Shown here in pieces: positions 1-64,000 of a stretch of 64,000 bases of DNA (its first letter is position 1; each line of letters begins with the position of its first letter). The stretch is taken from the NCBI RefSeq assembly GCF_022846655.1, contig NZ_AP025667.1:1773001-1837000 (forward strand). Direction: 5' to 3'. This DNA comes from Streptomyces seoulensis (GTDB lineage: Bacteria > Actinomycetota > Actinomycetes > Streptomycetales > Streptomycetaceae). The position numbers and the translations under genes are program-made. The notes beneath the pieces were generated by a model. The model had not been told where the DNA came from. It saw nothing but the letters and a program-made list of their open reading frames with translations, and made no database searches.

Positions 1-632
<632 letters not shown>

Positions 633-663
633 TCCACCGGATCGGACACAGCAGGACCTTGAA

Positions 664-716
664 GTGAGAGCAGGGCTCGGGCAGCGCACGGCCGCGCTGT
701 CCGGGCCCTGTCTCAC
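664..716 (+). terminator. Long hairpin between gap and pgk
   Basis: Bases 671-687 pair with 694-710 without a mismatch, using two G-U wobbles, around the 6-base loop ACGGCC. GTGAGA at 664-669 pairs with TCTCAC at 711-716 if G670 is bulged. There is no T-tract after it, as is common for Streptomyces terminators. A -10-like TACGAT at 735-740 lies downstream, so pgk may have its own start as well as attenuated read-through. Confidence 0.7.
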
Positions 717-776
717 GCACGGACCACGCCCTCTTACGATCAGGGGCACCACGAGCCCTCTCCAGGAGTCCACTCA

Positions 777-1988
777 ATGAAGACGATCGACGAACTTCTC
801 GCCGACGGCGTGAGCGGCAGGCGGGTCTTCGTCCGCGCCGACCTCAACGTGCCGCTGGCCGACGGGACCATCACCGACGACGGCCGCATCCGTGCCGTCG
901 TGCCCACCATCAAGGCCCTCGCGGACGCGGGCGCCGAGGTGGTCGTCGCCTCCCACCTGGGCCGTCCCAAGGGCGCCCCGGACCCGGCCTTCTCGCTGCT
1001 GCCCGTCGCCGAGCGCCTCGCCGAACTCCTCGGTACGCCGGTCGCCTTCGCCGAGGACACCGTCGGCCCCGCCGCCCACGCGGCCGTCGACGGCCTGGAG
1101 CCCGGCCAGGTCGCGGTCATCGAGAACCTGCGCTTCAACCCCGGCGAGACCTCCAAGGACGACACCGAGCGCGGCGAGTTCGCCGACCGGCTGGCCGCCC
1201 TCGCCGACGTGTACGTGGGTGACGGCTTCGGCGCCGTGCACCGGGGGCACGCCTCCGTCTACGACCTCCCGGCCCGGCTGCCGCACTACGCCGGCTACCT
1301 GATCGCGCGCGAGGTCGGCGTCCTGAAGAAGCTCACCGACGACGTCAAGCGCCCCTACGTCGTCGTGCTCGGCGGTGCCAAGGTCTCCGACAAGCTCGCC
1401 GTCATCGACGAGCTGCTCGGCAAGGCCGACCGCCTGCTCATCGGCGGCGGCATGGCCTACACCTTCCTCAAGGCGCAGGGCCACGAGGTCGGCATCTCCC
1501 TCCTCCAGGAGGACCAGATCCCGGTCGTCAAGGAGTACATGGAGCGCGCCGAGAAGAGCGGCGTGGAGCTGGTCCTGCCCGTCGACGTCCTGGTCTCCCC
1601 GGAGTTCCCGGACCTGAAGACCAAGGCCCCCTCCCGGCACACCGTGGTCGACGCGGACAAGATCCCCGCCGACCAGGAGGGTCTCGACATCGGCCCGAAG
1701 ACCCGCGAGCTGTACGCCTCGAAGCTCGCCGACGCCGAGACCGTCTTCTGGAACGGTCCGATGGGCGTCTTCGAGCACCCCGACTACGCCGAGGGCACCA
1801 AGGCGGTCGCCCAGGCCCTGGTCGACTCCGACGGCTTCACCGTCGTCGGCGGCGGCGACTCCGCCGCCGCGGTGCGTACGCTCGGTTTCGACGAGAACGC
1901 ATTCGGCCACATCTCGACCGGCGGCGGCGCCTCCCTCGAATATCTCGAGGGCAAGACGCTCCCCGGCCTCGCCGCACTGGAGGACTGA
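777..1988 (+). CDS. pgk: Phosphoglycerate kinase
   Basis: Transfers phosphate from 1,3-bisphosphoglycerate to ADP in the cytoplasm. The 403-residue length is normal for bacterial PGK. The substrate-binding start VRADLNVPL (near residue 20), the ASHLGRPKG loop (near 58) and the C-terminal nucleotide loop [10 protein letters not shown] (near 360) are all visible. The ATG is preceded by AGGAG nine bases upstream. It ends six bases before tpiA, so the two are co-transcribed. TACGAT at 735-740 is a possible -10 box for a local promoter, but I see no convincing -35. Confidence 0.98.
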
Positions 1989-1994
1989 CCCCGC

Positions 1995-2771
1995 ATGACC
2001 ACTCGCACGCCGATCATGGCGGGCAACTGGAAGATGAACCTCAACCACCTCGAGGCCATCGCGCACGTCCAGAAGCTCGCCTTCGCCCTGGCCGACAAGG
2101 ACTACGACGCCGTCGAGGTCGCCGTCCTGCCGCCCTTCACCGACCTGCGGTCCGTGCAGACCCTGGTCGACGGCGACAAGCTCAAGATCAAGTACGGCGC
2201 CCAGGACATCTCCCAGCACGACTCCGGTGCCTACACCGGCGAGATCTCCGGCCCGATGCTGGCCAAGCTGAAGTGCGCCTACGTGCTCGCCGGCCACTCC
2301 GAGCGCCGTCAGTACCACCACGAGACCGACGACGTGGTCAACGCCAAGGTCAAGGCCGCCTTCAAGAACGGCATCACCCCGATCCTGTGCGTCGGCGAGG
2401 AGCTGGACGTCCGCGAGGCCGGGAACCACGTCGACCACACCCTCGCCCAGGTCGAGGGCGGTCTGAAGGACGTCCCGGCCGAGCAGGCCGAGACCGTCGT
2501 GATCGCCTACGAGCCCGTGTGGGCCATCGGCACCGGCAAGGTCTGCGGTTCCGAGGACGCGCAGGAGGTCTGCGGCGCGATCCGGGGCAAGCTCGCGGAG
2601 CTGTACTCAGGGGACGTCGCCGACAAGATCCGCATCCAGTACGGCGGCTCGGTGAAGTCCGGCAACGTCGCCGAGATCATGGCCAAGCCGGACATCGACG
2701 GCGCCCTGGTGGGCGGCGCGTCGCTGGACACCGACGAGTTCGTCAAGATCGTGCGGTTCCGCGATCAGTGA
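1995..2771 (+). CDS. tpiA: Triosephosphate isomerase
   Basis: Interconverts dihydroxyacetone phosphate and glyceraldehyde-3-phosphate; a TIM barrel of 258 residues. Substrate-binding N11 and K13 (GNWKMN), catalytic H101 (AGHSERR) and catalytic E173 ([11 protein letters not shown]) are all present, as is the phosphate loop GGSVK. It follows pgk after six bases and is probably translated from the same message. No anomaly is seen. Confidence 0.98.
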
Positions 2772-2894
2772 TGACGGCCGCGAGTAGGCGGTAGCGGCGA
2801 TACGTCGTACTCTTGCGGGGGCATGGCCTGGTGTCGTGCCCCCGTCGTCCGTTTCCGAATCCGTCCATCCGAATCCGAGGAAGTTGGTCCAGCC

Positions 2895-3131
2895 GTGGTT
2901 TTGGGGTTCTCGATCGCCCTGATCGTCTTCAGCCTGCTGCTGATGCTGCTGGTGCTGATGCACAAGGGGAAGGGCGGCGGCCTCTCCGACATGTTCGGTG
3001 GTGGCATGCAGTCCTCCGTGGGCGGCTCCTCGGTCGCCGAGCGCAACCTCGACCGCATCACGGTCGTGATCGCCGTGCTCTGGTTCGCCTCCATCATCGT
3101 GCTCGGCCTGCTCATGAAGTCGAGCGGCTGA
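2895..3131 (+). CDS. secG: Preprotein translocase subunit SecG
   Basis: Small membrane subunit of the SecYEG channel. I chose the GTG at 2895 (78 residues) because GAGGAAG lies just upstream and because it removes a charged N-terminal extension that would start at 2823. The first membrane segment is near residues 2-21, then a glycine-rich cytoplasmic loop containing KGKGGGLSDMFGGG, then a second segment near 54-73. The gap-pgk-tpiA-secG order is standard in actinobacteria. Confidence 0.92.
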   Translation: MVLGFSIALIVFSLLLMLLVLMHKGKGGGLSDMFGGGMQSSVGGSSVAERNLDRITVVIAVLWFASIIVLGLLMKSSG

Positions 3132-3200
3132 CCGGTACCGAGGCCGGGGCGCGCGTACAGCCGCGGTGCCCCGCACGTCCCACAAGTACATAGATTCCAC

Positions 3201-3308
3201 ACGTAAGGCCCCATGTTCGGTACGCGCTCACGAGCGCGGCCTATCATGGGGCTTGCGTCTGGTCGGGGGCGTTACCTCCCATCACTGGACGTGCGTTGGG
3301 CCTTACGT
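3201..3308. repeat. Nested inverted repeats between secG and rbpA-like gene
   Basis: The 248 bases between secG and the next gene contain three nested dyads. ACGTAAGGCCC (3201-3211) is matched exactly by GGGCCTTACGT (3298-3308). CCCCATG (3209-3215) is matched by CATGGGG (3245-3251). GCGCTC (3224-3229) pairs with GAGCGC (3232-3237) around a 2-base loop. The inner two could terminate secG transcription, while the outer repeat lies about 70 bases upstream of the next start codon and could be a regulatory site. No ORF is credible here. Confidence 0.55.
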
Positions 3309-3379
3309 AGACTGAGGCGCTCGCGGCGAAGCGATAGGCCGACCTGCTTCGCGGCACCATCACGCAGGGAGTTACGACC

Positions 3380-3715
3380 GTGGCAAGTGGCAACGCGATC
3401 CGGGGAAGCCGGGTCGGTGCGGGGCCGATGGGCGAGGCCGAGCGCGGCGAGTCCGCACCGCGTCTGCGCATCTCCTTCTGGTGCTCCAACGGGCACGAGA
3501 CCCAGCCGAGCTTCGCCAGCGACGCGCAGGTCCCCGACACCTGGGACTGCCCGCGCTGCGGCTTCCCGGCCGGTCAGGACCGGGACAACCCGCCGGACCC
3601 GCCGCGCACCGAGCCCTACAAGACGCACCTCGCCTATGTGCGTGAGCGGCGCAGCGACGCGGACGGCGAGGCGATCCTCGCCGAGGCGCTCGCCAAACTG
3701 CGGGGCGAGATCTAG
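3380..3715 (+). CDS. RbpA-family RNA polymerase-binding protein (secG-linked paralogue)
   Basis: RbpA proteins bind the sigma subunit and core RNA polymerase and stabilise the open complex. This 111-residue protein starts at GTG (3380), with AGGGAGTTACGACC upstream. It has the zinc-ribbon ligands C35, H39, C57 and C60, followed by a basic region (RTEPYKTH) and a C-terminal helix that would contact sigma. The N-terminus (residues 1-28) is diverged from the housekeeping RbpA I know from Streptomyces, which has a YETDRG motif here. I therefore read it as the second paralogue, often called RbpB, rather than RbpA itself. It stands alone with a strong terminator behind it. Confidence 0.8.
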   Translation: MASGNAIRGSRVGAGPMGEAERGESAPRLRISFWCSNGHETQPSFASDAQVPDTWDCPRCGFPAGQDRDNPPDPPRTEPYKTHLAYVRERRSDADGEAILAEALAKLRGEI

Positions 3716-3724
3716 GAATTGACA

Positions 3725-3757
3725 CCGGCCGGGACCCCAGAGGGGATGCCCGGCCGG
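3725..3757 (+). terminator. Terminator of the rbpA-like gene
   Basis: CCGGCCGGG (3725-3733) pairs exactly with CCCGGCCGG (3749-3757). An inner CCCC/GGGG stem (3735-3738 with 3742-3745) closes on a 3-base loop. It starts ten bases after the stop codon. Confidence 0.85.
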
Positions 3758-3841
3758 AGCTGTCCCGTCCCCTGTCCGGCCCTCGTTGTCAGTGGTGCCC
3801 CCTACCGTGGGTGAGGTCACTGCGACTCAGGGGGAACGGAC

Positions 3842-5116
3842 ATGACGACGGCTCAGGCGGCTCAGGCGGTGCCGACGACGCCCGCCTGGCGCGGGGGGTT
3901 CGGACGGCTGTGGACGGCCGCCGTCCTCTCCCGCTTCGGCGACGCGCTGCGCACGGCCGCGCTGCCCCTGCTCGCCGTGCGGCTCACCGATGACCCGCTC
4001 GCCGTCGCCGCGGTGACCGCCTGCGGCTATGTGCCCTGGCTGCTGTTCGGACTGCTGGGCGGAGCCCTGGCCGACCGTGTGGACCAACGGCGCGCCATGT
4101 GGGCCGTGGACGTGGCGCGCGGGCTGCTCGTCGCCGCCTTCGCCCTCGCGGTGGCCCTCGGACATGCCTCGATCCCGCTGCTGATCGCGCTCGCCTTCTC
4201 CCTCACCGCACTCCAGACCCTGTTCGACAACGCCGCCACCGCCCTGCTGCCCTCCGTGGTCCGCCCGGAGTCCCTGGGCAGTGCCAACGCCCGCCTGATG
4301 ACCGGTCAGCAAGTCGCCGGGGGCCTGCTCGGCGGCCCCCTAGTGCCGCTGCTGCTGACGGCCGGGGCCTTCCTTCCCTACGCGGCCGACGCCGTCACCT
4401 ACCTCCTGGGCGCCGCCCTCGTGGCCTCCCTGCGCGTCGAGACGCCGTCACGCGAACCGCGCCCGGCCGGTGCCACCTTGCGCGCCGACATAGGAGATGG
4501 CCTGCGCGCCCTGTGGCGGGACCGGGTGCTCCGCGCCGTCTGCGGGGCAACCCTGCTGTGCAACATCGGCATGGGCGCCCTGATCGCCACCCTCGTCCTG
4601 CACGTCACCGGCTGGCTGCACGCGGGCACCACCGGATACGCGGCGGCCATGACCGCCTACTCGGTCGGCAGCATCGCCGGCGGCTTCCTGGCCCAGCGTG
4701 CGGCGCGCCGCCTCGGCCGGGTACGGGCCCTGCTGCTGGGCGGCACGGTGCAGACCGGCGCGCTGCTCCTGATGGGCTCCGTGCGGGAGTTGACGGCGCT
4801 GGTCGCCGGGATGCTGCTGCTCGGCGCGATGGGCATGGTGTGGAACGTCAACCAGGTGACGCTGATGCAGCAGCGGGCCCCCGCCGCCATGACCGGCCGC
4901 GTCTCGGCCGCCTTCCGCACCGCCTCGACCGCCGGTGCCCCGCTCGGCGCCCTGCTGGGCGGCATCGCCGCCCGCACCCTCGGCCTCGGCGCGCCCGCCC
5001 TGCTCACGGCCGCGCTCTTCGCACTGGCGGTGCTCTCGCTGATACCGGCGCGCGCGGCGGACGTATCCAAGGACGCGGCCCAGGACGGTGTCACCACCGG
5101 TCCGGGTCCGGGGTGA
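3842..5116 (+). CDS. MFS transporter
   Basis: A 424-residue integral membrane protein of the major facilitator superfamily. It has about twelve hydrophobic segments, with the conserved loop [10 protein letters not shown] between segments 2 and 3 (near residues 77-86). The start ATG has GGGGGAACGG just upstream. The family includes drug and small-molecule exporters driven by proton motive force; nothing in the sequence identifies the substrate. It is a single gene between the rbpA-like gene and pgi, with no local regulator. The C-terminal about 25 residues are polar and low in complexity. Confidence 0.85.
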
Positions 5117-5192
5117 TCAATTAGGTTGGTCCCGCCGCGGCGGGCACACGTGGCAGGACAGGCGCAGCAGGAGAGGAAGGCGGAAGCCGGAG

Positions 5193-6839
5193 ATGAACGC
5201 AGAAGGCCGTACAGCACTCAACCGGACGCCCGAGTGGGCCGCTCTCGAGGGGCACCGCGAGGGATTCGGCGGAACGAGCCTGCGGGAGCTCTTCGCCGCC
5301 GACCCCGAGCGCGGGCGGACGTACACGGTCCAGGTCGGGGACCTCTACATCGACTACAGCAAGCAGCTCGTGGACGACGAGGCGCTGCGACTGCTGCGTG
5401 AACTGGCCGTCGCCACGGATGTGTTCGGTCAGCGGGATGCGATGTTCCGTGGTGACCGGATCAACTCGACCGAGGACCGGGCCGTGCTGCACACCGCGCT
5501 GCGTGCCCCGCGGGATGCGGTGGTGGAGGTCGACGGGGAGAACGTCGTCCCCGCCGTGCACGCGGTGCTGGACAAGATGGCCGGTTTCGCCGAGCGGGTC
5601 CGCTCGGGTGAGTGGACCGGTCACACCGGCAAGCGGATCAAGAACATCGTCAACATCGGTATCGGCGGCTCCGACCTGGGTCCGGCGATGGCGTTCGAGG
5701 CGCTGCGTCCCTTCACCGACCGTGACCTGACCGTCCGGTTCGTCTCGAACGTGGACGGCGCGGACCTCCACGAGGCGATCCGCGATCTGGACCCGGCGGA
5801 GACGCTGTTCATCGTGGCGTCGAAGACGTTCACGACGATCGAGACGATCACCAACGCCACGTCGGCCCGCAAGTGGCTGCTGGACGTCCTCGGTGACGAC
5901 AAGGCGGTCGCGAAGCACTTCGTGGCGCTGTCGACGAACGCGGAGAAGGTCACCGGGTTCGGTATCGACGTGGACAACATGTTCGAGTTCTGGGACTGGG
6001 TCGGGGGCCGGTACTCCTTCGACTCGGCGATCGGCCTGTCGCTGATGATCGCCATCGGCCCGGACCGCTTCCGGGAGCTGCTGGACGGTTTCCACACCGT
6101 CGACGAGCACTTCCGCACCGCTCCGGCGGAGGACAACGCCCCGCTGCTGCTGGGCCTGCTGGGGATCTGGTACGGCAACTTCTTCGACGCCCAGTCCCAC
6201 GCGGTCCTGCCGTACAGCCACTACCTGTCGAAGTTCACGGCGTATCTGCAGCAGTTGGACATGGAGTCCAACGGCAAGTCCGTGCAGCGTGACGGCAGCC
6301 CGGTGGAGTGGCAGACCGGCCCGGTGGTGTGGGGCACGCCCGGTACCAACGGGCAGCACGCCTACTACCAGTTGATCCATCAGGGCACCAAGCTCATCCC
6401 GGCCGACTTCATCGGCTTCGCCCGCCCCGTGGACGAACTGAGCGACGAACTCAAGGCTCAGCACGACCTGTTGATGGCCAACTTCTTCGCCCAGACCCAG
6501 GCCCTCGCCTTCGGCAAGACCGCCGAGGAGGTCCGCGAGGAGGGAGTGCCGGAGGAACTGGTCCCGCACAAGACCTTCCAGGGCGACCGGCCGACGACCA
6601 CCATCTTGGCGCCCGAGCTGACCCCGTCCGTGCTGGGCCAACTGATCGCGCTCTACGAGCAGAAGGTGTTCGTCCAGGGCGCCGTCTGGAACATCGACTC
6701 CTTCGACCAGTGGGGCGTCGAGCTGGGCAAGGTCCTGGCCAAGCGCATCGAACCCGCCCTCACCGAAGGCGCCGACGTGCCCGGCCTCGACCCGTCGACG
6801 CGGGCGCTGGTCGCCGAGTACCGGGAGATGGGCGGCTGA
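5193..6839 (+). CDS. pgi: Glucose-6-phosphate isomerase
   Basis: Interconverts glucose-6-phosphate and fructose-6-phosphate at the branch between glycolysis and the pentose phosphate pathway. The 548-residue length is usual for the long bacterial form. Signatures are visible: [10 protein letters not shown] near residue 155, SKTFTTIET near 212 and [12 protein letters not shown] near 270. I chose the ATG at 5193, which is preceded by GGAAGCCGGAG, and not an upstream GTG giving a 35-residue basic extension. TAGGTT at 5122-5127 is a possible -10 box. It is close to the pentose phosphate operon with the large helicase gene in between. Confidence 0.97.
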
Positions 6840-6847
6840 TCCGGCCA

Positions 6848-6886
6848 CCGGCGGGCGCGGTCGGCTCAGGCCGCCGCGCCCGCCGG
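6848..6886 (+). terminator. Terminator of pgi
   Basis: A perfect 13-bp stem: 6848-6860 (CCGGCGGGCGCGG) with 6874-6886 (CCGCGCCCGCCGG), loop of 13 bases, starting nine bases after the pgi stop codon. Confidence 0.9.
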
Positions 6887-7077
6887 GGGAGTCCGGTCGT
6901 GGCCGGGGTCAAGAGGCGCAGGCCCTCATGTGCGGGAAATTCCCCGTACTTTCACAACAGATCCATATCGGCTTGTCGATCTTGAGTGTGGCGACGGAGC
7001 GTAGCTGATAGGGAGATACCTCCAGGGGGGCCGGAGAGAGTGGTCACCCCTGCGCAGCTCCAGGAGGTACCCACCAC

Positions 7078-10000
7078 ATGGCCCATCAGCCGCACACCCT
7101 GTTGAAGGCCGTGCTCGACGGATGGCGGAACTCTCTGCTGGACATGGGCGGCCGCAACCGGCTGCTGAACTTCCGGCACACCAGGACCGCCACCCTGGAG
7201 ATCACCGCACCGGATCCGGCCGCCCTCCTCGCGGAGCTGACCAAGGGCTGGGACTTCGCCCCCGTCACCGAACGGGAGACCGGGGTCGAGCTGACCAAGA
7301 CGGGCGACGCCGGCACCGGCCGCCGCTCCCGGCCCGGCCTGGTCACCCAGAAGACCACCCAGGCCGCCCTGGACGGCTCGCTGTACCAACTCCGCCAGAA
7401 GTCCGGCCAGATGTACAACGACTACGGCCTCTGGGTGCTCTGGCTCGGCGTCGGCATGCTCGACTGGCGCGAGCCCGGCGCCCATGAGAGCAGCGCCGCC
7501 CCGCTGCTCCTGGTCCCCGTGGAGCTGCGCCGGGACGGCAACCGCCGTTACCGCCTCCACCCGGCCGAAGGCCAGGAGCGCATCCACAACCCGGCGCTCG
7601 CCGTGAAGCTGGACCGGCTCGGCGTCGACTGGACGGCCGTCACCGGCACCGACGCCGCCGACCTGACCGCCGTCCTCGCCGCCGCCCGCAGGGCGAGTGC
7701 CGGACAGCCGGGCTGGGAGGTCGCGGACCGCGCGGTCCTCGGTCTGTTCGCCTCCCACCGCGAGGCGATGTACCAGGACCTCCAGCAGAACGAGGAGCAG
7801 ATCCTCGCCCACCCGCTGGTACGCGCCGTCGCCCTCGGCCCCGACGCCGGGCTCCCCGCCGACCTGGTCGACTTCGAGCCGCCCGGCCTCGACCGCATCG
7901 ACGAGGTCCAGTTGCCCGAGCGCACCCCGCTCGTCCTCGACGCCGACGCCTCCCAGCGCGGTTGCGTCGCCGCCGCCCTGGACGGCCGGTCCTTGGTGAT
8001 GAGCGGACCGCCCGGCACCGGCAAGAGCCAGACCATCACCAACCTGATCGCCGCCCTCATGCACGCGGGCCGCAGCGTGTTGTTCGTCAGCGAGAAGGCC
8101 GCCGCCCTGGACGTCGTACGCAACCGGCTGACCGGGGTCGGCCTCGGTGACTTCGTCATGGCCCTGCACAGCGGTGACACCAGTAAGAAGGCCGTGGCCA
8201 CCGAACTCGCGCGGGTGCTCACCACCGAGGCCCGCGTCACCGGCGCCGCCGCCCACGAGCTGGAGCGCGCCCGCGCCCTGCGCGAGGAGCTGTCCGCCTA
8301 CGCGGCCGCCATGAACGAGACCCGCGACCCCCTCGGCCGCACCCTGCACGACGTACTCGGCCGGCTCGTCCTGCTGGAGCAGGCCGGAACCCCGCAGCTC
8401 CCGCTCGGCGCCCGCAACGCCAAGGCCGCCCGCGCGCTGAGCGCCGCCGCCCTCCAGGAACTCCTGACCGCCGCCGGAACCGTCGCCCGCGCCTGGCGGC
8501 CCGCCGCCGAGGGCGACGCCTTCGCCTGGCGTGGACTCACCGGCACCGCCCCGCACCAGGCAGTCTCCGAGGCCGCCGACGCCCTCGGCGCCCTGGTCAC
8601 CGCCGCCGGACGCCGCCCCTTCGCCGCCACCGTGGACGAACCCCGCACGGTCCGCGAACTCCAGCAGCTCGTCCGTACCCTCTCCGCCGGCCTGCCCGGT
8701 ACGACCCCGCCCGCCGACGGCGCCCTGCCCGACGACATCACCGCCCAGACCGCCCAGCTCGCCGACCTCTTCGGCATGCCCAAGCCGGACCGGCCCGAGG
8801 CCGCGTTCGTCCTGTGCGAGCTGGCCGCGCTCACCACCGCCGGACACCGCCCGCCGCGCGGCTGGTTCGACGCCGGGACGCTGCGCCGCGCCCACACCGC
8901 CGCCGCCGAACTGCGTACCGCCCTCGACGCCGAGGAGCAGGCCCGCGCGGCCGCCGCCGACGTGTTCGCCGAGAAGGTGCTCACCGAACCCGGACTCCCA
9001 CAACTGGTGGCGAGGTTCGGTGAGCAGCACAAGGGTCTGATGGCCCGCTTCTCCGCGCAGTACAAGGCCGACCGCGAGACGCTCACCGGACTCACCCGCA
9101 CCGGCACCTGGGACAAGGCCCTCCTCGGCCGGCTCGACCAGGCGCTCGCCTGGCACCGGGCCGCAGCCGAGGCCGCCCGCCTCGCCGACGCCCACCAGGA
9201 CCTGCTCGGTCCCTACACCCCGCGCACCCTCCCGGCCTGCGCCGACACGGACCGGGCCCTCGCCACAGCCGACCGTGTCGCCGTGCTCGGAGCCCCGGCC
9301 GAGCGCCCCGGCCTGCTGGCCGACCGCCTCGCCGCCGACGCCGACCCCGATCCGCTGCCCGCGCTGCTCGCCGACCAGATCCGCGCCGCGTTCGCCGCCT
9401 GGTGCGCCGCCGCCACCGCCCGCGCCGAACGCTGGAACCGGGCCGTCGCCGAGCTGCTCGACCAGTTCGGCCCGGCCCGGCGCACCCAGCTCTCGCCCGC
9501 CCTGCTCGGCCCCCTCGACCAGGCCCAAGGGGCCGTCGACGCCCTGCTGGACGACCCGCAGGGCCCCGAGGTCTGGCACGCCCACCTCGGCGGGGTCGCC
9601 GTGCTCGCCCGGCACGGCGCCGACGCCCTGGTGGCCGGTGCCGCAGAGCGCGGACTCGATCCGCAGCGCCTGCCCGAGGTCGCCGAACAGGCCGTACTGC
9701 GCGCCTGGGCGGACGACCTCCTCGCCACCGATCCGCGGCTGCGCAGCACCCGTTCCGAGGACCTCGACACCCGCGTGGCCGACTTCCGCGCCGCCGACCT
9801 GCGGCTGGTGGCAGCGGCGGGCGGGGCGGTGACGGAGGCGTGCAACAAGCGGCGCCCGCGCAACTTCGCCGGGGGCGGCGGCGCCGTCATCGTCCGCGAG
9901 GCCGAGAAGAAGACCCGGCACATGCCCGTGCGTGAGCTGCTCGGCCGCACCCGCGAGGTCGTCCAGGCGGTCAAGCCGTGCTTCATGATGAGCCCGCTGA

Positions 10001-11907
10001 CCGTCAGCCAGTTCCTGCCCCCGGACTTCCACTTCGACGTGGTGGTGTTCGACGAGGCGTCCCAGGTACGGCCCAGCGACGCCGTGAACTGCATCTACCG
10101 GGGGCGCACCCTGATCGTCGCCGGTGACGACAAGCAGCTCCCGCCGACCTCCTTCTTCGACTCCGCGGTGGACGACGACTCCGACGAGTACGCCGAGGAC
10201 CTGCCCGACTCCTTCGAGTCCCTGCTGCACGCCTGCAAGGCGGGCGCGATGCGCGAACTCCCCCTGCGCTGGCACTACCGCAGCCGCCACGAGAACCTGA
10301 TCACCTTCAGCAACCGCGAGTTCTACGCCAACTCGATGATCACCTTCCCCGGCGCCCTGGCCGAGGGCGACGACGTGGGCGTGGCCTTCCTCGCCGCCGA
10401 CGGCGTCTACGACCGAGGTGGCCGCCGGGACAACCGGGCCGAGGCCGAGTTCGTGGCCCGGCGGGTGCTGCACCACTTCGACACCCGGCCCGGCAAGACC
10501 CTCGGTGTCGTCGCCCTGTCACAGGCGCAGGCGTCCGCCATCGACCTGGCCGTGCAGCAGGCCCGCCTCGCCCGGCCCGACCTCGACCACTGCTTCACCG
10601 AGGACCGGCTCGACGGGTTCTTCGTGAAGAACCTGGAGTCGGTGCAGGGCGACGAGCGCGACGTGATGATCATGTCGATCGGCTACGGCCCCGACGAACA
10701 CGGCCGCCTGGGGCTCAACTTCGGCCCCATCAACAAGAACGGCGGCTGGCGGCGCCTCAACGTGGCCGTCACCCGCGCCCGCTTCCGCATGGAGGTCGTC
10801 TCCTCCTTCCGGGGCACCAGCCTGGCCGACAGCCCCAACGAGAGCGTCCAGTACCTCAAGCGCTACCTGGAGTACGCCGAGAGCGGCCCCGCCGTCCTCG
10901 CCCGTGACGTCGTCCAGTCGGACGCCGAACCCGACAGCCCCTTCGAGGAGTCCGTCCTCGCCGTGCTGCGCGGCTGGGGCTACCGGGTCCAGCCGCAGGT
11001 CGGTGTCGCCGGTTACCGCATCGACCTCGGCGTACGCCACCCCGAGCTGCCCGGCGCGTACGCCCTCGGCATCGAGTGCGACGGCGCGATGTACCACTCC
11101 TCCAAGGCCGCCCGCGACCGGGACCGGCTGCGCGAGCAGGTGCTGAACGGACTCGGCTGGCGGCTGCACCGCATCTGGGGCACCGACTGGTACCGGGGCC
11201 GCGCGGCTGCCGAGCGGCGGCTGCGCGAGGCCGTGGAACAGGCCGTGGCCAGCGGCCCGTCGACCGCGGTGACCGGTCCGGCACCCACCGCGCCGGCGCC
11301 GGAGGAGCGGGCCGAAGCCCCGTCCGAGCGCGTCCCCGTCGATCTCGGCACCGAACGCGAGTGGAGCGCGCCGTACGCCCCCGGCGCCGTCACCGTCAGC
11401 CCGCGCCACGAACTGCACACCCCCGAGGCCCGGCCCGCGCTGCGCGAGGTGCTGGCCCGGATCGTCGGGGCCGAAGGGCCCGTCCACGAGGACCTGTTGG
11501 TCCAGCGGGCGCGGGAGGCCTGGGGCGTCGGCCGGGCGGGCAGCCGTATCCGGGACAACGTCCGCGAGGTCGCCGACTCGCTGGTGCGCTCCGGCAAGCT
11601 CGCCTCGGACGAGGGCTTCTACGCGCTCGCGGACACCGGCACGCTCAAGGCCCGCCACCCCGCCGACGGCGACACACCCCGCAAGGTCGTGCACATCGCG
11701 CCCGGCGAACGCCATGTGGCCCTGTACGGACTGGCCGCCGAGTGCCCCGGCCTGACCGAGGACGAACTCATCAAGCTGGCCTGCGAGTTCTTCGGCTGGC
11801 GGCGCACCGGCAAGGACATCCGCGACCGGCTCGCCGCCGACATCGCCGAACTGCGCCGCGCGGGACGCCTCCAGGGCGGCCCGGAGCAGGTGAGCGCCGT
11901 CCGCTGA
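7078..11907 (+). CDS. DUF4011 / SF1 helicase / Vsr-like nuclease / DUF3320 protein (Hhe-like)
   Basis: A 1609-residue multidomain protein. The N-terminal DUF4011 region carries WRNSLLDMGGRNRLLN near residue 16. The superfamily 1 helicase core has Walker A GPPGTGKS at 310-317, DEASQ at 992-996, GDDKQLPP at 1016-1023, a QGDERD motif near 1190 and the arginine motif NVAVTRAR near 1228-1235. A PD-(D/E)xK-like nuclease domain follows (about 1286-1375) with D1316 and E1333-x-D1335. The C-terminus holds a DUF3320-type winged region (about 1457-1518). The first helicase motifs are split by a long alanine-rich insert (about 370-960). The ATG has AGGAGG eight bases upstream. This domain order is that of the antiphage candidate Hhe as I recall it; a DNA-repair or housekeeping role cannot be excluded. 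Composition is like that of its neighbours, so there is no sign of recent transfer. Confidence 0.9.
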   Translation: MAHQPHTLLKAVLDGWRNSLLDMGGRNRLLNFRHTRTATLEITAPDPAALLAELTKGWDFAPVTERETGVELTKTGDAGTGRRSRPGLVTQKTTQAALDGSLYQLRQKSGQMYNDYGLWVLWLGVGMLDWREPGAHESSAAPLLLVPVELRRDGNRRYRLHPAEGQERIHNPALAVKLDRLGVDWTAVTGTDAADLTAVLAAARRASAGQPGWEVADRAVLGLFASHREAMYQDLQQNEEQILAHPLVRAVALGPDAGLPADLVDFEPPGLDRIDEVQLPERTPLVLDADASQRGCVAAALDGRSLVMSGPPGTGKSQTITNLIAALMHAGRSVLFVSEKAAALDVVRNRLTGVGLGDFVMALHSGDTSKKAVATELARVLTTEARVTGAAAHELERARALREELSAYAAAMNETRDPLGRTLHDVLGRLVLLEQAGTPQLPLGARNAKAARALSAAALQELLTAAGTVARAWRPAAEGDAFAWRGLTGTAPHQAVSEAADALGALVTAAGRRPFAATVDEPRTVRELQQLVRTLSAGLPGTTPPADGALPDDITAQTAQLADLFGMPKPDRPEAAFVLCELAALTTAGHRPPRGWFDAGTLRRAHTAAAELRTALDAEEQARAAAADVFAEKVLTEPGLPQLVARFGEQHKGLMARFSAQYKADRETLTGLTRTGTWDKALLGRLDQALAWHRAAAEAARLADAHQDLLGPYTPRTLPACADTDRALATADRVAVLGAPAERPGLLADRLAADADPDPLPALLADQIRAAFAAWCAAATARAERWNRAVAELLDQFGPARRTQLSPALLGPLDQAQGAVDALLDDPQGPEVWHAHLGGVAVLARHGADALVAGAAERGLDPQRLPEVAEQAVLRAWADDLLATDPRLRSTRSEDLDTRVADFRAADLRLVAAAGGAVTEACNKRRPRNFAGGGGAVIVREAEKKTRHMPVRELLGRTREVVQAVKPCFMMSPLTVSQFLPPDFHFDVVVFDEASQVRPSDAVNCIYRGRTLIVAGDDKQLPPTSFFDSAVDDDSDEYAEDLPDSFESLLHACKAGAMRELPLRWHYRSRHENLITFSNREFYANSMITFPGALAEGDDVGVAFLAADGVYDRGGRRDNRAEAEFVARRVLHHFDTRPGKTLGVVALSQAQASAIDLAVQQARLARPDLDHCFTEDRLDGFFVKNLESVQGDERDVMIMSIGYGPDEHGRLGLNFGPINKNGGWRRLNVAVTRARFRMEVVSSFRGTSLADSPNESVQYLKRYLEYAESGPAVLARDVVQSDAEPDSPFEESVLAVLRGWGYRVQPQVGVAGYRIDLGVRHPELPGAYALGIECDGAMYHSSKAARDRDRLREQVLNGLGWRLHRIWGTDWYRGRAAAERRLREAVEQAVASGPSTAVTGPAPTAPAPEERAEAPSERVPVDLGTEREWSAPYAPGAVTVSPRHELHTPEARPALREVLARIVGAEGPVHEDLLVQRAREAWGVGRAGSRIRDNVREVADSLVRSGKLASDEGFYALADTGTLKARHPADGDTPRKVVHIAPGERHVALYGLAAECPGLTEDELIKLACEFFGWRRTGKDIRDRLAADIAELRRAGRLQGGPEQVSAVR

Positions 11908-11951
11908 CCCCGGACACAGGAAAGCAGGAAAGGGCGGCGGACACACGAAAG

Positions 11952-11980
11952 GGCGGCGGGGACGCGAAGTCCCCGCCGCC
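11952..11980. terminator. Terminator between convergent helicase and pgl genes
   Basis: A 12-bp perfect stem, GGCGGCGGGGAC (11952-11963) with GTCCCCGCCGCC (11969-11980), and a 5-base loop. It lies between two convergent genes and can serve both. Confidence 0.9.
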
Positions 11981-11995
11981 GTTTGGGCGGTCAGC

Positions 11996-12778
11996 TCACG
12001 GAGAAGCCGGCGGGTACATCGCCCGCGGCAGGTCGGACGCCGCGGCCGAGTCCAGCAGCCACAGCGTCCGCGCCCGGCCCTGGGCGCCGGCCGCCGGGGC
12101 CTGCACCTCGCCCGCGCCGGACAGCGCGATCGCCACCGCCTCGGCCTTGTCCTCGCCCGCCGCCAGCAGCCACACCTCACGCGCCGCGCGGATAGCGGGC
12201 AGCGTCAGGGAGACGCGGGTCGGCGGCGGCTTGGGCGCGCCGTGCACACCCACCACGGTGCGCTCGGTCTCCCGCACCGCGGGCAGCTCCGGGAAGAGCG
12301 ACGCCACATGCGTGTCCGGGCCGACGCCCAGCAGCAGCACGTCGAACTCCGGCACCTCGGCGTGGTCCTCGGGACCGGCCGCCTTGGCCAGCTCGGCCGC
12401 GTACGCACCGGCCGCCGCGTCCACGTCCGCGCCGTAGGGCCCGTCGGAGGCGGGCATCGGGTGCACGCGCGCCGGGGCCAGCGGTACGGAGTCCAGCAGG
12501 GCCTCGCGGGCCTGCGTGTAGTTGCGGTCCGGGTCGCCCTCGGGGAGGTAGCGCTCGTCGCCCCACCACAGGTCGAGGCGGCCCCAGTCGATCGCGTCCC
12601 GCGCCGACGCCTTGGCCAGCGCGGCCAGCAGACCGTTGCCGTTGCGGCCGCCGGTGAGGACCACCGAGGCATGACCGCGCGACGCCTGCGCGTCCACGAT
12701 CTTCGTGATCAGCCGGGCCGCGGCGGCCTCGGCCATCAGTTCCTTGTCGCGGTGCACGACCAGTTGCGGAGTGCTCAC
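11996..12778 (-). CDS. pgl: 6-phosphogluconolactonase
   Basis: Hydrolyses 6-phosphogluconolactone to 6-phosphogluconate, the second step of the oxidative pentose phosphate pathway. The protein has 260 residues and is related to NagB/DevB, with LTGGRNGNGLL near residue 37, WWGDERYLPEGDPDRNY near 65 and LLGVGPDTHVASLFP near 140. The GTG start (12778) is the one that overlaps the opcA stop codon by four bases (GTGA), typical of translational coupling. It is the last gene of the tkt-tal-zwf-opcA-pgl operon. Confidence 0.95.
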   Translation of the reverse strand: MSTPQLVVHRDKELMAEAAAARLITKIVDAQASRGHASVVLTGGRNGNGLLAALAKASARDAIDWGRLDLWWGDERYLPEGDPDRNYTQAREALLDSVPLAPARVHPMPASDGPYGADVDAAAGAYAAELAKAAGPEDHAEVPEFDVLLLGVGPDTHVASLFPELPAVRETERTVVGVHGAPKPPPTRVSLTLPAIRAAREVWLLAAGEDKAEAVAIALSGAGEVQAPAAGAQGRARTLWLLDSAAASDLPRAMYPPASP

Positions 12779-13872
12779 TTCGACGCCGCCTTCCTCGCGA
12801 GGGAGTTCGGGGTCGGCCGCTCGGCCTCGCCCTCCTCGGTACCGGCCTCGGACTCTGCCACGGCCACCTCGGTGACCGCCTCGTCCTCTGGGGCTTCCTT
12901 TGAGGACTCGGCCGGGGTGCCGCCCAGTGCCGCCATCGCGTCCGCGGCCGTCGTCAGCCGCTCCACGCCGTAGCGCAGGGCCGCCGCGTAGGTGTCGTCC
13001 GGGTCGAGCCGGCGCAGTTCCTCCGCGATCAGCTCGGCGGTGTCCCGCCGCTGGAGCGCCACCGCGCGGGCGGGCTGGCCCTTGATGGACAGGCTCGCCA
13101 GCGAACCGTCCGCCCGGTCCAGCACGACCGGCCCGCACGAGGTCTCCATGCGGACGGCCGTCAGCCCCGGCCCCGAGGACAGCGAACGCCGCACCGGCAC
13201 ACCCAGCCGGTCCGCCAGCCACATCGCCAGCAGTTCGCAGCTCGGGTTGAACTCCTCGCCCTCGACCTCGACGGACCGCACCTCGCAGTCCACCTGGTCC
13301 AGGGCCGCCGCCAGCATCGAACGCCACGGCGTGATCCGGGTCCACGCAAGGTCGGTGTCGCCCGGCGTGTACGCCTCGGCGCGCGCGGCCAGTTCACGCA
13401 CCGGCTGCTCGGCGGCGTAGGTGTCGGTGACCCGGCGCTGCGCGAGCGCGCCCAGCGGGTCCTTGGCCGGGTCCACCGGGGCGTTCACCGGCCACCAGAC
13501 CACGACCGGCGCGTCCGGGAGCAGCAGCGGCAGCACCACCGAGTCGGCGTGGTCGGACACCTCGCCGTACAGCCGCAGCACGGCCGTCTCGCCGGTGCCG
13601 GCCTCCGCGCCCACCCGCACCTCGGCGTCCAGCCGGGAGCCGGTGCGGTCGCGCGGGCTGCGCGAGACGCGGCGGATGACGACGAGCGTGCGCGAGGGGT
13701 GTTCCCGCGAGGCGTCGCTCGCCGCACGCAGCGCGTCGTAGGCGTTCTCCTCGTCGGTGACGATGACGAGGGTCAGCACCATGCCCACGGCGGGCGTGCC
13801 GATGGCGCGGCGGCCCTCGATCAGCGCCTTGTTGATCTCACCGGCGGTGGTGTCGGTCAGGTCTATCTTCAT
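12775..13872 (-). CDS. opcA: Glucose-6-phosphate dehydrogenase assembly protein OpcA
   Basis: OpcA binds and activates glucose-6-phosphate dehydrogenase in actinobacteria and cyanobacteria. The 365-residue protein begins with a short segment, MKIDLTDTTAGEINKAL, then the conserved OpcA fold. The C-terminal about 48 residues are a low-complexity acidic tail with a basic end. It overlaps zwf upstream (ATGA at 13869-13872) and pgl downstream by four bases each, so the three are translationally coupled. That fits a subunit made in proportion to Zwf. Confidence 0.95.
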   Translation of the reverse strand: MKIDLTDTTAGEINKALIEGRRAIGTPAVGMVLTLVIVTDEENAYDALRAASDASREHPSRTLVVIRRVSRSPRDRTGSRLDAEVRVGAEAGTGETAVLRLYGEVSDHADSVVLPLLLPDAPVVVWWPVNAPVDPAKDPLGALAQRRVTDTYAAEQPVRELAARAEAYTPGDTDLAWTRITPWRSMLAAALDQVDCEVRSVEVEGEEFNPSCELLAMWLADRLGVPVRRSLSSGPGLTAVRMETSCGPVVLDRADGSLASLSIKGQPARAVALQRRDTAELIAEELRRLDPDDTYAAALRYGVERLTTAADAMAALGGTPAESSKEAPEDEAVTEVAVAESEAGTEEGEAERPTPNSLARKAASK

Positions 13873-15407
13873 GGCCGGCGCCAGCTCCGTCCGTCTCGTG
13901 CGAGCATCTCGTCGGCCTCGGCCGGACCCCAGGTGCCCGACTTGTACTGCGCGGGCCGCCCGTGCTCGTCCCAGTACTCCTCGACGGGGTCGAGGATCTT
14001 CCAGGACAGCTCGACCTCCTCCGTGCGCGGGAACAGGTTCGCGTCGCCCAGCAGCACGTCCAGGATGAGCCGCTCGTACGCCTCGGGGCTGGACTCGGTG
14101 AAGGACTCGCCGTAGGCGAAGTCCATCGACACGTCCCGGATCTCCATCGAGGTGCCCGGCACCTTGGAGCCGAAGCGGACCGTGATGCCCTCGTCCGGCT
14201 GGACGCGGATGACGATCGCGTTCTGGCCCAGCTCCTCGGTCGCCGTGTGGTCGAACGGGGAGTGCGGGGCACGCTGGAAGACCACCGCGATCTCGGTGAC
14301 CCGGCGGCCCAGACGCTTGCCGGTGCGCAGGTAGAAGGGGACGCCCGCCCAGCGGCGGTTGTCGATCTCCAGCTTCAGCGCCGCGTAGGTGTCGGTCTTC
14401 GACCTGGGGTCGATCCCGTCCTCCTGGAGGTAGCCGGTGACCTTCTCGCCGCCCTGCCAGCCCGCCGCGTACTGACCGCGCACGGTGTCCACACCCAGGT
14501 CCTTCGGCAGCCGTACGGCACCGAGCACCTTGGTCTTCTCCGCCGCCAGCGCGTCCGCGTCGAAGGAGGAGGGCTCCTCCATCGCGGTGAGCGCGAGCAA
14601 CTGGAGCAGGTGGTTCTGGATCACGTCACGGGCGGCGCCGATGCCGTCGTAGTACCCGGCACGGCCGCCGACGCCGATGTCCTCGGCCATGGTGATCTGC
14701 ACGTGGTCCACGTAGGACCGGTTCCAGATCGGCTCGAACATCTGGTTGGCGAAGCGGAGCGCCAGGATGTTCTGGACGGTCTCCTTGCCGAGGTAGTGGT
14801 CGATCCGGAACACCTGGTCCGGCTCGAACACCTCGTGCACGACCTTGTTGAGGTCCTCGGCGGACTCCAGGTCGTGGCCGAACGGCTTCTCGATGACCGC
14901 GCGCCGCCAGGAGCCCTTGCTCTGGTCGGTCAGGCCGTGCTTCTTGAGCTGCTGGATGACCACCGGGAAGGAGCTCGGCGGCACCGACAGGTAGAAGGCG
15001 AAGTTGCCGCTCGTGCCCTGGGCCTTGTCCAGCTCGTCGATGGTCGTGCGCAGCCGCTCGAAGGACTCGTCGTCGTCGAAGGTGCCCTGGACGAAGCGCA
15101 TCCCCTGGATGAGCTGCTGCCAGACCTCCTCGCGGAACGGCGTACGGGCGTGTTCCTTGACGGCGTCGTGCACGACCTGTGCGAAGTCCTCGTGCTCCCA
15201 GTCGCGGCGGGCGAAGCCCACCAGGGAGAAGCCCGGCGGCAGCAGGCCGCGGTTGGCGAGGTCGTAGACGGCGGGCATCAGCTTCTTGCGGGACAGGTCG
15301 CCCGTGACGCCGAAGATCACCAGGCCCGACGGCCCCGCGATGCGCGGGAGCCGTCGGTCGGCGGGATCACGAAGCGGGTTCGCTCCGGAACCGTTGAGGG
15401 GTGACAA
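13869..15407 (-). CDS. zwf: Glucose-6-phosphate 1-dehydrogenase
   Basis: Oxidises glucose-6-phosphate and makes NADPH; first step of the pentose phosphate pathway. The protein has 512 residues. The dinucleotide-binding motif GVTGDLSRKK is at 33-42 and the active-site motif RIDHYLGKE at 201-209. The start is TTG at 15407: it is one base after the tal stop codon, has GGAGGG about eight bases upstream, and no ATG or GTG nearby fits better before the conserved N-terminus. The residue order in GDLSRKKL leaves the coenzyme preference open. Confidence 0.95.
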   Translation of the reverse strand: MSPLNGSGANPLRDPADRRLPRIAGPSGLVIFGVTGDLSRKKLMPAVYDLANRGLLPPGFSLVGFARRDWEHEDFAQVVHDAVKEHARTPFREEVWQQLIQGMRFVQGTFDDDESFERLRTTIDELDKAQGTSGNFAFYLSVPPSSFPVVIQQLKKHGLTDQSKGSWRRAVIEKPFGHDLESAEDLNKVVHEVFEPDQVFRIDHYLGKETVQNILALRFANQMFEPIWNRSYVDHVQITMAEDIGVGGRAGYYDGIGAARDVIQNHLLQLLALTAMEEPSSFDADALAAEKTKVLGAVRLPKDLGVDTVRGQYAAGWQGGEKVTGYLQEDGIDPRSKTDTYAALKLEIDNRRWAGVPFYLRTGKRLGRRVTEIAVVFQRAPHSPFDHTATEELGQNAIVIRVQPDEGITVRFGSKVPGTSMEIRDVSMDFAYGESFTESSPEAYERLILDVLLGDANLFPRTEEVELSWKILDPVEEYWDEHGRPAQYKSGTWGPAEADEMLARDGRSWRRP

Positions 15408-15408
15408 A

Positions 15409-16527
15409 TCAGCCCTCCGAGGGGGCGAGGCGCTTCAGCTCCGCCTCGGTCGACTTGAGCAGGTCGTTCCAGGACCCCTCGAACTTGTCCACGCCCTCGT
15501 CCTCCAGCACCTGGACGACGTCGTCGTAGGAGATGCCCAGCCGCTCGACCGCGTCGAGGTCGGCCTTGGCCTGCTCGTAGGTGCCGGACACCGTGTCGCC
15601 GGTGATCTCACCGTGGTCCTCGGTGGCCTCCAGGGTGGCCTCCGGCATGGTGTTGACCGTGTTCGGCGCGACCAGCTCGGTGACGTACATCGTGTCCGAG
15701 TACGCCGGGTCCTTCACGCCGGTCGACGCCCACAGCGGACGCTGCTTGTTCGCGCCCGCCTTCTCCAGCGCCTTCCAGCGGTCGGAGGAGAAGACCTCCT
15801 CGTACGCCTGGTAGGCGAGGCGCGCGTTGGCGACGGCGGCCTTGCCGAGCAGCGCCTTCGCCTCGTCGGTGCCCAGCGCCTTCAGCCGCTTGTCGATCTC
15901 GGCGTCCACGCGGGACACGAAGAAGGACGCCACGGAGTGGATCTTGGACAGGTCCAGGCCGCGCTCCTTGGCCTTCTCCAGGCCGGTCAGGTACGCGTCC
16001 ATGACCGCGCGGTAGCGCTCCAGGGAGAAGATCAGCGTGACGTTGACGCTGATGCCGTTGCCGATCGTCTCCGAGATCGCCGGCAGACCGGGCTTGGTCG
16101 CCGGGATCTTGATCAGGGTGTTCGGGCGGTCCACCAGCCACGCGAGCTGACGGGCCTCGGCGACCGTGGCGCGCGTGTTGTGCGCGAGCCGCGGGTCGAC
16201 CTCGATGGAGACCCGGCCGTCCTGGCCGCCGGTGGCGTCGAAGACCGGGCGCAGGATGTCGGCGGCGTCACGGACGTCCGCCGTCGTGATCATGCGGATG
16301 GCCTCTTCGACCGTGACCTCACGCGCGGCGAGGTCGGTGAGCTGCTGGTCGTAGCCGTCGCCCTGCGAGATCGCCTTCTGGAAGATCGTGGGGTTGGTGG
16401 TGACGCCCACGACGTGCTGCTGGTCGATCAGCTCGGCGAGGTTGCCGGACGTGATCCGCTTGCGCGACAGGTCGTCCAGCCAGATCGCCACGCCTTCCTC
16501 GGAGAGGCGCTTGAGTGCGTCTGTCAT
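15409..16527 (-). CDS. tal: Transaldolase
   Basis: Transfers a dihydroxyacetone unit between sugar phosphates in the non-oxidative pentose phosphate pathway. It has 372 residues, the length of the actinobacterial class. [11 protein letters not shown] (near 43-53) and the Schiff-base lysine K140 in [11 protein letters not shown] are visible. The ATG at 16527 has GGAGA about ten bases upstream and begins with the usual [12 protein letters not shown]. It lies 34 bases after tkt and one base before zwf. Confidence 0.96.
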
Positions 16528-16561
16528 GGAAATTGCATCTCCTACGTGTCGTTTACGGGCG

Positions 16562-18649
16562 TCAGCGCTGCGTAGCGGCGAGGGATTCCCGCGCCTTGTC
16601 GGCCACGTTCTCCGGAGTGAAGCCGAACTCGCGGAACAGGACCTTGCCGTCCGCGGAGGCGCCGAAGTGCTCCAGGGAAACGATGCGGCCGGTGTCACCC
16701 ACGTACTTGTGCCAGGTCAGTCCGATGCCCGCCTCCACGGCGACGCGGGCCTTGACCGACGGCGGCAGCACGGCTTCCCGGTACCCCTGGTCCTGCTCCT
16801 CGAACCACTCGACCGACGGCATCGAGACCACGCGGGTGGGCACGCCCTCGGCCTGGAGCTGCTCACGCGCCTCGACGGCGACGTGCACCTCGGAGCCGGT
16901 GGCGATCAGGATGACCTGGGGCTCGCCGCCCTCGGCCTCGAACAGGACGTAGCCGCCACGCGCGGCGTCCTCGTTCGGGTCGTACGTCGGCACGCCCTGG
17001 CGGGTCAGCACCAGACCGGTCGGGGCGCCCTTGCCGAACTCCTTGGTCCAGCGCTTGAGCACCTCGCGCCAGGCGATCGCGGTCTCGTTGGCGTCCGCCG
17101 GGCGGACGACGTTCAGACCGGGGATCGCGCGCAGGGCGGCCAGGTGCTCGACCGGCTGGTGGGTCGGGCCGTCCTCGCCCAGACCGATGGAGTCGTGCGT
17201 CCACACGTACGTCACCGGCAGGTGCATCAGCGCCGACAGGCGGACGGCGTTGCGCATGTAGTCGGAGAAGACGAGGAACGTACCGCCGTAGACGCGGGTG
17301 TTCCCGGCCAGGGTGATGCCGTTCATCTCCGCGGCCATCGCGAACTCACGGATGCCGAAGTGGATCGTGCGGCCGTACGGGTTCGCCTCCGGCAGGGGGT
17401 TGCCCGCCGGGAGGAAGGAGCTGTCCTTGTCGATGGTCGTGTTGTTCGACCCGGCGAGGTCGGCGGAGCCGCCCCACAGCTCGGGGATGACCGGGCCGAG
17501 CGCCTGGAGGACCTTGCCGGAGGCGGCACGGGTGGCCACGCTCTTGCCGGTCTCGAAGACGGGGATCTTCAGCTCCCAGCCGGTGGGCAGGGCGCCCTCG
17601 CTGATGCGGTCGAACTCGGCGGCGCGGTCCGTGTTGTTCTCGCGCCAGACCTGGAAGCCCTTCTCCCACTCCGCCTTGGCCTGGCGGCCGCGCTCGAGAG
17701 CGCCGCGGGTGTGCTTCAGGACCTCGTCGGCGACGGCGAAGCTCTGGGCCTCGTCGAAGCCGAGGACGCGCTTGGTGGCCGCGACCTCGTCGTCGCCGAG
17801 CGCCGAGCCGTGCGCGGCCTCGGTGTCCTGGGCGTTCGGAGCGGGCCAGGCGATGATCGAGCGCATCGCGATGAAGGACGGGCGGTCGGTGACCGCCTTG
17901 GCCTTCTCGATCGCCGCGTAGATCGCCGCCGGGTCGAGGTCGCCGTCGGCCTTGGGCTCCACGCGCTGGACGTGCCAGCCGTAGGCCTCGTACCGCTTCA
18001 TGGTGTCCTCGGAGACGGCCGTCTCCGTGTCGCCCTCGATCGAGATGTGGTTGTCGTCCCACAGCAGGATCAGGTTGCCGAGCTGCTGGTGGCCCGCGAG
18101 GGAGGACGCCTCGGAGGAGATGCCCTCCTGCAGGCAGCCGTCACCGGCGATGCAGTAGATGTAGTGGTCGAAGGGGGACGTGCCCTCGGGCGCGTCGGGG
18201 TCGAACAGGCCGCGCTCGAAGCGGGAAGCCATCGCCATGCCCACCGCGTTGGCCACACCCTGGCCCAGCGGGCCGGTGGTGGTCTCGACGCCCTTGGTGT
18301 GTCCGTACTCCGGGTGGCCCGGGGTCTTCGAGCCCCAGGTGCGGAAGGACTTCAGGTCGTCCAGCTCCAGGCCGAAGCCGGCCAGGTAGAGCTGCGTGTA
18401 GAGGGTCAGGGACGAGTGACCGGCGGACAGCACGAAGCGGTCGCGGCCCACCCACTGCGGGTCGGCCGGGTCGTGCCGCATCACCTTCTGGAAGAGGGTG
18501 TAGGCGGCCGGGGCCAGGCTCATCGCCGTGCCGGGATGGCCGTTGCCGACCTTCTGTACGGCGTCGGCGGCCAGGACACGGGCGGTGTCCACGGCCCGCT
18601 GGTCCAGCTCGGTCCACTCAAGGTCTGTGGTGGTCGGCTTGGTGCTCAC
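16562..18649 (-). CDS. tkt: Transketolase
   Basis: Thiamine-diphosphate enzyme that moves two-carbon units between sugar phosphates. 695 residues is full length. The ThDP signature GDGCLQEG...DDNHISIEG lies near 168-200, [19 protein letters not shown] near the N-terminus, and [18 protein letters not shown] near 485-505. The GTG start at 18649 is closest to the conserved N-terminus. It is the first gene of the leftward pentose phosphate operon and diverges from ctaB across a 394-base gap, so the operon promoter should be there. Confidence 0.97.
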
Positions 18650-19043
18650 CCTGGGTCAGGGCTCCTCTCCACATGTCGTTCGCCGGTTCGCGGCGCGTGG
18701 CGCCCGCCGGCCGCCGGTGCACTGGTGTCCACCGGCCGTTGTCGAGCCTACCCCCGAGGGGACGTGCGTTTTTTCGAGTCATTCCAGACTGCCGGGACTC
18801 ATCCCGATCCGCCTCCCGACCGGCCCGGAGGCCGCTTGGCACATGAATACGGAGCCGCTCGTCCGAGTGCTCAACCGAGCCCGGGGAGACCTCGGACGGG
18901 CAGGGTGCCGAGGGGGTCGCCAACACGAGCCGACCCCGGCGAAAAACCGGATATGGGCAACGTCTAAAGTGGCGTGGTACGCGCGAGCCTTTACCCCGCT
19001 TTCACACGGGAACGCTCGCTTGATGTCTCTGTCAGGGGTGTGC
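18650..19043. other. Divergent intergenic region tkt / ctaB
   Basis: 394 bases without a credible gene. It should hold the leftward promoter of the pentose phosphate operon and the rightward promoter of ctaB. TCTAAAGT near 18962-18969 resembles a -10 box for ctaB, but I see no clear -35, and I could not define the tkt promoter. Confidence 0.5.
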
Positions 19044-20024
19044 GTGACGGCCGTCGAATCCCGTCCTGGGGGCACTTCCCAGGCCCTTAAGGCGCAGGGG
19101 GAGGGTGGGCCCGGTGCGAGCCGGAACCCGGCTGACCGGCCGTTCGGGGCCCGCGTCAAAGGCTTCGTGGCGCTGACCAAGCCGCGGATCATCGAGCTGC
19201 TGCTCATCACCACCGTCCCGGTGATGTTCCTGGCCCAGCAGGGGGTGCCCGACCTGGGCCTCGTCCTGCTCACCTGCGTCGGCGGCTACCTCTCCGCGGG
19301 CGGCGCCAACGCGCTCAACATGTACATCGACCGGGACATCGACGCCCTGATGGACCGCACCTCGCAGCGGCCGCTGGTGACCGGCATGGTCAGCCCGCGC
19401 GAGTGCCTCGCCTTCGGCATCACCCTCGCGGTCGTCTCGACGCTGCTGTTCGGGTTGACCGTCAACTGGCTGTCCGCCTGGCTGTCACTCGGTGCGCTCC
19501 TCTTCTACGTCGTCGTCTACACGATGATCCTCAAGCGGCGTACGTCGCAGAACATCGTGTGGGGCGGCATCGCGGGCTGCCTGCCGGTGCTGATCGGCTG
19601 GTCGTCCGTCACGAACTCCATGTCGTGGGCGCCGGTCATCCTCTTCCTCGTCATGTTCTTCTGGACGCCGCCGCACTACTGGCCGCTGTCCATGAAGGTC
19701 AAGGAGGACTACGCGCGCGTCGGCGTCCCGATGCTCCCGGTCATCGCCTCCAACAAGGTGGTCGCCCGCCAGATCGTCCTCTACAGCTGGGTGATGGTCG
19801 TCGTCTCCCTGCTGCTCCAGCCGCTCGGCTACACCGGCTGGTTCTACACCGCGGTCGCCCTCGCGGCCGGCGGCTTCTGGCTCTGGGAGGCGCACGGGCT
19901 GCAGAACCGGGCCAAGGCCGAGGTGACGGGGGGCAAGCTCAAGGAGATGCGGCTGTTCCACTGGTCGATCACCTATGTGTCGATCCTCTTCGTCGCCGTC
20001 GCGGTGGACCCCTTCCTGCGATAG
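19044..20024 (+). CDS. ctaB: Protoheme IX farnesyltransferase (heme O synthase)
   Basis: Adds a farnesyl group to heme B to make heme O for cytochrome oxidase, in the membrane. UbiA-type prenyltransferase with about eight membrane segments. The first Asp-rich motif is [15 protein letters not shown] and the second loop is [12 protein letters not shown]. The start is uncertain: GTG 19044 has AGGGGTG at a good distance, GTG 19038 and ATG 19023 are in frame just upstream. The about 35 residues before [12 protein letters not shown] are variable in the family. The partner heme A synthase is at 22417-23427. It ends at a very strong terminator. Confidence 0.94.
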
Positions 20025-20039
20025 CCGGTTCTTCCGACA

Positions 20040-20073
20040 GGGAGGGCGCGTGGTCAAGACCACGCGCCCTCCC
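20040..20073 (+). terminator. Terminator of ctaB
   Basis: A 16-bp perfect stem (20040-20055 with 20058-20073) with only two bases, AA, between the arms, so the real loop is larger by one or two pairs. It is followed by TTTTCTCT a few bases later. Confidence 0.92.
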
Positions 20074-20110
20074 TTCGCCGTTTTCTCTACTCGTCGGTAG
20101 CATCCTGGTC

Positions 20111-20440
20111 ATGGCTGACACGGAGCAGGTTGAGGCGGAGCAGGTCGACGCGAAGAGCGAGCGCACGGTGAAGCGGCTCGCCCATCAGATCGGTACGTTC
20201 GCCAAGGCGCACGGCGGCGCCGAGGGGAACGTGGCGTACATGGGGGAGCGCGGGGCCCGTATCGCCCTGGTGGGCGAGGACGGGGAGTGGGGGAACCTGG
20301 TGGCACCCAGTGTCGAGATCGCCCGGCGGGCGGTGGAGAAGGCCGGGGTCGCGCTCCAGGAGAGCTTCGACGGGGAGTTCGCGGCGAAGATCCGTACGAG
20401 CGCGTACGAGTGGAAGCGGATGGCCGGCATCCAGATCTGA
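20111..20440 (+). CDS. Conserved actinobacterial protein of unknown function
   Basis: A 109-residue soluble protein with an acidic N-terminus (MADTEQVEAEQVDAKSERT) and a compact alpha/beta C-terminal part ending in EWKRMAGIQI. I do not recognise a domain or catalytic motif. There is no ribosome binding site: a -10-like TAGCAT (20098-20103) ends seven bases before the ATG, so the message is probably leaderless. It follows the ctaB terminator and has its own promoter. Confidence 0.7.
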   Translation: MADTEQVEAEQVDAKSERTVKRLAHQIGTFAKAHGGAEGNVAYMGERGARIALVGEDGEWGNLVAPSVEIARRAVEKAGVALQESFDGEFAAKIRTSAYEWKRMAGIQI

Positions 20441-20543
20441 CGTCCGGGTGCGGGCCCCGCACCCCCGCAGGTCGGCTCGCGCCACCTGAACACGGTTCCC
20501 GCCGTTAGGACGTGTGGAAACACCGTCCTCATGGGGAGCCGGA

Positions 20544-21644
20544 ATGATCGACACGCCTTCGCTCGTGGATCAGTACTGCCATGGGGTGCTCCGGACCGAG
20601 CTGGGGCTCGCGACCTTCGAGGCCCGGCTGGCACGGGGGGAGGGGGCGCCCGCGCCGGGGACCACGCTCTTCGACACGCAGACGGGGTTCGCGGTGCGGC
20701 GCTGGTGTCCGCCGCTGCTCGGTCTCGAACCGCACTGCCCGCCCGCGCGCTATCTGGCCCGGCGCCGCGAGCTGGGGGTGCTGGAGGCGGGGCGCAGGCT
20801 GCTGCGCGGCTCCGGGATCACCACCTACCTGGTCTCCAGCGGGCTCCCCGACGATCTGACCGGGCCCGAGGAGATGGCGGTCGCCGGGGACGCCGAGGCC
20901 CGCGAGGTGGTCCGGCTGGAGCCGCTGGCCCAGCAGGTCGCCGACACCTCCGGGACGGTCGCCTCGTTCCTCGCCAATCTGGCCGAGTCGGTGCACGGGG
21001 CCGCCGCACACGCCGTCGCCTTCGCCGCCGCGCCCTCCCCGGCCGACGGCGGCCCGGCCCTCGCCCCCGAACCGCCGGGGCCCGGCGCGGTACAGGGCGC
21101 CGCCGCCCGCTGGCTGGCCCGGCGGCGCGTGGGGGAGGAGCTGACCGACCCCGTACTGCTGGGCCACCTGGTGTGGACCGCGGTCGCCACGGGCCGCCCG
21201 CTCCAGTTGCACGCCGGCCCCGAGGAGCCCGGCGTCCGCACCGACCCCGCCCCGCTCACCGGCTTCGTACGGGCCACCGCGGGCCTGGGCACCGACCTGG
21301 TCCTGCTGCCCGGCCACTTCCACCACCGCCACGCCGCCCGGCTGGCCGCCGCCCACCCGCATGTCTACGCCGACTCCGGCGCCGCCCTCGCCCGCACCGG
21401 CGCCCGCGCGGCGGCGGTCCTCGCGGACATCCTGGAACTCGCCCCCTTCGGCAAGATCCTCTTCTCCACCGGCGCCCAGTCCCTCCCCGAGCTGCACGTC
21501 GTCGGCGCCCACCTCTTCCGCGAGGCTCTCGACCGGGTGCTGGGCGCCTGGGTCGCCGAGGGCGCCTGGTCCCCGGCGGACGCCCGGAGAGTGGCCCACC
21601 TCATCGCGGCGGACAACGCCCACCGGGTGTACGGGCTGCGCTGA
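20544..21644 (+). CDS. Amidohydrolase-family (TIM barrel) protein
   Basis: 366 residues from the ATG at 20544, which has GGAGCCGG just upstream; an in-frame ATG at 20514 has no such site. The sequence looks like the amidohydrolase-2 group of metal-dependent TIM-barrel hydrolases: strand-like segments TTYLVSSG (near 93), LQLHAGPE (near 222), LVLLPGHFHHRHAARLA (near 252), VYADSGA (near 275) and KILFSTGAQSLPEL (near 304) follow each other in barrel order. The usual N-terminal HxH is not clear, so metal binding and activity are uncertain. The next gene starts 39 bases downstream. Substrate unknown. Confidence 0.65.
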   Translation: MIDTPSLVDQYCHGVLRTELGLATFEARLARGEGAPAPGTTLFDTQTGFAVRRWCPPLLGLEPHCPPARYLARRRELGVLEAGRRLLRGSGITTYLVSSGLPDDLTGPEEMAVAGDAEAREVVRLEPLAQQVADTSGTVASFLANLAESVHGAAAHAVAFAAAPSPADGGPALAPEPPGPGAVQGAAARWLARRRVGEELTDPVLLGHLVWTAVATGRPLQLHAGPEEPGVRTDPAPLTGFVRATAGLGTDLVLLPGHFHHRHAARLAAAHPHVYADSGAALARTGARAAAVLADILELAPFGKILFSTGAQSLPELHVVGAHLFREALDRVLGAWVAEGAWSPADARRVAHLIAADNAHRVYGLR

Positions 21645-21683
21645 GCCCTGTACGGGCGGTCACGTCTCCCCGACACTCGACCC

Positions 21684-22415
21684 ATGCCGACCGAAGCGCT
21701 CCTCGCCCGCTTCCTGGACGACCTCGCCCCCTTCCGCCCGCTCGCCGTCTGGGCCCACGGCTCACTGGGCGGCGGGGACTACCAGGAGGGCCGCAGCGAC
21801 CTGGACCTGATCGCGGTCCTGCCCGGCCCGCTGAGCCCGGCCGCCGTGCGCCGGCTGATCGTGCTGCACCGGCATCTGCGCGCCGAGCCGCTCGCCGTCA
21901 AGCTGCACTGCTCCTACCTGACCCCGCCCACCGCGGCCGATCCGGCGAGGTCGCATCTGACCTGGGCACACGACCGGATCAAGCGCCGCCCGGTCACGCC
22001 GGTGACCCGGAGCGAGCTGCACGAGTTCGGCCGGGTGCTGCACGGGGCGCCGCCCGCCGCGTATCTGCCGCCGGTGCCGGACCGGGAGCTGCGCGACTTC
22101 GTGGTGGCCGACCAGCGGGACAACTGGCGCCCGGCGGTGGACAAGGAGCGGCTCTGGAAGCAGGACATCTGGGTCGACCTCGGCCTGCTGACCTTCGCCC
22201 GCGCCACCGTCACCTTGCGCGAGGGGACCCTGATCTCCAAGCGGCAGGCGCTCGCCGAGCTGCCCGTGCTGGGCGCGCCGGCCGAGGTCGTCGAGGACAT
22301 CACACGCCGGCGATACGGGGAGCAGGGGCCCGGCCCCGCCCCGGACCGCCGGGCCCGGCTGACCCGCGCCTACCTCGGCCCGGCCATCGACGCCCTGGTC
22401 GCCGGGCACCGCTGA
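21684..22415 (+). CDS. Nucleotidyltransferase-domain protein
   Basis: 243 residues. The N-terminus has the nucleotidyltransferase signature GS (HGSLGGGDY, near 31) followed by DLDLI (near 47), as in aminoglycoside adenylyltransferases and related NTases. The rest is helical and resembles their C-terminal helper domain. It could adenylylate a small molecule or be an uncharacterised NTase; I would not assign antibiotic resistance from this. It ends one base before the convergent ctaA gene, with no terminator between them. Confidence 0.7.
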   Translation: MPTEALLARFLDDLAPFRPLAVWAHGSLGGGDYQEGRSDLDLIAVLPGPLSPAAVRRLIVLHRHLRAEPLAVKLHCSYLTPPTAADPARSHLTWAHDRIKRRPVTPVTRSELHEFGRVLHGAPPAAYLPPVPDRELRDFVVADQRDNWRPAVDKERLWKQDIWVDLGLLTFARATVTLREGTLISKRQALAELPVLGAPAEVVEDITRRRYGEQGPGPAPDRRARLTRAYLGPAIDALVAGHR

Positions 22416-22416
22416 G

Positions 22417-23427
22417 TCAGGCGGGCGTACCCACGGAGACCTCGGCCGCCGGGCCGGGCACGGATGCCACGGTCTCGGGGCGCTCGCGGAGCGCGAGAAG
22501 AACGCGCAGTGTGGCGATCCACATGAGGCAGGAGCCGAACATGTGGAGGGCCACCAGGGCCTCGGGGAGGTGGGTGAAGTACTGGACGTAGCCGATGACG
22601 CCCTGGCCCAGCAGGATCAGGAACAGGTCGCGGGTGCGGGACAGGGGGCCCTTCGGGGCGTCCACCGCCTTGAGGACGAACCACAGGGCGAAGGTCAGCG
22701 TCACCACGATCCACGCCAGCACCGCGTGCAGCTTGGCGATCATCTCCCAGTCCAGCGGGATGCGCGCCACCTCGGAGGAGTCGCCCGCGTGCGGACCGGC
22801 GCCGGTCACCACGGTGCCGACCGCGATCAGCAGCACGGCAGCGCCCACCAGGAACCACACGAGCTGTCGTACCGCCCCGCCGACCAGCGGACGCGGCTCC
22901 GCGTCACCCTCACGGGTGCGCTGCCACATCACGGTGGCCACGGTGATCAGCGCCGTGGACAGCAGGAAGTGCGCCGCCACGGTGTAGGGGTTCAGGCCGA
23001 CGAGCACGACGATGCCGCCGAGCACCGCGTTGCCCATGACCACCCAGAACTGCGCCCAGCCCAGCCGGGTCAGGCTCCGCCGCCACGGCTTCTGCGAGCG
23101 GGCGGCGATGATCGCCCAGCCGACGGCCGCGCACAGCACGTACGTCAGCATGCGGTTGCCGAACTCGATGACACCGTGCACGCCCATGGCGCGGGTGGTG
23201 GTCAGCGAGTCGTCGGTGCAGGTGGGCCAGGTCGGGCAGCCGAGCCCGGAGCCGGTCAGGCGCACCGCGCCGCCGGTGACCACGATGACCACCGACATCA
23301 CGAGTGCGGCGAGCGCGGCCCGGCGGACGGTCCGGGGGTCCGGGGTCCAGTGGTCGGCGATGAAGGCGAGCGGGTTGCGGAGGGCCGCTGCAGCGTCGGC
23401 GGGGGTCAGCTTTGGCACGCGCACCAT
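22417..23427 (-). CDS. ctaA: Heme A synthase (COX15/CtaA family)
   Basis: Oxidises the C8 methyl of heme O to a formyl group to make heme A for the aa3 oxidase. Eight membrane segments are visible. Conserved heme-linked residues occur in GHVIEFGNR-like HGVIEFGNRM (near 85), AAHFLLS (near 150), KLHAVLAW (near 227) and ALHMFGSCL (near 293). The loop GLGCPTWPTC has the two cysteines of this family. The start is uncertain: ATG 23427 gives a normal N-terminus (336 residues), and GTG 23484 would extend it directly to the stop of the permease gene upstream. Confidence 0.9.
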   Translation of the reverse strand: MVRVPKLTPADAAAALRNPLAFIADHWTPDPRTVRRAALAALVMSVVIVVTGGAVRLTGSGLGCPTWPTCTDDSLTTTRAMGVHGVIEFGNRMLTYVLCAAVGWAIIAARSQKPWRRSLTRLGWAQFWVVMGNAVLGGIVVLVGLNPYTVAAHFLLSTALITVATVMWQRTREGDAEPRPLVGGAVRQLVWFLVGAAVLLIAVGTVVTGAGPHAGDSSEVARIPLDWEMIAKLHAVLAWIVVTLTFALWFVLKAVDAPKGPLSRTRDLFLILLGQGVIGYVQYFTHLPEALVALHMFGSCLMWIATLRVLLALRERPETVASVPGPAAEVSVGTPA

Positions 23428-23484
23428 CGTAGGCGCCAGCTTGTGCACGCTTTCACGAGGGGGCCGCCGGAAGCCGCCGGGCAC

Positions 23485-24258
23485 CTACTCCCAGCGGAAG
23501 AACTTCCCCGCCGCGGCCAGCCCCACGACCGCCCACACCGCGAGGATCGCCAGGTCGCCCCAGGGCATCCCGGCGCCGTGCTGGAGCACGTCCCGCAGGC
23601 CGTCGGAGAGCGCGGAGATCGGCAGCAGCCCGAGGACGTGCTGCCCGGCCGAGCCGAACTTCTCCAGCGGCACGATCACCCCGCCGCCCACCAGCAGCAG
23701 CAGGAAGACCAGGTTGGCCGCGGCCAGCGTCGCCTCCGCCTTCAGGGTGCCCGCCATCAGCAGCCCGAGCCCGGAGAAGGCGGCCGTGCCCAGCACCAGC
23801 AGGAGCAGGACGGCGGCCGGGTTGCCGTGCGGGGACCAGCCGAGCGCGAAGGCGATGACTGTCAGCAGGATCACCTGGAGCACCTCGGTGACCAGCACCG
23901 CGACCGTCTTCGCGGCCATCAGCCCCCAGCGCGGCAGCGGCGAGGAGGCCAGCCGCTTCAGCACGCCGTAGCGCCGCTCGAACCCGGTGGCGATGGCCTG
24001 CCCGGTGAACGCGGTCGACATCACGGCGAGCGCCAGGATGCCGGGGGCGAGGAAGTCGACCGCCTCGCCGGACCCGGTGTCCACGATGTCCACCGAGCTG
24101 AAGAGCACCAGCAGCAGGGTCGGGATGACCACGGTGAGCAGCAACTGCTCGCCGTTGCGCAGCAGCATCCGCGTCTCCAGCGCGGCCTGCGCGGCGATCA
24201 TGCGGGGGAGCGGCGCCGCTCCGGGCCTCGGGGCGTACGTGCCCGGCGCGGTCGTCAT
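23485..24258 (-). CDS. ABC-2 type transporter permease
   Basis: 257-residue membrane protein with six hydrophobic segments and the ABC-2 arrangement. A long extracytoplasmic part (VDIVDTGSGEAVDFLAPGILAL) follows the first segment and GFERRYGVLKRLASSPLPRW is the cytoplasmic coupling loop. It overlaps the ATPase gene by four bases (ATGA), so both are made together as an exporter. The substrate is not evident. The heme A synthase gene follows closely. Confidence 0.9.
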   Translation of the reverse strand: MTTAPGTYAPRPGAAPLPRMIAAQAALETRMLLRNGEQLLLTVVIPTLLLVLFSSVDIVDTGSGEAVDFLAPGILALAVMSTAFTGQAIATGFERRYGVLKRLASSPLPRWGLMAAKTVAVLVTEVLQVILLTVIAFALGWSPHGNPAAVLLLLVLGTAAFSGLGLLMAGTLKAEATLAAANLVFLLLLVGGGVIVPLEKFGSAGQHVLGLLPISALSDGLRDVLQHGAGMPWGDLAILAVWAVVGLAAAGKFFRWE

Positions 24259-25178
24259 GAGCGCAGCTCCTTGCCGGTCAGTTCGAGGAAGACGTCTTCG
24301 AGGGTGTGCCGCTCCACCGAGATCCGGTCCGGCATCACCCCGTGCTGCGCGCACCAGGAGGTCACGGTGGCGAGCAGTTGCGGGTCTATCTTGCCGGTCA
24401 CCCGGTAGCCGCCTGGCGTCAGCTCGTCGGCCGTGCAGTCCGCCGGGAGCGCCTTGAGCAGCGAGGCGACGTCCAGGCCGGGGCGTCCGCCGAAGCGCAG
24501 GGTGTTCTCGGCGCCGTCCCGGCACAGCTCCTCGGGCGAGCCCTGGGCGATGACCCGGCCGCCGTCGATGATCGCGACGTCGTCGGCGAGCTGCTCGGCC
24601 TCGTCCATGTGGTGCGTGGTGAGGATCACCGAGACCCCGTCGGTGCGCAGGTCCCGGACGAGGTCCCAGGTGGCGCGGCGGGCCTGCGGGTCGAGCCCGG
24701 CGGTCGGTTCGTCCAGGAAGACCAGCTCGGGGCGGCCCACGACGGCCATGGCCAGCGCGAGTCGCTGCTGCTGGCCGCCGGACAGCCGCCGGTAGGAGGT
24801 CCGGCCGCAGGAGCCGAGCCCGAGGCGCTCGATCAGGGCGTCCACGTCCAGCGGGTGCGCGTGCAGCTTGGCGACATGGCGCAGCATCTCGTCGGCGCGG
24901 GCGCCGGAGTAGACGCCGCCGGACTGGAGCATCACGCCGACGCGGGGGCGCAGCGCGGCCGAGTCCCGCAGCGGGTCGAGGCCGAGGACGCGCACCGTGC
25001 CGGAGTCCGGCTTCCGGTACCCCTCGCAGGTCTCGACCGTGGTCGTCTTGCCGGCGCCGTTGGGGCCGAGCACGGCGGTCACGCCCTGCCGGGCCTCCAG
25101 GTCGAGGCCGTCCACCGCGGTCTTCTGGCCGTACCGCTTCACCAGGGCCTGGACCTGGACCACGGGGTCACTTCGCAT
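24255..25178 (-). CDS. ABC transporter ATP-binding protein (DrrA-type exporter)
   Basis: 307 residues. Walker A GPNGAGKTT (near 39), ABC signature LSGGQQQRLALA (near 134), Walker B ELVFLDEPTAGLD (near 155) and the switch His in TTHHMDEAE are all intact. A C-terminal extension of about 85 residues is typical of exporters of drugs or lipids. No ribosome binding site precedes the ATG; TAGACT (25187-25192 on this strand) ends eight bases before it, which fits a leaderless message from its own promoter. It lies 31 bases after the acetyltransferase gene. Confidence 0.92.
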   Translation of the reverse strand: MRSDPVVQVQALVKRYGQKTAVDGLDLEARQGVTAVLGPNGAGKTTTVETCEGYRKPDSGTVRVLGLDPLRDSAALRPRVGVMLQSGGVYSGARADEMLRHVAKLHAHPLDVDALIERLGLGSCGRTSYRRLSGGQQQRLALAMAVVGRPELVFLDEPTAGLDPQARRATWDLVRDLRTDGVSVILTTHHMDEAEQLADDVAIIDGGRVIAQGSPEELCRDGAENTLRFGGRPGLDVASLLKALPADCTADELTPGGYRVTGKIDPQLLATVTSWCAQHGVMPDRISVERHTLEDVFLELTGKELRS

Positions 25179-25209
25179 GGGGACAGAGTCTAGGGAGGCG
25201 CGGCGGCGC

Positions 25210-26022
25210 TCAGGCGCGGGGGTGCTCGAAATCGGCCTCGCGGGGCCGGTGCAGCGGCAGCCAGCGCTCGGCGTAGGCCACCGCGTCCGCGACCGGGAAC
25301 AGCCGGGCCTCGGCCGCTCCGACCCGCCCGCGCACGACCGGGCGGTCCCGCTCGAAGTCGTGGCCCAGCTCACCGAAGCGGTGGGAGGTGATGGACACCT
25401 CGGTCACCGTCTCCCAGCCGCCGGGGCCGGGCCGGCCGACCGCCACCAGCGGCGCGGGTATCCGGTATTCGGCCAGGTGGAAGCTGGTGCAGGCGTCGTA
25501 GCCCGCGCCGAGCAGCAGCACCCGGGCGCCGAGGCGCTCCAGCCGGGCCAGCGGGCTGTTCTCGCCGAGGCGGCAGTCCGGGGCGTGCCTCTCGGTGATC
25601 TCGGCCGCGCGGGGGCCGAGCGCGGCGAAGGAGGTCTGCGGGTGGGCGCTGCGCAGGGCGCCGGGCCAGGTGCGCACGGTCTCCGGGATCACCCCCACGC
25701 CGCGCGAGGGGGTGGTGCGCGGGTCGTAGGCGGGCATGGTGGCCCGGACCGTCTCCCACCACGCCGGGGGTACCGGGGGCGCCTGCCACAGCTCGGGGTC
25801 GGAGAGGTCGGCGGACTGGGTGGGGACCACCAGGGTGCCGTCCGGGCCGAGGGCGTCGAGCAGTCCCTGGACGGCGGCGACGGCACCGCCGTTCACCCAG
25901 CCGAGGGAACTCAGCGAGGAGTGCGCGAGGAGGATGTCGCCGGGCTTGACACCGAGGTGACGTAGCTGCTGGGCGAGGGTGTCGCGGGTGATCAGGGGGC
26001 CGTTCGGGACGGGGGTCGGCAT
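25210..26022 (-). CDS. AAC(3)-family N-acetyltransferase
   Basis: 270 residues of the aminoglycoside 3-N-acetyltransferase family, which uses acetyl-CoA. Family features are GDILLAHSSLSSLGWVNGG (near 28-46), GTLVVPTQSADLSDP (near 62), SRGVGVIPETVR (near 105) and SAHPQTSFAALG (near 125). Many members are encoded in the chromosomes of sensitive strains and act on unknown amines, so resistance is possible but unproven. An ABC exporter follows on the same strand. Its upstream region holds an iron box shared with sufR. Confidence 0.85.
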   Translation of the reverse strand: MPTPVPNGPLITRDTLAQQLRHLGVKPGDILLAHSSLSSLGWVNGGAVAAVQGLLDALGPDGTLVVPTQSADLSDPELWQAPPVPPAWWETVRATMPAYDPRTTPSRGVGVIPETVRTWPGALRSAHPQTSFAALGPRAAEITERHAPDCRLGENSPLARLERLGARVLLLGAGYDACTSFHLAEYRIPAPLVAVGRPGPGGWETVTEVSITSHRFGELGHDFERDRPVVRGRVGAAEARLFPVADAVAYAERWLPLHRPREADFEHPRA

Positions 26023-26115
26023 GGCGCGGAGTCTGCCCGGCGGGGATCGGTGGCGCCAGCGGTTTTGCCTGGTGAGAGGCGCCGTGCTGATCGCCCGGGA
26101 GATCGTTTCCGCAGG

Positions 26116-26134
26116 TCAGGTTAGGTGCACCTAA
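26116..26134. promoter_or_regulatory. Iron box (DmdR1/IdeR-type operator)
   Basis: TCAGGTTAGGTGCACCTAA matches the Streptomyces iron-box consensus as I know it (TTAGGTTAGGCTCACCTAA) at 16 of 19 positions. It contains a perfect 14-bp palindrome at 26121-26134. It lies in the divergent region between the acetyltransferase and sufR, about 73-91 bases upstream of the sufR start. Confidence 0.75.
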
Positions 26135-26170
26135 GTGACGCAGGGCACCGTCGTTCGGTCCCGGTCCGGC

Positions 26171-26207
26171 TTGTCAGGCCCCGAGGAATTACGCAACAAT
26201 AGCGTTG
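26171..26207 (+). promoter_or_regulatory. sufR promoter with SufR operator CAAC-N6-GTTG
   Basis: TTGTCA (26171-26176) and AACAAT (26195-26200) are separated by 18 bases and would start transcription at about 26207, the GTG of sufR, so the message is leaderless. CAAC-AATAGC-GTTG (26194-26207) is exactly the SufR operator form I recall for Streptomyces avermitilis. It covers the -10 box and the start point, as expected for repression. Confidence 0.75.
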
Positions 26208-26956
26208 TGAAAAACGTCGGCGAGGCTCGGGAGACCCCCACGGGGCCCCAGGAAGAGCTAGCGACCGGTGAGCATTCGACGCGCAACCGGGTCGCGCGGT
26301 CCATCCTGGACCACGGCCCGTCGACCGTCGCCGAACTGGCCGGCCGGCTCGGCCTCACCCAGGCCGCCGTACGACGGCATCTGGACGCGCTGGCCGCCGA
26401 CGACATCGTGCAGGCCCGCGAGCAGCGGGTGTACGGCGCCCGCACCCGCGGCCGCCCCGCCAAGGTCTTCGCCCTGACCGCCTGCGGCCGGGACGCCTTC
26501 GACCAGTCCTACGACCAGCTCGCCGCCGACGCCCTGCGCTGGATCGCCGAGCGCGAGGGCGGGGGAGAGGCCGTCGCGGCCTTCGCCCGCGCCCGTATCG
26601 CCGCCCAGGCCGACGCCTACCGCGCGGCCGTCGAGGGAGTCGAACCCGACCGCCGCGCCGAAGCCCTCGCCAGGGCCTTGACCGCGGACGGGTACGCTGC
26701 TACGGCACGCAGTGCCCCCCTCCCGCAACAGGGTGAGCAGCTCTGCCAGCACCACTGTCCGGTCGCACACGTCGCCGAGCAGTTCCCCCAGCTCTGCGAG
26801 GCGGAGACCGAGTTCTTCGCCGAGCTGCTGGGAACCCACGTCCAGCGACTGGCGACCATCGCCCACGGCGACGGCGTCTGCACGACGTTCATCCCCAAGA
26901 TTTCCAAGTCCGATCAGAGCCACCACGCAAGCACGGCCGGGAGGAACCCCGCATGA
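26207..26956 (+). CDS. sufR: Fe-S cluster-sensing repressor SufR
   Basis: Regulator of the suf operon that represses when it carries an Fe-S cluster. 249 residues from GTG 26207, which sits on the predicted transcription start. A winged helix-turn-helix at about 27-85 ([23 protein letters not shown]) is followed by a helical linker and the cluster ligand region C180-x3-C184-x12-C197, with C225 as a possible fourth ligand. It overlaps sufB by four bases (ATGA), so the repressor is made from the operon it controls, a negative feedback loop. Confidence 0.93.
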
Positions 26957-28374
26957 CGCTCCCCACGGAGACTGCCCACCCCGAACTCGAGGGTCTGGGT
27001 AAGTACGAATACGGCTGGGCCGACTCCGACGTAGCCGGCGCCTCGGCCAAGCGCGGTCTGAGCGAGGCCGTCGTCCGCGACATCTCGGACAAGAAGTCCG
27101 AGCCGGAGTGGATGACCAAGCTCCGCCTCAAGGGCCTGAAGCTGTTCGAGAAGAAGCCCATGCCCAACTGGGGCTCCGACCTCTCGGGCATCGACTTCGA
27201 CAACATCAAGTACTTCGTGCGCTCCACGGAGAAGCAGGCGGAGTCCTGGGAGGACCTGCCCGAGGACATCAAGAACACCTACGACAAGCTGGGCATCCCC
27301 GAGGCCGAGAAGCAGCGCCTCGTCGCCGGTGTCGCCGCCCAGTACGAGTCGGAGGTCGTCTACCACCAGATCCGCGAGGACCTGGAGGAGCAGGGCGTCA
27401 TCTTCCTGGACACCGACACCGCCCTGAAGGAGCACCCCGAGCTCTTCAAGGAGTACTTCGGCACGGTCATCCCGGTCGGCGACAACAAGTTCGCGTCGCT
27501 GAACACGGCCGTGTGGTCCGGCGGCTCCTTCATCTACGTGCCGAAGGGCGTGCACGTGGAGATCCCGCTCCAGGCCTACTTCCGGATCAACACCGAGAAC
27601 ATGGGCCAGTTCGAGCGGACGCTGATCATCGTCGACGAGGACGCCTACGTCCACTACGTCGAGGGCTGCACCGCGCCGATCTACAAGTCGGACTCGCTGC
27701 ACTCCGCGGTCGTCGAGATCATCGTCAAGAAGGGCGCCCGCTGCCGTTACACGACCATCCAGAACTGGTCGAACAACGTCTACAACCTGGTCACCAAGCG
27801 CGCCGTCGCCTACGAGGGCGCGACCATGGAGTGGGTCGACGGCAACATCGGCTCCAAGGTGACCATGAAGTACCCGGCCGTCTACCTGATGGGCGAGCAC
27901 GCCAAGGGCGAGACCCTCTCCATCGCCTTCGCGGGCGAGGGTCAGCACCAGGACGCCGGCGCCAAGATGGTCCACATGGCTCCGAACACGTCGTCCAACA
28001 TCGTCTCCAAGTCGGTGGCGCGCGGCGGCGGCCGTACCTCCTACCGCGGTCTCATCGAGATCGGCGAGGGCGCGGCCGGATCGAAGTCCAACGTGCTGTG
28101 CGACGCGCTGCTCGTCGACACGATCTCCCGCTCGGACACCTACCCCTACGTCGACGTCCGCGAGGACGACGTCTCCATGGGCCACGAGGCGACCGTCTCC
28201 AAGGTCTCCGAGGACCAGCTCTTCTACCTGATGAGCCGCGGCCTCTCCGAGGACGAGGCGATGGCGATGATCGTGCGCGGCTTCGTCGAGCCCATCGCCA
28301 AGGAGCTGCCCATGGAGTACGCGCTGGAGCTCAACCGGCTGATCGAGCTGCAGATGGAGGGCGCGGTCGGCTGA
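26953..28374 (+). CDS. sufB: Fe-S cluster assembly scaffold SufB
   Basis: Scaffold subunit of the SufBCD complex on which Fe-S clusters are built. 473 residues. The beta-helix core includes [23 protein letters not shown] and [13 protein letters not shown]; the last segment, [19 protein letters not shown], contains residues of the SufB-SufD interface region. The start overlaps the sufR stop codon. sufD follows after 60 bases. Confidence 0.97.
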
Positions 28375-28434
28375 CCCGCCGTCCCGCACCTCGTCAAGCC
28401 ACATACGCACAGGAAAGCGAGCACTACGACAGCC

Positions 28435-29616
28435 ATGGCTGAGGCTCAGAACATCCCCGTGGGGTCGACCACCGCGGGCTCGATCGCGGTCGCCGCCGAG
28501 TCGACCGTCGCCACGCGCATGAGCGCGCCCCCCTCCTTCGACGTCGCGGACTTCCCCGTCCCGCACGGCCGTGAGGAGGAGTGGCGGTTCACCCCGCTGG
28601 AGCGCCTGCGCGGCCTGCACGACGGCACCGCGGTCGCCAGCGAGGGCCTGAAGGTCGTCGTCGAGGCCCCCGAGGGCGTCACCGTCGAGAACGTCGGCCG
28701 TGACGACGCCCGGCTCGGCAAGGCCGGCACCCCGGTGGACCGCGTCGCCGCCCAGGCGTACTCCGCCTTCGAGCAGGCGTCGGTCGTCACCGTCCCCAAG
28801 GACACCGTCCTCACCGAGCCGATCCGCATCGCGGTGCACGGCGAGGGCGGCACCGCCTTCGGCCACCAGGTGATCGAGCTCGGCGCCTTCGCCGAGGCCC
28901 TCGTCGTCATCGACCACAGCGGTGACGCCGTGCTCGCCGCCAACGTCGACTACGTGCTCGGCGACGGCGCCAAGCTGACCGTCGTCTCCGTCCAGGACTG
29001 GGACGACAAGGCCGTGCACGTGGCCCAGCACAACGCCCTCGTCGGCCGCGACGCCTCCTTCAAGTCCGTGGTCGTCACCTTCGGCGGCGACGTCGTCCGC
29101 CTGCACCCGCGCGTCAGCTACGCGGGCCCCGGCGGCGAGGCCGAGCTGTTCGGCCTGTACTTCACGGACGCCGGCCAGCACCAGGAGCACCGCCTCCTGG
29201 TCGACCACAACACCCCGCACTGCCGGTCCCACGTCGTCTACAAGGGCGCGCTCCAGGGCGAGGGCGCGCACGCGGTCTGGATCGGTGACGTGCTCATCGA
29301 GGCCAAGGCCGAGGGCACCGACACCTACGAGATGAACCGCAACCTCGTCCTCACCGACGGCTCCCGCGTCGACTCGGTCCCCAACCTGGAGATCGAGACC
29401 GGCGAGATCGTCGGCGCCGGCCACGCCTCCACCACCGGCCGCTTCGACGACGAGCAGCTCTTCTACCTGATGGCCCGCGGCATCCCGGAGCACGAGGCCC
29501 GCCGTCTGGTGGTCCGCGGCTTCTTCGCCGAGCTGGTCCAGCAGATCGGTGTCCCGGACATCGAGGAGCGCCTGCTCACCAAGATCGAGGAGGAGCTGGA
29601 GGCCGCGGTCGCATGA
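28435..29616 (+). CDS. sufD: Fe-S cluster assembly protein SufD
   Basis: Partner of SufB in the SufBCD scaffold. 393 residues, with an N-terminal helical part and a C-terminal beta-helix homologous to SufB (PHCRSHVVYKGAL, then TGRFDDEQLFYLMARGI). It overlaps the Rieske gene by four bases. The first about 35 residues are low in complexity (repeated Ala, Thr, Ser). Confidence 0.96.
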   Translation: MAEAQNIPVGSTTAGSIAVAAESTVATRMSAPPSFDVADFPVPHGREEEWRFTPLERLRGLHDGTAVASEGLKVVVEAPEGVTVENVGRDDARLGKAGTPVDRVAAQAYSAFEQASVVTVPKDTVLTEPIRIAVHGEGGTAFGHQVIELGAFAEALVVIDHSGDAVLAANVDYVLGDGAKLTVVSVQDWDDKAVHVAQHNALVGRDASFKSVVVTFGGDVVRLHPRVSYAGPGGEAELFGLYFTDAGQHQEHRLLVDHNTPHCRSHVVYKGALQGEGAHAVWIGDVLIEAKAEGTDTYEMNRNLVLTDGSRVDSVPNLEIETGEIVGAGHASTTGRFDDEQLFYLMARGIPEHEARRLVVRGFFAELVQQIGVPDIEERLLTKIEEELEAAVA

Positions 29617-29936
29617 CGACGACCTTCCAGCGCGCCTGCGGACTGAGCGAGCTGTCGGAGGACACCCCCAAGCGGGTGGAACTCGACGGCACGCCGGTCT
29701 CGGTCGTGAAGACCGAAGGGGAGGTGTACGCGATCTACGACATCTGCTCGCACGCGAACGTCTCCCTCTCCGAGGGCGAAGTGGAGGACGGGCAGATCGA
29801 GTGCTGGCTGCACGGCTCCTGCTTCGACCTCCGTTCCGGCAAGCCGTCCGGCCCGCCCGCGACGCGCCCCGTCCCCGTATACCCCGTAAAGATCGAAGGG
29901 GACGACGTGCTCGTCTCCCTCACCCAGGAGTCCTGA
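29613..29936 (+). CDS. Rieske [2Fe-2S] ferredoxin of the suf operon
   Basis: 107-residue soluble protein with the complete Rieske ligand set C45-x-H47 and C64-x2-H67 (CSH and CWLH). It resembles the small ferredoxin subunits of aromatic dioxygenases but is fixed inside the suf operon of actinobacteria, between sufD and sufC. An electron-transfer role in cluster assembly is an inference from position only. It overlaps sufD by four bases and precedes sufC by seven. Confidence 0.93.
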   Translation: MTTTFQRACGLSELSEDTPKRVELDGTPVSVVKTEGEVYAIYDICSHANVSLSEGEVEDGQIECWLHGSCFDLRSGKPSGPPATRPVPVYPVKIEGDDVLVSLTQES

Positions 29937-29943
29937 GGCACCC

Positions 29944-30704
<761 letters not shown>

Positions 30705-30708
<4 letters not shown>

Positions 30709-31961
30709 CACAGCTGCCGGGCCTCCTCGACACCGAGGCGCTGCGCAAGGACTTCCCGATCCTGGACCGCCAGGTCCACGACGGGCGCAAGCTCGTATAC
30801 CTGGACAACGCGGCGACCTCGCAGAAGCCGCGCCAGGTGCTGGACGCCTTGAGCGAGTACTACGAGCGCTACAACGCCAATGTCCACCGCGGCGTGCACG
30901 TCCTCGCCGAGGAGGCCACGGCGCTGTACGAGGGCGCGCGTGACAAGGTCGCCGACTTCATCAACGCGCCCAGCCGCGACGAGGTGATCTTCACCAAGAA
31001 CGCCTCCGAGTCGCTCAACCTCGTGGCCAACATGCTGGGCTGGGCCGACGAGCCCTACCGCGTGGACCACGAGACCGAGATCGTCATCACGGAGATGGAG
31101 CACCACTCCAACATCGTGCCGTGGCAGCTCCTCGCGCAGCGCACCGGCGCGAAGCTGAAGTGGTTCGGTCTCACCGACGACGGCCGTCTCGACCTGTCCA
31201 ACATCGACGAGATCATCACCGAGAAGACGAAGATCGTCTCCTTCGTGCTGGTCTCCAACATCCTGGGCACGGTCAACCCGGTCGAGGCGATCGTGCGCCG
31301 CGCCCAGGAGGTCGGCGCGCTCGTCTGCATCGACGCCTCCCAGGCCGCGCCGCACATGCCGCTGGACGTGCAGGCGCTCGGCGCCGACTTCGTGGCCTTC
31401 ACCGGCCACAAGATGTGCGGTCCGACCGGCATCGGTGTGCTCTGGGGCCGCCAGGAGCTCCTGGAGGACCTGCCTCCGTTCCTCGGCGGCGGCGAGATGA
31501 TCGAGACGGTGTCGATGCACTCCTCGACCTACGCGCCCGCGCCGCACAAGTTCGAGGCGGGCACGCCCCCGATCGCCCAGGCGGTCGGTCTCGGTGCCGC
31601 CATCGACTACCTGAACTCGATCGGCATGGACAAGATCCTCGCCCACGAGCACGCGCTCACCGAGTACGCGGTGAAGCGGCTGGGCGAGGTCCCCGACCTG
31701 CGCATCATCGGCCCCTCCACGGCCGAGGACCGCGGCGCGGCGATCTCCTTCACCCTCGGCGACATCCACCCGCACGACGTGGGCCAGGTCCTCGACGAGC
31801 AGGGCATCGCGGTCCGCGTCGGCCACCACTGCGCGCGGCCCGTCTGCCTGCGGTACGGAATTCCGGCGACCACCCGGGCGTCGTTCTATCTGTACTCCAC
31901 GCCCGCCGAGGTCGACGCACTGGTCGAGGGGCTGGAGCACGTACGGAACTTCTTCGGCTGA
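30705..31961 (+). CDS. sufS: Cysteine desulfurase SufS
   Basis: PLP enzyme that takes sulfur from cysteine and passes it to SufU. 418 residues from GTG 30705, which overlaps sufC. PLP lysine K236 is in TGHKMCGP and the persulfide cysteine C376 is in RVGHHCARP, on the short loop typical of group II desulfurases. sufU follows after 18 bases. Confidence 0.96.
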
Positions 31962-31979
31962 GAGGCGTGGTCTGACACC

Positions 31980-32447
31980 GTGAAGCTGGATTCGATGTAC
32001 CAGGAAGTCATCCTGGACCACTACAAGAACCCGCACGGGCGTGGTCTGAGGGACGGCGACGCCGAGGTGCACCACGTGAACCCGACGTGCGGCGACGAGA
32101 TCACCCTCCGGGTGAGGTACGACGGCACGAAGGTCGCGGACGTCTCGTACGAGGGCCAGGGCTGTTCCATCAGCCAGGCCTCGGCGTCCGTGCTGAACGA
32201 ACTGCTGGTGGGCAAGGACCTGCCCGAGGCACAGAAGATCCAGGAGACCTTCCTGGAGCTGATGCAGTCCAAGGGCCGGATCGAGCCCGACGACGCGATG
32301 GAGGAGGTGCTGGAGGACGCGGTCGCGTTCGCCGGCGTCTCCAAGTACCCCGCGCGGGTCAAGTGCGCCCTCCTGAGCTGGATGGCGTGGAAGGACGCGA
32401 CGGCCCAGGCACTGGGTGACGCCGACGTCGAAAGGAAGACGGCATGA
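31980..32447 (+). CDS. sufU: SufU zinc-dependent sulfurtransferase
   Basis: Accepts sulfur from SufS and passes it to SufB. 155 residues from GTG 31980. The zinc/persulfide cysteines C37, C62 and C129, with D39, are present, as is the insertion that distinguishes SufU from the scaffold IscU. It overlaps the next gene by four bases. Confidence 0.95.
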   Translation: MKLDSMYQEVILDHYKNPHGRGLRDGDAEVHHVNPTCGDEITLRVRYDGTKVADVSYEGQGCSISQASASVLNELLVGKDLPEAQKIQETFLELMQSKGRIEPDDAMEEVLEDAVAFAGVSKYPARVKCALLSWMAWKDATAQALGDADVERKTA

Positions 32448-32776
32448 CCGACACCGCTGAGATGAAGCCGGCCTCGGAGGAGGAACTCCGCGAGGCCCTG
32501 ATGGACGTCGTCGACCCCGAGCTGGGCATCGACGTCGTCAACCTCGGCCTGATCTACGGCATCCACATCGACGACTCCAACGTCTGCACGCTCGACATGA
32601 CGCTGACCTCCGCGGCCTGCCCGCTGACGGACGTCATCGAGGACCAGGCCAAGTCCGTCACCGACGGCCTGGTCAGCGAGCTGCGCATCAACTGGGTCTG
32701 GATGCCGCCGTGGGGCCCGGACAAGATCACCGACGACGGCCGCGAGCAGTTGCGGGCGCTGGGCTTCAACGTCTGA
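32444..32776 (+). CDS. MIP18/DUF59-type Fe-S assembly factor (SufT-like)
   Basis: 110 residues of the MIP18 family, which help mature Fe-S proteins. The hallmark DPELGIDVVNLGLIYGI (near 25-41) and the conserved Cys in LTSAACPLTDVI (near 59) are visible, with the motif WVWMPPWGPDKIT near the end. Last gene of the suf operon, overlapping sufU by four bases and followed by a strong terminator. Confidence 0.92.
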   Translation: MTDTAEMKPASEEELREALMDVVDPELGIDVVNLGLIYGIHIDDSNVCTLDMTLTSAACPLTDVIEDQAKSVTDGLVSELRINWVWMPPWGPDKITDDGREQLRALGFNV

Positions 32777-32816
32777 GGCTTTCTCGTCGACGGCGGGGCT
32801 CTCCCCTGTCGAGTGG

Positions 32817-32844
32817 GGCGGCGGTGCCTTCGGGCACCGCCGCC
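32817..32844 (+). terminator. Terminator of the suf operon
   Basis: A 12-bp perfect stem (32817-32828 with 32833-32844) closed by the stable tetraloop TTCG, 40 bases after the last suf stop codon. Confidence 0.93.
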
Positions 32845-32897
32845 TTCGCGTTCCCGGCGCGTGCCGCCTCGGTTAGGCCGCCACCCCACCCCCACGT

Positions 32898-32903
32898 TAG
32901 GTT
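32898..32903 (+). promoter_or_regulatory. -10 box for leaderless dapD
   Basis: TAGGTT fits the Streptomyces TAGRRT -10 form and ends six bases before the dapD ATG. No ribosome binding site and no clear -35 are seen, so the message is probably leaderless. Confidence 0.6.
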
Positions 32904-32909
32904 TTCCGC

Positions 32910-33896
32910 ATGACCGACACTGCTTCCCGTACCACCGGCGCCGTCGCCGCCGGTCTCGCCACGATCGCCGCCGACGGCACCGTTCTCGACACCTGGTTCC
33001 CGGCTCCCGAGCTCGTCGCCGAGCCCGGTCCCTCCGGCAGCGAGCGGCTGTCCGCCGACCGGGCCGCCGAACTGCTGGGCGACAACGCGGTCTCCGCGCT
33101 CGGCCCGGACGCCCGGCGTGGCGTCGAGGTGGTCGCGGTCCGTACGGTCATCGCCTCGCTGGACGAGAAGCCGATCGACGCGCACGATGTCTACCTGCGC
33201 CTGCACCTGCTCTCCCACCGCCTGGTCAAGCCGCACGGCCAGAGCCTGGACGGCATCTTCGGCCACCTCGCCAACGTCGCCTGGACCTCGCTCGGCCCGG
33301 TCGCCGTGGACGACGTCGAGCAGGTGCGGCTGAACGCCCGCGCCGCCGGCCTGCACCTCCAGGTCACCTCGATCGACAAGTTCCCCCGCATGACGGACTA
33401 CGTCGCCCCCAAGGGCGTGCGCATCGCCGACGCCGACCGCGTCCGCCTCGGCGCGCACCTCGCCGAGGGCACCACGGTCATGCACGAGGGCTTCGTCAAC
33501 TTCAACGCCGGCACGCTGGGCACCTCCATGGTCGAGGGCCGCATCTCCGCGGGTGTCGTCGTCGGCGACGGCTCCGACATCGGCGGCGGCGCCTCCACCA
33601 TGGGCACCCTCTCCGGCGGCGGCAACGTCATCATCGCCATCGGCGAGCGCTGCCTCGTCGGCGCCGAGGCGGGAGTCGGCATCGCGCTGGGCGACGAGTG
33701 CGTGGTCGAGGCCGGCCTGTACGTCACGGCGGGCACCCGCGTGACGATGCCCGACGGCCAGATCGTCAAGGCCCGCGACCTGAACGGCGCCTCCAACATC
33801 CTCTTCCGCCGCAACTCGGTCACCGGCGCGGTCGAGGCCCGGCCGAACAACGCGGTGTGGGGCGGGCTGAACGACATCCTGCACAGCCACAACTGA
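32910..33896 (+). CDS. dapD: Tetrahydrodipicolinate N-succinyltransferase
   Basis: Succinylates tetrahydrodipicolinate in lysine and diaminopimelate synthesis. 328 residues, the long actinobacterial form. The C-terminal half is a left-handed beta-helix with hexapeptide repeats ([59 protein letters not shown]). A second lysine-pathway gene, dapA, is 6 kb downstream. A long bidirectional terminator follows. Confidence 0.95.
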
Positions 33897-33919
33897 CCTG
33901 CTCAGGCTGTGGCTTGCGG

Positions 33920-33963
33920 CGAGCGCCCTTCCGAGGCCGTGGGACGGCCGGGGAGGGCGCTCG
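33920..33963. terminator. Bidirectional terminator after dapD
   Basis: CGAGCGCCCT (33920-33929) pairs with AGGGCGCTCG (33954-33963) and an inner GGCCGT/ACGGCC stem lies between them. It separates dapD from the convergent small secreted-peptide gene. Confidence 0.85.
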
Positions 33964-34035
33964 TGCGTGTGCCTCTCCCGGCTGCCGCTCGCGGGAGCGC
34001 CCCGCGACGCGTGGCTGCGGGGCGCGTGGTGAGGG

Positions 34036-34224
34036 TCAGTCGACCATCTGCCCGGCGAACGAACCGCCCTTGCAGGTGTTGGTCGCCCAGTCGACCGTTC
34101 CGCCGCCCTGCTCGCACTCACCCGGGGTGAGGCTGGCTGCGGTGGCGGTCGCGGCGCTGGTGAGGCCGAGGCCGGCGAGGGCTGCCGTGGCGAAAAGGGC
34201 AGCGATGATTCGTCGAATGCGCAT
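34036..34224 (-). CDS. Small secreted peptide of unknown function
   Basis: 62 residues. Residues 1-30 form a clear Sec signal peptide: a basic start (MRIRRI), a hydrophobic core and ATATAA before the mature part. The mature peptide is only about 32 residues, with two cysteines (ECEQGG and NTCKGG) that could form one disulfide bond. GAAAGGCGAACCAC precedes the ATG. I recognise no family. Expressed behind the TetR gene on the same strand, 44 bases apart. Confidence 0.75.
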   Translation of the reverse strand: MRIRRIIAALFATAALAGLGLTSAATATAASLTPGECEQGGGTVDWATNTCKGGSFAGQMVD

Positions 34225-34268
34225 GTGGTTCGCCTTTCACGGATTGCCTCGGTTGGGACGTAATCAGC

Positions 34269-34892
34269 TTAATGTTCCGGTGGGTGACCCGTCCTGTTGG
34301 GCCGTTCGGGTGGCACGACGTGTGGGGGCCGCCGTCGAACGCCGTCCAGCAGCCAGCCCAGATACCGCCCGATCTCCCGCGCCTCCCCGCCGCCCAGTTC
34401 CGCCGCCGACGCGATGCCGTGGGCGAGGCGGAGGAGTTCGGCCGGGGTGATGTCGGGGCGGAGGGTGCCCTCCTCCTGGGCGGACCGGACCAGGCGGGCC
34501 GCCGTGCCGTTCACCACCGTGCCGCAGGCCGTCATGGGTGCGTCGGCGTCGGTCACAGCCGAGCCCAGGAGGGACTTCAGGCCCCGGACCTGGATCGTCG
34601 CCACGCAGACCTCGTGGAGCCACTCCGTCAGCGCCTCACCCGGGGGCAGGGCGCGGGACAACTCCTCGCCGCGCTCGCCCAGGGCGTCGACGCGGGCCGA
34701 GTACGCCGCCTCCAAGAGGGCCCGACGGGTGGGGAAGTGGCGGTAGAGCGTGCCGGAGCCGACGCCCGCGCGTCTGGCGATGTCGTCCAGGGAGGCGTTC
34801 TCACCGTGTTCGGCGAACGCCGACGCCGCCGCGGTCAGCAGGCGTTCACGGTTGCGCCGGGCGTCCGCCCGCATGGGCCTGGGGTGGGGCAT
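34269..34892 (-). CDS. TetR-family transcriptional regulator
   Basis: 207 residues. The N-terminal helix-turn-helix is clear (ASLDDIARRAGVGSGTLYRHFPTRRALLEAAY, about 33-64). The C-terminal ligand domain resembles the group of TetR proteins with a C-terminal SACE_7040-like fold, which often control exporters or oxidoreductases. It lies 43 bases after the PhoX-like gene on the same strand. Its target is not evident from the sequence. Confidence 0.9.
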   Translation of the reverse strand: MPHPRPMRADARRNRERLLTAAASAFAEHGENASLDDIARRAGVGSGTLYRHFPTRRALLEAAYSARVDALGERGEELSRALPPGEALTEWLHEVCVATIQVRGLKSLLGSAVTDADAPMTACGTVVNGTAARLVRSAQEEGTLRPDITPAELLRLAHGIASAAELGGGEAREIGRYLGWLLDGVRRRPPHVVPPERPNRTGHPPEH

Positions 34893-34935
34893 GCGGGTGC
34901 TTCCTGTCGGGCGGGAGGGGGCTGGCCCCCGGAGT

Positions 34936-36357
34936 CTAGCCCCGCCGCTGCCGCTTCCACGGCCCCGTGATCGCCAGCATGATGCCCGGCTGCTGGATGT
35001 TGGCGAAGAGGGTGCGGCCGTCGGGGGAGAAGGTCACACCGGTGAACTCGCTGTACTCGGGGGCGGCTTCGGTGCCGATGTTCAGCTCGTTGCGCGCGAT
35101 CGGGTACGTACGGCCGCTGTCGGTCGCGCCGAACAGGTGCTGCGCGCCCTCGCCGTCCTCGGCGATGACCAGGCCGCCGTAGGGGGAGACGGTGATGTTG
35201 TCGGGGCCGTCGAGGGTGCCCCCGGTGCCGAGCAGCACCTTCAGGGTCAGCGTCCGGCGCCGGGGGTCGTAGAACCACACCTGGCCGTCGTGCTGTACGG
35301 GGCTCTCCTCGCGGGCGTAGGAGGAGACGACGTAGACCCCGCCGTCGCCCCACCACATGCCCTCCAGCTTGCGGGCCCGCGTGACCTGGCCGTCCGCGAA
35401 CTGCTTGCGCACCGGCACCGTACGCGCGTCCCGGTCGGGGACGTCGACCCAGTCCACGCCGTACACCGTGCCGGTCCGCGTCGCGCGTGAGAGGTCGTCC
35501 ACGAAACGGCCGCCGGAGTCGAAGCAGCGGAACGCCTGGAGGACACCGGCGTCGTCGGCGAGGGTGCGCAGCCGGCCCCGGCCGTGGTGGAAGCCCTCCG
35601 GCGGGCTCCAGCGGTAGAACAGGCCGTTGGGGCCGGACGCGTCCTCCGTGAGGAAGAGGTGGCCCCGCTTCGGGTCGACCACCACGGCCTCGTGGGCGTA
35701 ACGGCCCAGCGCCTTCAGCGGCTTGGGAGCCCGGTTGGCCCGGCGGTCGGCGGGGTCGACCTCGAAGACGTAGCCGTGGTCCTTGGTCATGCCGTTCTGC
35801 CCGGCCCGGTCCTCGGTCTCCTCGCAGGTCAGCCAGGTGCCCCACGGGGTGCTGCCGCCCGCGCAGTTGGTGGACGTACCGGCGATGCCCACCCACTCGG
35901 CGACCTGGTCGCGCCTGACCTCCACCACCGTGCAGCCACCCGCGGCCGCCGGGTCGTACACCAGGCCCTCGGTGAGCGGCACCGGGTGCTCCCAGTCGGC
36001 GCGCGGGCCCTTCAGCTCATGGTTGTTCACCAGCAGCACCGCGCCGCGCGGACCGGCGAAGGCGGCCGTGCCGTCGTGGTTCGACGGGGTGGACTCGCCC
36101 GACTCCAGCCGGGTCCGGCCGCTGTACGTCACCACCCGGTACGAGAAGCCCGCCGGGAGCGCGAGGACGCCGTCCGGGTCGGGGACGAGCGGGCCGTACC
36201 CGATGCCGGGGTGGCCGTGCGCGTCCTCCGCGCCGTCGAGGTCCGTCGCGGCCAGGGCCTGCGGGGCGGTGGCGAGGGCACCGACGCTGCCCGCGAGCAC
36301 CACCCCGGCACCGGTGACCGCGGTCGATCTGGCGAAGTCCCTGCGGGTGAGTGACAT
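34936..36357 (-). CDS. PhoX-like (DUF839) Tat-exported phosphatase
   Basis: 473 residues. The N-terminus is a twin-arginine signal (SLTRRDFARS, then a hydrophobic stretch to about residue 40). The body belongs to the DUF839/PhoX beta-propeller family: NHDGTAAFAG, VNNHELKG, TCEETEDRAG, HEAVVVDPKRGHLFLTED and DNITVSPYGGLVIAEDGEG, with the conserved acidic and asparagine residues that bind calcium and iron in PhoX. Exported alkaline phosphatase activity is likely. The ATG has ACAGGAGAG upstream. A PHO-box-like repeat lies 80-101 bases upstream of the ATG. Confidence 0.88.
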   Translation of the reverse strand: MSLTRRDFARSTAVTGAGVVLAGSVGALATAPQALAATDLDGAEDAHGHPGIGYGPLVPDPDGVLALPAGFSYRVVTYSGRTRLESGESTPSNHDGTAAFAGPRGAVLLVNNHELKGPRADWEHPVPLTEGLVYDPAAAGGCTVVEVRRDQVAEWVGIAGTSTNCAGGSTPWGTWLTCEETEDRAGQNGMTKDHGYVFEVDPADRRANRAPKPLKALGRYAHEAVVVDPKRGHLFLTEDASGPNGLFYRWSPPEGFHHGRGRLRTLADDAGVLQAFRCFDSGGRFVDDLSRATRTGTVYGVDWVDVPDRDARTVPVRKQFADGQVTRARKLEGMWWGDGGVYVVSSYAREESPVQHDGQVWFYDPRRRTLTLKVLLGTGGTLDGPDNITVSPYGGLVIAEDGEGAQHLFGATDSGRTYPIARNELNIGTEAAPEYSEFTGVTFSPDGRTLFANIQQPGIMLAITGPWKRQRRG

Positions 36358-36436
36358 GGTCTCTCCTGTGACGGTCGGGATGCCCGTAGCAGAGGGCGAC
36401 GGTGGCGGGGCCTCGTTCGGCCGACACACTCCCGCC

Positions 36437-36458
36437 CGTCGCTGAACGGGAGTTGAAC
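36437..36458 (-). promoter_or_regulatory. PHO-box-like direct repeat upstream of the PhoX-like gene
   Basis: On the minus strand two adjacent 11-base units both begin with GTTCA (GTTCAACTCCC at 36458-36448 and GTTCAGCGACG at 36447-36437). PhoP of Streptomyces binds 11-bp direct repeats of the GTTCACC type, as I know it. The second half of each unit matches less well. Confidence 0.55.
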
Positions 36459-36516
36459 ACCGCACCGCGCCCAGGACACCGCTGCCGTACACCCCTGGAG
36501 GCAGCAGTCCGTCCCG

Positions 36517-37941
36517 TCAGTTCCCCTGCTGCGACCGCGCCTTGAACGCCGCCTTCCGCGCCTCCTTGGCCACCCGCTTGTCCGGGTGCAGCCGCCCCAT
36601 CGCCTCCAGCACGTCCGCCGTCGCCGGGTGCTCCACCCGCCAGGCCGCCGCGAAGAACCCGCTGTGCTGCTCGGCCAGCCCCTCGACCAGCGCCTGCAGC
36701 TCCTCGGAGTTGCCCTCCGCCTGGAGCTGCGCCGCGATCGTGTCGACGGTCAGCCAGAAGACCAGGTCCTGCGAGGGCGCGGGCACGTCCGGCGCGCCCC
36801 GCTCGCTCAGCCAGACCCGGGCGAGACCGCCCAGCTCCGGATCGTCCAGCACCTCCCGCAGCGCGGGCTCGGCCGCCGCCCCGACCAGCGACAGCGCCTG
36901 CTGGCAGCGGAGCCGCCGCAGCGGCGCCCCGCTGTCCGCACCCCGTGCGGCCGCCAGCAGCTCCCGCGCGGCGGCCAGGGGGTCGCGGGTGCCGAGCCAC
37001 AGCTCGGTCTCGGCGCGGGCCGCGAACTCGCCGTAGGACGCGGTGCCGTCGAGGAGCGCGTCCGCGCCCTTGTCGGCCAGCTCGCCCACCGCCGGAGCCT
37101 CGAACCCGGCCTCCAGCAGTCGTGCGCGCAGCCCGTACAGGCCGAGGGGGGTCAGCCGGACCATGCCGTAGCGGGCGATGTCCTCCTCGTCGGCCGGCTC
37201 GGCCGGCTCCTCCTCGGCTCCGGCCATCAGCGCCTCGTCCACCGGCCGGTACTCCACCAGACCGATCGGCTCCAGCATCCGGAACTGGTCGTCCAGCTTC
37301 ATCATGATGTCGGAGACCCGCTCCAGGACGTCGTTGCTGGGCTCGTCCAACTCGTCGGGGACGATGGTGGACGCGGCCAGCGCGGGCAGCGGCACCGGGT
37401 TCTCGCCGGGGCCGTCCTCACCGACGGTCAGCAGGTATAGGTTGCCGAGGACGCCGTCGAGCAGCTCCGCCTCGCCCTCGGGGTCCCAGTCGAGTGACGA
37501 GAAATCGATCTCGCCGCCCTCCTCCAGCGCGGCGGCCAGGTCGTCCAGATCGGGCACCCCGGCGTCCGCGACGACCGTCTCCAGCGCGGCGAGCCAGAGC
37601 GTCAGCACGTCGTGCGGGGCGCCGGTCAGCAGGGCCAGGTCCGCGCCGGGGGCCACGGTGCCGGCCTCCTCGTCGGTGATCTCGACCAGGCCGGTGTCCA
37701 CCGCGATCCGCCACGCCTCGGCGGCGTACGCGGCGGCGTCGTCCCCGGTCAGCGCGAGTAGTTCGGCGGCCGCGGGCAACTGCTCCTCGACCAGGCTGCC
37801 GCCGTCGTCGACGCGGGTCTCAGGGCCCGCCCAGCGGGCGAGACGGGCGGCGCGGGAGAGCAGCGGGGTGGACAGCGCGGCACGCGCCAGCTCCGCTTCG
37901 GGACGCAGCCGTACGGGCGGCAGGGGGGAGCTGTCTGACAT
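36517..37941 (-). CDS. Conserved protein of unknown function, alanine- and leucine-rich
   Basis: 474 residues from ATG 37941, preceded by GAGGAGAA; an in-frame ATG ten codons upstream would place the ribosome binding site inside the gene. The protein is soluble and very rich in Ala, Leu and acidic residues, with a long run of helices, and the last third looks like a HEAT-like helical repeat (QALSLVGAAAEPALREVLDDPELGGLARVWL). It ends in the basic segment DKRVAKEARKAAFKARSQQGN. I do not recognise a family with a known role. Confidence 0.75.
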   Translation of the reverse strand: MSDSSPLPPVRLRPEAELARAALSTPLLSRAARLARWAGPETRVDDGGSLVEEQLPAAAELLALTGDDAAAYAAEAWRIAVDTGLVEITDEEAGTVAPGADLALLTGAPHDVLTLWLAALETVVADAGVPDLDDLAAALEEGGEIDFSSLDWDPEGEAELLDGVLGNLYLLTVGEDGPGENPVPLPALAASTIVPDELDEPSNDVLERVSDIMMKLDDQFRMLEPIGLVEYRPVDEALMAGAEEEPAEPADEEDIARYGMVRLTPLGLYGLRARLLEAGFEAPAVGELADKGADALLDGTASYGEFAARAETELWLGTRDPLAAARELLAAARGADSGAPLRRLRCQQALSLVGAAAEPALREVLDDPELGGLARVWLSERGAPDVPAPSQDLVFWLTVDTIAAQLQAEGNSEELQALVEGLAEQHSGFFAAAWRVEHPATADVLEAMGRLHPDKRVAKEARKAAFKARSQQGN

Positions 37942-38206
37942 CGGCTGGTTCTCCTCGGACCGGGAAAGCACTCAACCCCTCAGCGTAGACGGGTTTGGCC
38001 GCAAGCAGCCCGGTTCCGGCCCCCGCCACCCCTCGTACGTGGCCGAAACCTTGACAACTCCAGTTGCCAGGCAGGAGATTGACGCGCGTAGAGGTGGGGG
38101 GACAACTGTTCACTCGGCTCTATGCGTGTCACAGAGGGCGACGAGCCCCACACGCTGTCGTGCACTCCCGTCCCGGCGTTCCGTCATGTTCCCCGGAGGA
38201 ATCCCC

Positions 38207-40030
38207 TTGCCGAGCAGGACTTCCGCGCGTCTCGCCGCGCTCACCGTCGCCGCCGTGTGCGGCGCCGCGTCCGCCGTCGTCGCCACCTCGCCCGCGCACG
38301 CCGACTCGGTGCGCGTCCACGACATCCAGGGCACCACCCGCCTCTCGCCGTACGCGGGCAAGCAGGTCGCCGACGTGCCCGGCGTGGTCACCGCCGTACG
38401 CACCTACGGCTCGTCCAAGGGCTTCTGGCTCCAGGACCCGGCCCCGGACGCCGACCCCGCCACCAGCGAGGGCGTCTTCGTCTTCACCAGCTCAGCGCCG
38501 AAGGTCGCGGTGGGCGACGCGGTCACCGTGGGCGGCACCGTCTCGGAGTACGTGCCGGGCGGCACCGCCTCGGGCAACCAGTCGGTCACCGAGATCACCA
38601 AGCCGGCCGTCGCCACCGTGTCCAACGGCAACGCGGTCCCGGCCCCGGTCGTGATCGGCAAGCGCTCGGTGCCGGAACGATACGCCCCGGCCGGCGACGC
38701 GGCCGCGAACAACTCGGTCAACGCCCTCCCCCTCGCGCCCGCGGCCTACGCCCTCGACTACTACGAGTCGCTGGAGGGCATGAACGTCCGGGTCGGCGAC
38801 GCGCGCGTGGTCACCGGCACCGACCCGTACAGCGAGCTGTGGGTCACGGTGAAGCCGAACGAGCACCGCACGAGCCGGGGCGGCACCGTCTACGGCTCCT
38901 ACGACTCGCAGAACACCGGCCGCCTCCAGGTGCAGTCGCTCGGTGCGACCGAGGACTTCCCGAAGGCGAACGTCGGCGACACCCTCGCCGGCGCCACCAC
39001 CGGCCCCCTGGACTTCAACCAGTTCGGCGGCTACACCCTGGTGGCGAGCAGCCTGGGCACGTTGAAGAGCGGCGGGCTGGAGCGGGAGACGACGCGCGCG
39101 CAGGCGCGCGGCGAGCTGGCGGTGGCGACGTACAACGTCGAGAACCTCGACCCGTCCGACGCCACCTTCGACGCCCACGCGTCCGCGATCGTGAACAACC
39201 TGCGCTCGCCCGACATCGTGTCCCTGGAGGAGATCCAGGACGACAACGGCGCCAAGGACGACGGCACGGTGAGCGCGGGCGCGACGGTCGGCAAGCTGAT
39301 CGACGCCATCGTCGCGGCGGGCGGTCCGCGCTACGACTGGCGCTCCATCGACCCCGTCGACAAGCAGGACGGCGGCGAGCCCGGCGGCAACATCCGGCAG
39401 GTGTTCCTGTTCAACCCCGAGCGGGTGTCCTTCACCGACCGCGCCGGCGGCGACTCCACCACGGCGGTCGGGGTCGCCAAGGACCGGGGCAAGGCCCGGC
39501 TGACGGTCTCGCCCGGCCGGATCGACCCGGCGAACACGGCGTGGGCCAACAGCCGCAAGCCGCTGGTCGGTGAGTTCGTCTTCCGTGGCCGGACGGTCTT
39601 CGTGGTCGCCAACCACCTCAACTCCAAGGGCGGCGACCAGCCGCTGACCGGGCAGTACCAGCCGCCGGTGCGCAGCTCCGAGACGCAGCGGCACGCGCAG
39701 GCGACGGAGGTGAACACCTTCGTCAAGGACCTGCTGCGCATCCAGAAGGACGCGGACGTCATCGCGCTCGGGGACATGAACGACTTCGAGTTCTCCGACA
39801 CCGCGAAGATCCTGGAGGGCGACGGGCAGCTCTGGTCGGCCATCAAGTCGCTGCCCCGCAAGGAGCGTTACACCTACGACTACCAGGGCAACGCGCAGGT
39901 GCTCGACCAGATCCTGATCAGCCGGGAGATCCGTCGCGGTTCCTTCGCCTACGACAGCGTGCACATCAACTCGGAGTTCCACGACCAGATCAGCGACCAC
40001 GACCCGCAGGTGCTGCGTTTCCGCCCCTGA
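38207..40030 (+). CDS. Secreted endonuclease/exonuclease/phosphatase-family nuclease
   Basis: About 607 residues. I prefer the TTG at 38207, because GGAGGA lies six bases upstream; an in-frame ATG at 38186 has no such site. A Sec signal peptide ends near AHA (about residue 31). The first half has an OB-fold-like domain (GVVTAVRTYGSSKGFWLQDPAPD), the second half the metal-dependent EEP nuclease domain with YNVENLDP (near 310), LEEIQDDNG (near 340), NHLNSKGG (near 467), LGDMNDFEFS (near 520) and SDHDPQVLRF at the C-terminus. This is the architecture of extracellular DNases such as ExeM. GTTCACTCGGC (38108-38118) upstream is a single PHO-box-like half, so phosphate control is possible but weak. 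Confidence 0.9.
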   Translation: MPSRTSARLAALTVAAVCGAASAVVATSPAHADSVRVHDIQGTTRLSPYAGKQVADVPGVVTAVRTYGSSKGFWLQDPAPDADPATSEGVFVFTSSAPKVAVGDAVTVGGTVSEYVPGGTASGNQSVTEITKPAVATVSNGNAVPAPVVIGKRSVPERYAPAGDAAANNSVNALPLAPAAYALDYYESLEGMNVRVGDARVVTGTDPYSELWVTVKPNEHRTSRGGTVYGSYDSQNTGRLQVQSLGATEDFPKANVGDTLAGATTGPLDFNQFGGYTLVASSLGTLKSGGLERETTRAQARGELAVATYNVENLDPSDATFDAHASAIVNNLRSPDIVSLEEIQDDNGAKDDGTVSAGATVGKLIDAIVAAGGPRYDWRSIDPVDKQDGGEPGGNIRQVFLFNPERVSFTDRAGGDSTTAVGVAKDRGKARLTVSPGRIDPANTAWANSRKPLVGEFVFRGRTVFVVANHLNSKGGDQPLTGQYQPPVRSSETQRHAQATEVNTFVKDLLRIQKDADVIALGDMNDFEFSDTAKILEGDGQLWSAIKSLPRKERYTYDYQGNAQVLDQILISREIRRGSFAYDSVHINSEFHDQISDHDPQVLRFRP

Positions 40031-40106
40031 CCCTTCAGGTCTGCTTACGTACATCTCGTAGCAGATTTAAGTGGAGCTTCACGGTCGTGGTGTCGAGACT
40101 ACGGCC

Positions 40107-41015
40107 ATGAGGCATCGGAACGCACCCTTCGGGCGCACGCTCTGCGCGATGGTCACCCCGTTCACGTCGGCCGGCACGCTCGACCTGGACGGGGCGGCCC
40201 GCCTGGCGGCCCGTCTCGTGGCCGAGGGCTGCGACGGGCTGGTCCTGAACGGCACCACGGGCGAGTCGCCCACCACCACGGACACGGAGAAGCGGGAGCT
40301 GATCGCGGCGGTCCGCTCGGCGTTGGGCGACTCCGTCCCGCTGGTGGCGGGCGTCGGCACGGCGGACACCCGGCACACCGTCGAACTGACCCTCGCGGCG
40401 GAGAAGGCGGGCGCCGACGCGGCGCTGGTCGTCACGCCGTACTACAGCCGCCCCCAACAGGCGGCGGTCGAAGCCCACTTCCTCCAGGTCGCGGACGCCT
40501 CGGGCCTCCCCCTGATGCTCTACGACATCCCCGGCCGCACGGGCACGCGCATCGCCCCGTCCACGATGATCCGCCTCGCCGCCCACCCCCGTATCGTCGC
40601 CGTCAAGGACTGCTCCTACGACTTCCTCGGCACCCAGAAGGTCCTGGCGGCGACGGACCTGGCCTACTACGCGGGCTGCGACGAACACATCCTCCCGCTG
40701 TACGCCATCGGCGCGGCGGGCTGCGTCAGCACGATCGCCAACGCGGTGCCGGGAGAGGTGGCGGCCATCCTGGCGGCCTTCGACGCGGGGGACACGGCGA
40801 GAGCCGCCGAACTCCAGTCCCGCGTCACCCCGTTGATCGAAGCGATGATGGCCTCCGACCTACCGGGCACGGTGACGACGAAGGCCCTCCTCAACACCCT
40901 GAACCTCCCAGCGGGGCCGGTACGGGCACCGCTGCTGGCGGCGGACGAGGAGACGACGGTGGATCTGGTGACTGCCTTTAGGCAGCTCACCCGCTCACCG
41001 ACAGGGCTTCGGTAG
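40107..41015 (+). CDS. dapA: 4-hydroxy-tetrahydrodipicolinate synthase
   Basis: Condenses pyruvate and aspartate semialdehyde in lysine and diaminopimelate synthesis. 302 residues. Schiff-base K167 (VKDCS), T50 and T51 (GTTGESPTT), Y139 (LYDIPGRTG), R144 and Y112/Y113 (VTPYYSRP) are all present. These residues fit DapA and not the related sugar-acid dehydratases, whose motif differs after GTTGE. The start at 40107 has no strong ribosome binding site. dapD lies 6 kb upstream. Confidence 0.9.
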   Translation: MRHRNAPFGRTLCAMVTPFTSAGTLDLDGAARLAARLVAEGCDGLVLNGTTGESPTTTDTEKRELIAAVRSALGDSVPLVAGVGTADTRHTVELTLAAEKAGADAALVVTPYYSRPQQAAVEAHFLQVADASGLPLMLYDIPGRTGTRIAPSTMIRLAAHPRIVAVKDCSYDFLGTQKVLAATDLAYYAGCDEHILPLYAIGAAGCVSTIANAVPGEVAAILAAFDAGDTARAAELQSRVTPLIEAMMASDLPGTVTTKALLNTLNLPAGPVRAPLLAADEETTVDLVTAFRQLTRSPTGLR

Positions 41016-41041
41016 ACCGTCCGATGGCCTGAGCTTTGAAA

Positions 41042-41073
41042 ATGGCCGACCGGTTGGCTCGCCGGTCGGCCAT
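41042..41073. terminator. Bidirectional terminator between dapA and terD-like gene
   Basis: A 12-bp perfect stem, ATGGCCGACCGG (41042-41053) with CCGGTCGGCCAT (41062-41073) and an 8-base loop, lies between two convergent genes. Confidence 0.93.
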
Positions 41074-41106
41074 CCTCCGCTCAGAGCACCCGGCCCTGAA
41101 TCCCTG

Positions 41107-42330
41107 TCACAGCGCCTGGGCGCCCGGCTTCACCATGTTGCGGACCGTCCTGGCCTTCACGAAGTCGCCCAGGGCGGTCATGTCCCACTCGCCGGAGTAC
41201 TGGCGGATCAGCTTGGCCATCAGGACGCCCGTCTGGGGTTCGGCGGAGGTCAGGTCGAAGCGGGCCAGTTCCTCGCCGGAGGTGGGGTCGATGAGGCGGC
41301 AGTACGCCTTGGCCACCTCGGTGAACTTCTGGCCGGAGAAGGAGTTCACCGTGAAGACCAGGCCCGTGACCTCCGGGGGGATGCGGCCGAGGTCGACCGT
41401 GATGACCTCGTCGTCCCCGCCGCCCTCGCCCGTGAGGTTGTCACCGGAGTGCTTGATCGCGCCGCCCAGGATGGACAGCTTGCCGAAGTAGCAACTGTCG
41501 ACGGCGTTGCGCTGGGGGCCGTAGGCGATGACCGAGGCGTCCAGGTCGATGTCCTTGCCCCGGTACGCGGGCTCCCAGCCGAGGCCCATCTGGACGCGGG
41601 AGAGGAGGGGGGCGCCGCCCTTGACCAGGGAGACGGTCTGGTTCTTCTGGAGGTTCACCCGGCCCTTGTCCAGGTTGATCTTGCCCGCGCCCGGCACGGG
41701 GGCCGGGGGAGCCTGGGGGACCGGGGGTGCCTGAGGTGTCTGGGGTGCCGAGGGAGCCGGGGGCGTCTGAGGTGCCTGGGGAGCGGGGGGCGTCTGGGGG
41801 ACCGGAGAGGCGGAGACCGGCTGGGCCGGCTCCTCCACCGTCACTCCGAAGTCCGTGGCGATGCCCGCCAGGCCGTTCGCGTACCCCTGGCCCACCGCGC
41901 GGGCCTTCCACTGGCCGTTGCGCCGGTAGATCTCCACGACCACGAGGGCCGTCTCGGCGCCGAGGCCGGGCGGGGTGAAGGAGGCGACGACCGCACCGCC
42001 GTCCGCGTCCCGGATCGTGGCCGTCGGCTCGATGCCCTGGAAGGTCTGGCCCGCCGCGTCCGGGCTCGCGGTGACGACGATCTTCTCGATGTCCGGCGGC
42101 ACCGCGGCGGTGTCGACCGTGATCGCGTCCGGCGCGGAACCGCCGCCCGAGCGGTAGGTCACGCCGGGGCCGGCCGGCTGGTTGTAGAAGATGAAGTCGT
42201 CGTCGGAGCGCACCTTGCCGTCGGCGGTGAGCAGCAGGCCCGACACGTCGAGCCGCACCGGAGCGGCCACGTCCACCGTCACACGGGCGGCCGGGAGCGG
42301 GACGTTTGAGCCAGGGGTCATAGCGGTCAT
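41107..42330 (-). CDS. TerD-family protein with two TerD domains and a proline-rich linker
   Basis: 407 residues. Two calcium-binding TerD-type domains (about 10-165 and 220-405), each with the acidic DxDD-type loop: KVRSDDDFIFYNQP in the first and DLDASVIAYGPQRN in the second, and GGGDDEVITVDLGRIPPE. They are joined by about 40 residues (178-217) made of repeated Pro, Gln, Ala and Thr. TerD proteins act in tellurite and stress resistance and often in signalling with membrane complexes. The start has no clear ribosome binding site; MTAM or the internal ATG four codons later are both possible. A single gene with terminators on both sides. Confidence 0.9.
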   Translation of the reverse strand: MTAMTPGSNVPLPAARVTVDVAAPVRLDVSGLLLTADGKVRSDDDFIFYNQPAGPGVTYRSGGGSAPDAITVDTAAVPPDIEKIVVTASPDAAGQTFQGIEPTATIRDADGGAVVASFTPPGLGAETALVVVEIYRRNGQWKARAVGQGYANGLAGIATDFGVTVEEPAQPVSASPVPQTPPAPQAPQTPPAPSAPQTPQAPPVPQAPPAPVPGAGKINLDKGRVNLQKNQTVSLVKGGAPLLSRVQMGLGWEPAYRGKDIDLDASVIAYGPQRNAVDSCYFGKLSILGGAIKHSGDNLTGEGGGDDEVITVDLGRIPPEVTGLVFTVNSFSGQKFTEVAKAYCRLIDPTSGEELARFDLTSAEPQTGVLMAKLIRQYSGEWDMTALGDFVKARTVRNMVKPGAQAL

Positions 42331-42371
42331 GCCGGGTGAACGAACGACACCACTTTGCCGTTCCCTTACCT

Positions 42372-42403
42372 GGCGCCGTGACCCCCGTTCGGATCACGGC
42401 GCC
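42372..42403 (-). terminator. Terminator of the polyol dehydrogenase operon
   Basis: GGCGCCGTGA (42372-42381) pairs exactly with TCACGGCGCC (42394-42403), extendable by CCT/GGG (one wobble), directly after the dehydrogenase stop codon on the minus strand. Confidence 0.88.
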
Positions 42404-42417
42404 GGGAAAGGCACAGG

Positions 42418-43407
42418 TCAGGGCACCACCACGATCTTGCGGCCGACGCCCGCCGCGAACTGCTCCAGCGCCTGGGGGTAGTTCTCCAGCGGAAGCCGGT
42501 CGCTGATGAACACGTCCGGGTTCAGCACACCGTTCGCGAACAGCTCCGCCGCCCGCTCGTAGCTGTGCAGCACCGCCATCGAGCCGGTGATGGTGATCTC
42601 CTGGTTGTAGATGCGGTACGGGTCGATCGTCACCCGCGTCGCGTAGTCGGCCACGCCGAACTGGAGGTACGTACCCGCCTTCGCCACCCGGCCCAGGCCG
42701 TCCTGGATCGCCGCCGCGTTGCCGGTAGCGTCGATCACGACCTCCCAGCCCTGCGGCCGGTCCAGCTCGTCGGCGTTGGCCGCCGAGCCCGAGACCCCGA
42801 GCAGCTTGGCCGTCTCCAGCCGGGCCGGGTTGATGTCGACCATGTCCACGCTCGCCGCACCCGTGCGCTTGGCCAGCTCCAGCATCATCAGGCCCATGGT
42901 GCCGGAGCCGTAGATCAGGACATGGGCGCCGAGGCGGGAGTTGAGGATGTCGTAGCCGCGCACCGCGCAGGACAGCGGCTCGATGAGGGCCGCGTCCTGG
43001 GGGCGGACGTGCTCGGGCAGCTTCACGCAGTTGGCCACGGGAGCGACCGCGTACTGGGCGGCACCGCCGGCCGTGGTCACGCCGATCGCGGCCCAGCGCT
43101 CGCACATGTTGTTGTGGCCGTCGCGGCAGAAGCGGCACTCGTAGCAGTACAGGGACGGGTCCACCGCGACCTGGTCGCCGACCGCGACCTCGGTGACCTG
43201 GCTGCCGATCCCGACGACCTGGCCCGCGAACTCATGACCCGGCACGATCGGCAGCTTGGGCGCGAACTCGCCCTGGAGGATGTGCAGATCGGTACCGCAG
43301 ATCCCGCACGCGGCGACCTCCACGACGACGTCACGCGGACCCGGGGTCGGGTCGGGGACCTCGCTGACGACGGCGCGGCCCACGGACTCGATGACGGCGG
43401 CCTTCAT
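42418..43407 (-). CDS. Zinc-dependent polyol/alcohol dehydrogenase
   Basis: 329 residues of the medium-chain zinc dehydrogenases. Catalytic zinc residues are in ACGICGTDLH (near 35) and PGHEFAGQVVGIG (near 58). Structural zinc cysteines are in YCYECRFCRDGHNNMC (near 86-101) and the nucleotide loop is GSGTMGL (near 157). It overlaps the upstream permease by four bases (ATGA). Its place at the end of an ABC sugar importer operon suggests it oxidises the imported sugar or polyol, such as sorbitol or mannitol; the exact substrate is not shown. Confidence 0.88.
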   Translation of the reverse strand: MKAAVIESVGRAVVSEVPDPTPGPRDVVVEVAACGICGTDLHILQGEFAPKLPIVPGHEFAGQVVGIGSQVTEVAVGDQVAVDPSLYCYECRFCRDGHNNMCERWAAIGVTTAGGAAQYAVAPVANCVKLPEHVRPQDAALIEPLSCAVRGYDILNSRLGAHVLIYGSGTMGLMMLELAKRTGAASVDMVDINPARLETAKLLGVSGSAANADELDRPQGWEVVIDATGNAAAIQDGLGRVAKAGTYLQFGVADYATRVTIDPYRIYNQEITITGSMAVLHSYERAAELFANGVLNPDVFISDRLPLENYPQALEQFAAGVGRKIVVVP

Positions 43408-44258
43408 TTCACGGCTCCCAACGACAGGCCCTGGACCAGCTTGTCCTGGGCGGCGAACCCCGCGGCGAGTACCGGCAGGGAGACGACGAGCGACGCGGCG
43501 CACACCTTGGCCAGGAACAGTCCCTGGCTGGTGATGAAGCCGGTGAGGAAGACGGGCGCGGTCTCCGCGACCACCCCGGTCAGGACACGGGCGAACAGCA
43601 GCTCGTTCCAGCTGAAGATGAAGCAGATCAGGGACGTGGCCGCGATGCCGGGCAGCGCGATCGGCGCGACCACGCGGGCCAGGATCACCGGCAGCGAAGC
43701 CCCGTCCACCCGCGCCGCCTCGATGACGGCGACCGGCACCTCGGCGAGGAAGGACTGCATCATCCACACCGCGATCGGCAGGTTCATCGAGGTGTAGAGG
43801 ACGACCAGCAGCCAGATGTTGTCCAGCAGCCCGGCGTTCTTGGCGAACAGGTACAGCGGCAGCAGGCCCGCCACGGCCGGGAGCATCTTGGTGGAGAGGA
43901 AGAAGAACAGGACGTCGGTCCACTTCCTCACCGGCCGGATCGACAGCGCGTACGCCGCCGGCAGCGCCAGCACCAGCACGAACAGGGTGGAGGCCAGCGA
44001 GGCGACCGTGGAGTTGATCAGCGCGGGCCAGGGGCTGGCGCCTCCGGCCGCGCCGAAGAACTCGCGGTAGCCGTCCAGGGTGAGCGGGGCGGCGAAGGAC
44101 GGCGGGTTGGTGGCCGCGTCCGCCTCGGAGTGGAACGAGGTCAGGACCATCCAGGCGATGGGCAGGAAGAAGACGATGCCGGCCAGCCAGGCCACCAGGC
44201 CCAGGCCGCGCCCGCCTCGGCCGGTGCGCCGCGCGGGGGTGGCGGTGGTGGAACTCAT
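43404..44258 (-). CDS. Carbohydrate ABC transporter permease (second)
   Basis: 284 residues, six membrane segments, and the CUT1-type EAA loop EAARVDGASLPVILARVVAPIALPG (near 183-207) that contacts the ATPase. It overlaps the first permease upstream and the dehydrogenase downstream by four bases each. Confidence 0.93.
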   Translation of the reverse strand: MSSTTATPARRTGRGGRGLGLVAWLAGIVFFLPIAWMVLTSFHSEADAATNPPSFAAPLTLDGYREFFGAAGGASPWPALINSTVASLASTLFVLVLALPAAYALSIRPVRKWTDVLFFFLSTKMLPAVAGLLPLYLFAKNAGLLDNIWLLVVLYTSMNLPIAVWMMQSFLAEVPVAVIEAARVDGASLPVILARVVAPIALPGIAATSLICFIFSWNELLFARVLTGVVAETAPVFLTGFITSQGLFLAKVCAASLVVSLPVLAAGFAAQDKLVQGLSLGAVK

Positions 44259-45190
44259 CGGGACACCTCCTCGCGGAACAGGGACGACACCACGCGCAGG
44301 GCGAAGGTGGCGATGACGATGGAGCCGATGACGACGAGGACACCCGCCGCCGAGGCGAGGCCGTTCTCATGGGCCTGGTAGAAGCTCTGGTAGACGGTGT
44401 ACGGCAGGTTCGCGGTGCCGAGGCCGCCGGAGGTGAGCGTGAACACCGCGTCGAAGTTCTGCACGATGTAGATGGAACCCAGCAGGGCGCCCAGTTCCAG
44501 GTAGCGGCGCAGGTGCGGGAGGGTGAGGTGGCGGAAGATCTGCCAGTCGCTCGCCCCGTCCACCCGGGCGGCCTCGATCTGCTGCTGGTCCCGGCTCTGC
44601 AGTCCGGCCAGCAGGATCAGCATCATGAACGGCGTCCACTGCCACACCAGCGAAGCCTCCACCGCGAGCAGCGGGGTGTTGGAGACCCAGTCCGGCTGTG
44701 GGCCGCCCACATAGTGCAGCAACCCATTGAGAAGACCGTACTCCGGGTTGTAGAGCACATGCTTCCAGAGCAGGGCGGCGGCCACCGGGACCACCAGGAA
44801 CGGGGCGATCAGCAGGGTGCGGACCACACCCCGGCCCTTGAACTTCCGGTCCAGCAGCAGCGCCAGCGCGAGGCCGAGCACCAGGCTGGCCACCACCACC
44901 GAGGCGGTGAGCAGCACGGTCACCCATACCGAGTGGCGCAGGTCGGCGTCGGTGAGGACCTGCTGGTAGTTGTCGATCCCGGTGAAGCGGCGGGCCTTGG
45001 GGTAGAGCGCGTTCCAGTCGAAGAACGAGATCACCAGCGTGGCCACGAAGGGCAACTGGGTCACCACGATCATGAAGACCAGGGCAGGCAGGAGCGGGGC
45101 GCGGGTGGCCCAGGCCCGCAGCCGGGCCGGGGGGTGCTTGATGGCGGGTGCGGAGCCGGCCGCGAGCGGGGCCGTTGTCGTCGCTGTCAT
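44255..45190 (-). CDS. Carbohydrate ABC transporter permease (first)
   Basis: 311 residues, CUT1-type permease with the EAA loop EAARVDGASDWQIFRHLTLPHLRRYLE (near 225-251). Six hydrophobic segments; the second and third are separated by a long extracytoplasmic part. It overlaps the binding-protein gene and the second permease by four bases each, so all are translated from one message. Confidence 0.93.
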   Translation of the reverse strand: MTATTTAPLAAGSAPAIKHPPARLRAWATRAPLLPALVFMIVVTQLPFVATLVISFFDWNALYPKARRFTGIDNYQQVLTDADLRHSVWVTVLLTASVVVASLVLGLALALLLDRKFKGRGVVRTLLIAPFLVVPVAAALLWKHVLYNPEYGLLNGLLHYVGGPQPDWVSNTPLLAVEASLVWQWTPFMMLILLAGLQSRDQQQIEAARVDGASDWQIFRHLTLPHLRRYLELGALLGSIYIVQNFDAVFTLTSGGLGTANLPYTVYQSFYQAHENGLASAAGVLVVIGSIVIATFALRVVSSLFREEVSR

Positions 45191-46557
45191 CGTCCCTCGT
45201 ACTCCTTGGAGATCTGCTCGGCGAGCTGCTGGGACTTGCGCAGGGCCGAGTCGACCGACTGGCGGCCGGCGATGGCCGCGCTGATCTGCTGGGACACCTT
45301 GGTGCCGAGGTCGGTGAACTCGGGGATGCCGACGAACTGGATGCCGGGCGCGGGTCGCGGCTGCACACCGGGGTCGGTGGGCCGGGCGCTCTCGATGGCC
45401 TCCTTGGTCATCTCCTGGAAGGAGGCGGCCTCCTTGCGGTACTCCGGATTGGTGTACGTCGAGGCGCGCTTGCCCGCCGGGGCGTCGGCCCAGCCGCTGG
45501 TGTCACCGACCAACTGCTCGTACTCCTTGCTGGAGGCCCAGGAGACGAACTTCCACGCCTTGTCGGGGTTGTGGGAGGCGTGCTGGATGCCCCAGGCCCA
45601 GGTGTAGAGCCAGCCGGAGGACTTGGTCTTCTCCACCGGGGCGGGGGCGTAGCCGAGCTTGCCCTTGACCGGGGAGCCCTTGCCCTCCAGGAGTCCGGCC
45701 GCCGAGGTGGCGTCGTACCACATGGCGGTCTTGCCCTGGGTCATGTTGTTCAGGCACTCGGCGAAGCCGGACTGGGCCGCGCCGGACTCGCCGTGCTCAC
45801 GTACCAGGTCCACATAGAACTTGACGGCCTTCTCGAACTCGGGGGAGTCCAGCCGGGCCTTCCAGTCCTTGTCGAACCAGGTCCCGCCGAAGGTGTTCAC
45901 CACCGTCGTCAGCGGCGCCATCACCTCGCCCCAGCCGGGCAGGCCGCGCAGACAGATGCCCTTCATGCCGGGCCGGGCGCCGTCCGCCTTCGCGGCGAGG
46001 TCGGCCACCTGCTGCCAGGTCGGGTGCGCGGGCATCTTCAGGCCCTTGGCCGCGAAGACGTCCTTGCGGTACATCAGGAAGGACGACTCGCCGTAGAAGG
46101 GCTGCCCGTAGAGCTTGTGGTCGTCGCCGGTCAGCGACTGCCGCATGGGCCCGAGCACGTCCTGCTGGTCGTAGGCCTTGTCCTTGGCCACGTACGAGTC
46201 CATGTCGTGCAGCCAGCCGTTGCGGGCGTAGATCGGGATCTCGTAGTTGGACAGCGTGGCCACGTCGTACTGGCCGGCCTGGTTGGCGAAGTCCTGGCTG
46301 ATCTTGTCGCGGACGTCGTTCTCGGGCAGCACGGTGAAGTTGACCTTGATGCCCGTCTCCTTGGTGAAGTGGGCGCGGGTCAGCTTCTGCAACTCGGTCA
46401 TCTGCGGGTTGTTGACCATCAGCACGTTGATGGAATCGCCGCCGGAACCGGTCCCGCCCGCGCCGGCCCAGCAGCCGGAGAGCAGCGGGGCGAGCAGCGT
46501 CCCTGCGGCGGCCATGGCGAACGTGGTTCGCGGCCTCCGTCGGCTCGGGGTGCGCAT
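45187..46557 (-). CDS. Sugar/polyol ABC transporter binding lipoprotein
   Basis: 456 residues. Lipoprotein signal with LSGC at C29. Type I solute-binding fold: EFEKAVKFYVDLVRE and MWYDATSAAG are typical of the sorbitol/mannitol group. The ATG at 46557 has CAGGAGCGATCC before it. No ATP-binding gene is in the cluster; in Streptomyces such importers usually share the ATPase MsiK, encoded elsewhere. Confidence 0.92.
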   Translation of the reverse strand: MRTPSRRRPRTTFAMAAAGTLLAPLLSGCWAGAGGTGSGGDSINVLMVNNPQMTELQKLTRAHFTKETGIKVNFTVLPENDVRDKISQDFANQAGQYDVATLSNYEIPIYARNGWLHDMDSYVAKDKAYDQQDVLGPMRQSLTGDDHKLYGQPFYGESSFLMYRKDVFAAKGLKMPAHPTWQQVADLAAKADGARPGMKGICLRGLPGWGEVMAPLTTVVNTFGGTWFDKDWKARLDSPEFEKAVKFYVDLVREHGESGAAQSGFAECLNNMTQGKTAMWYDATSAAGLLEGKGSPVKGKLGYAPAPVEKTKSSGWLYTWAWGIQHASHNPDKAWKFVSWASSKEYEQLVGDTSGWADAPAGKRASTYTNPEYRKEAASFQEMTKEAIESARPTDPGVQPRPAPGIQFVGIPEFTDLGTKVSQQISAAIAGRQSVDSALRKSQQLAEQISKEYEGR

Positions 46558-46576
46558 GGATCGCTCCTGGATATAT

Positions 46577-46599
46577 GGGGACAAAGAGGGCGTGTCCCC
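46577..46599. promoter_or_regulatory. Operator-like dyad upstream of the binding-protein gene
   Basis: GGGGACA (46577-46583) and TGTCCCC (46593-46599) form a perfect 7-bp inverted repeat with a 9-base spacer, 20 bases upstream of the ATG on the minus strand and in the 96-base gap behind deoR. It could be a regulator site or an RNA hairpin. Confidence 0.5.
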
Positions 46600-46653
46600 G
46601 CGCAGGGGTGCCCTCAGGGAGGGGTGATGCGAAATCTGTGGTGCGAAGGAGCG

Positions 46654-47424
46654 TCAGACCCTGATGACCTGCGGCCCCAGAAGGGAGTAGCGGTGGGCCT
46701 CGGCCGCCGGGAGCTGGCTGCTGGTGACGATCGTGTCCACCGCGCCGACCTCGGCGAACCGGCAGAAGCTGACGGCCCCGAACTTGGTGTGCACCCCCGC
46801 GAAGACCGTGCGCCGGGCGGCCCGGATGGCCTGCGCCTTGACCTCGCTGACCGCGGGGTCGGGCGTGGTCAGGCCGTGTTCGCGGGAGATGCCGTTGGCG
46901 CCGAGGTAGGCGAGGTCCACCACGAAGCCGGCCAGCATCTTGGTCGTCCAGTGGTCGACCGTGGCGAGCGTGCCCGCCCGGACCCGGCCGCCCAGCAGCA
47001 GGACCGACACGTTCTCGGCCTCCGCCAGGGCGCCCGCGACGGGCAGGGAGGCGGTCACCACGGTCAGCGCCCGGCCGGTCGGCAAGGCCTCGGCGATGAG
47101 CTGGGGGGTGAAGCCCTCGTCGACGAAGACCGTCTCCGCGTCCCCGAGCAGTTCGGCCGCGGCGGCCGCGATCCTGCGCTTCTCGGGTACGTGGCTGGTG
47201 GCGCGGAAGGCGAGCGTGGTCTCGAAGGCGGCGCTCTCCACCGGGTAGGCGCCGCCGTGGGTGCGGCGGACCAGCCCGTGGTCCTCCAGGGCGCGCAGGT
47301 CGCGCCGGATGGTCTCCTTGGCCACGCCCAGCTCGTCGGCGAGCGCGGTGACGTCGACGGAACCGGTGGCCCGCGCCGCGCGCACGATCTCGCGTTGGCG
47401 TTCCTCGGCCGTCCTGGTGTTCAT
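46654..47424 (-). CDS. DeoR/GlpR-family transcriptional regulator
   Basis: 256 residues from ATG 47424. Helix-turn-helix of the DeoR type at about 22-45 (DVTALADELGVAKETIRRDLRAL) and the sugar-phosphate sensing domain after residue 75 (LGGRVRAGTLATVD, GANGISREHGLTTPDP, ANKTKFGAVSFCRF-like HTKFGAVSFCRF). It is directly upstream of the importer operon on the same strand and is the likely repressor of it. The region upstream holds phased direct repeats that look like its operator. Confidence 0.92.
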   Translation of the reverse strand: MNTRTAEERQREIVRAARATGSVDVTALADELGVAKETIRRDLRALEDHGLVRRTHGGAYPVESAAFETTLAFRATSHVPEKRRIAAAAAELLGDAETVFVDEGFTPQLIAEALPTGRALTVVTASLPVAGALAEAENVSVLLLGGRVRAGTLATVDHWTTKMLAGFVVDLAYLGANGISREHGLTTPDPAVSEVKAQAIRAARRTVFAGVHTKFGAVSFCRFAEVGAVDTIVTSSQLPAAEAHRYSLLGPQVIRV

Positions 47425-47525
47425 GTCGTCACCCGCTCTCGTCATCGAGATGCCCGCTGGGATGCCCGTTCGGGCCCTGGGGGAAGTTCTACAGCGGACG
47501 CGCGGCGCTGACCAGGTCTGTTCCG

Positions 47526-47551
47526 TGCCCGATCCTGCCCGTGTGTGCCCG
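47526..47551. promoter_or_regulatory. Phased TGCCCG repeats upstream of deoR
   Basis: TGCCCG occurs at 47526, 47536 and 47546, exactly one DNA turn apart, about 100 bases upstream of the deoR ATG. Two further copies lie at 47451 and 47463. DeoR-type regulators bind multiple phased or direct repeats. Confidence 0.5.
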
Positions 47552-47636
47552 ATCACATCCCGCCGCGCCCGCCTCGGACCTGCGCGGCAGCGGGGTGCCG
47601 GGTGGGAGCGGGCGCCGCGCGTGCCCGAACATGACT

Positions 47637-47665
47637 GCGGACGGGCCCGTTTGGTGCCCGTCCGC
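47637..47665 (-). terminator. Terminator of the uronate-dehydrogenase-like gene
   Basis: GCGGACGGGC (47637-47646) pairs exactly with GCCCGTCCGC (47656-47665), about 48 bases after the stop codon on the minus strand. Confidence 0.85.
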
Positions 47666-47712
47666 GATCGTTTTCGGCCGAGGGGCCGACCGGAGGGACT
47701 CCGGTGGCGTGG

Positions 47713-48558
47713 TCAGTACGGCCAGATCGGCGGGTCGGTGAGGAAGTGGCCGCCGAGGCGGTCGTGGGCGGGGTTCGCGGGGTCCCGTTCGCCCTGCTCG
47801 GCGATGAGCTTCTCGGCGTACGGCTCCGAGTCGTCCTCGGGGGTGTAGCCGAGGGCGCGCGCGGAGGAGAGGTCCCACCACAGGCGGGTGTTGGCGGAGG
47901 AGCCGTAGGCGACGGTGTGCCCGACACCCTCGGCGGTCAGGGCCGCGTGGAAGAGGCGGGCGGCGTCGGCGGGGCTCAGCCAGATCGAGAGCATGCGCAC
48001 GCTGGTCGGCTCCGGGAAGCAGGAGCCGATGCGTACGGAGACGGTCTCCAGGCCGTGCCGGTCCCAGTAGAGCTGGGCCAGATCCTCGCCGAAGCACTTG
48101 GACAGGCCGTAGAAGGTGTCCGGGCGGCGCGGGGTGCCGACCGGGATCAGCGGGTCCCCCTGGGCCGGGACGGGGGTGTGGCCGACGGCGTGGTTGGAGG
48201 AGGCGAACACCACGCGGGGGACGCCTTCGAGGCGGGCGGCCTCGTAGAGGTGGTAGGTGCCCTCGATGTTCGACTTCAGGATCTTCTCGAACGGGGCTTC
48301 CAGGGAGATGCCCGCCAGGTGCAGCACCGCGTCCGTACCCCGTACCGCCTCGCGCAGCGCGTCCAGGTCGGCGAGGTCCGCCGTGATGGCGTCAGGGACG
48401 CCGGGTATCGGGCGGGCGTCCAGGAGGCGCAGGGTGTAGCCGTGGGCCGGCAGCAGGGAGCGCATCAGGGTGCCCAGGCCGCCTGCGGCTCCGGTGAGCA
48501 GGATGGTGCGGGGCGTGGTGCGGGGTGCGGTGTCGGGTGCGGTGCGGGGTGCGGGCAT
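47713..48558 (-). CDS. NAD-dependent epimerase/dehydratase, uronate-dehydrogenase-like
   Basis: 281 residues of the extended short-chain dehydrogenase family. NAD loop GAAGGLG at 23-29, catalytic Y150-x3-K154 (YGLSK), and SSNHAVG near 120, a motif shared with hexuronate dehydrogenase (Udh). The length also fits Udh (about 265-280), so oxidation of galacturonate or glucuronate is likely but not proven. The start has AGGAGG in place. The first 19 residues are a short Pro/Ala/Thr/Arg repeat not needed for the fold. Confidence 0.8.
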   Translation of the reverse strand: MPAPRTAPDTAPRTTPRTILLTGAAGGLGTLMRSLLPAHGYTLRLLDARPIPGVPDAITADLADLDALREAVRGTDAVLHLAGISLEAPFEKILKSNIEGTYHLYEAARLEGVPRVVFASSNHAVGHTPVPAQGDPLIPVGTPRRPDTFYGLSKCFGEDLAQLYWDRHGLETVSVRIGSCFPEPTSVRMLSIWLSPADAARLFHAALTAEGVGHTVAYGSSANTRLWWDLSSARALGYTPEDDSEPYAEKLIAEQGERDPANPAHDRLGGHFLTDPPIWPY

Positions 48559-48626
48559 CCTCGGCCTCCTTGCCTGATCCGGCCTGGCGTCGGCCGTGGG
48601 TGTGGACGCGGTTCACATCCTTGGCG

Positions 48627-48655
48627 AAGCTAGAGAGAGGGCAGAGGCGGGTCAA
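48627..48655 (-). promoter_or_regulatory. Promoter of the uronate-dehydrogenase-like gene
   Basis: On the minus strand TTGACC (48655-48650) and TAGCTT (48632-48627) are 17 bases apart. Confidence 0.7.
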
Positions 48656-48707
48656 GTGGGTTGCCGGGTACGGTCAATCGGCTGATGGGTACGGGGTGCG
48701 CGCGGCC

Positions 48708-48736
48708 TTGACCGCCTTCGGCCGTGCTCGTAGCGT
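48708..48736 (+). promoter_or_regulatory. Promoter of the 48802 gene
   Basis: TTGACC (48708-48713) and TAGCGT (48731-48736) are 17 bases apart, with a start expected near 48743 and AGGAGG at 48790-48796 in front of the GTG. It mirrors the minus-strand promoter across the divergent gap. Confidence 0.7.
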
Positions 48737-48801
48737 TCACGCATGCGGACACCGGTCAGCTTGCTGCCCAGTGGTGCGGTCGGGCCGCTGGAGGAGGAAG
48801 C

Positions 48802-49965
48802 GTGCGGGCGTCCGCGTTCGTCTACCCCTGGGACGTCAACGGCGATCCCGAGGCTCCCGGCCGTATCGCCGGCCTCGGCGTGGCACAGGTGACCCTCGCC
48901 GCCGCCTACCACTCCACCCGCGCGCTCACCCCGCGCCACCCGCGCCACCGGATCGTCACCGCCGAGTACGCGGCCGTGCTCTACCTCCCGGGTGAGCAGT
49001 GGGCCGACCGGGATCTCCGGCCCCACCCGGCCGGTGACTGGGCCCCCGGCGACGCCTTCGGCGAGGCGGCGGCCGCGCTCGCCGGGGCCGGTCTCGAGGT
49101 GCACAGCTGGGTCGTCCTGGCGCACAACTCCCGCCTGGGCGCGGAGCATCCGCACACCTGTGTCGTCAACGCCTACGGCGACCGCTACCCCTGGGCGCCC
49201 TGCGTCGCCCAGCCGGCCACCCGCGCCTACCTGGCCGGCCTCGCCGCCGAGGCGGCCGTACGCCCCGGCGCGAGCGGCACCGAGCTGGAGTCCCTCGGCT
49301 GGTACGGACTCCAGCATCTGCACGCCCACGACAAGACCGCCGGGGTCGCGCTCGGAGAGGCCGGGCAGTATCTGATGTCCCTCTGCTTCTGCCCTGCCTG
49401 CCGGGACGGGTACGCCGAACAGGGCCTGGAAGCAGATGAGTTGGCCTCCGCTGTGCGGGCCGCGCTGGAGCCGGTGTGGCGGGGCGCGGCCGACGGCGAC
49501 GGCTGGCGGGGCGTGGAGCGGGGGCTGGGCGCGAAGACGGCGGCCGCCACGCGCGCGTGGCGCGAGGCGGTGGCCCGCACGCTCCAGGAGGAGGCGGTCG
49601 CCGCGGTCCGCGCGGCCGCCCCCGAGGGCTTCCGGGTCCTCCTGCACGCCGACCCGGTCCCGTACCACTGCGGAGCCAACGCCGGGGTGGACCCGGCCCA
49701 CATACTCTCGGTCGCGGACGGGGTGGTCGTCCCCTGCGTCGACGGTACGCACCGCCTGGCACCCTTCGCCGAGCACGCGCGCGAGGACACGGTCCTGGCG
49801 GCCAACCTCACCGTCGTCCGGGGCCTCGGCGGCGACCCCGCCCGCCTCGCGGCCGACGCCGACCGGGCGCGCGCCGAGGGGGCGAACGAGCTGCGGCTCT
49901 ACCACGCCGGGCTGGCCTCGGACGCGGACCTCGCCGCGGTACGGGAGGGGCTCGCGGGGCGGTGA
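48802..49965 (+). CDS. Alanine-rich protein of unknown function, possible TIM-barrel hydrolase
   Basis: 387 residues from GTG 48802, which has GAGGAG four bases upstream. The order of short hydrophobic strands (GVAQVTLAAAYH, EVHSWVVLAHNS, GLQHLHAHDK, GFRVLLHADP, NELRLYHAGL) suggests an eight-stranded barrel of the glycosidase type. FCPACRDGY (near 222) holds a pair of cysteines, and conserved His occurs in LHADPVPYHC. I do not recognise a named family. It diverges from the uronate-dehydrogenase-like gene, so a role in sugar acid use is possible but only positional. Confidence 0.7.
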   Translation: MRASAFVYPWDVNGDPEAPGRIAGLGVAQVTLAAAYHSTRALTPRHPRHRIVTAEYAAVLYLPGEQWADRDLRPHPAGDWAPGDAFGEAAAALAGAGLEVHSWVVLAHNSRLGAEHPHTCVVNAYGDRYPWAPCVAQPATRAYLAGLAAEAAVRPGASGTELESLGWYGLQHLHAHDKTAGVALGEAGQYLMSLCFCPACRDGYAEQGLEADELASAVRAALEPVWRGAADGDGWRGVERGLGAKTAAATRAWREAVARTLQEEAVAAVRAAAPEGFRVLLHADPVPYHCGANAGVDPAHILSVADGVVVPCVDGTHRLAPFAEHAREDTVLAANLTVVRGLGGDPARLAADADRARAEGANELRLYHAGLASDADLAAVREGLAGR

Positions 49966-50053
49966 GCAGGTCCGGGCCCCGGCGCCGATGAGTTCCGGGC
50001 AGCGGGGCGGTCACCCCTTCGTACCCCTGGTGCGCACCCGCGAGGAGCCAGAC

Positions 50054-50641
50054 ATGACCGACCCGACCCTGGATCTCGGCCCGCAGGCCCGGATCGTCGC
50101 CCGGCTCGCCGAGGCCGTCACCGACGAGGGGCTCTCGGCGCCCACACCGTGCCCCGGCCTCCCGGTCCGGAACCTGCTGGGCCATCTGCTGCATCTGTCC
50201 ATCGCCTTCCGGGACGCCGCCCGCAAGGACCTCGGCGCCACGACCGACACCAGCCCCACCGAGACCGTCCCCGACATCGGCCCGGACTGGCGCGCCGAGC
50301 TGCCCAAGGCCCTGGACGAACTCGCCGAGGCCTGGCGCGACCCGGCCGCCTGGACCGGGCGGACCCGCGCCGGGGGAGTGGACCTCCTCGGCGAGATCGC
50401 GGGCGCCGTCGCCGCCGACGAACTGGTCGTCCACGGCTGGGACCTGGCCCGCGCCCTGGGCCTCCCCTACACTCCCGACCTCCCCGCCCTCGCCTCCGCC
50501 CACGGCTTCCTGCAGGCCGTCGCCGAGGACCCGGACGGGGGCGGCGGCATCTTCGGCCCAGCGGTCCCGGTCCCACCCGAGGCCCCCTTGCTGGACCGCG
50601 CGGTGGGGCTCAGCGGCCGTGATCCGGGGTGGCGGGCGTAG
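50054..50641 (+). CDS. TIGR03086-family mycothiol-dependent enzyme-like protein
   Basis: 195 residues of the DinB-like four-helix family that includes mycothiol-dependent maleylpyruvate isomerase. Family features are TPCPGLPVRNLLGHLLHL (near 33-50) and DELVVHGWDLARALGLPY (near 118-135), where His and Asp bind the metal. The start has GAGGAGCCAGAC before it. It lies 88 bases after the preceding gene, same strand. The true substrate is unknown. Confidence 0.8.
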   Translation: MTDPTLDLGPQARIVARLAEAVTDEGLSAPTPCPGLPVRNLLGHLLHLSIAFRDAARKDLGATTDTSPTETVPDIGPDWRAELPKALDELAEAWRDPAAWTGRTRAGGVDLLGEIAGAVAADELVVHGWDLARALGLPYTPDLPALASAHGFLQAVAEDPDGGGGIFGPAVPVPPEAPLLDRAVGLSGRDPGWRA

Positions 50642-51173
50642 GGGGCCGCCGGAGCGGACGGTCGGCCGAAGCGGCCGCGTTGCCGGGAGCCCGCCCCTTA
50701 TCGTGCCGACGCCGTCTTGACGCGCCTTACCTGGCTCGCGCCTGACCGGCGCCGCGGGACCGGCGGCGCGCACGGGGCCGCCGTGGGCGCCCGCGTCGCC
50801 CCGCCCCTGCTTCGCATCGGTGGGCGTGAGGGGGGAGCCCGAGCGTCCGCCTCCCGCTTGCCGACACCGGGAGGCCCCCTCGCGGGCCCGTGAACTCCCG
50901 CGCCGACCCGGCCGCGATCCGGATCGGGGAGCGCCCGAGGGACAGCCCCCTCGCCGCCCCTGCCCCGGTGCATCCGGCCTGGCACGCCCCGGAACGCCGG
51001 AAGCGGGCCCCGGCGCCGAGCCGGACAGCGCCCGCCGGGACTCCGTCGGCCCCCGCGCCCGCCGGCCGAGTGCCACCCACCCGACCGCCTGCCCGCCCGG
51101 CCAGGGCGATGGCTTGATCTCGATCGTGCAACGTCCGTCGCGCGCGTGCGATGACGCGCGTAGAAAACCTGTC
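50642..51173. other. Non-coding stretch, 532 bases
   Basis: No credible gene in any frame. The stretch is unusually GC-rich even for this window, with runs such as 50740-50830 and 50960-51090, and has no clear terminator. Only its last 13 bases carry signal: a -10-like TAGAAA at 51161-51166. Confidence 0.5.
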
Positions 51174-51968
51174 ATGCATAAATCACTGCGAATCGCGGCC
51201 GCCACCGCCGCCTGTGCTCTCGCCGGTGGCGCCCTGTACGGCGCCGGTGCGGCCACCGCCGGGCAGTCGACGGCGAACTCCACCCACGAGCCGTACAACA
51301 TCGGGCTCCTGGTGAAGGACATCGACACCTACTACGGCACCACCGCCGACAGCTCGGGCAAGTACCAGGCGTCGCCGACCAGCCCGTACGCCAAGGACCT
51401 GGCCCGGATCGACGCCGACGCCAAGCGGTACATCGACAAGGCGGCCCGCAAGGCCCACCACCGGGGCGAGAAGCCGGCCGTCGTCTTCGACATCGACGAC
51501 ACCCTGCTGCTCAGCCTCGACTACGAGAAGCGCTACAACTACACGTACGACAGCGCGACCTGGAACGACTACGTCAACCGCGCCGACCGCCCCGAGGTGT
51601 TCGGCAGCCCCGAGCTGGTGCGGTACGCCACCTCCAAGGGCGTGGCGGTGTTCTACAACTCCGGCCTCAGCGAGGCCCAGCGCCCCGGTGCCGTGGAGAA
51701 CCTGAAGAAGGTCGGCGCCGACGTCAACCTCGACCCCGGCCACATGTTCCTCAAGGACAAGGCCAACCCGCCCGCGTACCTGTCCGGCTGCGCCACGCCG
51801 GGCACCTGGACCTGCACCACCGTCCAGTACAAGTCGGGCACCCGCAAGCACATCGAGGACCTCGGGTACGAGATCATCGCCAACTTCGGCGACCAGTACT
51901 CCGACCTGGAAGGCGGCTACGCCGACCGGACGTACAAGCTGCCGAACCCGACGTACTTCGTCTCCTGA
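51174..51968 (+). CDS. Secreted HAD-family (class B-like) acid phosphatase
   Basis: 264 residues. A signal peptide (residues 1-30, basic MHKSLR then a hydrophobic stretch) is followed by the HAD core with catalytic D106 and D108 in VVFDIDDTL (DxDxT). Further motifs are FYNSGLSE (near 161) for the second HAD motif and NFGDQYSDLEGG near 243 for the acidic last motif. The leaderless start is inferred: TAGAAA (51161-51166) ends seven bases before the ATG and there is no ribosome binding site. It converges with the PBP gene 14 bases away. Confidence 0.85.
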   Translation: MHKSLRIAAATAACALAGGALYGAGAATAGQSTANSTHEPYNIGLLVKDIDTYYGTTADSSGKYQASPTSPYAKDLARIDADAKRYIDKAARKAHHRGEKPAVVFDIDDTLLLSLDYEKRYNYTYDSATWNDYVNRADRPEVFGSPELVRYATSKGVAVFYNSGLSEAQRPGAVENLKKVGADVNLDPGHMFLKDKANPPAYLSGCATPGTWTCTTVQYKSGTRKHIEDLGYEIIANFGDQYSDLEGGYADRTYKLPNPTYFVS

Positions 51969-51982
51969 CGCCCCGGCGGCGC

Positions 51983-53440
51983 TCAGCTCCGCTTGAGCGC
52001 CGCCGCCAGCATCGCCCTGGCCACCGGTGCCGCCAGGCCGTTGCCGCTGACCTCCGAGCGGGCCGCGCTGGACTGCTCGACCATCACCGCCACCGCGACC
52101 TCCTGGCCGGTGCTGTCGGACTTGCCGTACGCGGTGAACCAGGCGTACGGCGTCTCGCTGTTGTTCGGGCCGTGCTGGGCGGTACCGGTCTTGCCGCCGA
52201 CCGTGACCCCGTCGATGAGCGCGTTCCGTCCGGTGCCGTCCCGGACCACCGTCTGCATCGCGGACTGGAGCTGCTCGGCGGTACGGGTGCTCACGACCCG
52301 CTCGCCCTTCGCGTCCCCGAAGTCCTGCAACACGTCGCCGTCGCCGCTGGTGAGCTGGGACACCATGTGCGGCGCCACCAGCTCGCCACCGTTCGCTATG
52401 GCCGAGGACACCATGGCCATCTGCAGCGGGGTGGCGGTGACGTCGTACTGGCCGATGCCGGACAGCGCGGTCAGCGCCTTGTCCATGCCGGACGGGTACA
52501 CGCTCTCGTAGGCCCGCACCGGGACGTCCAGCTCGTCGTCGCCGAAGCCGAACTTCTCGGCCATGGCCCGCACCTTGTCCTGGCCGAGGTCGACGGCCAG
52601 CTTGCCGAAGACGTTGTTGCAGGAGTACTGGAGGGCCACGCGGATCGAGGCGTTCTCGCAGGGCGCCGCGGTGTTCTCGTTCGGCAGCTCGCGCGTGGTG
52701 CCCGGCGGGGTGTACGGGGCCGGGCTCTCGGTGCGCTGGTCCACGTCCGTGTACAGCCCGTCCTCCAGCGCGGCCGCCGCCACGACCAGCTTGAAGGTCG
52801 ATCCCGGCGGGAGCGGCTGGCGCATCGCGCGGTTGACGAGCGGCTTCTCCTTGTCCTTGGTGAGCCGCTGCCAGGCCGGCCCCGCCGTGTTCGCCGCGGT
52901 CAGCGCCGAGGGGTCGTAGGACGGCGTCGAGACCATGGCGAGGATCTTGCCGGTCTTCGGGTCGATCGCCACGGCGCCGCCGGTGTTGCCGCCCAGCGCG
53001 CGGTAGCCGGCCCGCTGCACGGCCGGGTCGATCGTGGTGATCACGTTGCCCGGATCGGCCCGCCGCCCGGTGACGGTGTCCATCACCGTGCGCAGCCGGG
53101 TGTCCGTGCCGTTGAGCAGGTCGCCGTAGACACCCTCCAACTGGGTCGGCGCGTACGCCTGCGAGGCGTAGCCGGTCACCGCCGCGTACAGCGAACCGTC
53201 GGTGTAGGTGCGCTTGTACGCGAGGTCACTGCCCTTGGCGCGGGCCGAGCCGGTGACCGGCTTCCCGGCCACGACGATGTCGCCGAGCGGGCGGGAGTAC
53301 GTGCCGATGGCGTTCCGGCGGTTGTCGGTGGAGTCCGCGAGGGCCTTGCCCTCGTAGAACTGGACCCAGGTCGCCCGTACCAGCAGGGCGAGCACGAGCA
53401 GCAGGGAGAAGACGGCGGCGCGCCTGATCGTCTTGTTCAT
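51983..53440 (-). CDS. Class B penicillin-binding protein (PbpA-like transpeptidase)
   Basis: 485 residues. One N-terminal membrane segment (about 8-24), a dimerisation region (about 40-145) and the transpeptidase domain with S214-TFK217, S273-C-N275 and K417-TG. All three active-site motifs are complete, so it should cross-link peptidoglycan and bind beta-lactams. The length is like the actinobacterial PbpA group. It is not linked to an ftsW/rodA gene here; its neighbours are unrelated. Confidence 0.92.
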   Translation of the reverse strand: MNKTIRRAAVFSLLLVLALLVRATWVQFYEGKALADSTDNRRNAIGTYSRPLGDIVVAGKPVTGSARAKGSDLAYKRTYTDGSLYAAVTGYASQAYAPTQLEGVYGDLLNGTDTRLRTVMDTVTGRRADPGNVITTIDPAVQRAGYRALGGNTGGAVAIDPKTGKILAMVSTPSYDPSALTAANTAGPAWQRLTKDKEKPLVNRAMRQPLPPGSTFKLVVAAAALEDGLYTDVDQRTESPAPYTPPGTTRELPNENTAAPCENASIRVALQYSCNNVFGKLAVDLGQDKVRAMAEKFGFGDDELDVPVRAYESVYPSGMDKALTALSGIGQYDVTATPLQMAMVSSAIANGGELVAPHMVSQLTSGDGDVLQDFGDAKGERVVSTRTAEQLQSAMQTVVRDGTGRNALIDGVTVGGKTGTAQHGPNNSETPYAWFTAYGKSDSTGQEVAVAVMVEQSSAARSEVSGNGLAAPVARAMLAAALKRS

Positions 53441-53540
53441 GGCGCAGGGGTAGACGCGTGGAGCGGTGGGTTTCGTTCCCGACCGGCGACCCTTCTCATC
53501 ACATGTTCAGATTTTCAGTGCCGCTTTCGCGGGAGCTTGT

Positions 53541-54314
53541 TCACAGCCGTCGCGTCGCCAGCGTCAGCCGGTCCCGCGCGTCCAGCAGCGCGTCCTTGAT
53601 CATCTGCTCGTGCGCCGGGGTCAGCCGGGCCACCGGCACCGAACAGCTCACGGCGTCACGGGCCGGGGTGCGGTACGGCACGGCCACGCCGAAGCAGCGC
53701 AGGCCGAGGGTGTTCTCCTCGCGGTCCACGGCGTAGCCCTGCTCGCGGACGCGGTGCAGCTCCTCGATCAGCTCCTCCCGGTCGGTCACCGTGTGCTCGG
53801 TGAGCGCGGGCAGCTTCTCGGGCAGCAGGGACCGCACCTGGTCGTCGGTATGCGTGGCGAGCAGCGCCTTGCCCAGCGAGGTCGAGTGCGCGGGCAGCCG
53901 CCGGCCGACGCGGGTGAAGGGGCGCAGATAGTGCTGGGACTGGCGGGTGGCCAGGTAGACCACGTTGGTGCCGTCCAGCCGGGCCAGGTGGATGGTCTCC
54001 GTGGTGTCGTCCGCGAGCCGGTCCAGTACCGGCCTGGCCGCCGCGACCACCTCGTCGCCGTCGATGTAGGAGGTGCCGACCAGCAGGGCCCGTACCCCGA
54101 TGCCGTACCGGGTGCCCGTGGCGTCCGTCTCCACCCAGCCGAGCTCCACCAGCGTGCGCAGCAGCATGTACAGGCTGGACTTGGGGTAGCCCACGGCCTC
54201 CTGCACGTCCGCCAGGGAGTGCATGCCGGGCCGGCCCGCGAAGTACTCCAGCAACTCCACTGTCCGCACCGCGGACTTGACCTGCGCCCCGCCGCCCGTC
54301 TCGGCTGCCGTCAT
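53541..54314 (-). CDS. IclR-family transcriptional regulator
   Basis: 257 residues from ATG 54314 (GGTCGGGAAGCG upstream). N-terminal winged helix-turn-helix (about 20-70, SLADVQEAVGYPKSSLYMLLRTLVELG) and a C-terminal ligand domain (LTPAHEQMIKDALLDARDRL). It diverges from the semialdehyde dehydrogenase gene, with a dyad in the shared gap, so it is probably the local regulator of sugar-acid catabolism. Confidence 0.92.
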   Translation of the reverse strand: MTAAETGGGAQVKSAVRTVELLEYFAGRPGMHSLADVQEAVGYPKSSLYMLLRTLVELGWVETDATGTRYGIGVRALLVGTSYIDGDEVVAAARPVLDRLADDTTETIHLARLDGTNVVYLATRQSQHYLRPFTRVGRRLPAHSTSLGKALLATHTDDQVRSLLPEKLPALTEHTVTDREELIEELHRVREQGYAVDREENTLGLRCFGVAVPYRTPARDAVSCSVPVARLTPAHEQMIKDALLDARDRLTLATRRL

Positions 54315-54420
54315 CGCTTCCCGACCCTTCGCTCTGTTCAGCTTTCGCAAGACCGCGGGGCCTGGATGCCGACGCCCCCGGACCTATAGTCTCCGAGCAG
54401 CTCATTCACCATCGGGGACG

Positions 54421-54440
54421 GCGTTCAGCATATCGAACGC
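54421..54440. promoter_or_regulatory. IclR operator-like dyad
   Basis: GCGTTC (54421-54426) and GAACGC (54435-54440) form a perfect dyad with an A+T-rich 8-base spacer, 48 bases upstream of the dehydrogenase GTG. TATAGT at 54385-54390 is a possible -10 box 30 bases before it. Confidence 0.55.
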
Positions 54441-54488
54441 GCCGATGGCCGAATCCCGGCAGTGCGGCCTTGTCTGGAGGGAACCGCG

Positions 54489-56015
54489 GTGACAGCAGCA
54501 CCAGTCTGGAGTGTCGACCCGCGTACGGGGAAGCACCGTGAGCAGGTCGCGGTGGAAGCCACGGCCGAGGAGGTGGACGCCACCGTCCGGGAGGCGCACG
54601 CCGCGCGCGGCGCCCTCGCGGACCGCGCGGTCCGCGCCGCCTTCCTGCGCTCGGCGGCCGCCGGCCTGGAAGCGGTCAGCGCGCTGCTGATCGAGGTCGC
54701 CGACGCCGAGAGCGCCCTCGGCCCGGTCCGGCTGACCGGTGAACTGGCCCGTACGGCATACCAGTTGCGCGCCTTCGCCGATCTCGTCGACGAGGGCGCC
54801 TTCCTGGACGTCGTCATCGACCACCCCGACCCCGCCGCCGCCCCGCCCGTGCCGGACCTGCGCCGCTGGAAGATCCCGCTCGGTGTCGTGGCCGTCTACG
54901 CTGCCTCCAACTTCCCCTTCGCCTTCTCCGTCGCGGGCGGCGACACCGCGAGCGCGCTCGCCGCGGGCTGCCCCGTCGTGGTCAAGGCCCACCCCGACCA
55001 CCCGGCCCTGTCCGAGCTGGTCGCCAAGGTGCTGCGCCGGGCCGCCGCCGGACACGGGCTCCCCGCGGGCGTGGTCGGCCTGGTGCACGGCTTCACGGCG
55101 GGTGTCGACCTGATCCGGCACCCGCTCCTGGCCGCCGCGGGCTTCACCGGGTCGGTGCGCGGCGGGCGGGCCCTCTTCGACGCGGCCGCCGCGCGCCCGG
55201 TGCCGATCCCGTTCCACGGCGAACTGGGCTCGCTCAACCCGGTCGTGGTCACCGAGGCGGCGGCGGCCGAGCGGGCGCAGGAGATCGGCGCCGGGCTCGC
55301 GGCCTCCATGACCCTGGGCGTCGGCCAGTTCTGCGTGAAGCCCGGCCTGGTGCTGGTGCCGTCCGGGGCGCAGGGCGACGGCCTGGTCAAGGCGCTGACG
55401 GCCGCCGTCAGCGACACCGAGCCCGGTGTGCTGCTCGACCACCGCATGCGGGACGCCTTCCTCGCGGGCGTCGGCGAACGCGCGGCCCTGCCCGAGGTGG
55501 AGTCGCCCGTCACGCCGGGCGCTGCCGGGGCGCACACGGTCGGCGCGGGCTTCCTCACCGTCCCGGCCGCCCGGCTCACCGAGAGCGCGCACGAGCTGCT
55601 GCTGGAGGAGTGCTTCGGCCCGGTCACCGTGGTGGCCCGCTACGCCGACGAGGACGAGCTGACGGCCGTACTGGACCGGCTGCCCGGCAGCCTCACCGCC
55701 ACCGTGCAGCTCTCCTCGGCCGAGGCCGCGGGGCAGGGGGACGCCGCCGGGCTGCTGGCCCGGCTGACCCCGCTGGCGGGCCGGGTCCTGGTCGACGGCT
55801 GGCCGACCGGGGTCGCGGTGGCCCCGGCCCAGCACCACGGCGGCCCCTACCCCGCCACCACCTCCACCTCGACCTCGGTGGGCGGCACCGCCGTCGAACG
55901 CTGGCTGCGCCCGGTCGCCTACCAGAACACCCCCGAGCCCCTCCTCCCGCCGGAGCTGCGCGACGACAACCCCCTGAACCTGCCCCGGCGCTACCGCGGA
56001 GTGCTCGAACGCTGA
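54489..56015 (+). CDS. Alpha-ketoglutaric semialdehyde dehydrogenase-like enzyme
   Basis: 508 residues from GTG 54489 (GGAGGG upstream). Aldehyde dehydrogenase fold with N141, catalytic E245 (HGELG) and catalytic C282 (GQFCVKPG). The variant with GQFC and HGELGSLNP is that of the 2,5-dioxovalerate (alpha-ketoglutaric semialdehyde) group, the last step of glucarate and pentonate breakdown. Divergent from the IclR gene and about 6 kb from the uronate-dehydrogenase-like gene, which supports a sugar-acid role. An alternative aldehyde substrate cannot be excluded. Confidence 0.85.
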   Translation: MTAAPVWSVDPRTGKHREQVAVEATAEEVDATVREAHAARGALADRAVRAAFLRSAAAGLEAVSALLIEVADAESALGPVRLTGELARTAYQLRAFADLVDEGAFLDVVIDHPDPAAAPPVPDLRRWKIPLGVVAVYAASNFPFAFSVAGGDTASALAAGCPVVVKAHPDHPALSELVAKVLRRAAAGHGLPAGVVGLVHGFTAGVDLIRHPLLAAAGFTGSVRGGRALFDAAAARPVPIPFHGELGSLNPVVVTEAAAAERAQEIGAGLAASMTLGVGQFCVKPGLVLVPSGAQGDGLVKALTAAVSDTEPGVLLDHRMRDAFLAGVGERAALPEVESPVTPGAAGAHTVGAGFLTVPAARLTESAHELLLEECFGPVTVVARYADEDELTAVLDRLPGSLTATVQLSSAEAAGQGDAAGLLARLTPLAGRVLVDGWPTGVAVAPAQHHGGPYPATTSTSTSVGGTAVERWLRPVAYQNTPEPLLPPELRDDNPLNLPRRYRGVLER

Positions 56016-56041
56016 CGCCGGGTGCCTGCGAGAATCGCCCG

Positions 56042-56650
56042 ATGGACATAGAGCTTCCCGAACTCCCTTTCCCCTTGCGGACGTACGGCCCCGACGGCCA
56101 CTGGTCCTACGAGAAGGGCGTGCTCACCGGCTGGGCCGGGCCCCGGCAGGATCGGTTCGTCACACCGACCGGGGAGGCGCTGGACCCGGCCTCCGACGCG
56201 CCACGGCTGCTCGGGGCGCCCGAGGGCGACTTCCAGTTGATCGCCCGCGTCACCGTCGGCTTCAACGCCGCCTTCGACGCCGGGGTGCTCTACGCCCACG
56301 TCGGCGACCGGGCCTGGGCCAAGCTCTGCCTGGAGAACTCCCCGGACGTGCCCACGATCTGCACGGTGGTGACCCGGGGCCACTCCGACGACGCCAACTC
56401 CTTCACCGTGCCCGGCAGTTCCGCCTGGCTCCGGCTGAGCCGCACCGGCCGGACCCTGGCCTTCCACGCCTCCCGCGACGGCGAGCGCTGGACCTTCGTC
56501 CGCCTCTTCACCCTCGGCGACGAGAAGGAGACCGGCGCCGCCCTGATCGGCTTCATGACCCAGTCGCCCCTGGGGGAGGGGTGCGTGGTGACGTACGACC
56601 ACCTGGAGTACCGGCCGGTCTGGCCCGCGGACCTGCGCGACGGAAGCTGA
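56042..56650 (+). CDS. DUF1349-family protein
   Basis: 202 residues of the DUF1349 family, a beta-sandwich related to concanavalin-like lectins. Typical segments are RVTVGFNAAFDAGVLYAHVGDRAWAKLCLE and LSRTGRTLAFHASRDGERWTFVRLF, and MTQSPLGEGCVVTYDHLEYRP at the C-terminus. No catalytic residues are known for the family. It follows the dehydrogenase gene by 26 bases with no terminator, so the two are probably co-transcribed. Confidence 0.9.
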   Translation: MDIELPELPFPLRTYGPDGHWSYEKGVLTGWAGPRQDRFVTPTGEALDPASDAPRLLGAPEGDFQLIARVTVGFNAAFDAGVLYAHVGDRAWAKLCLENSPDVPTICTVVTRGHSDDANSFTVPGSSAWLRLSRTGRTLAFHASRDGERWTFVRLFTLGDEKETGAALIGFMTQSPLGEGCVVTYDHLEYRPVWPADLRDGS

Positions 56651-56673
56651 GGGTCCGGGAATGCGCCGGGCTC

Positions 56674-56733
56674 TTTGAATGTTCACATAGTTTGGATGTT
56701 CCCGTTTCGGGGCGGAGCACGGCTTCGCCCCGG
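56674..56733 (+). promoter_or_regulatory. Direct repeats and hairpin upstream of the DsbA-like gene
   Basis: TTTGAATGTTC (56674-56684) is repeated as TTTGGATGTTC (56691-56701), with 17-base spacing and ten of eleven bases the same, in an A+T-rich patch unusual for this genome. CGGGGCG/CGCCCCG (within 56706-56733) forms a hairpin in the likely leader. CATAGT at 56686-56691 may be a -10 box. Confidence 0.45.
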
Positions 56734-56754
56734 TCAGAGTCGGAGAGAGTGGAA

Positions 56755-57474
56755 ATGCGCGTCGAGGTTTGGTCCGACATCGCCTGCCCGTGGTGCTATG
56801 TCGGAAAGGCCCGTTTCGAGAAGGCGCTCGCCGCCTTTCCGCACCGGGACGAGGTCGAGGTCGTGCACCGGTCCTTCGAGCTGGACCCCGGGCGGGACAA
56901 GGGCGACGTCCAGCCGGTGGTCACCATGCTGACCCGGAAGTACGGCATGAGCGCGGCCCAGGCCGAGGCCGGCGAGGACAACCTCGGGGCCCAGGCCGCC
57001 GCCGAGGGGCTGGACTACCGCACCCGCGGCCGCGACCACGGCAGCACCTTCGACATGCACCGCCTGCTGCACTTCGCCAAGGAGCACGGCAGGCAGGACG
57101 CGCTGCTGGACCGGCTGTACCGGGCCAACTTCGCCGACGAGCGCTCCGTGTTCACCTCGGGCGACGAGCACCTGGTGGAGCTGGCCGCCGACGCGGGCCT
57201 GGACGCCGACGCCGCCCGCGCGGTCCTCGCCGACCCCGCCGCGTACGCCGACGAGGTCCGCGCCGACGAGCAGGAGGCCGCCCAGCTCGGTGCGAACGGC
57301 GTCCCCTTCTTCGTCCTCGACCGCACCTACGGCGTCTCCGGCGCCCAGCCCGCCGAGGTCTTCACCCAGGCCCTCGCCCAGGCGTGGGGCGACCGCTCCC
57401 CGCTGAAGACGCTCGCCCAGGACGACGCCGGGACCTGCGGCCCGGACGGCTGCGCGGTGCCCACGCAGGGCTGA
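56755..57474 (+). CDS. DsbA-family thioredoxin-like oxidoreductase (FrnE-like)
   Basis: 239 residues. Active-site CPWC is in DIACPWCYVGK (near 8-18) and a cis-Pro loop in GANGVPFFVLD (near 178-188). The long helical insertion between them is typical of FrnE/DsbA proteins. There is no signal peptide, so it is cytoplasmic. Two extra cysteines occur near the C-terminus (CGPDGC). FrnE-like proteins act in stress or in polyketide pathways; nothing here says which. Confidence 0.9.
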   Translation: MRVEVWSDIACPWCYVGKARFEKALAAFPHRDEVEVVHRSFELDPGRDKGDVQPVVTMLTRKYGMSAAQAEAGEDNLGAQAAAEGLDYRTRGRDHGSTFDMHRLLHFAKEHGRQDALLDRLYRANFADERSVFTSGDEHLVELAADAGLDADAARAVLADPAAYADEVRADEQEAAQLGANGVPFFVLDRTYGVSGAQPAEVFTQALAQAWGDRSPLKTLAQDDAGTCGPDGCAVPTQG

Positions 57475-57550
57475 CGCATAAGGGTTGCTTGGAGACACCC
57501 TGTAGAGATGCGTGATGGACGAGGGCATCCCGGCGCCGCACAGTGGAGTC

Positions 57551-58612
57551 ATGGAGACCACGGAGACGTTCGAGAGCCTCGTCCGAGCCGAGTTCGCCCC
57601 GGTCGGCACGTACCTCAACACCGCCAGCAGCGGCCTGCTGCCCGCCCGCGTCGTCACCGCCTTGCAGGACGCGGCCCTGCTGCGGGCGCAGGGGCGGCCG
57701 CTGACCGCGCTCTGGGACGACGTGGAGGTGTGCCGGGCCGCCTACGCCCGGCTCGCCGGCGTCCCCGTCGAGCGGGTCGGGCTGGGGGCCTCGGTCGCCG
57801 CCCACGGCGCGGTGATCGCCGCCTCGCTGCCGCCCGGCGCCGAAGTCCTCACCGCCGAGGACGACTTCGCCTCCGTGCCCAACCCGTTCCACGTCCGGGG
57901 CGACCTCAAGGTGCGCGCGGTCCCGGTGGAGCGCATCGCGGAATCCGTCCGCCCCGGCACCGCGCTCGTCGCCGTCAGTGCCGCGCAGTCCGCCGACGGC
58001 AAGGTCGCCGACCTGCCCGCGCTGCGCGAGGCCGCCGCCACCCACGGCGCGCGTACGTACGTGGACTTCTCCCAGGCGGCCGGGTGGCTGCCGATGGAGG
58101 CGGGGGAGTGGGACTTCACCGCGTCGGTGTCCTACAAGTGGCTGCTCGGCCCGCACGGCGTCGCCTTCCTCGTCGTCCCCGAGGACTTCGGCGGCCTCAC
58201 CCCGCTGCTCGCGAGCTGGGTCGCGGGCGAGCGGCCATGGGAGAGCTGTTACGGGCCCGTCACCGAACTCGCCCACTCCGCCCGGCGGTTCGACGTCAGT
58301 CCCGCCCTGTTCTGCTACCCCGCGCTGCGCCGCTCCCTGGAGCTGATCGAGGAGCTGGGCGTGCCCGCGATCCACGCCCACGACACCGCCCTGGCCGACC
58401 GCTACCGGGCCGGGCTCGCCGCGCTGGGCCACGAGGCGCTGCCCGCGCCGGGCTCCGCGATCGTCTCGGTGCCGGGCCTCGGCTCCCGCCAGCCGGACCT
58501 CAGCCGCGCCGGCATCGAGGTGTCCGACCGCGCGGGCAACCTGCGCGCGTCCTTCCACCTCTACAACACCGACGCGGACGTGGACCGCCTGCTGGACGCG
58601 CTCTCCGGCTGA
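57551..58612 (+). CDS. Class V aminotransferase / cysteine-desulfurase-fold PLP enzyme
   Basis: About 353 residues from ATG 57551; a GTG at 57512 or ATG 57515 would add a dozen residues, and TAGAGA at 57502-57507 could serve the latter as a leaderless promoter. Fold type I PLP enzyme: PLP lysine in SVSYKWLLGPHG (near 193), Asp in YVDFSQAAGW (near 172), NTASSGLLPAR near the start. No catalytic Cys on a desulfurase loop is visible, so it is more likely an aminotransferase or lyase. Substrate unknown. It converges with the ectoine operon. Confidence 0.8.
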   Translation: METTETFESLVRAEFAPVGTYLNTASSGLLPARVVTALQDAALLRAQGRPLTALWDDVEVCRAAYARLAGVPVERVGLGASVAAHGAVIAASLPPGAEVLTAEDDFASVPNPFHVRGDLKVRAVPVERIAESVRPGTALVAVSAAQSADGKVADLPALREAAATHGARTYVDFSQAAGWLPMEAGEWDFTASVSYKWLLGPHGVAFLVVPEDFGGLTPLLASWVAGERPWESCYGPVTELAHSARRFDVSPALFCYPALRRSLELIEELGVPAIHAHDTALADRYRAGLAALGHEALPAPGSAIVSVPGLGSRQPDLSRAGIEVSDRAGNLRASFHLYNTDADVDRLLDALSG

Positions 58613-58623
58613 GCGCGGACATG

Positions 58624-58669
58624 ACCGGGCCGATGCCTCCCGTCCCACACGAAGAGGCACCGGCCCGGT
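58624..58669. terminator. Bidirectional terminator between PLP enzyme and ectD
   Basis: ACCGGGCCG (58624-58632) with CGGCCCGGT (58661-58669) and GCCTC (58635-58639) with GAGGC (58654-58658), separated by a small internal loop; 14-base terminal loop. Confidence 0.88.
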
Positions 58670-58688
58670 GATCGGGGTCGGGCGCGGG

Positions 58689-59582
58689 CTACCGCACCGG
58701 GGTGAAGTCCCGCGCCCCGATGAACTCCGGCCTGCGTACCGGCGCCGCGAACGGCTCCACCGCCGTGTTCTCCACGCTGTTGAACACGATGAAGACGTTG
58801 CTGCGCGGGAACGGCGTGATGTTGTCGCCGGAGCCGTGCATGCAGTTGCAGTCGAACCAGGTGGCCGAGCCCGCCGCGCCGGTGAACAGGCGGATGCCGT
58901 GCTCGGCGGCCAGGTCGGTCAGCGCCTCGTCGGACGGGGTGCCCGCGTCCTGCATCTGGAGCGACTTCTTGTAGTTGTCCTCGGGCGTGGCGCCCGCACA
59001 GCCCAGGTACGTCTTGTGCGACCCCGGCATGATCATCAGGCCGCCGTTGGTGTCGTGGTTCTCGGTCAGCGCGATCGAGACGGACACCGTGCGCATGTTG
59101 GGCAGGCCGTCCTCGGCGTGCCAGGTCTCGAAGTCCGAGTGCCAGTAGAAGCCGCTCGCGCCGAAACCGGGCTTGACGTTGATCCGCGACTGGTGGACGT
59201 ACACGTCCGAGCCGAGGATCTGCCGGGCGCGGCCGACCACCCGCTCGTCGCGCACCAGGTTGGCGAAGATCTCGCTGATCCGGTGCACCTCGAAGACGGA
59301 GCGGATCTCCTGGGACTTCGGCTCCACGATCGAGCGCTCGTCGGCGCGGATCGCCGGGTCGCCGATCAGCCGGTCCAGCTCCCGCCGGTACACCTGGACC
59401 TCGGAGGGGGTGATGAGCTGGTCGACGGTGAGGAAGCCGTCGCGCGCGAATCCCTCCAGATGGGCCGCGGGAATGGGGCCCGGTGTGTCGGGGGAACCCC
59501 ACAGGACCGGGTCCTTACGCGGTACGCGGACCTCGGTGGCGCCCCGGCTCGGGTACAGGTCGGTGCTGGTGAGGGTGGTCAT
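58689..59582 (-). CDS. ectD: Ectoine 5-hydroxylase
   Basis: Iron/2-oxoglutarate dioxygenase that converts ectoine to 5-hydroxyectoine. 297 residues. Iron ligands H148-x-D150 and H249 are present in FYWHSDFETWHAEDG and MHGSGDNITPF. It is the fourth gene of ectABCD and starts seven bases after ectC, so the strain should make hydroxyectoine as well as ectoine. Confidence 0.97.
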   Translation of the reverse strand: MTTLTSTDLYPSRGATEVRVPRKDPVLWGSPDTPGPIPAAHLEGFARDGFLTVDQLITPSEVQVYRRELDRLIGDPAIRADERSIVEPKSQEIRSVFEVHRISEIFANLVRDERVVGRARQILGSDVYVHQSRINVKPGFGASGFYWHSDFETWHAEDGLPNMRTVSVSIALTENHDTNGGLMIMPGSHKTYLGCAGATPEDNYKKSLQMQDAGTPSDEALTDLAAEHGIRLFTGAAGSATWFDCNCMHGSGDNITPFPRSNVFIVFNSVENTAVEPFAAPVRRPEFIGARDFTPVR

Positions 59583-59589
59583 GGGTCTC

Positions 59590-59994
59590 TCACACCTCCT
59601 CGGGCTCGGTGAGCAGCGGGTAGACGCCGTTCTCGTCGTGGTCCTCCCGCCCGGTCACGGGCGGGTTGAACACGCAGATGCAGCGGAAGTCCTCCTTCAC
59701 CCGCAGCGTGTGCCGCTCGTGCCCGTTGAGCAGGTACATGGTGCCGGGCGTGATGGTGTACACCTGCCCGTCCTCGTGGTCGGTCAGCTCGGCCTCGCCC
59801 TCGGTGCAGACGACGGCCTCGATGTGGTTGGCGTACCACATCGACGTCTCGGTCCCGGCGTACAGGACCGTCTCGTGCACGGAGAAGCCGACCCGCTCCT
59901 TGGCGAGCACGATGCGCTTGCTCTCCCAGGTACCCGATTTGGCCTTCACATGCCGGTCGGTGCCCTCGATGTCCTTGAACGAACGGACGATCAC
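59590..59994 (-). CDS. ectC: Ectoine synthase
   Basis: Cyclises N-gamma-acetyl-diaminobutyrate to ectoine; a small cupin of 134 residues. Typical segments are [40 protein letters not shown] and [26 protein letters not shown], which hold the cupin metal-binding residues. Between ectB (18 bases) and ectD. Confidence 0.97.
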
Positions 59995-60012
59995 GGTGTC
60001 TCCTCCTTCTTG

Positions 60013-61284
60013 CTAGGCGGTCTCCCGGACGGCGCGGGCGAGGATGCTCAGGCCCTCGTCCAGCTCCTCCGGGGTGATGGTCAGGGCGGGCAGCAGCTTG
60101 ACGACCTCGCCCTGAGGTCCCGAGGTCTCGATGAGCAGCCCCAGCTCGAAGGCGCGCCTGGCGACGCGCGAGGCACGGTCGGCGTGGTGGAACTCCATGC
60201 CCCACACCAGCCCGCGTCCGCGGTACTCCTTCACGTCGGCGAGGTTCTCCTCGGTGATGGAGATCAGCTCACGCTCGATCTGCTCGCCCCGCGTGCGGGT
60301 CTGCTTCTCCATCGCGGCGCCGTCGGCCCAGTACGTCTCCAGCGCCGCGGTGGCGGTCACGAAGGCCGGGTTGTTGCCGCGGAAGGTGCCGTTGTGCTCG
60401 CCCGGCTCCCAGATGTCCAGCTCCGGCTTGAACAGGCACAGCGACATGGGCAGGCCGTAGCCGGAGATCGACTTGGAGACCGTGACGATGTCGGGGGTGA
60501 TCCCGGCTTCCTCGAACGAGAAGAACGCGCCGGTGCGGCCGCAGCCCATCTGGATGTCGTCGACGATCAGCAGCATGTCCTGCCGCTCGCACAGCTCCTT
60601 CAGCGCGCGCAGCCACTCGGGCCGGGCGACGTTGATGCCGCCCTCGCCCTGCACGGTCTCCACGATCACCGCGGCGGGCTTGTTCAGGCCCGATCCCTGG
60701 TCCTCCAGCAGCCGCTCGAACCACAGGAAGTCCGGCACGGTGCCTTCGAAGTAGTTGTCGAAGGGCATCGGGGTGCCGTGCACCAGCGGGACACCGGCGC
60801 CGGCGCGCTTGAAGGCGTTGCCGGTGACGGCGAGCGAGCCCAGCGACATGCCGTGGAAGGCGTTCGTGAACGACACGATCGCCTCGCGGCCCTTCACCTT
60901 GCGGGCCAGCTTCAGCGCGGACTCCACCGCGTTGGTGCCCGTCGGGCCGGGGAACATGACCTTGTACGGCAGGTCACGCGGCCGGAGCACCAGGTCCTGG
61001 AAGGTCTGCAGGAAGGTGCGCTTGGCCGTGGTCGACATGTCCAGCCCGTGGGTCACCCCGTCGCGGGACAGATAGTCGATCAACGCCCGTTTCAGTACGG
61101 GGTTGTTGTGGCCGTAGTTGAGTGAGCCGGCCCCGGCGAAGAAGTCGAGGTAGGCGTGGCCGTCCTCGTCGTACATCCGGCTGCCCCGCGCCTGGTCGAA
61201 CACGACGGGCCAGCCGCGGCAGTAGCTGCGGACCTCGGACTCCACGGTCTCGAAGACGCTCAGGTCGGGCTGGGTGATGGTCAC
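60013..61284 (-). CDS. ectB: Diaminobutyrate-2-oxoglutarate transaminase
   Basis: Makes diaminobutyrate from aspartate semialdehyde and glutamate, the first step of ectoine synthesis. 423 residues from GTG 61284 (GAGGAG upstream), the usual length. PLP lysine K271 is in TVSKSISGYGLPM, Asp in VDDIQMGCGRTG (near 242). In bacterial ectABC order it follows ectA by 23 bases. Confidence 0.97.
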   Translation of the reverse strand: MTITQPDLSVFETVESEVRSYCRGWPVVFDQARGSRMYDEDGHAYLDFFAGAGSLNYGHNNPVLKRALIDYLSRDGVTHGLDMSTTAKRTFLQTFQDLVLRPRDLPYKVMFPGPTGTNAVESALKLARKVKGREAIVSFTNAFHGMSLGSLAVTGNAFKRAGAGVPLVHGTPMPFDNYFEGTVPDFLWFERLLEDQGSGLNKPAAVIVETVQGEGGINVARPEWLRALKELCERQDMLLIVDDIQMGCGRTGAFFSFEEAGITPDIVTVSKSISGYGLPMSLCLFKPELDIWEPGEHNGTFRGNNPAFVTATAALETYWADGAAMEKQTRTRGEQIERELISITEENLADVKEYRGRGLVWGMEFHHADRASRVARRAFELGLLIETSGPQGEVVKLLPALTITPEELDEGLSILARAVRETA

Positions 61285-61307
61285 GGTGATTCGCTCCTCG
61301 GGGGACG

Positions 61308-61826
61308 TCAGTGCGCCGGGACGTGGGTCAGCGGGCCTATGCGGTACAGCACTTCGGGGTCGTGCGGGCCGTCCGGGAACAGCTCCTCGCCGAACAGCAC
61401 CTCGCGGGTCAGCCGCGCCCCGTGGCGCTCGGCGAACGAGGTGAAGAGCCGCTCGGAGGCGGTGTTGCCGGGGGTGATGGTGGTCTCCACATCCGTGATC
61501 CCCTGCTCGGCGGACAGACGCGCGGTCAGCCCGTCCAGCAGCGCGGCGGCGACGCCCCGGCCGCGCTGGGAGCCGTCCACGGCCACCTGCCAGACGAGCA
61601 GGGTGTGCGGACGGTCCGGGCGGACGTAGCCGGTGACGAACCCGACGGGCTCGCCCTCCGCGCCGCGTGCCACCGCCGAGGTGCCGGCGAAGTCCCGGCA
61701 CCACAGCAGATAGCTGTACGAGGAGTTCAGGTCGAGCGTTTTCGAGTCCTTGGCGAGACGCCAGAGTGCGGCGCCGTCGGTCACCGCGGGTCTGTCGATG
61801 AGCAGGTCTGCGGGTGCGGCAGTCAT
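61308..61826 (-). CDS. ectA: Diaminobutyrate acetyltransferase
   Basis: GNAT acetyltransferase that acetylates diaminobutyrate, second step of the ectoine pathway. 172 residues with the acetyl-CoA motif QRGRGVAAALLDGL (near 87-100) and VWQVAVDGS just before. First gene of the operon; the A+T-rich region upstream carries the promoter and a tandem repeat. Confidence 0.97.
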   Translation of the reverse strand: MTAAPADLLIDRPAVTDGAALWRLAKDSKTLDLNSSYSYLLWCRDFAGTSAVARGAEGEPVGFVTGYVRPDRPHTLLVWQVAVDGSQRGRGVAAALLDGLTARLSAEQGITDVETTITPGNTASERLFTSFAERHGARLTREVLFGEELFPDGPHDPEVLYRIGPLTHVPAH

Positions 61827-62101
61827 GCGGCCTGAATTTAGCGAGGTGAATAGCGAATTGCACGGGGGCGATCATGGACGGACCGGAGTCGCCGGGTGTT
61901 ATGTCGTGTTCGACCTACATCAAACACGGACAAATGGTTTCGTGTGTGGAGTGTGTCACAGGACGGAAACCTGTCGGAAACCTAAGTTGTTTAGCTCTGC
62001 AAAAACAGGGCAGAAGAAAAAGGCCGAGCCAGATCGACTGAATTCACGGGGAATTTGGAGCACATGCATAAGCGGCCGGAAGGGCGGCTGGAAAAGAAAA
62101 A
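61827..62101 (-). promoter_or_regulatory. A+T-rich leader of the ectABCD operon
   Basis: The gap between ectA and the next gene (61827-62143) has an A+T-rich patch at about 61905-62070, very unusual in this window. On the minus strand it holds an 11-bp tandem repeat, AGGTTTCCGAC then AGGTTTCCGTC (61983-61962), and a TAGGTT-type -10 overlapping its start. I cannot fix the transcription start. The pattern is that of an inducible, multi-input promoter. Confidence 0.6.
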
Positions 62102-62125
62102 GGCCCGCGCGAATTCGCGCGGGCC
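62102..62125 (-). terminator. Perfect palindromic terminator with T-tract
   Basis: A 24-bp perfect palindrome (12 bp arms, centre AATT) is followed on the minus strand by TTTTTCTTTTCC. This is a canonical intrinsic terminator for the aminotransferase gene, unusual in Streptomyces for its T-tract. Confidence 0.93.
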
Positions 62126-62143
62126 GCACTCAGGTGGCGGGCG

Positions 62144-63244
62144 TCAGCGCGCCACCTCGTCCACCGCCCGCAGGGCCGCCTCCGGGTCCACCGTCAGCCC
62201 CTGCCGGGCCATCGCCTCGCCCAGCGCCACGAGCGAGCGGCGCACCACCTGCGGCGTGGCGTCGGGGCCGTAGTGGTTCACCCGCACCATCTCCTTGGCC
62301 AGCGCCCCGCCGCCCGCGGCCAGCGGCAGCGCCGGGTCGCTCTCCAGTGCCCGCGCCACCAGCTCCGAGGCCACCGTGCCCGGCGGCACCCGCAGCGTCG
62401 TGGCCACCGGCGCCGCGTCCCGCTCCTCGCGCACGTACGGCTCCAGGCCGCCGCCCAGGGCGAGCGCCCCGGCCCGCGTCGCCCGCGCCGCGTCGCGGTG
62501 CCGGGCCATCACCGTGTCCAGGCCGTCCGCCTCGATCCGCTCCACGCACGCGTCCAGCGCCAGCATCTCCAACTGGGCCGGGGCGTGCGGCAGCGCCTTG
62601 CGGCCGCCGTCGATCCAGCGCTCCTTCCAGTCCAGCAGGGAGAGGTAGGAACGGCGCGGCGCGTCCGGGTTGGCGGCCATCCGCTGCCACGCCCGCTCGC
62701 TCACCGAGATCGCGGACACCCCGGCAGGCCCGCCCATGGCCTTCTGGGCGCCGATCACGCACAGGTCCACACCCCACGCGTCCGGCAGCACCGGCTCCGC
62801 GCCGACCGAGGCGACCGCGTCCAGGTAGAAGAGGGCGCCCTGCTCCCGCACCGCCTCGCCGATCTCCGCGACCGAGTTGGTGTTGCCGGTGGCCGCCTCC
62901 GCGTGCACCAGGGAGACGAAGTCGATCTCCGGGTGCTCGGCGAACGCCGCCCGGACCTGGTCCGCGGTGACCGCCGAGTCGAACGGCACCGCGAGGTCGT
63001 GCACGGTCGCGCCGGAGTCCCGCAGCCAGTCGCCGAAGGTCTGGCCGTAGGGGCCCGTGATCACGTTGAGCGCGACCGTGCCCGGACCGGCGGCCGCGCG
63101 GATCGCGCCCTCCAGAGGCAGCAGCGCCTCGCCCTGGGTGATCAGCACGTCCTGCCGGGTGTCCAGCAGCCGGGCCACCCGGTCCTCGATCGCGGCGAAC
63201 CGCGCGGCGCTCAGCGGGGGCAGGTCGAGGAGGGGGTGGGTCAC
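62144..63244 (-). CDS. Alanine-glyoxylate/serine-pyruvate type aminotransferase (class V)
   Basis: 366 residues from GTG 63244 (AAGAAGG upstream). Fold type I PLP enzyme with PLP lysine in IGAQKAMGGPAG (near 192), VHAEAATGNTNSV (near 113) and FYLDAVASVGAEP (near 139). The family covers alanine-glyoxylate, serine-glyoxylate and ureidoglycine-glyoxylate aminotransferases (PucG); no residue here decides. It stands upstream of the ectoine operon but ends in its own strong terminator, so it is not part of it. Confidence 0.85.
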   Translation of the reverse strand: MTHPLLDLPPLSAARFAAIEDRVARLLDTRQDVLITQGEALLPLEGAIRAAAGPGTVALNVITGPYGQTFGDWLRDSGATVHDLAVPFDSAVTADQVRAAFAEHPEIDFVSLVHAEAATGNTNSVAEIGEAVREQGALFYLDAVASVGAEPVLPDAWGVDLCVIGAQKAMGGPAGVSAISVSERAWQRMAANPDAPRRSYLSLLDWKERWIDGGRKALPHAPAQLEMLALDACVERIEADGLDTVMARHRDAARATRAGALALGGGLEPYVREERDAAPVATTLRVPPGTVASELVARALESDPALPLAAGGGALAKEMVRVNHYGPDATPQVVRRSLVALGEAMARQGLTVDPEAALRAVDEVAR

Positions 63245-63378
63245 GGCAGGTGCCTTCTTCGCTCACGAGGTCCACGAGGCCGGCCGGGAGCCGACGGTGA
63301 CGAGGGTAACTGTCGGCCTCCGTGCCGTTCTGACCGGCGACATCTTAGGCTGGGCGGCCGCGAACCCATCAGTTTGAT

Positions 63379-63406
63379 TTGAGAGGCCCAAACCTCTCCT
63401 TATAAT
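63379..63406 (+). promoter_or_regulatory. Promoter with internal dyad for the amino-acid binding protein
   Basis: TTGAGA (63379-63384) and a perfect TATAAT (63401-63406) are 16 bases apart. GAGAGG (63381-63386) and CCTCTC (63393-63398) form a dyad inside the spacer, a likely repressor site. A start near 63413 gives a leader of about 30 bases. Confidence 0.75.
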
Positions 63407-63443
63407 CGGAACCCACAGTTCCCCCGATCGGGAGATTCCCCCC

Positions 63444-64000
63444 ATGAAGACGCTCCTTCAGCGCCGGCCCCGTGTGCTGGCAGCCATCACCGCGGCGGCC
63501 GCGATCGCGCTCGTCGCCGGCTGCTCCTCCGGCGGCGGGGGCGGGAAGACCACCGTCAAGGGGGTCCACCTCGCCAACGGCGGAGCGCTGACCGTCTGCA
63601 CCCACCTGCCCTACCCGCCGTTCCAGTCGGTCGTCGACGGCAAGGTGCAGGGCTTCGACGTCTCCCTGATCGACCTGGTCGCCAAGGACCTGGGCGTGAA
63701 GCAGAAGATCGTGGACACGCCGTTCGAGAACTTCAAGACCGGCGCCTTCCTCAACTCCGGCCAGTGCGACCTGGCCGCGGCGGGCATGACGATCACCGAC
63801 GAGCGCAAGAAGAACGTCGACTTCTCCGACCCGTACTTCGAGGCCACCCAGGCCGTCCTGGTGAACAAGAAGAGCGGCATCAAGTCGCTCGCGGACCTCA
63901 AGGGCAAGAAGCTCGGCGCCCAGGCCCAGACCACCGGTGAGGACCTGGCCAAGAGCAAGGGCCTGGACCCGGTCTCCTTCCACTCCTCCGACGCGGTCCT
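63444..64000 (+). CDS. Polar amino-acid ABC transporter binding lipoprotein (3' end missing)
   Basis: At least 185 residues, cut by the window edge. Lipoprotein signal with AGC at C27 (lipobox LVAGC). The body is a periplasmic amino-acid binding fold of the glutamate/glutamine type: TVCTHLPYPPF, VQGFDVSLIDLVAKDLG, CDLAAAGMTITDERKKNVDFSDPYF. The permease and ATPase should follow to the right. GGGAG precedes the ATG by nine bases. Confidence 0.9.
   Translation, partial: MKTLLQRRPRVLAAITAAAAIALVAGCSSGGGGGKTTVKGVHLANGGALTVCTHLPYPPFQSVVDGKVQGFDVSLIDLVAKDLGVKQKIVDTPFENFKTGAFLNSGQCDLAAAGMTITDERKKNVDFSDPYFEATQAVLVNKKSGIKSLADLKGKKLGAQAQTTGEDLAKSKGLDPVSFHSSDAV

Follow-up and report, generated by a model that had tools for sequence, protein, structure and literature searches.

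The window analysed in this study, a 64,000-nucleotide stretch of the Streptomyces seoulensis genome, carries a suf operon headed by sufR on the forward strand. The sufR gene (26207..26956, +) starts with GTG and encodes a SufR-type repressor of 249 aa, which matched TIGR02702 (SufR_cyano) with an E value of 6e-25, below the curated cut-off. It is followed on the same strand by the other suf genes (26953..32776, +), which were recognized by Pfam domains and lettered by domain and order as sufB (26953-28374, +), sufD (28435-29616, +), a Rieske ferredoxin gene (29613-29936, +), sufC (29944-30708, +), sufS (30705-31961, +), sufU (31980-32447, +) and FeS_assembly_P (32444-32776, +). Divergent from sufR lie an AAC(3)-family acetyltransferase gene (25210..26022, -), whose product falls short of the cut-offs curated by NCBIfam for AAC(3), and an ABC-transporter ATPase gene (24255..25178, -), which is a divergent neighbor of sufR in other families too.

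In S. avermitilis, the sufR transcription start is the last G of CAAC-N6-GTTG, and the -10 element is AACAAT (Cheng 2020 via PMC11995493). Because this arrangement recurs here, we placed the sufR start at 26207. As at the operator of S. avermitilis sufRBDCSU (PMC11995493), the CAAC-N6-GTTG sequence, at 26194..26207 (+), covers both the start and the -10 element AACAAT (26195..26200, +; -12 to -7), and its last G is at once the transcription start and the first base of the GTG codon, making the promoter leaderless. The same arrangement was found at this place in all 80 named Streptomyces loci, a set limited to the best 80 of 556 relatives that were confirmed. A putative -35-like TTGTCA lies at 26171..26176 (+), with an 18-bp spacer to the -10 element, and TTGyC is common in relatives.

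A further element, separate from the SufR operator and about 60 bp upstream of it, precedes this promoter. The 19-bp iron-box-like sequence TCAGGTTAGGTGCACCTAA (26116..26134, +) lies at -91 to -73 from the sufR start. The original prediction had described it as a 16-of-19 match to the Streptomyces iron box containing a perfect 14-bp palindrome. Both statements were borne out, as were the sequence and its coordinates: TCAGGTTAGGTGCACCTAA is identical to TTAGGTTAGGCTCACCTAA at 16 of 19 positions (three mismatches), and the palindrome, TTAGG-N4-CCTAA, occupies 26121..26134 and reads alike on both strands. It lies at -86 to -73 (center -79.5), upstream of both the sufR promoter and the SufR operator. 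The symmetric consensus TTAGGTTAGGCTAACCTAA had zero matches in the window at up to three mismatches, since the site differs from it at four. A Crp-like motif, GTGN6GNCAC (GTGACGCAGGGCAC; 26135..26148, +), abuts the palindrome and starts one base after its end.

A conserved half-site upstream of sufR

IdeR occupies a 19-bp box with two dimers, of which one binds repeats 1 and 3 and the other repeats 2 and 4, and a half-site is bound in vitro by one IdeR dimer with a KD of 78 nM (PMC8464063). The four CCTAA repeats of a full two-dimer box (TTAGGTTAGSCTAACCTAA) were not found at 26116-26134, where repeats 2 and 4 agree at 9 of 9 bases and repeats 1 and 3 (TCAGG and TGCA) at 5 of 9. A full 19-bp box was thus rejected for the suf site of this genome. 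The 5' TCAGG of the 19-mer also varies among relatives (TCAGA, TCACC, TCGGA and others). The two inverted CCTAA repeats with a 4-bp spacer are exact (TTAGGTGCACCTAA). Judged from the aligned sequences, the conserved part is the 14-bp predicted IdeR/DmdR1 half-site TTAGG-N4-CCTAA and not the 19-bp box, and we moderately favor a half-site that would be occupied by one dimer.

In the named Streptomyces loci (best 80 of 556), the core upstream of sufR was exact in 77 of 80, carried one mismatch in two and carried two mismatches in one; the exact cores start at -86 in 64 loci and at -85 in 13. Loss of the site from related suf regions had been set down beforehand as grounds for giving up the prediction, and the site is kept: among 101 Streptomyces loci, made up of the window, the best 80 of 556 and 20 divergent loci picked from the low-identity end, 87 sufR upstream regions hold the exact half-site, the divergent ones included in the count. 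Ten of the 20 divergent Streptomyces carry the core with two mismatches, and six of these ten have a symmetric TCAGGTAAGCCTTACCTGA at the same place, two mismatches from the DtxR-type consensus. The exact half-site was also present in 29 of the 30 loci L087-L116, the window's own locus among them. Of 392 Streptomyces genomes, 285 hold an exact composite of half-site, GTGAY, 50-70 bases and SufR box, and 107 lack it; in the columns shown, the reversed control counted 0. The composite matches listed span 86 or 87 bases as read by eye, although the pattern allowed a 21-bp range.

Conservation in orthologous promoters thus went beyond background, and it extended past the genus. At up to six mismatches to TWAGGTWAGSCTWACCTWA, a box was found in 101 of 101 Streptomyces loci, in 18 of 20 loci from other Streptomycetaceae genera, in 32 of 34 anchored loci of family f17 (36 fetched), in 20 of 20 of f19 and in 5 of 5 of f13. 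Elsewhere in the class sample, the site was absent, displaced or weak in many families, and no supported box match was obtained in f9, f14, f18, f20, f25, f31 and others (a few start anchors are off).

Spacing to the sufR promoter

Box starts in these families fell into two groups. They lay at -91/-90 in 14 loci and at -80/-79 in 18 loci of f17, at -90/-89 in 6 and at -78 in 14 loci of f19, and at -91 to -87 in f13; none of the 57 boxes in the three families started between -86 and -81. On a quick tree of SufR with 56 rows, the two spacings need at least three changes, each of 10-12 bp and so about one helical turn. Two observations from outside that tree agree with this: among other Streptomycetaceae genera, 18 of 20 loci have the core starting between -89 and -85 and two have it at -74, and a core-like sequence of f28 with two to three mismatches starts at -76/-75 in four of five loci and at -97 in one. 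If the bound protein has to point towards the promoter, shifts by whole helical turns are what one would expect. Because independent spacing events are few (about three), we grade the helical phasing of the half-site, as seen in these alignments, as moderate evidence.

Some further placements were observed in the class sample. The five f28 loci (L272, L284, L290, L293 and L308) read TTAGGG-N3-CCTTC and then CGTGA, with a variant in the locus at -97; the -76/-75 and -97 starts are about two whole helical turns apart, and the former resembles the near class of spacing. A box-like TAAGGG-N3-CCTTGCTT occurs near -51, over the sufR -35 element, in some loci of f26, f4 and f33 (L217, L222, L268, L303 and L301). 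That place would suit repression, and support for the sequence is weak in several of the loci. Displaced boxes were seen between about -46 and -56 in some loci of f26, f4, f33 and f3 (a few start anchors are off).

The Crp-like companion motif and the direction of control

The motif adjoining the half-site, GTGN6GNCAC, is that of S. coelicolor Crp (PMC10033298), and 26135-26148 matches it as a putative site. Among the named loci (best 80 of 556), the match was exact in 58 of 80 and within one mismatch in 80 of 80, as against 0.3% and 5% in shuffles. GTGA follows the box directly in 101 of 101 Streptomyces loci, 20 of 20 of f19, 30 of 32 of f17 and 0 of 5 of f13. In other Streptomycetaceae genera, GTGA follows the core at once in 13 of 20 loci (12 of 18 in a stricter frame), one base later in six and five bases later in one. 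The two elements are separable, since f9 has an exact Crp-like motif without an iron box in three of five loci; and the good box of f13, at the same distance with no GTGA in its five loci, shows that the box is independent of the Crp-like site.

Repressed IdeR targets carry the box over the -10 element or the start (PMC10317159). The suf box, at -91 to -73, covers neither, and repression by occlusion is therefore unlikely. Activation from upstream boxes has been described, and activated IdeR genes tend towards several boxes (PMC10317159); the window held one match at up to three mismatches. In Corynebacterium diphtheriae, DtxR activates ftn from upstream sites, and the sufficient ftn site adjoins the -35 element (PMC13001254). 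That suf has one site, farther up than the sufficient ftn site, counts against activation. Weighing these points, we lean slightly towards a positive rather than a negative effect on suf. The original prediction had proposed direct control by the iron regulator on top of SufR. What stands of this is a conserved DtxR-family site that is probably a second input; the site is a half-site and not a full box, and repression by occlusion does not fit it.

Considering all the above results, we propose a plausible model in which the half-site serves iron-loaded DmdR1/IdeR as an extra layer of control upstream of the sufR promoter and helps that promoter. As a whole, and on the sequence comparisons available, this model stands at about an even chance of being correct. 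Iron-loaded DmdR1 would bind the half-site as a single dimer and, lying on that face of the DNA, would help the sufR-suf promoter, either through contact with RNA polymerase or through removal of a silencer. SufR would repress at the -10 element and the start when clusters are plentiful, so that suf would be strongest with iron available and clusters short. The abutting Crp-like site could form a third input, helped or hindered by DmdR1.

The same site could instead repress, with iron-loaded DmdR1 blocking the adjoining Crp-like activator or stabilizing a repressing complex, so that suf would go down when iron is plentiful. This is the main rival reading, less likely than the model above but a real possibility. 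The Crp-like motif starts a single base past the half-site, at 26135, and shifts together with it; Fe(II) is described as the co-repressor of DmdR1 (PMC12161575), and a network model of Corynebacterium pseudotuberculosis has DtxR controlling sufR negatively (PMC6701010). The f13 box, which keeps its distance without GTGA, speaks against such blocking, as does a box placement unlike that reported for genes under IdeR repression. Low iron induces suf in mycobacteria (PMC2975660; PMC6034842); this counts against a positive role and by analogy fits a negative one or SufR acting alone.

The gene under control

The original prediction had the site in a promoter region shared by sufR and the divergent acetyltransferase gene. 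Its gene context is right, with the GTG of sufR at 26207 and the acetyltransferase gene at 25210-26022, but the word "shared" is weak because conservation of the site is not tied to the acetyltransferase. A tblastn match to the acetyltransferase was found beside suf in 71 of the 80 named loci (best 80 of 556) at E<=1e-5 and in 69 at 1e-10, some of the matches being incomplete; tblastn gave none in the 57 loci from other families, most of them covered over about 1.4 kb upstream. The exact half-site is present in every named locus without a match (9 at E<=1e-5 and 11 at 1e-10, within the best 80 of 556). Over the 39 loci in which the distance was measured, out of the 71 with a match, the acetyltransferase start lies 160-206 bp from sufR; the start of the half-site moves by 1 bp. 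The acetyltransferase gene was accordingly rejected as the main target, the half-site being kept at sufR without it.

A broader form of this reading holds that the site mainly controls whichever divergent gene is present, AAC(3)-family here and ABC ATPase elsewhere, or a second upstream promoter rather than the mapped sufR promoter. Divergent genes do flank the site, which is 93 bp away from the start of the acetyltransferase gene, and a block to its left, TGATCGATCAAAGATCGTTTCCGCAGG, is conserved among many Streptomyces and may represent that promoter. We nevertheless regard the reading as improbable. The exact half-site holds at -86/-85 from sufR in 77 named loci (best 80 of 556) while the acetyltransferase start moves, and the distance from the ABC ATPase gene to sufR ranges in relatives from about 0.14 to >1.2 kb, that gene sometimes not being found nearby in f17 and f19. 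The fixed, phased spacing to sufR, whatever the divergent neighbor, argues that the site acts on suf and not mainly on the acetyltransferase; from this comparison, suf as the target rather than the neighboring gene is a reading we hold with good confidence.

As to the block TGATCGATCAAAGATCGTTTCCGCAGG itself, it spans about 26080-26115 and was noticed in loci L007-L086; the window has a degenerate version of its palindrome.

The DtxR-family regulator and half-sites across the genome

A search with PF02742 found one DtxR-family protein in this genome, of 230 aa and with the SH3 domain present, whose nearest PDB match is Mycobacterium tuberculosis IdeR (1fx7). A DtxR-family iron regulator is thus encoded in the genome, and S37, P39, T40 and Q43, named as DNA-contact residues of IdeR (PMC10317159), can all be read in its sequence.

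At up to three mismatches, TTAGGTTAGGCTCACCTAA matched 6 distinct places in the 6.54-Mb single-contig genome, and the reversed pattern matched none. The five places other than suf adjoin a DesA-type decarboxylase gene, a SIP gene, a ferritin gene, a DUF2470 gene and a Suc_Fer-like gene. The exact half-site likewise occurs six times in the genome, against 0 in the control, with one of the six in the window's stretch; five adjoin genes for a DesA-type decarboxylase, DoxX, SufR, a SIP and ferrochelatase. With one mismatch allowed, the pattern was not enriched in this genome (13 against 15 in the control), and therefore only exact half-sites carry weight. Over 61 Streptomyces genomes, the exact pattern occurred 490 times against 58 for its reverse, and all 61 genomes exceeded their own control.

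Of 29 doxX loci, 19 carry the exact half-site upstream and 26 carry it within one mismatch (shuffles, 0 and 2 of 580). Upstream of ferrochelatase, it was exact in 7 of 29 and within one mismatch in 10 of 29 (shuffles, 0 of 580). One of 30 loci was skipped in each set.

Two observations accompany these counts. The half-sites of doxX and ferrochelatase (L361-L420) lie at varying distances from the gene, unlike that of suf. At L122 (G000:C1:6014432-6014445), an exact half-site TTAGGTATGCCTAA, the sixth of this genome, lies past the 3' end of a gene that we take to be tsaE-like, with no iron gene nearby.

These results bear on whether the conserved element might be the operator of another regulator and merely resemble an iron box. 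Such a reading can point to the named versions (best 80 of 556), 72 of 80 of which are four to six mismatches from the DtxR-type 19-bp consensus, and to the conserved stretch, which runs on into GTGAY...GCACC. However, the core is found again at iron genes across the genome, 19-bp boxes with one or two mismatches occupy the same position in parts of f13, f17 and Streptomyces, and doxX, with a half-site of this type exact in 19 of 29 loci, has in S. coelicolor a counterpart, SCO2350, that has been published as a predicted DmdR1 target (PMC12161575). We judge another regulator to be distinctly unlikely, and on these patterns the element is very probably a DmdR1/IdeR site. A sigma-type promoter reading of the palindrome, considered by eye on either strand, failed across species. 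Chance resemblance in this genome, for which one could cite the single site, its AT-rich palindrome and its four mismatches to the symmetric consensus, was rejected and has a negligible probability given the single match in the window against 0 of 100 dinucleotide shuffles with any, the empty reversed controls and the conservation of the composite.

Comparison with known systems

Control of suf by DtxR or IdeR is not in itself new. Such control by DtxR was predicted in 2004 for C. diphtheriae DIP1288-1296 (PMC524172), and Fe-S cluster assembly is listed among IdeR targets (PMC10317159). Corynebacterium resembles the present case in that a DtxR-family site has been assigned to a suf operon headed by sufR (PMC524172; PMC6701010), but the excerpted parts of these papers make no half-site claim, and what Streptomyces has is a half-site, placed well upstream of a promoter that is leaderless. 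The main text of the C. glutamicum DtxR paper PMC1382209 contains no word starting with "suf".

The closest parallel in form is the IdeR half-site of Saccharopolyspora erythraea (PMC8464063; PMC10317159), which is like the suf site in having poor partner repeats and for which occupation by one dimer is published. The natural half-site there is at nuo, whereas in Streptomyces half-sites are predicted at suf, at doxX and in part at ferrochelatase, with phased spacing at suf. The boxes of C. diphtheriae ftn (PMC13001254) and M. tuberculosis bfrB (PMC10317159) also lie upstream of the promoter and not over the -10 element, as here; these genes, however, have three or four boxes, one of them next to or over the -35 element, and suf has one half-site farther up.

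The DmdR1 regulon described for S. coelicolor (PMC12161575) involves the same regulator family and the same box. Genes of the kinds among its targets are boxed here too, namely the desferrioxamine locus and genes for SIPs, Bfr/Bfd, DoxX and a thioredoxin-like ferredoxin, likened by kind; suf is not named in the excerpts of that study. We would expect a strict 19-bp matrix to miss most Streptomyces suf sites.

As far as literature searches showed, what appears to be new is a naturally occurring half-site conserved in Streptomyces, together with the phasing of its spacing and the motif that accompanies it. The abstract of a 2018 study of S. avermitilis IdeR by Cheng is said to include Fe-S assembly among the IdeR-controlled operons. 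If so, IdeR control of Streptomyces suf has already been shown, and only the half-site form and the phasing would be new.

More generally, a half-site held on a single DNA face may make DmdR1 an iron-dependent activator of suf that forms an AND gate with SufR in Streptomyces and related families, so that clusters would be built only with iron at hand and clusters in short supply, as one member of a general, overlooked class of DmdR1 half-sites (suf, doxX and ferrochelatase) missed by 19-bp matrices. We put this wider proposal forward only tentatively, at roughly one chance in three. If true, DmdR1 regulons predicted by 19-bp matrices would be incomplete. According to a 2023 review of IdeR, half-sites in other species, and the role of IdeR at them, remain to be investigated (PMC10317159). 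Streptomyces offers conserved natural candidates for such half-sites, one of them before suf in a fixed, phased geometry, which makes the question raised by that review directly testable in S. coelicolor or S. avermitilis.
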